A stretch of DNA of 64,000 nucleotides from Gigantopelta aegis (Eukaryota > Mollusca > Gastropoda > Neomphalida > Peltospiridae). Below, piece by piece: positions 1 to 64,000 of the stretch. The stretch is taken from assembly GCF_016097555.1 (NCBI RefSeq), contig NC_054701.1, positions 35,076,854 through 35,140,853 of the forward strand, in the 5' to 3' direction. Within the stretch, counting starts at the first letter, position 1. Each line of letters starts with the position of its first letter. The notes under the pieces are model-generated. The model was not told the origin of the DNA and searched no databases. It was given only the letters and a program-made list of their open reading frames with translations. Position numbers and translations under genes: made by a program.

Positions 1-260
1 GATGGTGTCATGAGGTATTGTTAAACTTTAAAAAAAAAAAGGTTAACATGTCCCTTGGTCCACTCTCTGTTCTGCCCTTGTAAAGTACTAGCTTTTTAAA
101 AGCCACATTCAAGCTTGTGTGATGTTTATGTGCTATTAAAAAGACTGTATTTGCTCAGTGTTGATATAATTAAACTAATTACAAATTGTTTATAAATCTT
201 CTTATATTTTTACCAATTCCAGATAACTGTAAATATATTGTTTGAACTTCATTTTTACAG

Positions 261-404
261 TTGCTGGATGTCCATATTTGACACATTTATTTGGAGCTTT
301 GCTGGACCAGTGGTAGTTGGTGTTCTAGTAAGTAGTTTCTTGTTACCTACTTGGATAAAGATATCTGAAATTGTTTTTTATTTGTAAAGTATTCCTAGGC
401 CAGT

Positions 405-459
<55 letters not shown>

Positions 460-3400
460 AAGGTCACCTGCGCAGGTAGGCTATGTTTTTAACATCCATT
501 TGTATAATACTGTTGTATTACATTACAACTTTTCCCCTTTGTTTTTACTGTAAACCAGAGCACATACTTTAAAGATATCTTAGCTCAGGGGTTATGACGT
601 GTTTTATGATATTGTCACTCTAAGATAGCATTAAATATATGGGGACTTATGACTCGGGGGTGGAGTGAGGGGGAGAATCCTTGTGTGCAGTGATGTGCAG
701 TTTGAAATTTTTATACAATTTCTCCATAGCAGCATTAAATGATAAGATTGAGTATAGTTCTTTTTCTTACACATCCATTTGTGAGAACACCATGCATTAT
801 TTTTGATAACACATTGACACATTAACACATTAACAATTAACAATTTCAAGACATACAACTGGCTGCTCCTAGGTGATGACCAGGTCACCAGTGCCATGCA
901 GCCAATGAAAAACAATAAGGTGGAAATATATTACCCTGTGACGTATAGTTAACCAGACAATCATGTATCTGTGACTCGTAAGTTCGCTGCAAGTGCAATG
1001 GCTGTAAATAACTTTTAGTTGAAAAAGATGTTAAAATTTGCTTAAAACCTGGTCTTTGAGGATATGTAAGAAATAGAATAATACATTCGTGTCTGTTAAA
1101 TACCATTTATCTCACAACTTGTTGTTTAAAAATGTATCAAACTCGCTTTTGCTCGTTAGATACATTTTAAAACAACCCGTGAGATAAATGGTATCTAACG
1201 GCCACTTATGTAGTATTCTTTATGTCTGTAATATTTGTCTCTGTTGTTACAAATCATTAACATTGTTAGTATTCATTGACATGAATTTCTTGTGTTTGAA
1301 GTTTAATGTGGAGTTTACTTATATTACAGATTAATATATGTACCTTCATCCTGGCAATGCATGCTAGTTGTCGAGAGAAGATTCGGGAACCAGAAAAACT
1401 TGGTGCTCTGAGGTACAAATAAAGTCTTTCTTCATATAAATTATTATTAGATCATTAAAGTGTGGACATGCTGTGAAATAATTTGTATTTATTATGTTTT
1501 TACAGTAATGAAATTCTTTGAGTGCACTAATTTAATATTTGGTGTATTTAAATTTTAGTAAAACAGCCTGTTTAATATTTGCTTAAGATTAATTATGTAT
1601 TTATATGTTGTTAATTTTAATTCTTCTGTATATTACAACATCCTTTCAGTCATTGAAGGATGAGGTTCAGGTTAGTTGGTAAAACGTGTTAGATATCAAA
1701 TAGCCATAATTTAAATTTGTGTCATTAAACAAACATTCTTCTTCTGATCTCCTCTATCCCTTCTGCTCCTGCACTGATCTCAGTTATTTAAAATAAGGAA
1801 TTTAAAGAGCTTGTTTTTGTCTGACATATTAAGCTGATTGTTTTTTTTCTCGTTCCAACCAGTGCACCACAACTGGACAAAGTCCGTGGTATATGCTTTC
1901 CTGTCTGTGGAAAAGTGCATATAAAAGATACCTTGCTGCATTAGGAAAAATGTAGCGAGTTTCCTCTGACGAGTCAAAATTACCAAATGTTTGACATCCA
2001 GTTGCCGATGATTTATTAATCAATATGCTCCAGTGGTGTCGTTAAACAAAACAAAATGTTTTGTCTTACATGTAACTACATATGTTTACAATACTTAAAA
2101 TACCTGCATTTAAGAAACACCGGCTTCGTAAATTTGGCTCAGTGTATTTATGGTGTGTGTTTGTATTCCAGACTTGGTCTTCTGTATTGTATAATATGCC
2201 TTCTGCTCCTGGGCTGTTGCTGGGTGATTGGCCTGATCTCCATTAACTATGAAAACAAAGTCTTCCACTACGTCTTTGCTGTTTTGATGGGAGTCAACGG
2301 CATATTCATTTTTTTCTTCCAAGTGGTGCTCAGTAAGAAAGTAAGTACTTTTTTTTTAATTCTGTGTCATATTCAGCAACATGTAATAATAAAAAACAAC
2401 CTAAAATGTGATTACAATATTACAATATCAATTTGTTTTTAAAAATATAAAATGGAATCTGTCAAAAAATTGGGGAGTCTTAATTTTCTCTTGTTTATAC
2501 CTTTTTTCGTTTTTAATTTTGAAAAAAAGCCTTCAAAAAACCTCTTTAAAAAAACAATCCATATACAGTGAAACCCCTCTAAACCGGACACACTCGGTAC
2601 CAAGTAAAAAGTCAGGTTTTAAGAGGTATCCGGTTTAGAGAGGTTCTGCACAGACATTTAAAAAGGGACCATGAAAAACATACGGTTTTGAGGGAATTCC
2701 GGTTTACAGAAGGACCTGTTTTGAGAGGTTTCACTGTATATAGATTCATAATACCTTCATGACAATCCTGTAAATGTTTTTGAATAGGAAAACTTCGTGT
2801 GAAATATGGTGTCTAGTTTAATTTATCTGTACATGGTTCAAGCATAACATATGGTAATCTTTTCTCTCTGTTCTTTTCCAGGTTAGAATGTTGATAAAGC
2901 GTGCTTGGTACAGAATGCAGGGAAAGAAAATAGAACTGGATGAAAATCTAGTGCGAACCAGAAGTACAATGTTGTCAGTAAGTATTAAACATTTTACTTT
3001 TGACATGGATGTTCTTGTTCATAGAATTTCTCACTCCAGCCAGTGCACCACTGGTACATCAACGGCTGTGGTATGTGCTATCCTGTCTGTGGGATGATGC
3101 ATATAAAAGATCCCTTGCTGCTGATAAAAAAGAGTAGCCCATGAAGTGGTGACAGCGGGTTTCCTCTCAATATCTGTGTGGTCCTTAACCATGTGTCTGA
3201 CGCCATATAACTGTAAATAAAATGTGTTGAGTGCATCGTTAAATAAAACGTTTCCTTCCTTGTTCATAGAATATGCAGATTCACATGATGAGGAGTGGAT
3301 GCAAAACGGAATATGGAGGGTAAATTATAACAATAAAAACAATACTTTTAACTATTGGACAACAGAAAAAAGCCTACATAAACCTACTTATAAAAGTTTA

Positions 3401-6400
3401 TCTTTTACAAATAGTTAAGTTGTTTGCAGTAAAAGTGAACTACAGAGTTGGCCTACAGAAACGATTCCTTTGAATCATAGACTAGTCAGCTAATAGTCAT
3501 ATATACTGAATGTCTTCTTTTTTTTAAATCATTAATATGATATGTATCTGTAAACTGAAATTTCCTTTCATTACCAGAGATCGGCACTGGCCTACAGGAA
3601 TGACTCGTCTGACGGCGGTATGGCCCGCGTGAATATCGGAATCTCTACCACCTCGACGAGCAGTCGCACCAGCAAGTCTAGCAGTGCATTCAAGAAGGCC
3701 GACGACTACCTGCGCAGTACAAGCAGCTCCACGTCGGGGCACGGGCCGCTGTACCCACCCAACACCGGGATACCGCCCTACGGCTACGACCCGGCCACGT
3801 TCCACGACAAGGAGCCCGACGGTATGTCTGAACCACGTACGTCTCAGCTTTTATCAGTTTTATCATTTTCAGTTATTTTTTTTTCTTCTTCTTTGTCGTA
3901 CGCTCAAATAGGGACCCCAGTGGCTCGAACAAAAGCGGCTGTATTCCATAGGTTCTCCAAGGGGAATTTTTATTTGATCTAGACTTGATTGTATGTCTCA
4001 AGGCCTAGATGGTTCTACTTTTTTATTTTTTATTTTATTTTTTTGAGTTATTTTAAAAAATATATATAAACCTGATGATTTAGAGTATTTCCAGTATATT
4101 CTTCTGTTGAATGTTTTTATGTGATTGAAATATTTGATTTCTCATATGTGTCATATGTTACTTATTTGTGTGTTGAGCAGGCGTGGCACAGTGTAAAAAA
4201 AATAGTGGTACGGCTCGAGGTTGCCAGACTCTCCTTTCAAATTCACTGTGAAGGACATTTTCACAGATACAAGAAATATAACACACACACTGTTGATTCA
4301 GTGTACAGTAAATATACACCTGTCCCCACTGTCATGAAATTTTAAAAACGCTGCAGGCATAACTTCATTGCTAGGTCATACCGATTGCCATCTTCATAAA
4401 TCAAGGCTAATATTCGTTCCTCGTATTCAGCCTTGATACATGTCGTCAAGAAATCGTGCCACAAAATGCTTAAATTTCATTGGATTCAATGAGATCTGAT
4501 TGCAACGAATCGCAACGCTCCTTATAGATTCCCTTGTTATTGTAAACAAAGATGGCAGCGTCAGCGTCCGGTGGTTAATTTTTGATATTGCTTTCAAGAT
4601 TGTCACATGTTACCGATGCTGTGATTGGTCAGCGATGTCATCGTGTAAGGGACATAATCGGTGTTACAAATTTTCTTCCAATAGAGGGCGCTAGTAGTGG
4701 ATATCAGTAATCTTGACTACATGTATCAAGGCTGAATACAAGGAACGAATATTAGCCTTGATTTATGAAGATGACCGATTGCATGGCATTAAGACGTTAA
4801 TATACTTCAAGCTGGGTTTAATTCTATAAGCACCGACTTGGGTAATACATTTTAAGTGTTTTTTCTTTTTTTCTTGGTTAAATGAGTTTTATTGAAATAA
4901 AATCAAACATTTTGAACAACAATATTCATGGTTTTATTGAAATAAAATCAAACATTTTGAACAACAATATTCATGGTTTTATAAATTGGTTCATTATTTC
5001 ATTATAGGGGTAGGACATAGCCCAGTGGTAAAGCGCTCGTTTGATGCGCGGTCGGACTGGGATCAATCCCCGTTGGATAGACCATTGGGTTATATCTCGT
5101 TCCAGTCAGTACACCACAACTGGTATATTAAAGGCCGTGGTATGTGCTATCCTGTCTGGGATGGTGCATATAAAAAAAGATCCCTTGCTACTAATGGAAA
5201 AAAATGTAGCGAGTTTCCTCTGTAAGACTATATCAAAATTATCAAATGTTTGACATCCAATAGCCGATGATTAATAAATCAGTGTCCTCTAATGATGTTG
5301 TTAAACAAAGAATTTCATAATACATTTACAGTTTGCAGTCCATATTATTAAATTTACATTTTCTACTTTATTGCACAGACCCAGACACAGGGGAGATAAC
5401 CCACATGAAGGACGGCAATGAATCGGACACGGACAGTGAGCTCTCGGTGGACAGAAACAGTTTGGATCTGGCGTCTAGTCACTCCTCCGACGATGATGAC
5501 GAGTTTGATCTCGGACCTCAGTGGGAGCAGCCTGCTCCGAAGAGTAAAGCTGTTGGTAAGAGTGACAGACATTTTCATTTCCCGAGATCCCAATTTTTCA
5601 GGTTTTTTGCATCAAATAATGTTTATTACAGCCATTTTTATTTCCTTGGATAAGACTTTAAAGCTTTTTATCTAGTTTCACCTTTATTTGTTCCCAGCTG
5701 GTCCAACCGGAGGGGACTATAGGTTTCATATCTGTCCTGTCTGTCCTGTCTGTCCATCTGTCCTACATATAGTTTTCCATACGGTTTTTTCACAATGCCT
5801 AGTGCTATTGAGCTAAATTTCTGTATATAGCTTTATGATACAAATCAAGTTTGACTTTTATGATAATATATCCATTTTTGACAGTTATAGCCCTTGTACA
5901 AATATTTGTTTTTGCATAATCCCCCCCCCCCCCCCCTCCAAATGCCTCATAATATTGAGCTAACATTTTGTTTGTAGCTTTATCATATACTGTTACAAAT
6001 CAAGATTAATTTTAATGGCAATCTACCCATTTTTTACAAAGTTTTCCCCTTGAACTTAGGAGATAAGACAATTTGATGGACGCAGTAGGGGACATGTATT
6101 GCTTTAACAGTACTCTCAGAATGCTTGTTATTAGTGTTTTGTATTAAATAGTTTTACAAAGTAAACAAGATTTGATTGGAGGTGCTGAACATTTTATTTG
6201 TATTTAAGTACGGTATTAGCTTAAAATAAAAGACCATCAGTTTTTATTTTTAAATTGGTGTCAAATTCCTGTATTAAAAGGCAGTGTTGCACAGCATTTC
6301 CTCTACTAAATGGCCCAACAAAATACTGTCAGAAAATACATACATTTAATTTGACTCAAAAAGTATTTGATTTAACCAGTTACATAATCATCATATTCCC

Positions 6401-8073
6401 ACATTTTGGTATATAATTGAATTATGCCTATATAGCTATCAACAAATAATGATAATTTTATATAGTGTTTTCCCTAGCTTGTTTTAGCACGGTGCAGCAC
6501 CATGCCTCAATAGTCTAGCACCATCTTGGCTTAATCAGCACCATGCTGCCCTGAGATTAAAGAAGCCTTTTTCAGTAATTAATTCTAAAATTGCCTTTAT
6601 AAAACATAAAAAAGGTATTATTAATTAATAAAATATGCTTTTTATATGTTTTGCCATTCATTTATTAAAGCAAACACATGAATTACATTAATGTTTATTT
6701 CAATTAATTTTTGTCTATTTTTAATGAAATAAAAGTGCCCCGAAAATGGTGAAAATGCCCCAAAAGTTTTTGGTGTACCATGCCGTGCCACATTTCTAGG
6801 GAAATCACTATTATATATCTTTTAGACCTTTTACATTTGCTTGCTAAATGCTTATTGTAGTGTTAGTTGAAGAGGAACATGTAATGTACAATTCAAGTAA
6901 CGCGATCTGTGCAATTCCGCCTGTAATAGGCCAGCTGCTAATTTACCTTGTATTTGCCATGGGATATATTAAATAGTTTTTTTAATCGTCCTATAAAGAT
7001 CCATCAGATTTAAAAAAAAAAAAATTTTGTTCCTTCTGTTTTCAGTACAAGCCAGAGAAGCCTTAGAAAAGCAGAAGAAAGAAAGAGAGAAAGAAAAGTT
7101 GAAAAATAATGCCAATGGTGAGTTGCATAGAGACAAGGTTAGCAGTCATGACTGGAAGTTGTATGTTATCTTAGACATGATGATGATAAGTTATTTTTAT
7201 ATTTTCAGTCAAATCAGAAAGACAGTTGGGAGATAAACGATATGGAGTTTTTAGATTTGCGGGTGTTATTGTCTGATCCTACAAATGTAATTTTTGACCG
7301 AAGGTGTTAGCCTGAGGTTAAAAATGAAACATTTGCTGGCATCAAATAGACAATAATGCACACACATCTAAAACCTCCATATAGTTATTTACATTGTAAA
7401 ACTGAATTGTTTTTCTGTGGAACTAACTATGTGGTATTTCGTGAAAAAAATACCTGGCTACAATCTAACTGTAGACCCTTGAACTGTCAATTTGGCCTGT
7501 TCCAATTGCTAATGACGTCACTTTCTAATGATGTCATTAGCTTTCTGGGTGTTACTTTCATTTGATCCTGGAAAAAGAATGTAATTAATGAATCAGAATC
7601 ACAACAGAGAACACACTCGCCATCAGTTTACAGTTGATAGATAAATAGATGTGGCTGTTTCAGTAGGTTTAATTCCATGTGCAGAATCTCTGCCAGCTCA
7701 GCCCATCTCGTCCCCCATGTGTTCTTATTTTCATCTGACTAGCTATGGCTTCAGTGAATAAAGTTAAAGTTTGTTTTGTTTAATGACATAGTCTTAGAGA
7801 GGAAACCCTGTACATATTGTCATTAATAACAAGGGATCTTTTATATGCATCATCTCACAGACAGGATAACACATACCACTGCCTTTGATATACCAGTAGT
7901 ATGGGCACTGGCTGAAACGAAAAATAGCCCAATGGGTCCACCACCGAGTATCGATCCCAGACTGACCATTTCTACTGGGCTACGTCCCACCCCGACATGG
8001 AATAATTTATATTTCAAATAAATAATTCTGCTTTGTTTCATATACTGCACAAACTGCCAAATGTTTTTAGGAC

Positions 8074-8106
<33 letters not shown>

Positions 8107-11100
8107 TTGGGATTTCTTTTTTTCAGATCATTTAGCAGGAAGTGGAAATAGAAGTGATGGCGATAAACATCGGACCAATCATTTACGGTTCACGGGAATG
8201 CCACCTGATGTCACTATACCAGCTTCAGATCGCCATGGTAAAAATCTTTATTTTAACTGCATTCAAGGTTCTGCAACAGAGAGTATTAAGTAAAAATGGG
8301 AAAATTGAGAAAAGATTGTTAATCAATGCTATAGTCCGTCCCACAGAGAACACTTTTTCATGCTATGAAATTTACTACAAGTTATTTATTTCTGAGCCGA
8401 TTGATTTGTAAATAGCACACAAAAATTGTATTTTTTTTTGTTATTTCCAAAGCACTTTTACTTTTCTTATGTAAAACCAAACTGAAATTATTTACAGAAA
8501 ACATTTTTATAGAATGATGGGACGGACTATAGAATTAATATAACAGCTATGGTTGGGTTTGTTTTAGACTTTGTTAGTGCATGTGCATGTTCAATTACAA
8601 TGTTGAAAGATTTGTTTTCTGTCAAAAATAATTAAGTAAAAAGTGATGTCAGCTTTGAACCCTACAAATAGAGGCTTGATTGTTTGTTCATGCATGATGG
8701 GCATATTTGTTGGGCGTGAATATATTTTTTGTCGTCCTTTACATGATCATGTGGTTTTTAGAAAAAAAATCTTATGTCCTTTATGTATATGTGTGTGTAA
8801 CCTGCCGTAGCACAATCAGTGTTCTTTTTCAAGTAAGTTGTGAGAAAAGGATAACATGATATGATCTAATAACTTTCTCAGTTTGTATGGTTATCTATGC
8901 CAAATTTGATGAAAATCAATCCATTTTACTAAGGACTTAATATTTAAAAAAAAATAATTACATTTAATGTTTCTTTTAATTTACATTAAAAAAAAATCTA
9001 ATTAATTTATTAACATTTTAAAATGTGCTGAGAGTCTTTAAACAAATATTACTTTTCTTTCCATGTTAGAAAGTAAATCAATGAGGCCTAATAATGCAGT
9101 TATCTGCTTAAAGCCTAGATCACAGTACATGACCCACTACAACTCAGCGGTTGAGTTCTGGGACTGATTTTTAGTCGGCCTGACAGGATTTGACACGACC
9201 GGATATGTGCTATTGCATACAACAGCCTTCATAGTGTGTTCAGGGAGCGGGGCGTAGCCCAGTGGTAAAGCGCTCGCTTGATGCGCGGTTGGTTTAGGAC
9301 TGATCCCCGTCGGTGGCCCCATTGGGCTATTTCTCGTTCCAGCCAGTGCTCCACAACTGGTGTAACAAAGGCCATGGTATGTACTATCCAGCCTGTGGGA
9401 TGGTGCATATAAAAGGTCCCTTGCTGCTAATCGAAAAGAGTAGCCAATGAAGTGGTGACAGCGGGTTTCCTCTTTCTATATCTGTGTGGTCCTTAACCAT
9501 ATGTCTGATGCCATATAATTGTAACTAAAATGTGTTGAGTGCGTCATTAAATAAAACATTTTCTTCCTTCATAGTTTGCTCACTATGTGATGCGACCATT
9601 CAGTTGAGTCATGTCGTATATTGTGATTTTGGCTTGAGACTACATTCTCGCTGCCACACTGTATAACATTTATTAGTAATAAATGCTAAATGCAAACAAA
9701 ACCACAGAACAGAATTTGTTTTTGAGCATTTCTGTCAGAAATGAATCAGAATATAAACATCAGATACCATGATCAGATGCAATGTATCAAAATAAACTAA
9801 TCCCTATAGTAAAGTTTTGTGCTTGGAATTTTATATCCATTCTAATTTGGCTTTCTGTTATTCATACACATAGGCATAGGAAGTGGGCAAGGGGGGCACA
9901 CACTTTTCTTGATCCAGTAGAAGCAGCGATGGTTTATATATACACACACACACACACACACACATACATACATACATACATATATGTGTGTGTGTGTGTG
10001 TGCCCCCCCCCCCCCTTTTTGGCACCTTCCTACATCACTGTCATATAAAGTTCAAGTCCTTTAAACTATATCAAAATAGACATATTCCTTATTGTAAAAT
10101 TTTGCATGAAATCTGTAATGCATTTTATTGTGGCTTTAAATCATTTTATTTTATTTTTGCATTCTCTTATGCATTTGTGTTCCGTGTGTGATTTTGAGTT
10201 TTGTTTTTGTTAGGTCGAGATTACATTATCCCCCCTGTCCGCTCCGATAGCCTGGTGAACAATTATGCAGGCAGTAACACCACTGTGGGTGACCGTGTGA
10301 ACACGGCCCCGATGAGGGTGCAAGTGTTAACACACAATGGCAGCATCTCGTCCGAGTCCGACGTGTAAGTGTTCCCCTCCCCCGGGCGACACAGACTACA
10401 TATATATAAAGGTAGTTCACACCAACCATGTTAAACACCCAACAAATAACTGTTGTCTGCTTCTGTTTTTTCTTCCTTACTGGAAAAAGCACCTGTTTCC
10501 TCCACTTGTTTTCGGTTTTCATTTGTGTGCATGTTTCACTCACTTGAGCACAGATATTACACTTACAAGGTAGTTCACATGTCCCATTTTAAGACCCAAT
10601 CATAGACATCTTGTTTTACTGTTGTTTTTTTCCTCAACATATTTTAGGTTTGTTTGTTTCTTAGTTTGTTTGTTTGTTTGCATGTTGCATTCATGTATGC
10701 ATGTCTGTGGATTGTTGGATTGAATGCTTTGGTATAGTGTGCTGGGGGTTTTTAAGGGGTTTTTTTTTTTCCAGATGTTTTTTTTTGTGCAATGTCTTGT
10801 GTTATATGGAAAAGCAGATTAAGAACAAAACAGAAATTACTTTGTGTTTTAATTATTTGTTTGTTATCTTCTACTTTTGTTCAATATAAAAAATAATTTT
10901 ACAAATAATTGACATTGAAAATAATTTAAGGTGTGCACTTTAAAAGGAGAAAATTTACTGTTTGCACATAATATTTCGGTAATACGTTATTATACAATTG
11001 TATAATAATAAATAAATAGATCTCTGTTCTAACAATAATTACCCTTTCCTAAATTTTATTTCTAATAATAAATATAATGACATCAAATTCTGTATTGTAA

Positions 11101-11351
11101 TAATAAATATATTTACATGTACATGTGTGGTCTAAGAAATTGGAACGTTTACATAAGTATTTTGTATGATGCTTTGCGGCACTTATGTGAAAGCAAAAGT
11201 AAGAATAACATTTTTTATTTATTATTGGGAATATAAAGTACACAGTAAAATACATTTAAACTGTATTGCTCCTAGTTACCAGTTTTATTATAAAGTTAAC
11301 CTGTAATATTTGTGTTTGTGTTGCAGATCCAGCGATGAAACCACTGTCTGA
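261..11351 (+). CDS. CELSR: Flamingo/CELSR-type adhesion GPCR, C-terminal part (5' end outside window)
   Basis: Ten exons join in phase: 261-327, 1330-1412, 2172-2340, 2882-2977, 3578-3821, 5379-5555, 7046-7117, 8127-8237, 10214-10364 and 11327-11351, giving 397 residues and a TGA. The first exon reads CWMSIFDTFIWSFAGP, the conserved second extracellular loop cysteine and TM5 start of CELSR receptors. The third holds TM6 and TM7 (LLYCIICLLLLGCCWVIGL, then FHYVFAVLMGVNG). The tail has a Ser/Thr-rich stretch (NIGISTTSTSSRTSKSS, then DDYLRS), an acidic Asp/Ser stretch (SDTDSELSVDRNS, then SSHSSDDDDE) like that of vertebrate CELSR tails, a charged likely-helical segment (REALEKQKKEREKEKLK) and the end SSDETTV, a class I PDZ ligand. 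The family consists of seven-pass atypical cadherins acting at the plasma membrane in planar cell polarity and neurite growth. Cadherin, EGF, laminin G and GAIN domains must lie to the left. Family assignment is firm; the paralogue is not resolved. Confidence 0.9.
392..457. repeat. TA microsatellite
   Basis: About 30 uninterrupted TA units in a CELSR intron. Confidence 0.95.
725..1217 (+). repeat. Dispersed repeat ending in a long hairpin
   Basis: Copies of the body occur at 36825-37275 (plus) and in part at 16514-16640 (minus). The last 145 bases (1073-1217) are an imperfect palindrome whose arms share ataccatttatctcac. A related hairpin is at 13022-13135. The class is unknown. Confidence 0.65.
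1848..2055 (+). mobile_element. SINE, 5'-truncated, tail B
   Basis: Contains the shared body (cagtgcaccacaactgg to gcatataaaagat) and the tail ending gtggtgtcgttaaacaaaac. The tRNA-like head is missing. It lies in an intron of the CELSR-type gene. Confidence 0.8.
2564..2740. mobile_element. MITE flanked by TA, family 1
   Basis: Terminal inverted repeats tacagtgaaacccctct and agaggtttcactgta. A second copy is at 14794-14979, and a related end is at 48535. TA flanks suggest a Tc1/mariner-type source. Confidence 0.75.
3031..3267 (+). mobile_element. SINE, 5'-truncated, tail A
   Basis: Shared body followed by the other tail type, with ctgtgtggtccttaaccat and aaatgtgttgagtgcatcg, ending in aaataaaacgtttccttcc. 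It lies in a CELSR intron. Confidence 0.8.
4389..4773. mobile_element. Foldback/MULE-like MITE with 9-bp target duplication
   Basis: Inverted repeats of about 55 bases (catcttcataaatcaaggct at the left, its complement at the right). Exact 9-bp flanks accgattgc lie at 4380-4388 and 4774-4782. A 9-bp duplication is typical of Mutator-like elements. Confidence 0.85.
4886..4975 (+). repeat. 45-bp tandem duplication
   Basis: Two identical consecutive copies starting gttttattgaaataaaatc. Confidence 0.9.
5007..5311 (+). mobile_element. SINE, nearly full length, head 1 and tail B
   Basis: Begins with a tRNA-like head: A box tagcccagtggtaaagcg and B-box-like gggatcaatccc. The shared body follows, then the tail with gccgatgattaataaatc. 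It lies in the CELSR intron before the acidic-tail exon. Confidence 0.85.
5690..6130 (-). mobile_element. Internally repeated dispersed element
   Basis: One end has ggactataggtttcatatct and gtcctgtctgtcc; the other has acagtactctcagaatgctt. The same ends appear at 48700-49140 and 51120-51715 in the other orientation. The class is unresolved. Confidence 0.6.
6465..6808. mobile_element. MITE with gtgntttccctag termini
   Basis: Ends gtgttttccctag and ctagggaaatcac are inverted repeats. Flanks tttatata and tattatata suggest an 8-9 bp target duplication. It lies in a CELSR intron. Confidence 0.7.
7765..8001 (-). mobile_element. SINE, head 1 and tail B with internal losses
   Basis: On the minus strand it reads from a head with gacgtagcccag through the body to a tail ending in taaacaaaacaaac. 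Part of both head and tail is missing. It lies in a CELSR intron. Confidence 0.8.
8330..8531. mobile_element. MITE flanked by TA, family 2
   Basis: Termini ctatagtccgtccca and tgggacggactata. A second copy is at 52905-53100. It lies in a CELSR intron. Confidence 0.78.
9242..9572 (+). mobile_element. SINE, full length, head 1 and tail A
   Basis: A box tagcccagtggtaaagcg, a B-box-like element, the whole body and tail A. The flanks ccttcatagtgtg and ccttcatagtttg look like an imperfect target-site duplication. Confidence 0.88.
9872..10035. mobile_element. MITE with a microsatellite core, family 3
   Basis: Left ggcataggaagtgggc and right ggcaccttcc, with cttgatccagtagaagcag and a CA/TG tract between. 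Copies are at about 16720-17523 and 49423-49530. Confidence 0.65.
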
Positions 11352-12168
11352 CCTGCTGTGACAAAAGTATCAAACAGTGTCTTCACGTAAACAGCATTGA
11401 ACATTCCATCATGTTATCACTAGTCTTTACAGACTGTTGAACCCCCACTCACTAGCATCTTTACTTATTCTTGGAGTACAATGTGATCTTTTATAAGTAA
11501 TACTATTTTAAAAACCAAAAAAACCCCAGCCCTTATTAACTTGCATCTTGGAGTACTTGTTACAAAAGATTAACATACAATGTAATCTTTTATTATTATG
11601 TAATACTTTGTAATCGTTGACGATGGCCTGCAAAATATGATTTTAATATTAATATATGATCTGTTTAACATTGTGTTAAGGTCCCATACTATGTATCATG
11701 TGAAGTATTACTATTGTGTACAATGTTTATATAATGTTTGCTGTCTCTCCAAGAGAGTATTATATTGTAATAATTATTATGTACAGTGCTAAAGCATATC
11801 ATATTGTATGTACATTTCACAGATCAGTTCATTATCACTTGTATGTCATTGTCCCTGTACAGTTACATTATATTGTGTATGTTCAAAACTGTTCAAAACT
11901 GATAACATGAGAGGGGAGGCAGGTATATATGTACATTTTCAAAGATTAAAAGATGAGGAACAATATTTGTATAAATTGGTAGGATTCAAAATATGGTGGG
12001 TTTTGGGTTTTTTAGTATATATATTAAACCATGTTTAAAAACAAAACAAATTATTTTTTAATCAAAAACATTAAGCAATATTCTCATTTTATGTTAAATT
12101 ACTGTATGTTTACTTTTTACTAAATAATTAAACATTTAATTCCATTTTAAAATTATGTCTACTCAGTC
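11352..12168 (+). other. Probable 3' UTR and downstream flank of the CELSR-type gene
   Basis: AT-rich sequence directly after the CELSR stop codon, without a convincing open frame or recognised repeat. It is the natural place for the 3' UTR. No clear AATAAA within a normal distance could be chosen with confidence, so the transcript end is not set. Confidence 0.4.
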
Positions 12169-12880
12169 CAGGCCTCTGAAAATTGCGCAAACAATCGTTT
12201 CCTCGCACAGGTCTAGTTTTATGTAACCCATTTTACATTATTGAAAAAAAAAAAAAAAAAAAAAATTAATATTTTACACTATCAGTTGGTCAGTTTTAGG
12301 TTTAATAAATATCTGTTAGTTTTTATTCTGTATTATAATGAAACTAATCGGTGTAACATTAAATATCTGCCCACAGACTGAGAGCTGCATGTTGGCTAAT
12401 TTATTTGCTTAGGCTGTTAGGTGGGTCAGATTCAGACCAGTAGAAAAAATCACTTCCAGCAGTATTTAATAGTCAATTTCTATACGTAATAGCATGAATT
12501 CAGGGGCCTAGCTTCTATATACACAGGTACGCAACTGGGTACCACCTCAGATTACAAAATCTTTTTTATTATTAAAATATATGATGTAAATGCATGTATG
12601 TGTATGCGTTTTATTCTATGGCCAAAAAAGTCTGTGTACCACCTGAAAATGCCAAGCTAGGCCCCTGAAATTTATATACTTGTGCAATTTTCGTATGCCT
12701 GCTTACCACATTGGTCATTGTTGGCAGTCATTTCATGCAAATATTACATTTCATTTGTTTGTTAATTTTTGTCATTGTTCCCATAATGATAATTATATTT
12801 GTAACGGGTTACGCAAAATGAAATGGGTTACCTGAAAAAAGAATTTGGGTTACGCAAAGTCTCAATTCTCAGAGGACCTG
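12169..12880. mobile_element. hAT-like TIR element, non-autonomous
   Basis: Left caggcctctgaaaattgcg, right reverse complement caggtcctctgagaattg. Contains the smaller MITE 12501-12667. No coding frame. Confidence 0.6.
12501..12667. mobile_element. MITE with perfect 14-bp inverted ends
   Basis: caggggcctagctt at the left and aagctaggcccctg at the right. It is nested in 12169-12880. Confidence 0.8.
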
Positions 12881-12884
12881 CGAG

Positions 12885-13038
12885 TCATGACCCTATTTCA
12901 AAGAATAACAATTTAATATAGAGAATAATACACGAGTCATGACCCTATTTCAAAGAATAACAATTTAATATAGAGAATAATACACGAGTCATGACCCTGT
13001 TTCAAAGAATAACAATTTGATATAGAGAATAATACATG
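12885..13038 (+). repeat. 52-53 bp tandem repeat, three copies
   Basis: Unit with gagtcatgaccctatttcaa and gaataatacacgag repeated almost exactly three times. Confidence 0.88.
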
Positions 13039-13135
13039 AGTTTCCATTTGATACCATTTGTTTTTAAACAACGAGTTGTAAGATAAATGGTATCAAACGG
13101 ACATGAATGTAGTACTCTGTTTCTTACATACCTCG
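13022..13135. repeat. Hairpin repeat related to 1073-1217
   Basis: Arms share tttgataccattt; the right arm reads gagttgtaagataaatggta. It follows directly on a 52-53 bp tandem repeat. Confidence 0.6.
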
Positions 13136-14489
13136 AAACAATGAAAATATAAACAATATAATGAACTAAATTATGTTGTTACAGAACGTAGCCTAACTGG
13201 GTCATGGCGTATGGATACTTGGCTTTAAGCATACATACCACGTCAGAACCAAATCACTATTGTACTAACAGATCCATTTTCCTTAAAAAATAGAGCACTG
13301 TAAAATATTTGCTAACCAATTGGAAAATGAAATTGATGAAAAGTTATCATTTTAATGTGGCGAAGCATTGTAATAATACAGCTAATTTTGAATTTAAATG
13401 AGGTCACTTTACATCTCCTTACAATAACACTAAACTGGGTCATGATCTCTCAGAAACGATCTCCAACATACGTTGTATACGATTTTGATACACAACGGTG
13501 ATCTCCATGGGTGTGTAAAACTAAGAGATATATTTACTGAACAACAAAAAGAAAACTAGTCCATTGTAAGTGTAAATACAGTGTTTTTAAATTTTCTTTT
13601 AGTGAAATATGTTCTAATTCTTTTATATACGAATTGGCTATTTTCTAGAAAGGCCATTCTTAATCATGTCAATGGTGACTAAATCCATAATTTAATCAGT
13701 TTTATAAATTTACTGTATATGGCCACAAAGTAGGGTTTTCATAAATTGCATCAAACATTGTTTGAACACTCAAAGACAAATGCTCCCTCAGAAGCGACTT
13801 ATTTGAAGTAACCCACATTTTAAAAAATACCATTATAAAAATACCATTATACCGGTAAAGCACACTGGGTTTGTTAAAACAGACACTGCCTTCATAGTGA
13901 ATGTCATATTACAATTACTAATAAAAATTGCATAGAAACAATTTCTCGATGATGTGAATTGAGTTGAAAGCATAAACTCTGCAAACCCAGATTAGAATGA
14001 TCTATATTGTTAGGTTCTCAATGTACCCATCACAAAACCCTAATTTACTCAAAATGACCTTGATGTGGGTTAACAAGTTCTTGCATGCAAAGCTGTGTAA
14101 TGCTTATCCAAAAAAACAGATGATTTGTGTATCAAATAGCAAATTATTATTGAATATTATATTTGAAGATATGATCTGTTATAGAAATTATATATATATA
14201 TATGATTAGCTTACATATCAATTGTATATATAAATTAATTCTGTAGGCCTATAGCTATATTGAGTTGTGATCAAATTAAAAGAACAAAAGGCAATGACTA
14301 CACATATACATATATAGGACTTGTGCTCTTGTTATGGTTTCAAAGTAATCATAATAGAAATTAATCTGTTTTACGTAAACATGTTTAACCTTTTTGCTAT
14401 ATAAGCCATTTGTTCAGTTTTTTCATTGATAAATGATTTAAAAAAAATAACAACAGCTTTCCGAAGGATCTGTACGGTTGTGACTTTTA

Positions 14490-15330
14490 ACAAAGGCTCG
14501 TTAATAATAATGGTCATGGTTTAATTATATTTCAAGCCTTGTAAATCATATTACATGGCTGTCCTGTTTAGCAAAGCTTATACAGCGTTGTATTATAAAA
14601 TTTTAAAGTTGAAATATTTGCATGTTCAAGTATGGTTATATTTTGAAGGAGTAATATTTCAAGTCTTGTAATATATATTTTGCGTGAGTGTATGGTCATA
14701 TTTAAAGTTACTATGTTGTAAAGCTTAGCTATATACATATCTGTAATGTACATGGCCATGTTTTAAAGTTGTGGTACTGCATGGCTTGTACATTATACAG
14801 TGAAACCCCTCTAAACCACACACCCTTGGGACCAATACAAATGTCCAGTATTAAGAGGGATCTGGTTTAGAGAAGTTAATTTCTGTACTGGTTTTTAAAA
14901 AGGGACTCTGTAAAACATCCGGTTTTGAGCGAATTCCAGTTTACAGAGGGTCCGGTCTTGAGAGGTTTCACTCTATATCATACACAAAAGGTCATATTCG
15001 AAGTTGCTGTACCGCAATAATAATAAGCCTATTACATTGTATTGCATATCTGCATTATAGTATGGTCACATTTTAAAGTTGTGGTACTGAAAACCTATAC
15101 ATTGTATTGCATATCAGTATGGTCATATTTTAACGTTGTGGTACTGCAAAGCCTATATACACTGCGTTGCATATCTGTGTCATAATGTTTTAATGTAGTA
15201 CAACAAAGCTTATTACTTTGTATTGCATATCTGAATGATGTGGTACATTGCATTGCATATCTATAATGATCAAGTTTTAAATTTGTAGTGTTGTCAAGCT
15301 TGTACTTGTGTTACATGGCTGTTTTCTGTG
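14490..15330 (+). repeat. Degenerate tandem array
   Basis: Loose repeats of roughly 60-70 bases with tatggtcatattttaaagtt, gtggtactgc and ttgcatatct, interrupted by a MITE. Confidence 0.6.
14794..14979. mobile_element. MITE flanked by TA, family 1, second copy
   Basis: Same termini and interior (ccggttttgagcgaattcca) as 2564-2740. It is inserted in the degenerate tandem array 14490-15300. Confidence 0.75.
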
Positions 15331-15699
15331 TTGTGCCATGTGTGATAAGTTGAGTCTCAATTGTTTATTCCCAGTCTTCCTGGGCTTCGTTTTTTATTTA
15401 TTGATGTACATATCATGTCATATTTTATTGATCTCTTTGTACAGAATTTTTTTTATCAAATTCATTTTTATGAAATAAATGTATGTCCTTTTTTGGATAA
15501 CATTAAATGCATTATAAATATAGCAGTATTTGTTTGTCAGTTTGTTCTAGATTTGTATATATCCACAGCTGAAATATTTTTCTAGGCCTACCATCAAAAC
15601 AGGTACATCTGCTATACTCCAAAGTATATTAACATGCTTTATGTACAAAATTATAAAAAGGGCCACAGAGCGAGATATCTAGGTCTGGGGGCATTTACC

Positions 15700-15717
15700 C
15701 CCCCCCCCCCCCCCCCA
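15700..15717. repeat. Poly-C run
   Basis: About 18 C residues, directly followed by a SINE. Confidence 0.8.
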
Positions 15718-15765
15718 CACGAAACTTGAAATATAGATGTCTAAGGCAATATAGTGTTGTTTGCC

Positions 15766-15973
15766 TGTGCACCACTACTGGTATATCAAAGGCCGTGGTA
15801 TGTGCTATCCTGTCTATGGAATGGTCCATATAAAAGATCCCTTGCTTCATAAGGAGAAATGTAGCAGGTTTCCTCTGATGACTACATGACAGAATTAACA
15901 AATGTTTGGCATCCAATGGCTGATGATTAATTAATTACTGTGCTCCAGTGGTGTCGTTTAAACAAATTAAACT
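15766..15973 (+). mobile_element. SINE, 5'-truncated, tail B
   Basis: Body and tail B are recognisable; it begins at gtgcaccactactgg next to a poly-C run. The head is absent. Confidence 0.8.
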
Positions 15974-16159
15974 TTTTTTTTATAGTGTTGTTTTGCTACT
16001 GTTTGGAACACATTGTGTACTAATTTGTGCATTTTACCACTCATATAATATGATTTAATGGGAAGTTGAACTCGATAACTTTGAAAACTCGCTTTAATTG
16101 GTTGTGATACTGCCGGTGGCGTAGCCAGGGTTAGGATTGGGGACGGTGTGGTCGTCGTA

Positions 16160-16350
16160 TTCACAGGTATTCGGGTCCTGGTCTGAGGTTATAGGAGTCT
16201 GATTAGTACCAGTCGATGGAACACAGGTCAGGTTATAGGGTTTTATATGCACATTAAGAGCAAGCTGTTATAGAGCATGCCTGACATGAGCGCAGGTGTC
16301 CCGGCCTTGGTCGGCTCCTCTGTCCAGGACAGGAAAAAGGGTTGGGGTAG
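16160..16350 (+). repeat. Dispersed repeat (body X)
   Basis: Shares gagcatgcctgacatgagcg and ctcctctgtccaggacagga with 46262-46480, and the latter part with the SINE at 56825-57052. Confidence 0.55.
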
Positions 16351-16513
16351 GTGGGAGAGAGGACTGCCCTATACATCTTCAAAAATAAATTTAAACATCT
16401 TTTCCAACTAAAACATATTTATGGCCCTAGCTCTTGTGGTTTACTTATCCATCAGTGTAATCAGTTTTATGTCAATTTATACATAAAAACATCAATTACA
16501 GCTCTCTTATCAT

Positions 16514-16640
16514 TGCATGGTATGGCACTTAGAAGCCAGTTGTATGTCTTTAAATTGTTATCACACAAATATGTTATTAGTGTGTGTTAACAAGAATAAT
16601 TAATGATGTTCTCACTAACGGATGTATAAGAAATACAGTT
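16514..16640 (-). repeat. Fragment of the 725-1217 repeat family
   Basis: agccagttgtatgtctttaa and atgttctcactaacggatgt match 725-870 in reverse. Confidence 0.5.
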
Positions 16641-16719
16641 AAAGACCACACATAGATAATAAGAGGAAAGCTGCTGCCATGCCATTCTTTTTCAATTAGC
16701 AGCAAGGAATCTTTTACTG

Positions 16720-17523
16720 TAGTAGGAAGTGGGGGGGGCATGACCCCCCCCCCCCCCCCCCCGTTTTCTTGATCCAGTAGCAGCAGTGTGTGTATTATAT
16801 ATATATATGTGTGTGTGTGTATTTATATAGTAAAACCTGTCTTAAGTGGTCACACAAGGGAGTAGATAAAAGTGGCCGCTTTAGACAGGTGGCCACCAAG
16901 TACAGGTTGCCACATATATAGTCTTTAAAACATTTGTGGTTTCTTGTTTTACAGTCTGTACTGCTAATCAACGGATGTGTGTTTCACAGTTGACTATAAA
17001 TCAACTTTTGACATGTCATGTCCTTCAGAAATAATGCAAATGGAAGGTCTTAAATTAACCGTTCTCTACAAGTTTGTTTTCTTTTTCCATTTAAATTAAT
17101 TCCTACTTCATGCTGTGTATTTTTATAGTATGTAAATCTACAAGCTTGCCCAGAGACAATTAGATGCATTCCAGAGTCATACTTTCTTAATTGATACGCA
17201 GTAGAAATGTCGGAACTGAATGGGTACTAGTATTCCTGAAGGGGTGAAGATCGGTTATTTGCTGCAACTTATCGCCGTTGTTAAAATATCCCTTTTATAT
17301 AATAGTAAAACATTACTATGGCCGCTTAATACAGGTATTTGGGATCCGATTTAGGTGGCCGCTTATTACAGGTGCATTTACATTAGAAATTGTTTGGAAG
17401 GGGAAAAAAGTGGCCGCTTAAGGCAGGTGGCTGCCGAGTACAGGTGGCCGCTAGGACAGGTTTGACTATATATATGTGTGTGTGTGTGTGTTCTGCCCCC
17501 AGTTTTTTTGGCACCTTCATCTA
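16720..17523. mobile_element. MITE family 3, carrying a nested element
   Basis: Left taggaagtgggg and cttgatccagtagcagcag; right tttttttggcaccttc. The TG/TA core is interrupted by the element 16827-17470. The whole is inserted in a SINE. Confidence 0.7.
16827..17470. mobile_element. TIR element, TA-flanked, nested
   Basis: Ends tatagtaaaacctgtcttaa and ggacaggtttgactata are inverted, with subterminal gtggccgct repeats on both sides. It contains no transposase frame. Confidence 0.78.
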
Positions 17524-17754
17524 TTATATGGATCATGCCACACAGGATAGTACATACCACAGCCTTTGTTATAGCAGTTGAGGAGCATTTGTTAGAAAAT
17601 AGAAACAGCTCAATGGGTCAACTGATGGGGAATGATCCTAAATTGGATCACGCAATGGTGAACACTTTTACTACTGGGCTATGTCAGGAAGGATGATATA
17701 ACAAAAATAAATCGCCAAACAAAAAAATTAAATATAATGATACAGCTTCACAAA

Positions 17755-17760
17755 TTTATT
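17755..17760 (-). terminator. Candidate poly(A) signal of PMPCB
   Basis: On the minus strand this reads AATAAA, about 145 bases after the PMPCB stop codon. Position and hexamer suit a short 3' UTR, but no transcript evidence is available. Confidence 0.55.
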
Positions 17761-17904
17761 AACAAAATACGGCGGCAGCACTGTTTGACAAGTGAATTCT
17801 CTGTATCTGCACAGTCCGTCTTCCGAATGTCACAAATATGTCCTATCATCCTTATAGTTTGAAAACAACAACACTGTTTGTACATCTCAAATCTACACAC
17901 TGTA

Positions 17905-35599
<17,695 letters not shown>

Positions 35600-36468
35600 T
35601 TCGGCAACACAAGAGACACAGAGATTTGTGAAAATATGTATCGGTGATAAACCGAAACGAAATGTGTACTGTACTACAGATATCGCCCTTTACCAACACG
35701 TACCGTTATTATCGAATATTGCGACTTAGTTGAAATATTAGATCCTTCGAATAGGCTTAGCATATGGATTTTTGTGTTTTTATATGTTAAAATATACAGT
35801 TAAATACTAAATTAAAGAAATAAAGTACAAGACAAAACGTTCCATTATATATATTATGTTTGGAATGATCGACCTATAATTAAGATGTCAATCTGCTTAA
35901 TTACATGGTTTAAAAGGAAATAATATTTTAAGGATTGCTTTGCAGTGAGTAAATTTAGTTATTGAAAATCTTTGGCTTTTTTAAAGTTATCCCCCCACCT
36001 CCCTAACATTCATCATCAAAAATAATAATTAAAAAAACAACAACAAACAACAAAACAAAACAACTCTCATGTGTAGGCCTATGTGAAAGTTTGTACGTAG
36101 GTGCATGAATGTTTTTTTTTTTTTTATTTTTTTACACCATCTCTACCATTTGCAGAGTTTGCCCATTTAAAATTTTAAATAGCCTACATTTAAGGAAACA
36201 AAATTATATTTATTACCAACAGAAGTTATTTTCATAGAAAACATACTTCTGTTATATAATTTTTTACTGATAACTGAAATCGAGCAAGTCATTTTAAATT
36301 GTTTTTTAAATGTTCACTTTAACATTTAATCAAAGCCTTTGTAAACAACATTCAAAGTTATGTTAACCAACTGTTCTTTAATTTCACCCCTGGTTTGTGA
36401 CAGGTTTTTCTTACACACCCGTGAAGGAGACAACCCGTTGTAGGTAAATATCGTCTCCAACATATGTT

Positions 36469-36799
36469 AGTTAAAGGGCGGGACGTAGCCCTATGGTAAA
36501 GCGTTCGCTTGATGTGCGGTCGGTCTGGGATCGATCCCCGTCAGTGGGCCCATTGGGCTATTTCTGGGTCCAGCCAGTGCACCACGACTAGTATATCAAA
36601 GGCCGTGGTATGTGTTATCCTGTCTGTGAGATGGTGCATATAAAAGATCCCATACTGCTAATCGAAAAGAGTAGCCCATGAAGTGGCGACAGCGCGTTTC
36701 CTCTTTCAATATCTGTGTGGTCCTTAACCATGTGTCCGACGCCATATAACCGTAAATCAAATGTGTTGAGTGCGTCGTTAAATAAAACATTTCCTTCCT
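36469..36799 (+). mobile_element. SINE, full length, head 1 and tail A, with target-site duplication
   Basis: Complete head, body and tail A. It is flanked by exact 13-bp copies of tccaacatatgtt at 36456-36468 and 36800-36812, so it is probably a fairly young insertion. It lies upstream of PMPCB. Confidence 0.93.
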
Positions 36800-36824
36800 T
36801 CCAACATATGTTGCCGAACACTTT

Positions 36825-37275
36825 TGAAACTTGTGACTGGTTACTCCACAGTGATGACCCGGTCACCAGAGCAATACCAACCAATAAAATGAGAATGCCC
36901 GAACTAGATTGTTCTGTGACGTGTAAGTTAACCTGAAAATTATTACTGTGTGACGCATTAGTTAACTGTCGCGCAGATGTCGTAAATATGTTTTAGTTGG
37001 AAACCCCCTCCCCCTACCAACCCCCCAAAAACCAAAAGAATAACAAAACAAACAAAAAAACCCCACAAAAAAACACACAAAAAACAAACAAATAAACCCT
37101 AGTTTTAGAGGATATGGAAGAAATATAATACTTCAGTTGTGTCCATGATACACCATTTATCTTACAACTCGTTCTTTAAAAACATATCCAACTCACTTTC
37201 GATCATTAGATAAGTCATTTAAACAATTCGTTGTAAGATAAATGGTATCTAACGGCCACCCATGTAGTATTGGAG
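36825..37275 (+). repeat. Dispersed repeat ending in a hairpin, second copy
   Basis: gtgatgacccggtcaccaga and aggatatggaagaaatataa follow the order seen at 870-1075. The hairpin arms share accatttatcttacaac. An A/C-rich insertion near 37007-37098 separates the two parts. Confidence 0.65.
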
Positions 37276-37944
37276 AATACTCAACAAGCTACGAAGTAAT
37301 ACCGTTTATCTTGCAAAAGTGAATTGATGAAAGGCTCGGGAAGGACAACATCAATTCATGAGTGCCAAATAAACAGTGAATTGCCGAATAGCTAGTTGGG
37401 TATTCTGTTTATTACCCATTATCAATCTTTATCATTTTACGGAAGATTTTCAAACAATACTGTTATTGGAAACAAGTTTGCAAGTTGAGAACAAGAGACA
37501 GCACTGCGTCATAGCTGTGACAGATTTCACTGATGGTGTAAGTTAGTTGTTGATCTGACTGCCAGCATGGAAACTAATCTTACACTTAATTAACCCGTTG
37601 CACGCACTAAAACGATCAACTAACTGTTGTGACGTAAACGCTTATAGTGAAGCACTGATTATGACGTCAAAACGTATTTAGGGGAAGAATGTTTTTTTTC
37701 TTTCTTTTTTTCTTTTCCTAGGGAAAGATAATTTTTCTTTCCCCACTTCTCTTTGCCCATATGGGTAATAATCTCTATTTATGTAACAGAAATTCTGTGA
37801 ATAATAATAATAATTAAAAAATAATAATAATAAAATAAATAAATAAAATAAACTGACGACGACAACAGCAACGGTATTGATGATGATGATGATTTGAAAA
37901 TTTTATGAATGTTGTGTAATTTATGGCATATTAATGACTATAAA

Positions 37945-38090
37945 AGATCACTTGCTACTATTTGGAAAAATGAAGCGGGTTTCCTTTCTAAGACTATACA
38001 TCAAAATAACCAAATATTTGACATCCATTAGCCGATGATTAATATATCAATGTGCTCTAGTGGTGTCGTTTAACAAAACAAACTAATATA
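37945..38090 (+). mobile_element. SINE fragment, tail B
   Basis: Starts in the body (taaaagatcacttgctac) and runs through tail B to gtcgtttaacaaaacaaac. Confidence 0.75.
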
Positions 38091-39043
38091 ATATTAATTA
38101 CATTTTATGTTCTACTCTACATTTTGTATTAAAATTCAAGTCTTAATTAATTCCATTACACATCATATCAGAGATTTAGATAGTCTAACAAGTACATTTT
38201 CAATGAAAATTCATTATGCAGCATTCATCAGAGGGTTTTGGAAATGTGATTTGAAATATGTATATCATTATTCACTATATCAATCGTTCATCTTCGCTAA
38301 TTTTCGGCAAATGGTTAAACAGTAGTCTCCCCTAGACCGTTTTGTTGCTATTTACAGCAATCTGTGTTCAACTTGTTAGTGGTTTAGGCTACCCTGTGTA
38401 GATATCTTTTTGTTTTATAATTATCAAGAAATATTATAATAAATGTAATAAAATTAATACTTTAATTTTGATTACATTACTGTAGAATTATAGTGACTAA
38501 ATTTATTTAATTTTAAAGGGGCAATCTCAAAGTTGAATCAAAAATCTAATTTTAGGCCTATTTCTTTTATTATTGAATTATAATTAATTTTTCATTTTGT
38601 GTGGAATGTAAAAATTATACCATAAATTACAGGCCCCCCAAACACCCCCCACCCCCCCCCCCCCCCAAACAACAAACAACAACAACAAAACAGCAAAGTT
38701 ATTCATGTACTGTTTATAGATTTATTACAAAGTCCAGTAGGCCTAAGGATGACTGACAAGTTAATGTGTGATGTGACAATATGAATTACATCTCCATATT
38801 GACAAAGAACTAGCTTCTATTCTAATGGATTTGTGGTAAATATTTTCTATGTACTTTGTATTTTTTGCCAAGTTCTCTAAAAGAAACCACACCTGAACAT
38901 AGTGGCAACACATTAATTACAATATTTATATTACTTAATTATGCAAAGATTTTACGTGAGATTGATTAATTGGTAAATCACAAATATATGTAAACAGTAA
39001 TGAAATATGACACTTGCAACTTTGAAAATGCACGGTCAATCTA

Positions 39044-39319
39044 GAATCAATCGGTGGACCCATTGGGCTATTTCTTGTTCCAGCCAGTGCTCCACAACTG
39101 GTGTAACAAAGGCCGTGGTATGTACTGTTCTGTCTGTGGGATGATGCATATAAAAGATCCCTTGCTGCTAATCAAAAAGAGTAGCTCATGAAGTGGCGAC
39201 AGCAGGTTTCTTCTCTCAATATCTGTGTGGTCTTTAACCATATGTCTGATGCCATTAAACCATAAATAAAATGTGTTGAGTGCATTGTTAAATAAAACAT
39301 TACCTTCCTTCCTTCCTTT
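39044..39319 (+). mobile_element. SINE, head lost, tail A
   Basis: Starts after the head at atcggtggacccattgggc, with full body and tail A and a short cttcc run at the end. It ends about 330 bases before the NAPEPLD start codon. Confidence 0.82.
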
Positions 39320-39645
39320 AATTTTAGTAACAATGATGGGTTATATTCAGTAAAGGAAAATTCATACATAAAGATTATGGCTCAAGAAGGTATATTGAGG
39401 GGTTTTTTTTCCAGTTGAATGTAACTAAGTGGAGCAAACTGATTTCCCTTCAGATCTCATTACCCCCCCCAAACCCCCCCCCCAACAAACAACCCCAAAC
39501 AAACCCAACCCACCCCCAACAACCCCATAATTTAATTTATTGTATTTTAATTATTATTATTATTATTTTTTTTATTCTCTCATTGTGTTGAAACAGTTTT
39601 GTATTATTATTATTATTTTATGTACATTTGATTTGATTTTAAGCC

Positions 39646-42600
39646 ATGGCCACAAGTAACGTCTTGGATAAGCCAGCTGAAATCGGCAGCCACGAAGGAG
39701 TGACTGATTCTGTTTCTAACGAAGAAGATGAAAAAACAAGTGCAATTGTTACTAATGGCCGATACATAAATCCATGGACAACATGGCCTTCTGACCACAT
39801 GACGCTAAAGAACGTATTAAAGTTCAGATGGCAAAGACAACGCAGTAACTTGCCACATGTGGAGGTACATAGAATTACTATATTCTAATAACATCAGACA
39901 TTGTCAGAGTCTGAAGTGAACCTTACTTTTAATAACACAGTCTTGTAAGGTACCATTTCTTCAGTTAATATTTTAGGGAGATACTGTTACAAGTATTTTT
40001 ATTTATAAGTCTTAATTTGGTGGATATATTGCAAATAGTATTTTTAGCCACATATGTTAACATTGTCATCTGTGGGATTCTGTTTGGTATAGTCCAACTT
40101 TCTAAGAATATTCCAGACTTGTAACCATTGTAACATATAGGATTGGGAGTCTGGTATCACTATTTTAAAAACAGTCATGATATAGGTAAAACATTATCCA
40201 TGAATAATATGGATACATATGAACAAATACACATATATGTGTACATATACATATAAATATTCCTATATAGTGTATATACTAGTAGTACTAGTTAGAGCTG
40301 TAATGATACATCGATTCAGGAAAGCTCTATTGCAATACAATATGATACATTCATGTTTTAATAATTTTTGGTAAAAAGTTTAAACAGAAATTTACAAACT
40401 TACGAACATGCACAGTAGAGCAATGAAAACGTAATTTCGACATTCAGTTGCTGGAATTCCCGTGCATTAAGTTATCATGATTCATAAACTTGAACTAAAC
40501 AGTTTAATTATTGATGATTGATGTGAAACGTTAAGCATTGTAATATGTATCGTATCGCGGCGCAAGTATTGGGATATATATCGTATCGCAACCTCCCATA
40601 TCGATACAGCTCTAGTACTAGTATTACGACAGTAACATTGAACATGAAAACATAGCTTTTTGATAAATAGTGTTTACAGTGAGATTACAAAGTTTAATTG
40701 TACAGTGTATACCATATGTTGTAAAAAAAGGTCATTGTATTTTGTCTTTATTTCCAGGAACTTGACACAACTCTTCCTGTGCTGACACCAGACTTTTCAG
40801 AATTTTCTTCACCATCATCATCAGCAATCCGCTGTACATGGATCGGCCATGCCACCTTGCTTGTTGAGATTGATGGAGTGACGATACTCACTGACCCTGT
40901 GTTTAGCTCCCATTGTTCTCCTCTTCCGTTCGTCGGTCCAACACGGTACAGACCTCCAGCCTGTACCGTGTCCGATTTACCGGCACTCGATGCTGTGATA
41001 ATAAGTCACAGTCATTATGACCATCTTGATGCGAGTTCGGTACGAGACCTCAACAGACGGTTTGGCAAACAGTTACACTGGTACGTGCCCATGGGGTTAA
41101 AGAAATGGATGCTGGATGCCGGGTGTGAAAACTGTGTCGAAATGATGTGGTGGAATGAGATTTTGTTGTCAGAGGAAACCAGTGTTAAAATGGTTTGTCT
41201 CCCCTGTCAGCACTGGAGTGGGCGATCGATGATGGACACCAACAAGGTTTGGTGTTAGTAATGGTTAACAGTAATGGTTGACAGTATTGTGGATTGACAT
41301 CCAATAGCCGATGATTAATAATAAATCAATCTGCTCTAATAGTGTTGTTAAACAAAACAAACTTTAATTTATCAGTATTGTGATTAGGGAAATAAACAGA
41401 AGTTTAATATGATCAATATGAAATAAGTTAACAACCTTCAAATCCACTGGTCCCATGGTAAATGACTTTTAAATAAAAAAAATTCTAGAATCCCTGGGTT
41501 ACCTGTAATTTGTTGGGTGTAACCCATAAATGGATACGGCATACTTCTCAGAAGCCTGTTTATTATGAGAATTTACACAAGACACAAGCTTTTCACTATT
41601 TCAAAGTTGCACACTGGCATATCTTGTATTACGCACAAGTGATGCACAATGCAGCACCATTTGCATCAGTTTTAATTACCTTTTTTGTTTGTTTTGTTTC
41701 AGACATTGTGGTGTAGCTGGGCGGTTTTGGGACCCAAGAATAGGTTTTATTTTGCAGGAGACACAGGGTATTGTGAAGGCTTTCCACAGGTTGGAAGACA
41801 CTACGGTCCATTTACACTAGCAGCCATTCCAATAGGAAACTATAAACCAAGGCAAGTCAAGTGAACTCTTTAAATGATACAATTAATTTTCAAACATCAT
41901 ATACAAGTACATAATTCCAGTAAGAAACTATAAACCAAGTCAAGTGAACTGTTTAAATGATACGATTAATTTTCAAACATTATCATATACAAGTACATAA
42001 TTCCAGTAAGAAACTATAAACCAAGTCAAGTGAACTGTTTAAATGATACTATTAATTTTCAAATATTATTATGTGCAAGCACGTAATTCCAGTAAGAAAC
42101 TATAAAACAAGTCAAGTTAATAAATTATTTCCACTTAGCCTGACCTTATAATCTGTGGCATTTCCCCCCCTATTGACTGGTTTGAACATTCCAACAGCTG
42201 ATTGTCCAGAGATACCTCTTCCAGTCATGTGACATCTTCTTCCTTCTCTCTCCTTCACTGTTACTGTTCAGATGTGTTTTGGCTTGATACGGTTAATTTC
42301 CAGACATTAGCATAACTAAACTACATACTGAAGTGTTTTAACTATACCGGTTTAGCTATACCGGTACAGTGAAAAGATCGCATTCACACTTACATTTTAA
42401 ACTGGTTTAGTTATACCAGTTTAGTTACACTAGTTTAAAAGTGTAATTGTGAATGCAACTTGACTTTCATAATTCTAGCTGAACATTGTGTTGGGAAGAC
42501 AAAAGGAATGTTATTTATTTTACACCTTAGCATATTTCAAACGAAGGCTGTCACTTGGAGTGAGATGATTTCTTATATGCACTTTCCCATAGACAGAACA

Positions 42601-44170
42601 TTATGTACCATGGTCTTTGATATACCAGTCATGCAGCCTTGGTTGAAAATCCTTTCTGTTAAATACCCAAATGTTTAATAGTGAACAAAGTTTGTAATTT
42701 GTCTGTGTGATTTTTTTTCAATTTCAGTTGGTTTTTGTCCCCACAGCATGTCAGCCCAGCTGAAGCTGTTCAAATCCACCATGATGTTCGCTCTCAAACA
42801 TCCATTGGTATTCACTGGGGAACATTCTGTATGATGTCATATGAAGTAGGTAGCAATCAAAGCAATTAGCTAGTCATATTATTCTTATTTAATTTAGAAA
42901 ATGATGTATGAGAGACCATTCAAGTTTGTATATTACATTAAGTTGTTTGCAATGTATGTACATGAACCTATTCTATATGTTATTGGGGTTTGAGAGAATT
43001 TTGTTTATAAATGTGTAATAAATGTTGGATATACATGTAGCTTAGAGAAGGTCATATGGGAGACCAGTTTCTAAATGTACTGAATGTGTCACCTTCTTTA
43101 AATGAAGATTATTATTATTATTGTTATATTAACGTATTATGTATTTATTGAGCCCAGTAATCTTTTATTTTTTTATTAATTCTCATAAATTCTTTATTTT
43201 ATGGTGCTGATTGTATACTTACAAAATAGATATTTATTTATTGAACATGATTAAAAGTTTGATGCATTAAAATGTTCAAAATTATCAATATGGTTCCTTC
43301 TCTCAGTTAAAAGGTTCCAAAGAGTTTATCTCCCCTTACCACACTGGACATTTTTTGATTTGGCCATTTTTCAGATACTTAGCATATTTCCTTTAACATT
43401 ATTAAAATTTGGTTAATTTAAGGAAAGTTTTATTACTGAATGTTGAAGCCACTTTGAATGAAAATGAGCAAATGGCTAATTTGGCAATAGACAGGGCGAG
43501 CCCTGATTTCTGGTATTCTTTCAGATTAAAATAACTCATTAACATAAACGGAGACCACCTCAAAGGAAACAATGGAAGTAAAAGTTGTTGCATACAAATT
43601 GTCAAGTATTGAAAATAAGTGACAAATTTGGTCCTAATTTATTCGGACATTATACTTTTATGGGGAGGGGGGGACGTAGCCCAGTGGTAAAGTGCTCGCT
43701 TGATGCACGGTCAGTCTGCGATCGATCCCCGTCGGTGGACCCATTGTGCTATTTCTCATTGCGGCCAGTGCACCATGACTGGTATATCAAAGGCTGGTAT
43801 GTGTTATCATGTCTGTAGAATGGTGCATATAAAAGATCGCTTGCTATTAATGGAAAAATGTAGCGGGTTTTCTCTCTAAGACTTAAATGTCAGAATGACC
43901 AAATGTTTGACATCCAATAGCCGATGATTAATAAATTGATGTGCTCTAGTTACTGTTAACATAATGTATTACTTATTTAAAATATTTGTATTCTTTATGT
44001 AATAAATTTAAATTTAATTGTTTTGTACATTTTAGCACTACCTTGAACCGAAGCAAGATTTGGAAAAAGCTGTTGAAAGTAGTGATATGAAAGGAACATC
44101 TTTTATTTGCCTTAAACATGGGGAAGTTAGAACATTTGGTGACCAGTCTCCTTTACCTGCTGCAAATTAA
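39646..44170 (+). CDS. NAPEPLD: N-acyl-phosphatidylethanolamine-hydrolysing phospholipase D (metallo-beta-lactamase fold)
   Basis: Five exons join in phase: 39646-39864, 40758-41246, 41703-41851, 42728-42845 and 44036-44170, giving 369 residues (the human enzyme has 393). The N-terminal part contains NPWTTWP, typical of the family. [19 protein letters not shown] and DPVF begin the metallo-beta-lactamase fold. The zinc motif HSHYDH is at residues 157-162, followed by His225 (CQHWSGR), Asp256 (FAGDTGY) and His315 (IHWGTF), so every metal ligand is present. HYLEP and FICLKHGE near the end also match. The enzyme is membrane-associated and releases N-acylethanolamines such as anandamide from N-acyl-phosphatidylethanolamine. 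The start codon is the first in-frame ATG; an AG three bases before it could be the acceptor of an unseen 5' UTR exon. Intron 3 uses a GC donor. The gene is divergent from PMPCB, 4 kb away. Confidence 0.94.
40293..40614. mobile_element. hAT-type MITE with 8-bp target duplication
   Basis: Ends tagagctgtaatgatacatc and its inverse atatcgatacagctcta; exact gtactagt flanks at 40285-40292 and 40615-40622. It lies in NAPEPLD intron 1. The 53757-54153 element has similar ends. Confidence 0.85.
41287..41370 (+). mobile_element. SINE tail B fragment
   Basis: tgacatccaatagccgatga to ttgttaaacaaaacaaac, in NAPEPLD intron 2. Confidence 0.7.
41823..42125 (+). repeat. 86-bp minisatellite derived from the NAPEPLD exon 3 end
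   Basis: The last 29 bases of exon 3 and the following 58 or so intron bases recur at about 41911, 41997 and 42081 (partial). Copies read ccagtaagaaactataaacc. The stretch around the GC donor is missing in every copy. Confidence 0.85.
41852..41857 (+). other. GC splice donor of NAPEPLD intron 3
   Basis: The exon ends CCAAG and is followed by GCAAGT, which matches the GC-donor consensus AG|GCAAGT. No GT donor in the right phase is nearby, and joining here to 42728 keeps the frame and the family sequence ([13 protein letters not shown]). The residue formed across the junction is Ser, where vertebrates usually have Arg. Confidence 0.8.
42374..42466. repeat. Palindrome
   Basis: cattcacacttacattttaa at the left and ttaaaagtgtaattgtgaat at the right form a hairpin, with repeated ataccggttta-like motifs just before it. 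Confidence 0.65.
42565..42655 (-). mobile_element. SINE body fragment
   Basis: Matches the body in reverse (tcttatatgcactttcccat to ctttgatataccagtcatg), in NAPEPLD intron 3. Confidence 0.6.
43668..43957 (+). mobile_element. SINE, full length, head 1 and tail B
   Basis: Head with tagcccagtggtaaag, B-box-like gcgatcgatcccc, body and tail B. It lies in NAPEPLD intron 4. Confidence 0.87.
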
Positions 44171-44222
44171 GTTTATCCTAATTACATATTATGTATAATT
44201 ATTGCATATTTTCTTTTATTAT

Positions 44223-44508
44223 TGGGGAAGTATGTAGCCCAGTAGTAAAGCACTCACCTGATGCACAGTCGGTCTAGGATCGATCCCCGTCAGTCAGCCT
44301 ATTGACCCATTTCTTGTTTGAGCCAGTGCTCCATGACTGGTGTGCCAAAGCTCATGGTATGTGGTATCCTGTCTGTGGAATGGTGCAAATAAAAGATCCC
44401 TTGCTGCTTATGACTATATGTAAAAATTACCGAATGTTTGATATCCAGTAGCCGATGATTAATAAATCAGTGTGTTTTTGTTGTGTTGTGGAACAAAAAC
44501 AAACTTTT
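44223..44508 (+). mobile_element. SINE, head 1 and tail B, downstream of NAPEPLD
   Basis: Head tagcccagtagtaaagc, body with a small loss, and tail B. It begins about 50 bases after the NAPEPLD stop codon, so its aataaa motifs near 44395 and 44461 could act as transcript end signals. Confidence 0.82.
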
Positions 44509-44753
44509 GTATAATTATTGGTTAATTATCTGAATTGAAGAAATATAGTGATATGTCAGACTTTAGCTTTTGAAAAACACGGGAGCATGAAAAATCATAA
44601 ACCCTCAGTATGTGGAGGAGGAGAAACATCTTCAAATTTGTGTTAGAAGACCGTGACCGTGACACTAGTATTAACGTGCCTATATCCACAGAGGTTCAGG
44701 CACGCCCACCTCGGATTTAATCTCTGACATCGCCAGTGACTAACTCCGGGGCA

Positions 44754-44754
<1 letters not shown>

Positions 44755-44793
<39 letters not shown>
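44755..44793. repeat. Poly-G run
   Basis: Nearly 40 consecutive G residues. The true length is uncertain because such runs are often missequenced. G-quadruplex formation is plausible. Confidence 0.85.
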
Positions 44794-44794
<1 letters not shown>

Positions 44795-45172
44795 TTGAGT
44801 TTGAATGTGCAGAATTTGGAAAATAGCCAGTTAGTAGCGTCCAGCGAGAGCGCGGACCAAATAGCAGACACCAAGTGAGGCCGTGCTGTGATTGGCTGAA
44901 TTTCGATTCCTTGGTGAGACCTGTTTTCTGCCTAAGTAAAAAAGAGAATACCTAATCCAGCCATGTCCGGACTTGAAAATTACACCCAAAAGTAGTTTTG
45001 ACTGCTCGGCCTGAAAGTTTTTAAGGTGATTTGAGCAATTGAACGGGCGCCAAAGTAAAGTGCGTTGGACTACTTATAAAAAAATAAACATAAGAATTTA
45101 GAACCACGATCGCAAATTTTTAAAGTCCAACTAAGCCCAAAAAAGGAGGTTACCTGTCCTAGATAAGGTTGA

Positions 45173-46123
45173 CTAGGGGGAGGAGAGCCACACCCTCGTA
45201 TCCAAGTTGGGGATCAGCTGGTGGATGTCTGGCTTCGCTAGCAGCCTGGTGATAAGAGGATACTGCTCGCTGAACACCTTCTTCATCAGTCGATGGATCG
45301 AAATGTTGTCCATTTCTGCGAACAGTAGAGCCTGGCTGTAGCGGTTGTCCAGACGGTATGTTGCACACACAGCTTTTTTCCCGTCCTTGAACGTCACTGG
45401 GTGTAGCTCGTATTCCCCCCGTCCGTCGGGCATGTCCTCAAAGTTCCTGCAACGCGGGACCGTGGGAAGCTTTCTGGTGTCTGTGATGTTCCCGGTAAAG
45501 CAGTTAAGGTAGCGCCGATTCAGCTTCCCGTGCAAAGTCCAGGGGTCCATGGTGTCTCCGGACTCTGCACCTTCGGGTGGTGGCTGTGGTTGTTTCGGCG
45601 GTGTCCTGGTGGTATTAACCGCAATCGGCGCTTCCGCTTTCCGTTTTCCAACGGCGGCTTGACGGCCCTGCATCACAGACGCTGTCGCCGGTAAAGTTGG
45701 CGACGTGCGACTGGACGCAAGAGAGGCCCAAGATGAAGGGGGCCGCCGGGTTGGAGTTGTGCATATGTCTGTACAGGTCTCCTCCACTGGGGCCGTCTGT
45801 GAAGTAGGGCTGGTCGGGACCACGGTCTCTTCCTTCCTCTTCACGGGCGAAATCGCAGGGCGCGGCGACGCAGAAGGAGCCGCTGCCGGTAGTTGAGCTA
45901 CCGGGTTTGGCCCCCCCTGAACCGCTCCCTGCGGGTTTCTCCTCTTCCTCCGTCTCGTTCTTCTCTTCTTCTGTGTTTGCGCGTCGCCGTACACCAAAGT
46001 CACGGTTGCCCGTGACCCGGTGTACGCGACGCGGTACTCTAGAAGCACACCATAACTAGTAATCAGTGCCCCCAGGGGGGGGGGCAACTGAAGAGAGCAC
46101 GAACATAGGTCCTGCTTCATCAT
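45173..46123 (-). CDS. Unrecognised intronless GC-rich ORF, 316 codons
   Basis: A single open frame from a double ATG (MMKQDLCSCSLQLPPPLG) to TAG. It is much richer in G and C than the flanks, and its third codon positions favour G/C. Residues 52-62 are almost all Lys/Arg (KKRRTRRRKRR), like a nuclear or nucleic-acid-binding segment. Residues about 64-190 are Pro/Ala/Thr/Ser-rich and look disordered. The last 120 or so residues (from MDPWTLHGKLNRRYLNC) look like a folded domain with mixed hydrophobic and charged residues and no motif I can name. It lies between NAPEPLD and the SLC6 gene, close to a poly-G run and next to a dispersed repeat at 46262-46480. It could be a mobile-element protein, a retrogene or a lineage-specific gene. 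No transposase, reverse transcriptase or capsid motif is visible, so no function is proposed. Confidence 0.55.
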   Translation of the reverse strand: MMKQDLCSCSLQLPPPLGALITSYGVLLEYRVAYTGSRATVTLVYGDAQTQKKRRTRRRKRRNPQGAVQGGPNPVAQLPAAAPSASPRPAISPVKRKEETVVPTSPTSQTAPVEETCTDICTTPTRRPPSSWASLASSRTSPTLPATASVMQGRQAAVGKRKAEAPIAVNTTRTPPKQPQPPPEGAESGDTMDPWTLHGKLNRRYLNCFTGNITDTRKLPTVPRCRNFEDMPDGRGEYELHPVTFKDGKKAVCATYRLDNRYSQALLFAEMDNISIHRLMKKVFSEQYPLITRLLAKPDIHQLIPNLDTRVWLSSP

Positions 46124-46261
46124 ACTACTGTATTGGGAGTGGTGTTAGAAGAGAAGTACAGCTTGTTTAAATGAGAGGTGAGATATTTTGCTCCTTTCAG
46201 AGTAAATTTAGTTGATCACATTCTTAAACCAAAAGTGATATGCACTGGTGTAACCGAGGTA

Positions 46262-46480
46262 GGCCATGGCTCCCCAAACACCACTTTTTCAGGTCAGGTC
46301 TGAGAATTTAACGTGCTCATTCAGAGCAACCTGTTGTAGCGCACGCCTGTCCTGGGCACAGGTGTCGGCCTCAGCCAGCTCCTCCGTCCAGGACAGGAAA
46401 GGGGTGGGGTGGGTGAAAGGGGGCCTGTCTGCACTGGCAGGTGCAAGGGGTCACCTGCAGTCCGACCGTGATCGGTAACA
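46262..46480 (+). repeat. Dispersed repeat (body X)
   Basis: cgcacgcctgtcctgggcac and cctccgtccaggacaggaaa repeat the 16160 copy. It lies 140 bases upstream of the unknown ORF's start codon. Confidence 0.55.
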
Positions 46481-46708
46481 GGCAGAGGGTGATTTGGTGC
46501 TATGGAATTTTGAGTCTTAAAGGATGAAACCAAAGAGAAATGGTGTGCATTTATGAGAAGGAAATTAGGCTCATTTTTTAACGGTCCGCCGAAATAGTAA
46601 AGAAGGGAGCTACGTAAAGTTTTGGAATTTAGTAAGCCGAGAGTAGCTCATTAAGGGGACCTAGAACCACTCTTTCAACCACCTTTTATATTTGCCAGTC
46701 AGGAATTA

Positions 46709-47155
46709 CAGTAAATCATAAAATATTAACAATCTTAAAATTTAGTGAAATCCAGATAATCGACATATTAGCGACATAAAACTTTAGCGAAGACATCATA
46801 TCAGAAACTGAAAAAAAGAAAAATTAACTAAGTTGTAGAGTGCGTTGAAATAATGTTTTTGCCCAATTCTGACATTATGCAGTTTACAGACAATTTGTAT
46901 TTAGTAGAAAATTGCAGTAATGTGCATGCTAACTAATTATTTTTATTTTTTGCTAACCTTTTGCTTTAATCAATAGCATGTATCCATTGTTGTGTGTTCA
47001 GTTAATCACCGACAAAACAATCACACACACGTTTTTTGGAGCAGTCTGTTGTACATCTTTAAATTTAGCATCATGAAATAGTAGCATCTTGTATGGCCTC
47101 GCTAAATTAGCTAAAATGTTATTCTCACCAACATTTCCTGATTTACAGTAATGGG
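46709..47155. mobile_element. Probable TIR element
   Basis: ttacagtaaatcataaaata and the inverse of gaacatttcctgatttacag-like sequence at the right are similar inverted ends. No coding frame. Confidence 0.4.
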
Positions 47156-47467
47156 TGTCCTCCCCAATATAAAATTGTGGCTACACCAATGGTTGTATGT
47201 GTCCTGTCATAATAAATTGCTCCCACATGAGAGCTATCAACTGAGCAAAGTCTCAAGTAATGTTTTGCTCACCTAATGGCTGTCGTATGCTTTAGTAGTA
47301 AATTGCTTGCTTTAAAGCTTAAGGAGTCATAAGATTTATTGCCTTTGATGGACTTGGTTTTTTTTCTGTCAAACATTGCTGGAGTACTCTTGAGAGTACG
47401 AGGGCTACCAGCTGCCCAAATGTCTGTCTAGGTCTCTTACCATCAGAGTACTTGGAGTAGTACAAAC

Positions 47468-47645
47468 AGTGCGCCATGACTGGTAATCAAAGGCCATGGA
47501 ATATGCTATCCTGTCAATAAAAAAGTGCACATAAAAGATGCCATGCTTCTTTATTTGTAGGAGTAATTCTTCCGTTTCTCAATCACCATATGTTAGGCTT
47601 GAAGTTTCATATGTGCTAAGATGCTGTTAAACAAATATTCATTTC
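47468..47645 (+). mobile_element. Old, diverged SINE
   Basis: gtgcgccatgactgg, aaaggccatgg and gtgcacataaaagatg keep the order of the shared body; the rest is eroded. Confidence 0.5.
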
Positions 47646-48184
47646 TTTTTCTTTTCCTCAGCTTCAAAATTTGTAATGCACATATCTCAAAGAATGAATC
47701 AGTGCCGCATATACACGTAGCTCAGTGATATAGCTTAGGATTGTGAAGTAATTTAACTAACTCATATGTTTGTTTAAAAACATTTATTCAGTGTTAAAAC
47801 TACATATTTGTAAATATAACCTATAAAAGGGGTAATTTTAGTGTTATAAAATATTAACAGAACCCTAAAAAGTGGTCTTGTTAATGTTACACTTTTGTTA
47901 ACTGTCATGTCGTAAAATATACTACAACATATTTGTAAAATGGTATGTAATAAAATATTAACAGAAATCTTAAAAAGGGTGTTGTTAATACACTGCTAAC
48001 ATACATATAAAACGTATGATTATTATAAAAGGAAGACAAAAATTCCCAGACAGTTAATCAAATAATTGTCTGGTAATAACCAATAAAAAAACCCTGTACA
48101 AAACTGGATTATAAAAATATTTTCATGTCAGTTGCAGATTCAGAATATGGGTGTACTCTTGGCACTAGGAGGTAACAAATACAG

Positions 48185-48405
48185 TGCACTCCCTCAGTAG
48201 ACCAGAACTCTCTCAGTAGATCGGAACTCCCTCAGTAGACCAGAACTCTCTCAGTAGACCAGAACTCTCTCAGTAGATCAGAACTCCCTCAGTAGACCAG
48301 AACACTCTCAGTAGACCAGAACACTCTCAGTAGACCAGAACTCTCTCAGTAGACCAGAACACTCTCAGTAGACCAGAACACTCTCAGTAGACCAGAACTC
48401 CCTCA
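48185..48405 (+). repeat. 19-bp minisatellite
   Basis: About eleven copies of ctctcagtagaccagaaca. It lies next to a MITE family 1-like right end (gggtttcactgtatat near 48535). Confidence 0.88.
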
Positions 48406-48699
48406 AAACAACATTTTTTACAGTCCCTTTTTAAATATCAGTACAGGACAAAACCTCTCTAAAAAGGATACCCCTAAAAACTGGACGTTTTACTTAGTCT
48501 TGTGAGGATCTAGTTTAGTGGGTTTCACTGTATATGGATAAACAATTATTTGTATTTTTACTTGGAGCATGTAATATCTTGGTCAACTGGATGTTTTTCA
48601 GGAGTTTTTATATATATATATAATGTATGCGCATGTACTTTGAAATACAGGTACTGTAAGTTACCATTTTTCAAAATACATCCCCCTCACTAGAAAAAA

Positions 48700-49140
48700 A
48701 ATCCTACATTTGCCTCTGACTGTATTTATGTATAATATTAATAAAACAAGCATTCTGAGAGTACTGCTAAAACAATACATGTCCCTTACCGAAACCAACA
48801 AATTTTCGTACCTCCTAAATTCAAGGACCACAACTGGGTAAATCGCCATGAAAGTTAAACTTGATCTGAAACAGTACGTGTTAAAGCTATACACAAAATA
48901 TCATCTCAGTATCTTCAGGCGTTGCCAAAAAATAAAGTTCAGGAAACAAATTTTTATATCTCCTAAGTTCAGGGGCCATAACTCCACAAAAAAATGGGTA
49001 AACCACCTCGAAAGTCAAACCTGTTCTATAACAGTACATGATAAAGCTAGACACAAAATGTCAGATCAATATCTCAAGGAATTGTGAAGAAACATCCCAG
49101 AAAAACTATATTTTGGACAGACTGACAGACCGAAGATCGG
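48700..49140 (+). mobile_element. Internally repeated dispersed element, second copy
   Basis: Starts with aacaagcattctgagagtac, contains two units with aatcgccatgaaagttaaac-like sequence and ends in gacagactgacagacc. Confidence 0.6.
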
Positions 49141-49422
49141 TAGCGGACTAATATTTTAAAACGTAATATGCATGCTCTTCCAGTATTTATGCAGGTTAGA
49201 AATATTAGCAGATAAATGTCGTTTAAAATAGTCACAAAATATTTTTAACAAACAACAAACCTCTGTAGATAAGAGGACATCTAAATGTGTTACAAATGTT
49301 TAGTATTAATATTAACAGGTCTTTTCATAATGCCATACTTCATTGCACCAGCCCTGAACGTATTTAATATTTTACAGTTTTGTTTGCCTGGTACATGCTC
49401 AAGTCTTAACACACTGGTGATT

Positions 49423-49474
49423 CTGTAGGAAGCTTTTGTTGACCCAGTAGCAGCAGTCATGGTTATATATGTGC

Positions 49475-49507
<33 letters not shown>

Positions 49508-49530
49508 ACTTTTTGGCACCTTCCTATGCC
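49423..49530. mobile_element. MITE family 3, short copy
   Basis: tgtaggaagc, gacccagtagcagcagtc, a poly-C and CA tract, then ggcaccttcctatgcc. Confidence 0.65.
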
Positions 49531-49972
49531 ATTGAAACATGTGACATCATATACAGTATAAGATTGTAATAGGTTACACGAAATTGAACTAGGTTATTTA
49601 TAATTTGTTTAGTGTAATATCCATAAACAGTTAAACTTTAATTTTCCAGAGGCCTGGGGAAGCAGAAGAAATGTCTTGACTATAACAACCAATGGAAGAT
49701 GGTCATTTGTGCGTATATATTTGACAATGTATAAACTATACTAATAAATGGAATGGTTCATTGCTTACAAATTGATTGTCTGAACCTCAGCTAATACACA
49801 GGTGAAATAACAGTTGTTTTCCCATTAAGAAAAGTGTGCAATAAATGTGTATAACCGCACACTTTTGAAATCCCACCCAACACTGCACCAAACGTCCTTA
49901 TCACACCATGCAATGTTACTTAAGGGCATGATACACGTCATTTACCATATAAAGTTACTTGTTGTATGCATG

Positions 49973-50133
49973 GTTATTTGCATGCTTTTGATTTGATGTT
50001 TTGATTGACAGCAGATAGACCTTCATGCTGTCACACTTGGACTTTCAGCTGTCACACTTGGACTTTCAGCTGTCACACTTGGACTTTCAGCTGTCAATCA
50101 AAACATCGAAATGGTGCAAATAGCCATGCATAC
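49973..50133. mobile_element. Foldback element with a 21-bp tandem core
   Basis: gtatgcatggttatttgcat to gttttgattgacag is matched in reverse by ctgtcaatcaaaac to caaatagccatgcatac. The core has three copies of gctgtcacacttggactttc. Confidence 0.75.
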
Positions 50134-50194
50134 CACTCAGAAGTTTAAATTGTAACTTTAATTCTCTTCATTTTATTACCATCACAAAAGGCCT

Positions 50195-50423
50195 TGTGTG
50201 TGCAGTGGTCATTGACCATGGTGTGTACTATCTTGCCTATGGGGGGGGGGGGGGGAGGTAATTATAAAATATCACTTGTTGTGTTTTAATAGGAGTAGCC
50301 TATGTGTTAGCAGTAGGTTTTCTCATTCTAGACCACATGTCCAAATAGCCATATGTTAAGACACCAAATAGCTGTAGTTTGAAATGTGCTGAGTTATTAA
50401 AGAAACATTCCTTTCCTTTAAAA
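50195..50423 (+). mobile_element. Old, diverged SINE with a poly-G expansion
   Basis: Body motifs and a tail A-like end (aaatgtgctgagttattaaa) are recognisable around a run of G near 50241-50255. It lies in the probable SLC6 3' UTR. Confidence 0.45.
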
Positions 50424-50459
50424 CAGTTATGATTTGCAGGAGCCTAATGACAGTAGATA

Positions 50460-53400
50460 TCAAACTACTGATTCAAACGAGTATTCTGTTCCGCGGGAGA
50501 CCTTGGTACTGATGGACCCGCCAGCTGTATAATCTGACTGGGCAGCAGAGTTCACTGAAATCTGGCTGCTTCCATACTGAAAAACATAATAATAATAATA
50601 ATAATAACAACAATAACAATAACAATAACAACAACAATAACAATAATAACATTAATAATAATAATACACAAACATACACACAGAATATTTTGTTTTCAAA
50701 ATTTTTATTAGCAACAGTTGTTAATTGATTAAAATTGATTTGCATATATGCACAAACAGTCTGTTGTAACAAATAGTTTAACCAGGGGTCAAATCCTAAT
50801 TTTGAGGGGGGTCCACAAAAGGTGTTGCCTTTGGTTTAATAACAGAAGCAACAGTTGTTCATTGATTAAAATTGATTTGCACATATGCACAAACATAGTT
50901 TGTTATAACAAATAGTTTAACCAGGGGTCAAATCCTAATTATTATTATTTTGTAATTTTTTTTTTTATATTTTTTTTTTTGGGGGGGGGGGGGGGGTGTC
51001 ACAACAGGTGTTGCCTTTGGTTTAATAACAGAAATTAAGGTACCAAGGCAAGTTGGAGGCACCACTTATACATAAAGGGCACTTTAGTATATACTATTAT
51101 GTATGATATTCATAAGTCTAAGACTTGATTAAAACAAGCATTCTGAGAGTACTGCTAAATAATACATGTCGCCTACTGGGCCCAACAATTTTTTGTATAA
51201 TAAAGTCTGTGAAAAATGGGTAAATCGCCATGAAAGTTAAATTTGATCTGTAACATTACATGATAAAGCTATACAAAATTTCATCTCCATGTCTTCAGGC
51301 ATTGCAAAGAAAAAAAGGTCTGGAAAACAAATTTTTATATTGCTCAAGTTCAAGGGCCGTAACTGTGAAAAATGGGTAATTGACATGAAAGTCGAACTTG
51401 ATCTGTGACTGAACTTGATAAAGCTATAAACAAAAGTGCAGCCAAATATCTCTTGAGGCATTGCCAAAGAACAAAGTGGAAAACAAATTTTCATATCTCC
51501 TAAGTCCAAGGGCCACAACTGTCAAAAATGGGTAAATTAACATAAAAGTCAAACTTGAACTGTAACAGTACACAATAAAGCTCTACACACAATTTCAGCT
51601 CAATATCTCAAGGCATTCTAAAAACACAATATCCGAAAAACTATATGTGGGACAAATGGGACAGACAGACAGGACATAGATGAAACCTATAGTTCCCCTC
51701 CAGTTGGATCGGTAGGTGACAAATAAAATAAGCACAATATTTGTAAATACATACCTTCATACTGCCTAAAGTTGTGGTAGAACTAAATCCAAGATTATAG
51801 TAGCTTTTGGGTGGTAATGTTTCCTGTGGGTCGATGACGAAATCGTCCACATATTCCTTGACTAGTTTCCTGTGTTGTGGCAGGGCTGGTCCCCAGTCTC
51901 TGGCCGGCATGGTCAGCAGCCGAATTTTCTAAACAAAGATGTATAAATTGATTAATTTACGTAATTACTTTAGCTGACATGATCAACAGACATATATCAG
52001 GGCCGTAGCTAGTGTGGGGGGGGGGAGCAAGGGGGGGGGGAATTTCCCCCAGAATTTTTGAAAATAAAATCTTAAATCAAATTCTCTTCTTTACTGTTTA
52101 AGGAGTTTCAGACTATTAACTACTCAGTTGCCCCCCCCCCCCCCAAACGGCCCTGTATATTCTTCTGAATGAGTTATCCTTGCCATCTTGGACACATGGA
52201 CCGGCCTCGGTGGCGTCCTGGTTAGGCCATCGGTCTACAGGCTGGTAGGTACTGGGTTCGGATCCCAGTCAAGGCATGGGATTTTTAATCAAGATACCGA
52301 CTCCAAACCCTGAGTGAGTTCTCCACAAGGCTCAATGTGTAGGTGTAAATCACTTGCACCAACCAGTGATCCATAACTGGTTCAACAAAGGCCATGGTTT
52401 GTGCTATCCTGCCTGTGGGAAGCACAAATAAAAGAGTAGCCTATGTGGCAACAGCGGGTTTCCTATAAAAAAAAATATGTCAGAATGACCATATGTTTGA
52501 TGTCCAATAATTGATAAGATAAAAAAATCAATGTGCTCTAGTGGCGTCGTTAAATAAAACAAACTTTACTTTACTTGGACACATCCGCCGGGAAATTTGG
52601 AGAGTGTGCCTAAGACAGACATGCTTGAACCTTCAGAGATTTTTTGTTGTTTAACGACACCACTAGAGCACATTGATTTATTAATCATGGGCTATTGGAT
52701 GTCAAACATTTGGTAATACTGACATAAAGTCTTGGAGAGGAAACCCTCTATATTTGTCCATTAGTAGCAAGGATAACACATACCATGGCCTTTGAACGAC
52801 TTCAGTGGAATGACTTCAGTGAATATAAGCATATGTCAAGTAGTTGATTGATACATTTGTATTGCTCAGCCTTAATAAGATGAACACTTATATGGTAGCC
52901 CTTCCTACAGGAATTTACTCCAAGTTATTTATTTCTGAGCTGATTGTTTTCTAAATTGCACACAAAAATAGGTTTCGTTGTGTGTTTTTTTGTTACTTTC
53001 GAAACACTTTCGAAACACTTACTTTTCTTCTTAAGACAAACTAAAATTATTTACAAAAAACATTTTTGTAGGAGAATGGGACAGATTATATTATAGTTTG
53101 GCTATGTGGAAATGAGGAAATGTGGTGCCACCATATATAGACTTCTCCTAACAAATAGCTGCAAGGAATCTTTTGTATATTTCTTCATTCAGACGCAAAA
53201 ACACATATCATGGCATACAACCAGTAAGTTGTGTAACACTGGACGAAACTGGAAAAAATCCTACTTGGTCCAACAATGACCCATGTACCTCAGGCAAACA
53301 CTCTTAGTGTCTTTATCATAAGGGCCACAGACCTGGTGGGGGTTGTTGTGGGGCCATGCCTTCCATTCTCCCCTACTATTGTATTAGAAGACTGAAAATG

Positions 53401-56400
53401 CCCTATTTGAACACCTAAAATTCAAACATTTTGGGGGAAGCTTGCCCCAACCCCTCCCTAATAAATAGGTTTAGGTATCTTTAGACTCACAAATTCCATC
53501 CCATATGCCATTGTGCTAGCAGTGCCCCCCCCCCCCCCCCCCTAACACACACACTTTCAAATACACTCCACCAGCCCTGCATTTACAAGCTACACCTCCT
53601 GCCATATATGATAAAAGAAAGGGTTATGTGTTATGCCAATGGATGTGAAATATCCAAGATGGATAGAGTTTGTAACATTATGAACCTCCCCATCACCACC
53701 TCCTCACCTCCTAGTTCAAATCTTCCAAAGCCTATATTTTCAATCATGCTACTTACTAGAGCTGAGTGGTATTGGAATTTGAGGTTCGGTATCGATATCA
53801 GTATTTTTGGGGTGATTTACCTCAGTATCGGTACGGTATTCGGTATTGACACATTACCAATGCCGATAGCCAGTGGTATTTTCGTTATACTCGACTTTAA
53901 ATGAATGCCCGAGTTAAGGTTCACCCGCTAATTTCATCTAAATAAAATTAAATTCCACATACAAGGTTCTTGTCTGATTTATACCCAACCCATTTTGGGT
54001 TCGTCAGATATATTGTTAGTGCTTTACTAAATGGCGGGAAACATTTTTTAATAATACTGAAATTTCTATATTTTGAAATTTGCTAGGTATGGTAAATCAG
54101 TATTGACATGATACTGATCCCGAACAGTATATACAGTATACCGCCCAGCTCTACATGACCATATTTTTAATCGTGCTACTTAAATAGCGGATGGTGCTTC
54201 CCTCATCATCTCCAAGTTTAGATCTTCCAATGCCTGTATTTTAATCCTGCTACTTACATGTGCGATGGTGCTTCCCTCGTCGTCTCTGTTGATCTTGTAG
54301 ATCATGGTGATGGGGATGGCCAGCACGGAGGACAGGGACATGATCCAGCCCATAGCATCGGCCCACTCCGGGTACAGGTAGTCGCCGTACGTCATCCGCT
54401 CGTAGTCCACCCACGTGAAGATGAAAATAAACTGAAACAAGATGGTTTTGTTTATTACTATCACTGTATTTCACAGTGTTCTCTTGTAGTCCACCCACAT
54501 GAAGATAAAAAGACGGTTTTGGTTATTACTATCACAGTATTTCAGTGTTCTCTTGTAGTCCACCCACATGAAGATAAAAAGACTGTTTTGGTTATTACTA
54601 TCACAGTATTTCAGTGTTCTCTTGTAGTCCACCCACGTGAAGATAAAAAGACAGTTTTGGTTATTACTATCGCTGTATTTCACAGTGTTCTCTTGTAGTC
54701 CACCCACGTGAAGATAAAAAGACAGTTTTGTTTATTACTATCGCTGTATTTCACAGTGTTCTCTTGTAGTCCACCCACGTGAAGATAAAAAGACAGTTTT
54801 GTTTATTACTATCACTCTATTTCACAGTGTTCTCTCGTAGTCCACCCAGGCAAATATAAAGTTTGTTTTGTTTAATGACACCACTGGAACACATTAATGG
54901 ATTAATTAATCAGCAGCTATTTGATGTCAAAAACTTGGTAATACTGACACGTAGTCACATTTTTCCTATTGCAGCAAGGGATCTTTTATATGCACCATTC
55001 CACAAACAGGATATCACATACCACAGCCTTTGATATACCAGTAGTGGTGCACTGACTAGAACCATATTTAGCCTATATTAACTAGGGGGTGAGGATAGTA
55101 AACAAAAGTAAAGTTTGTTTTATTTAACGATGCCTCTAGAGCACATTGAATTTTATCTTATTATCGGCTATTGGATGTGAAACATATGGTCATTCTGACA
55201 TATTTCTTTAGAGGAAACCTGCTGCCGCCACATAGGCTACTCTTTCCGATAAGCAGCAAGGGGTCTTTTATATGCACTTTCCCACAGACAGGACAGCACA
55301 TACCACAGCCTTGTGGACCACTGGTTGGAACAGAAGATAGTAAACAAGGAATCGGGGCTCAGTAGCAATCCTGGCAATGCCATAGAGATTGCTATTGTGT
55401 GTTCAGTTTCTCGCAGCATTTATTTGGCCATGGAACTTTCAATTTTTGGTGTCACATTTCTTAGTGAATTATTTATTTTTGTAATACTGACAAATTAAAC
55501 TCTCTTGCATACTGACCACAAAATGTTTGGGTGGAAAATGCTGTGGAGACTATTGTTCCAAAGAATATGTTTGGCCATGGGCATTTTCTTAATTGCAAGA
55601 TTGCAGTAATATAGGGTAATCTCCAGCTAGATGACAGTGAATAACAAAAAACCATTTACATTTTTAAAATTGGATCTCTGCAAAAAGCAGAGTCAAAGGG
55701 TTATTTTGGCAATATGATTTTTCCAATGTGTCACTATCAGGTGTTTAGGGGTGGGACGTAGCCCAGTGGTAAAGCGCTCGCTCAATGCGTGGTCGGTCTG
55801 GGATTAATCCCTGTCGGTGGGCCCATTGGGCTATTTCTCATTCCAGCCAGTGCACCACAACTGGTATATCAAAGGCTGTGGTATGTATGTACTACCCTGT
55901 CTGTGGGATGGTACATATAAAAGATCCCTCAGTATCTGTGGTCCTTAAACATATGTCTGACGCCATATAATCGTAAATAAAAATGTGTTGAGTGCGTCAT
56001 TAAATAAAACATTTCCTCTTATCAGGTGTTTCACCATTTTTAAACTAAACAAAACAAAATATGCTAACTTTAAAACAAAAGGACTATCCAAAATTTGCAT
56101 TCATTAAATAGAGGATTAACTTGCTTGCATCTAATACATCTAGGCAATAAAAGCCAATTTTAAATATAAATGAGTTTGAAATATAAAGCATTATATCAAT
56201 AAATTAATGCTATTTTTTCTTTGACATAATTATTTCAAATTATGTTACATGTAGGTAGTTACAAGAAAAAAAAGAGTTAGATATGAAAATATTTTACACA
56301 AAACTGTCCATGTTGAGATATTACAAACATGATGACCGTAAATGAATAAAATATATAAGTTTTCAAATTCTAATTGGGATACTTGTATTAAAGTCATATT

Positions 56401-57847
56401 GTCACAGATCACTGACCTATTTAATGACCTAACAAAGTATTACCTGAACAAAAATAATTTGATTTGTCCCTAAATGTACTTTATTCAACCATCTTCATAA
56501 CTACCATACTCCATTTATTAATGATATTTTGTAATTGAAATAATTGAATTATGGCAATGGTCCATAATTCAAAAACTAAAATTGCCAAGAGAGTTGGCAT
56601 TGATTTCACTCCATCATGGTTCAGTTAAGGTGATGTGATAGCTAGATTTGATTTCCAACAATTAATGTAATTTTTATTTATTATCCATTTTTAGAGAAAT
56701 AAGGTCCTTAAATCCGTGACAGTATGCCTTTAAATGAAAGAGTATGGCTGAAAACATGTTACATATTCAATGACTACAAGTCTTCATTTCATTTCAACTT
56801 ATCTTTCGTGCTTATGTCCAATTAAGGTTCAAGCACATTGTCCTGGGCACACACCTCAGCTATCTTGGCTGTCTGTCCAGGACAGTGGGTTAGTTGGTTA
56901 GTAGTTAGTGAGAGGGAAGAGGGTGTAGTGGCCTTACACCTACCCACTGAGTCCTTAAGAACTCAATCTGGGTTGGAGCTGATACTGGGCTGTGAACCCT
57001 GTACCTACCAGCCTGTAGTCCGATGGCTTAACCACTGCGCCACCGAGGTCGGTTACAAGTCTTCAATAGGTTATTGCAAAACAAGACTTACAACAATGGT
57101 GACAGGACTTAATCCATACCAGCAGATCTTCCAGTAAATTGATGGTCTTTGTCCAGTCATGATTCTGATATCATTGAAGAATCTCTCAGCACCTGTCCAG
57201 AAAGAAATTGTTTTAACAAAATACACACTTCAAACACATTTATGTTCATTTTGGTGGGGAATATATTGATCTTTTGATAGGCTATACACTAATTACTCAT
57301 ACTGATGTCAAAATCATTGTAGAACATTCCCTGCCTATCTGTCACACTGCCATACAAAGAGGGTTGGTTACCCATCCTGGTGTTAAAATCATTGTAGAAC
57401 ATTCCCTGCCTATCTGTCACACTGCCATACAAAGAGGGTTGGTTACCCATCCTGGTGTTAAAATCATTGTAGAACATTCCCTGCCTATCTGTCACACTGC
57501 CATACAAAGAGGGTTGGTTACCCATCCTGGTGTTAAAATCATTGTAGAACATTCCCTGCCTATCTGTCACACTGCCATACAAAGAGGGTTGGTTACCCAT
57601 CCTGGTGTTAAAATCATTGTAGAACATTCCCTGCCTATCTGTCACACTGCCATACAAAGAGGGTTGGTTACTCATCCTGGTGTTAAAATCATTGTAGAAC
57701 ATTCCCTGCCATTCACATGACACCCCCTACCTACTAGAATGTTAATTAATTGTTAAGCAATTTTTTTTATCTTTGTTCCCTGACACCAGATTGTTTGATA
57801 ATGTGCAATAAATTTAATTGGATTGCTGAATGTCATTTTATTATTAT

Positions 57848-57938
<91 letters not shown>

Positions 57939-60900
57939 ATATATTTTGTGTACAGAACTGATCGATTGATACTTGTAGCACTAGCTAGGGTTTATAAAGT
58001 CAGGAAAGAATATAAATACTTTAATAAACATTCTGAGATAATTATTGATTAAGTCAAAGTCTGCTCAATTTCTTCTCCATCCTTTCATTTGATGTTTTCA
58101 TTAGACATATGACTAGATACTTAAAAACTAATTTGTGTCAATACAGCTATTGAATTGAAAGTGAAATGTATAGGCCTACTTACCATATATAAATGCTATG
58201 GCCACTACTTCAAAGAAGCCAATAATAATGAGTGTCCATCCACCTCCGTATGTGTCCATTAGTTGTAGTAAATATATTCCACCCTGAGAAAATAACAGAA
58301 TATAGCATATCTATAAATGAATGAATGAATCTTTAATGACACACAACATAAAAATACACCTGGCTACTGGGTGTCAAACAAAGGTAAGTGCATGAATGCT
58401 AGAAGGGCAATTCAGTTAATATGTTTGAGTTTCCTCTAGCCCTATTCAGTTTATATGTGAGAATACAAACAAAGATGATAAATTACGTTTGTTTGATTAA
58501 CGACACCACTAGAGTACATTGATTATTAATCATCGGCTATTGGATGTCAATGGGTTTCCAGAGACAGGCCCCGAGACGGACATGCTTGAAACTCTAGTGG
58601 TATATGAGCATGTAAAAATTATTCACACTCACACTCAAACATTTGGTAATTCTGACATATAGTCTTAAAGGAAACCTGCTACATTTTCCCATTAGCAGCA
58701 AAGGTTCTTTTATTTGCACATTCCCACAGAGAAAACAGCACATACAACAGACTGTGATATACCTGTCGTGAGGCATTTGTTGGAATGGGAAAAAAACCAA
58801 TCAGAAAATACAGTTAGTCCACTCAAACTGCCAAAGGCTTGGCACCCATTACGCATGTGCGCAATGCAAAAAAATCTGGGAATAGGTCAAGGCTGTCTGT
58901 AATTGTTCTATAAAATATCCTCTTCCATTTTTCAGTAATTAAGTTTCCCCAATAAAGCGATGTGCGTAATGCTAAAATATTTCTGGCTGTGCCCTGACTA
59001 TCCCCTCCGTGTATGATACTGTATGTACACTGCATATGAATTTAAAAACAGTGCTACAAAAGGATTAAATATCAATGGCAATATATAGACTAATGCTTGT
59101 GGAATTGTTTACAATTGTGAACAGCTCCTTGAATAAAACATTAAGATGGATGTGTATGACATGACATTTCTTTTTTCTTAAAGGTGCAGACACTAAGTTT
59201 ACTTAATCTACAAACCTGCAACACACATTTGGATAAGGTTATAACAGAGAGAGGCTAAAGTATGTAATGTTTAAACAGGAAAATACAAACGTGCATTTTT
59301 AGAATTATGATAAATTTGCATTTTGGAGTATTGCAAAAACCAGGATGACCAGAACCACATCAGGTGTACAAAAATTAATATTCTAAATAATAAAATGTAA
59401 GTACTTCTAATTTAAATTATCAAAAACAGTGTTTAAAAACTGGGGTCTGTCACTTTAACAATAAAAAGTAACGTACCTGGCAGGTGAGCGGCAATCCCAG
59501 TAAAAAGAACAAGAATGACAAGGCGAGTATGACCCACGTTTTCTTCTTCCTGAGGTGTGGGAACTGATCTGTGAATGCAGTCAGTACCGTCTCCATCATG
59601 GCAAACTGGGATGGGAAAAAAGACAATATTAAACAATCTAATAGAGTTTATATATGCTACAAGGCCATAAGAAACCGGGGGAGGCATTTCCACCCCCTCC
59701 ACTTGAGACCCAAAACATTTACTTTTTTTGTCCTATGTATAAAATCCAACAAACATATTTTTCAGTCACTTCACTGAAAGCACCAGTGATATACCCCTAC
59801 AAAAAATAATAAAATACTAAAACAAAATACCAAACAACAACACTTCTAATTCAAATGTATAGAGCTGTGGTTAAAAAGAAAAGAAATGCAGAGCACCAAA
59901 CAATCAATACTTACACAAAAAAGTAAAGTTTGTTTTATTTAACGACGCCACTAGAGCACATTGATTTTTAATCTTATCATCGGCTATTGGACGTCAAACA
60001 TATGGTCATTCTGACACTGTTTTTAGAGGAAACCCGCTGTCGCCACATAGGCTACTCTTTTTTACGACAGGCAGCAAGGGATCTTTTATTTGCGCTTCCC
60101 ACAGGCAGGATAGCACAAACCATGGCCTTTGTTGAACCAGTTATGGATCACTGGTCGGTGCAAGTGGTTTACACCTACCCATTGAGCCTTCCGGAGCACT
60201 CACTCAGGGTTTGGAGTCGGTATCTGGATTAAAAATCCCATGCCTCGACTGGGATCCGAACCCAGTACCTACCAGCCTGTCAATACTTACACAATCTAAT
60301 AACAAGTATTTGTGAAAACCTCCCCAAAAAGTCATGTATTTAAACAAATTAACCCCCCCCCCCCCCCCCCACTGGCCCTCCCATTGATTAGTATCAGTAT
60401 GATCTGATGATAGAATGAAGGAATACTAGTATTTGAGACCAAAAAAAACCCAGTTTGAGAACATTTGGATGTCTTGGAGAGAAAACCTGCAACATGTTTC
60501 CGTTAATAGCAATGGTTCTTTTATATGCACCATTCCACAGACAAGATAGCACATACCACGGCCTTTGAAATACCAGCCGTGGTGCTCTCACTGGAATGAG
60601 AAATAGCCCAATGAACTCAACGATGGGGATCGATCCTAGACTGACCGAGCATCGGACAAGCACTTTACCAACAGGCTGTGTCACATCCCTATTTGAAACC
60701 AAATTTAAATCACTACTAGAATAAAGGCTATAGATGCAATATGGGATTGACTGCCACTAATACACAGCTATTTCCTATTATTGTGGATGAGGGTTTAGGT
60801 TGCAGTCAATATTTGCCATAGGCATATGAGCTTCCATTTTGGGGGCAGGCTAATATTAAATATCAATGACAGTATTTTACATGGCTACCCATAATCTATG

Positions 60901-62269
60901 TTTGGGGAGCAATTAATCGCTCCCCACTATTGTTTTCATGGGTAGGTCTGCTTTCCATCAGTATAATATATAATATTAAAATTCCTACCTGGCTGTCCAG
61001 ACCAAGAGTGAGCAGCATGAAGAAGAAGAGGATCGCCCACAGTGTGGACGGAGGTAAACTGGACACCGCTTCGGGGTACACCACGAAAGCCAAACCAGCT
61101 CCTGCAAACATTAACGGGACATTCCTGAGACTTTTTAACGATTGTAATTACATTTCAAATATATTTTCCTGCATATCATATTAGTGGCTGTATATTAAAT
61201 GTGTTTCTGATCGTTCTAATATTTGTACTAGCATAAATTTCATTTTATTTCCTAAAATATTTTGTTCGTACATACGAAATTATTTGAAGACAAATCCAGT
61301 TTGGGCTTCTTACAAATATGAAGACGACCAGAAACATATTGAACATACAGACACTGGTATTCTAAACATGAAAATATATTTAATATGTAAGTTTAATCGT
61401 AGAAATATTTTATTAGTCTGAAACATTGTCCAATGCAACAAATTCAGGAATGTCCCTTTAAGTTTAAAAAATATCAATATTTAAGTAGCTGCATTAGATT
61501 AACCAATTTATGTTCCTACCCACTGCTCCTTTGGAATTTTGTGTTGGCTATTACCCTAGTTCCAATTATTGGAACATATATTCATGAATAAAAATAAGAC
61601 ATTGTTTTGAAAACATTAGGCCTACACAATTCTTGCCAAACACCTACCTCCCTTATTCAACGTTTTGTATGCCTAACACATTGTAAGGCATTACCTGACC
61701 CCCACCCATCCCATAGTACATTCAGTATATACTGAACGGAATTTTATGAGAGGGAAAAAATTCCTACTTTCTACAACTAATTTATTATTATATTTGGCTG
61801 TGAACCATATTTTTAAAGTATCTTGTCCTCATTTTATACATTTCAGTTAAACAGTAATCAGTTAATTAATTTTGTAATTAACCATAGATGTCTTAGGCAT
61901 AGCTGCGCTTAAGGATTTGCTTGAATTATTAAAAATTTGCTTGAGTTATTGAACAATTTTCTACCCCCTCAAAAAAGAAAGAGAAACAAAGAAGAGCAAA
62001 GTCACGAATTTCACTGGATTGGGGAGACACACTTCTTCAGAACCCCTTCTTATATAAATGAGATCAGCATTGATACTTACCATCTGTTGCTACATCTTTA
62101 ACATGAACACCAAGTTTTTTGGCCATGTGACCCAGATAGGAAAATATGACAAATCCAGCAAATATGCATGTCAACGAGTCTCCAAAACACACAATCAGCG
62201 AATCTCTGAAAAAGGAACCGAGTATATGAGTACAACAGGTGGGGGTGGGGGTGGGACTTGGGGGGGGGG

Positions 62270-62316
<47 letters not shown>

Positions 62317-63107
62317 GGAGGGCGCAAGCCAGATTTTTATGTTTATTTATATAGAGTAGCACAAAAAAGTATATATATATTTGTTCTCGCGTGGGGTCTG
62401 TACCAACCACCGCACCCGCCCTCCTTATCCTACGGTTCATATTTTCCGCTTGGTTACAGTTCGAGATATAATTTATCATTTCATTTAAAAACAACATGGG
62501 CGGATCCAAGGGGGGGACCAGGGGGACGCGTCCCCCCCCAAAATTGTTCAAGTGCCCTCAAAATGTCCAAGTGCCCTTTTTGTTTGTAGAATTTTTTTTT
62601 TTTTAAGTAAACAATAATTATATTGTAGATAAATGAAATCAAGATTTTCGTGTACATGCGCAAGCTTGCAGATATGTGTCTGTGTTATTGAGTCTCAATG
62701 GGGCCCCATTGAGGTTCTAACGCGAGTGACGCCAATTTACTTCATTATTGCTAGTATATTATGACGTAGAACTGTAGGAATTCATATTATTTGTAAATAT
62801 CAAAACTTGTAGTAAGGTGCCCTTTTGACGAGTCAATGTGCCCTTCTTTTTTGGTCCCCCCCTAAAAATATTTCCTGGATCCGCCCATGAACAATCAGTA
62901 AATACATCTTCAAAATAAATAAGTAAACAAACAAAGATAATAATCAGCCAGACAAATAAATGGATTTCTCTAAGAGAGTGATATGTAAGGCCTGTGAACT
63001 TACTTGAGAATGTTGTTGTTGAATCGATTGTAACTAGAGAGCGTGATAAGACCACCTCCTGCGATCGACATGGAGAAGAAAATTTGGTTTGCTGCATCTT
63101 TCCACAC
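50460..63107 (-). CDS. SLC6-family sodium-coupled transporter, glycine-transporter-like (5' end outside window)
   Basis: Nine exons on the minus strand join in phase: 63107-63004, 62205-62081, 61101-60989, 59605-59477, 58283-58184, 57192-57092, 54431-54258, 51928-51755 and 50576-50460, giving 378 residues and TGA. TM6 reads [22 protein letters not shown]7 [17 protein letters not shown]; then [10 protein letters not shown] and TM8 [15 protein letters not shown] with the Asp-Ser pair of the Na2 sodium site; TM9 to TM12 follow. [14 protein letters not shown] and [10 protein letters not shown] closely resemble glycine-transporter sequence. The protein would sit in the plasma membrane and import an amino acid or neurotransmitter with sodium. 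TM6 has Gly where glycine transporters have Trp (SLSAAWGG), and TM7 has Asp and Cys where animal members usually have Asn and Ser at the chloride site. The tail ends ESVV, a class I PDZ ligand. TM1 to TM5 lie beyond the window, so the substrate is undecided. Confidence 0.9.
50588..50669. repeat. Trinucleotide-like microsatellite
   Basis: AAT/AAC-type repeats immediately beyond the last SLC6 exon in the intron. Confidence 0.8.
51120..51715 (+). mobile_element. Internally repeated dispersed element, third copy
   Basis: Three units of about 156 bases, each with a gaaagtcaaacttgatctgt-like motif (near 51232, 51388 and 51545), ending gggacagacagacaggacat. It abuts the SLC6 exon 51755-51928. Confidence 0.65.
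51998..52157. mobile_element. MITE with cagggccg termini
   Basis: cagggccgtagctag at the left and acggccctg at the right; G- and C-runs lie just inside. SLC6 intron. Confidence 0.6.
52200..52577 (+). mobile_element. SINE, full length, head 3
   Basis: The head (ccggcctcggtggcgtcctg, then B box gggttcggatccc) differs from heads 1 and 2. It is joined through a linker (gactccaaaccctgagtgag) to the shared body and a tail with gctctagtggcgtcgttaaa. It lies in an SLC6 intron. Confidence 0.88.
52644..52802 (-). mobile_element. SINE fragment, tail B
   Basis: tttaacgacaccactagagc to agcaaggataacacatacca on the plus strand, with part of the body missing. It lies close to the preceding SINE in the opposite orientation. 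Confidence 0.75.
52905..53100. mobile_element. MITE family 2, second copy, left end eroded
   Basis: Interior agttatttatttctgagc and the right end gaatgggacagattata follow the 8330 copy. It lies in an SLC6 intron. Confidence 0.65.
53148..53325 (-). mobile_element. Degenerate SINE
   Basis: agctgcaaggaatctttt and acacatatcatggc keep body order in reverse, followed by a decayed head. Confidence 0.45.
53757..54153. mobile_element. MITE with tagagctg termini
   Basis: tagagctgagtggtattgg and ataccgcccagctcta are inverted ends, with ggtatcgatatc-type subterminal motifs. It is related to 40293-40614 and lies in an SLC6 intron. Confidence 0.75.
54176..54258. repeat. Duplicate of the other end of the same SLC6 exon
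   Basis: gatggtgcttccctcatcat (54190) repeats the exon end gatggtgcttccctcgtcgt (54264) about 74 bases away. On the minus strand the donor GTAAGT appears as TTAAGT in the copy. Confidence 0.75.
54402..54860. repeat. About 70-bp minisatellite derived from an SLC6 exon start
   Basis: The first part of exon 54431-54258 (gtagtccacccacgtgaag on the plus strand) recurs at 54486, 54555, 54624, 54695, 54765 and 54837, together with intron sequence. Copies encode FIFMWVDYK-like peptides and lack the CAG acceptor. Confidence 0.88.
54856..55078 (-). mobile_element. SINE, tail B, head lost
   Basis: aaagtttgttttgtttaatg to gatataccagtagtggtgc on the plus strand. It begins directly at the edge of the 54.4-54.85 kb tandem array. 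Confidence 0.82.
55109..55345 (-). mobile_element. SINE, head lost, tail as in the head 3 copies
   Basis: Tail (tttatttaacgatgcctcta) and body to ctggttggaac. The tail most resembles the copies at 52200 and 59919. Confidence 0.8.
55747..56028 (+). mobile_element. SINE, head 1 and tail A
   Basis: Head with tagcccagtggtaaagcg, B-box-like gggattaatccc, body with a loss after aaaagatccc, and tail A. It lies in an SLC6 intron. Confidence 0.85.
56825..57052 (-). mobile_element. SINE with head 3 and a different body
   Basis: On the minus strand the head reads ggtggcgcagtggttaag with B-box-like gggttcacagccc, then a body with gtcctggacagacagcc unlike the common one. The body core is shared with 16160-16350 and 46262-46480. 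It ends 40 bases from an SLC6 exon. Confidence 0.65.
57286..57715. repeat. 75-bp minisatellite
   Basis: Nearly six almost identical copies with gggttggttacccatcctgg and aacattccctgcctatctgt. Because 75 is a multiple of three, both strands stay open, giving false ORFs. SLC6 intron. Confidence 0.93.
57850..57938. repeat. CT microsatellite followed by GT
   Basis: Uninterrupted ct for about 75 bases, then gt. SLC6 intron. Confidence 0.95.
58320..58400 (-). mobile_element. SINE tail C fragment
   Basis: gaatgaatgaatctttaatg, then ctggctactgggtgtcaaac, matches tail C in reverse. Confidence 0.5.
58488..58830 (-). mobile_element. SINE, tail B, with an 88-bp foreign insert
   Basis: The tail stops after attggatgtcaa near 58550 and resumes with aaacatttggtaattctg near 58638. 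The insert contains acggacatgcttgaaactct, which resembles 52605-52640. Confidence 0.7.
59182..59454. mobile_element. TTAA-flanked MITE, family 2
   Basis: Left ttaaaggtgcagacacta and right ggtctgtcactttaa are inverted and flanked by TTAA (59178-59181, 59455-59458). It ends 18 bases from the SLC6 exon 59605-59477 boundary, on the donor side. Confidence 0.75.
59919..60279 (-). mobile_element. SINE, full length, head 3, with target-site duplication
   Basis: Complete copy of the 52200 type. It is flanked by identical 15-bp copies of tcaatacttacacaa at 59904-59918 and 60280-60294, suggesting recent insertion. It lies in an SLC6 intron. Confidence 0.93.
60455..60692 (-). mobile_element. SINE, head 1, tail lost
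   Basis: Body (gcaccattccacagacaaga) to head (gatggggatcgatcctagac) in reverse; the distal tail is missing. Confidence 0.8.
61115..61457. mobile_element. TTAA-flanked MITE, uninterrupted copy of 18062-19388
   Basis: cgggacattcctgagac to caggaatgtccct between TTAA at 61111-61114 and 61458-61461. It shares ttagtggctgtatattaaa and ccagtttgggcttcttacaa with the other copy. It lies 7 bases from the CAG acceptor of SLC6 exon 61101-60989. Confidence 0.9.
62262..62314. repeat. G-rich and TG microsatellite
   Basis: A G run followed by about 22 TG units, some 60 bases from SLC6 exon 62205-62081, on the acceptor side. Confidence 0.9.
62495..62889. mobile_element. MITE with catgggcggatcc termini
   Basis: catgggcggatccaagg at the left and ctggatccgcccatg at the right; interior repeats of gtgccctttt on both sides. 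It lies between the first two SLC6 exons of the window. Confidence 0.78.
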
Positions 63108-64000
63108 CTGTCATGAAAATACAAGGTAAAAATAGTTAAGGGGCCCGGGGCCGTTCAATATCTATTCAACGCAAAATCTGACAATTTTTGTACTCCATTA
63201 CAATATAAAATCTAATAACCACACCTGTAAAATTACATAACACTTGTCACCCCATCCCGTCCTTTCATCATCACCGTGATCTAAATTAACAAACCTTATT
63301 TTTGTCTGGTTGTATTGCAGTTTTTATTACTGTTATCTTTTATTGTTAATAAATATTTGATAAAAATTACAAATGATTTAAAAATAATACAGAACTCTTG
63401 ACAAACACACTCTCCCCTACAAAATAAAAAAACCCAACAACAACAAAGCAACGTTACGAATTGATGGATGCCCACTTTAAAAATCAATTTGATATGGGAA
63501 AAGTGTAGTTAAAGTTACCACATGTATAAACTTACAAGTGTTATTCACGTCCACTATGTATATATATATTTAGTTATTTTTATACTAATCTCTAAAGCAC
63601 ATGAGCCGTTTTCCATAAAATTTACGCGAGTTTTAATATGGCGCGTGCGTGAAAGTGTTGCATACCGCGCTGCTTATATGGAAACACTGCCATTGATAGA
63701 ACCGATTTTTGGATAGACCGTTTACAGCGTTTCGCGTGGAGCCAGAAAGAGGACACGTGGAAAACAGTCTGTAGACTCAGAACAATAACAGTGTTCAGGT
63801 CCATAGGAACACGGGTGGAGGGGAGGGGCGGGGAGGGCACATGCTCTCCGTTTGAGGATAAAAATGCATGGTTTTTGTTTAGTTTTTGTCCTGCTCTATA
63901 TAGAGATAAAAATATGATGTCACTTGTGCCCCCACTAGAAATTGTGACCCTATATAATGATTTGTTTTAATCCATCATCCACAATTGCTATATATAGTAG
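63108..64000. other. Upstream intron of the SLC6 gene, no exon seen
   Basis: AT-rich sequence. No exon for TM1-TM5 could be recognised on the minus strand, so the preceding exon lies beyond the window. A short homopurine and GC-rich patch near 63620-63740 has no clear identity. Confidence 0.5.

Follow-up and report, generated by a model that had tools for sequence, protein, structure and literature searches.

How far does an animal SLC6 carrier still need chloride once residues of its ion site have been exchanged? This question is raised by a gene of the gastropod Gigantopelta aegis that lies in a stretch of 64,000 nucleotides, here called the window (G000:C3:35076854-35140853; genome of 1.149 Gb). 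A first-pass annotation of this DNA had reported Asp and Cys at the TM7 positions where Asn and Ser are usual, had taken both positions for chloride ligands and had proposed that chloride dependence may be reduced or lost.

The window gene encodes a GlyT2-like SLC6 protein

One SLC6 gene lies on the minus strand of the window: eight of its exons, from TM6 to the C-terminus, are inside the window (Table 1), and five more (TM1-2, TM3, EL2, TM4 and TM5), all open and with borders set by eye, are just beyond it in locus L031. AG/GT borders flank each of the seven exons from TM6 to TM12, which splice in frame into a stop-free product of 282 residues that matches PF00209 (SNF) at 337 bits (E 2.5e-100). 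The spliced protein comprises 582 residues, the C-terminal exon not counted, and the stretch read as its first exon holds no in-frame start codon. Membership in the SLC6/SNF family is also seen in the PDB matches of the spliced protein, which span TM1 to TM12. The best of them is GlyT2 (634.8 bits, 1.2e-189), with 292 of 562 aligned columns identical (52%) and a nearly identical TM1, followed by GlyT1 (590.9 bits), PROT (575.4) and, close behind, a dopamine transporter (571.9). The GlyT2 chain, 797 residues long, is numbered in a way that fits the human residues N509, S513, W482 and E248 as given in PMC7377260.

Table 1. Exons and key codons of the SLC6 gene, in window positions
Feature	Position	Strand	Remarks
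TM6 exon	63004..63107	-	QIFFS kept; Gly at the place of GlyT2 Trp482 (substrate site)
TM7 exon	62081..62205	-	AG/GT borders; contains the Asp and Cys codons
Asp codon GAC	62178..62180	-	Place of the Na1-site Asn: SERT N368, GlyT2 N509, LeuT N286, KAAT1 D338
Cys codon TGC	62166..62168	-	Place of the direct chloride ligand Ser: SERT S372, GlyT2 S513, LeuT E290
TM8 exon	60989..61101	-	Na2-site Asp (GlyT2 D577) retained
TM9 exon	59477..59605	-	
TM10 exon	58184..58283	-	Extracellular-gate Asp (GlyT2 D633) and GlyT2 E648 retained
TM11 exon	57092..57192	-	
TM12 exon	54258..54431	-	
Cytoplasmic C-terminal exon	51755..51928	-	Acceptor TTTAG, donor GTATGT; borders by eye

Several repeats accompany the gene. 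The intron preceding the TM12 exon contains a 71-bp tandem array of 5.7 copies (window 54445-54848), whose units echo a piece like the start of that exon (FIFTWVDY) and could offer decoy 3' splice sites, and a 75-bp minisatellite of 5.6 copies with 98% matches (window 57293-57710) sits in the intron immediately upstream of the TM11 exon. The EL2 exon in L031 begins with a tandem duplication at ~106 bp (~5360-5145, minus strand) that takes in the TTTCTGTAG acceptor; as judged by eye, both copies are open in frame. Upstream of the gene, open stretches resembling a Tc1-like transposase were noted by eye beside an N block (L032, ~4784-3980, minus strand).

Two chloride ligands and the adjoining Na1 ligand are replaced

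The minus-strand codons of TM7 read GGA GAC TCG TTG ACA TGC ATA TTT GCT GGA TTT, and a gap-free HMMER alignment sets the encoded Asp on GlyT2 N509 and the Cys on GlyT2 S513. Codons, exon and alignment together bear out the two TM7 replacements, and the reported retention of Gln and Ser in TM6 is confirmed in the TM6 exon. When the window was searched for a second or alternative TM7 exon, using GlyT2 and the TM7 exons of three paralogues, none was found, and a base-calling or local sequencing error is unlikely, as Asp, Cys and the TM2 Phe described below would demand three independent errors.

The view that both TM7 positions are chloride ligands proved wrong. In SERT, chloride is coordinated by Asn101, Tyr121, Gln332, Ser336 and Ser372, and Asn368 is a Na1 ligand (PMC12139788); in GAT1 chloride is held by Gln291, Ser295, Tyr86 and Ser331, with Asn327 in Na1 (PMC10352132), and the chloride ligands of SIT1 are Asn27, Tyr47, Gln247, Ser251 and Ser287 (PMC11217458). 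The TM7 Asn is thus a ligand of Na1, and only the Ser contacts chloride directly. A further change lies beyond the window, where TM2 reads GGGAFLFPF versus GGGAFLIPY in GlyT2, placing Phe at the Tyr ligand (SERT Y121, GlyT2 Y233), which strengthens the case for reduced chloride dependence. In total, two of the five direct chloride ligands are replaced (TM2 Tyr by Phe and TM7 Ser by Cys) along with the adjoining Na1 Asn (by Asp), and the other three, Asn in TM1 and both Gln and Ser in TM6, are retained.

Among the Na1 and Na2 residues, TM1 GLGN, TM6 Ser and TM8 Asp are kept, and the Asp that stands for the Na1 Asn in TM7 is still an oxygen donor. The window protein also shares with GlyT2 the TM6 Gln/Ser pair, Asp577 (Na2), Glu248 in TM2 and both Asp633 and Glu648 in TM10; it departs from it at Tyr233, Asn509, Ser513 and Trp482, which are Phe, Asp, Cys and Gly. 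The last three of these positions are sites of human GlyT2 missense changes in hyperekplexia, namely N509S at the Na+ site, S513I at the Cl- site and W482R at the glycine site (PMC7377260). Since Gly takes the place of Trp482, a residue of the glycine pocket, we do not class the protein as a glycine transporter, and the substrate of the predicted carrier would be other than glycine.

Ion-site residues vary among paralogues of the same genome

At least 24 distinct TM7 exons are readable in the genome, which also gives ~40 TM8 and 41 TM2 matches; in the TM7 count a duplicated exon at C2:1.31M was entered once and one exon with an in-frame stop was included. The duplicated exon consists of two TM7 exons (L034/L082; C2:1315291-1315455 and 1314143-1314280) that are identical over 39 compared residues and lie ~1.1 kb apart on one strand, which reflects either an exon duplication or an assembly duplicate. 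An SLC6 expansion is mentioned for scallops (PMC8150855), and a family of large size is thus nothing out of the ordinary.

Among the 24 distinct exons read, the Asn place of TM7 is occupied by Asn in 12, by Asp in seven (window gene, C12:47.02M, C10:33.50M, C8:24.02M, C6:19.58M, C15:6.75M and C14:30.99M) and by Gly or Ser followed by Glu in five. The Ser place holds Ser in 23 of the 24, Cys being found in the window gene only. At the TM2 Tyr place, 30 of the 41 matches have Tyr and 11 have Phe, counting near-identical copies and a few divergent matches. When TM2 and TM7 exons were paired by proximity and strand, Phe accompanied Asp in two of the seven Asp genes (window and C12) and Tyr in the other five (C10, C15, C14:31.0M, C6:19.58M and C8). 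Phe was also found alongside TM7 Asn and Ser (C9:36.85M) and near Gly/Ser-Glu exons on C6:93M, a region with Phe in three TM2 exons. Being frequent in the genome, and present in a gene with both TM7 Asn and Ser, Phe alone is a weak sign.

The five Gly/Ser-Glu genes, L041 (C6:93.34M), L087 (C6:93.29M), L046 (C1:12.55M, the exon with the in-frame stop), L072 (C14:50.84M) and L081 (C14:43.68M), read GEGTS or SEGTS in TM7, and the one that we examined has GlyT1 as its best match over TM6-8. In LeuT a Glu directly follows N286, and the Gly/Ser-Glu type is possibly another way to replace chloride. Elsewhere in the family, L005 (C6:19.58M) and L095 (C14:43.67M) have Thr for the TM6 chloride-site Ser (QVFFT and QIFYT), and Thr at this place also occurs in LeuT (T254) and in a jellyfish protein (PMC6590891). 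The TM7-Asp paralogue L103 (C15:6.77M) carries the motif GKP in TM2, which perhaps corresponds to KAAT1 Lys102, and may be a KAAT1-like carrier of Gigantopelta aegis.

Among 18 genes of its own genome the window gene has no close paralogue, identities being 42-63% over 43 to 116 columns. By TM2 its closest relatives are three C2 genes (60-62%), all with Tyr, and the two of these whose TM7 exon was read have Asn and Ser intact; over TM6-TM8 GlyT2 comes first (64%), followed by the C10 gene with Asp (63%). A weakly supported tree of 22 sequences over ~116 columns (19 of the 24 TM7 genes, L006, L036, L037, L046 and L087 being left out, plus three reference proteins) places the window gene beside C14:16.77M, which has Asn and Ser, with a support value of 0.91. 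From these comparisons, Asp may be either the window gene's own change or common to the C10 and C12 genes; the Cys is, to judge from the exons read, a change of its own. Across TM6-TM8, the window gene departs from two of the 28 columns that are otherwise conserved, and the other 21 rows have 0 to 5 such alterations (of 8 to 29 columns), so the window gene, resembling its paralogues in this respect, is not decaying in general.

Charge compensation beside Na1 as a candidate mechanism

Five side chains hold the anion in chloride-dependent relatives, namely Asn of TM1, Tyr of TM2, Gln and Ser of TM6 and Ser of TM7. The anion is believed to balance the charge of the Na1 sodium, itself bound partly by the TM7 Asn. 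Anion binding in the window protein would be weakened by loss of the Tyr hydroxyl (Phe) and by exchange of the Ser hydroxyl for a weaker thiol donor (Cys), while Asp at the Na1 Asn would fix a carboxylate beside Na1, by which negative charge can be supplied without chloride. We infer such charge compensation, with lowered chloride dependence, for the window protein, and a reduced dependence, as originally proposed, is judged the most likely consequence of the residues found. Taken as a whole, the sequence points, with a probability of about one half, to an SLC6 protein close to the glycine-transporter branch that would use the sodium gradient to take up a small substrate resembling an amino acid, with chloride dependence either diminished or absent.

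The first-pass annotation had also drawn on bacterial homologues in which an acid replaces chloride. This part stands insofar as LeuT and TnaT, two chloride-independent bacterial NSS proteins, have an acidic residue fixed in the pocket that is thought to stand in for the anion; however, their acid occupies the Ser place (PMC12139788), which is E290 in LeuT and Cys, with no acidic residue, in the window protein. The acid of the window protein comes four residues before that, at the Asn place, and would thus be a solution other than the bacterial one. A nearer precedent, absent from the first-pass annotation, is offered by the insect carriers KAAT1 and CAATCH1, in which Asp (D338) at this very place accompanies weak chloride dependence, although some sensitivity to chloride persists (PMC8310414). 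Acids introduced into the site of animal carriers lead to chloride independence or come near it: chloride dependence is nearly abolished in GlyT2-S515E and GlyT1-S339E (PMC6166138), and GAT1 S331E is chloride-independent (PMC10352132). The human carriers SLC6A15, A17 and A19 (the B0AT group) resemble the window protein in having an altered chloride ligand. These three, which are chloride-independent, each deviate at one of four chloride-coordinating residues, versus two direct ligands plus the Na1 Asn in the window protein, and all four are intact in A18 and A20, two members that do interact with the anion (PMC6590891).

The correspondence between TM7 residues and chloride is not strict. The B0AT1 chains in the PDB, with that of 6m17 presumably human, have TM7 Asn and Ser intact. 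This is at odds with a remark in PMC8310414 that most B0AT1 and B0AT2 orthologues have Asp for Asn; and as B0AT1 is called chloride-independent (PMC8310414, PMC6590891) with both residues in place, the TM7 residues predict chloride dependence imperfectly.

Alternative readings of the replaced ion site

A serious alternative, though a less probable one, is that the Asp mainly alters the cation site, changing Na1 selectivity (for example towards K+) or coupling, with a chloride stimulation that depends on the substrate. It takes its strength from the TM7 Asn being a Na1 ligand (PMC12139788, PMC10352132) and from KAAT1 and CAATCH1, lepidopteran K+-accepting amino acid transporters of weak chloride dependence, which have Asp (D338) at the identical place, that of LeuT N286. 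According to PMC8310414, mutation of D338 in KAAT1 mainly affects coupling and the interaction with cations, D338N and D338E having changed ionic selectivity. KAAT1 uptake still falls when chloride is removed, and an Asp by itself need not end chloride dependence. By that published description, the likeness stops short of several other places: KAAT1 has an unusual TM1 environment of Na1 and Na2 (Ala66, Thr67, Ser68), Lys102 in TM2 and an uncharged polar side chain at the Ser place (PMC8310414), whereas the window protein has a GlyT2-like TM1 (GYAVGLGN), VGIPLFF in TM2 with Ile at the probable Lys102 place (located by eye), and Cys.

The three direct ligands that remain argue against chloride loss, and the chloride site might simply still function, TM1 Asn, TM6 Gln and Ser and the Cys thiol binding chloride, and the Asp being protonated or Asn-like, which would give a dependence of lower affinity. 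Phe at the Tyr place also occurs in other paralogues of the genome, as would suit a working site. We regard this as improbable because two direct ligands are lost together, a carboxylate adjoins the anion site, and acidic residues removed or almost removed chloride dependence in GAT1 and the glycine transporters (PMC10352132, PMC6166138). Least probable is a protein that does not transport at all, be it the product of a gene in decay or a paralogue with a receptor-like or regulatory role. The joint alteration of the three GlyT2 disease positions and the first-exon stretch without a start codon would fit such a protein, but the eight window exons and five upstream exons are open with AG/GT borders (in part set by eye), the share of altered conserved columns is like that of the paralogues, and the Na2, gate and GlyT2 Glu residues are all retained.

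Reduced chloride dependence through charge compensation is our preferred reading. A broader proposal, which we put forward tentatively and hold to be less probable, is that the protein represents a second chloride-free architecture near the animal glycine-transporter branch, with the charge fixed on a Na1 ligand and the Tyr and Ser ligands dismantled, and that this genome has re-engineered the ion site repeatedly.

Significance for SLC6 chloride coupling

Asp at the TM7 Asn place has been described in insects and turns up several times in this genome, and is not new in kind. A partial literature search, covering titles and the starts of abstracts, pointed to no mollusc SLC6 protein with an altered chloride site, and neither that material nor the papers cited here described all three replacements together, a Cys for the TM7 Ser or such diversity of chloride sites within one invertebrate genome. 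The reason why animal SLC6 carriers acquired chloride dependence is described as an open question (PMC8310414), and the window gene, a relative of GlyT2 in which three such residues are naturally exchanged, bears on this question. Two of its replaced positions, N509 and S513, are together with W482 those struck by missense changes in human hyperekplexia (PMC7377260), and paralogues with the ordinary residues, such as the two C2 genes in which Tyr, Asn and Ser are all present, provide a within-species comparison for a fixed charge at Na1. If the ion site has indeed been re-engineered repeatedly, chloride coupling would be an evolvable trait inside one animal.
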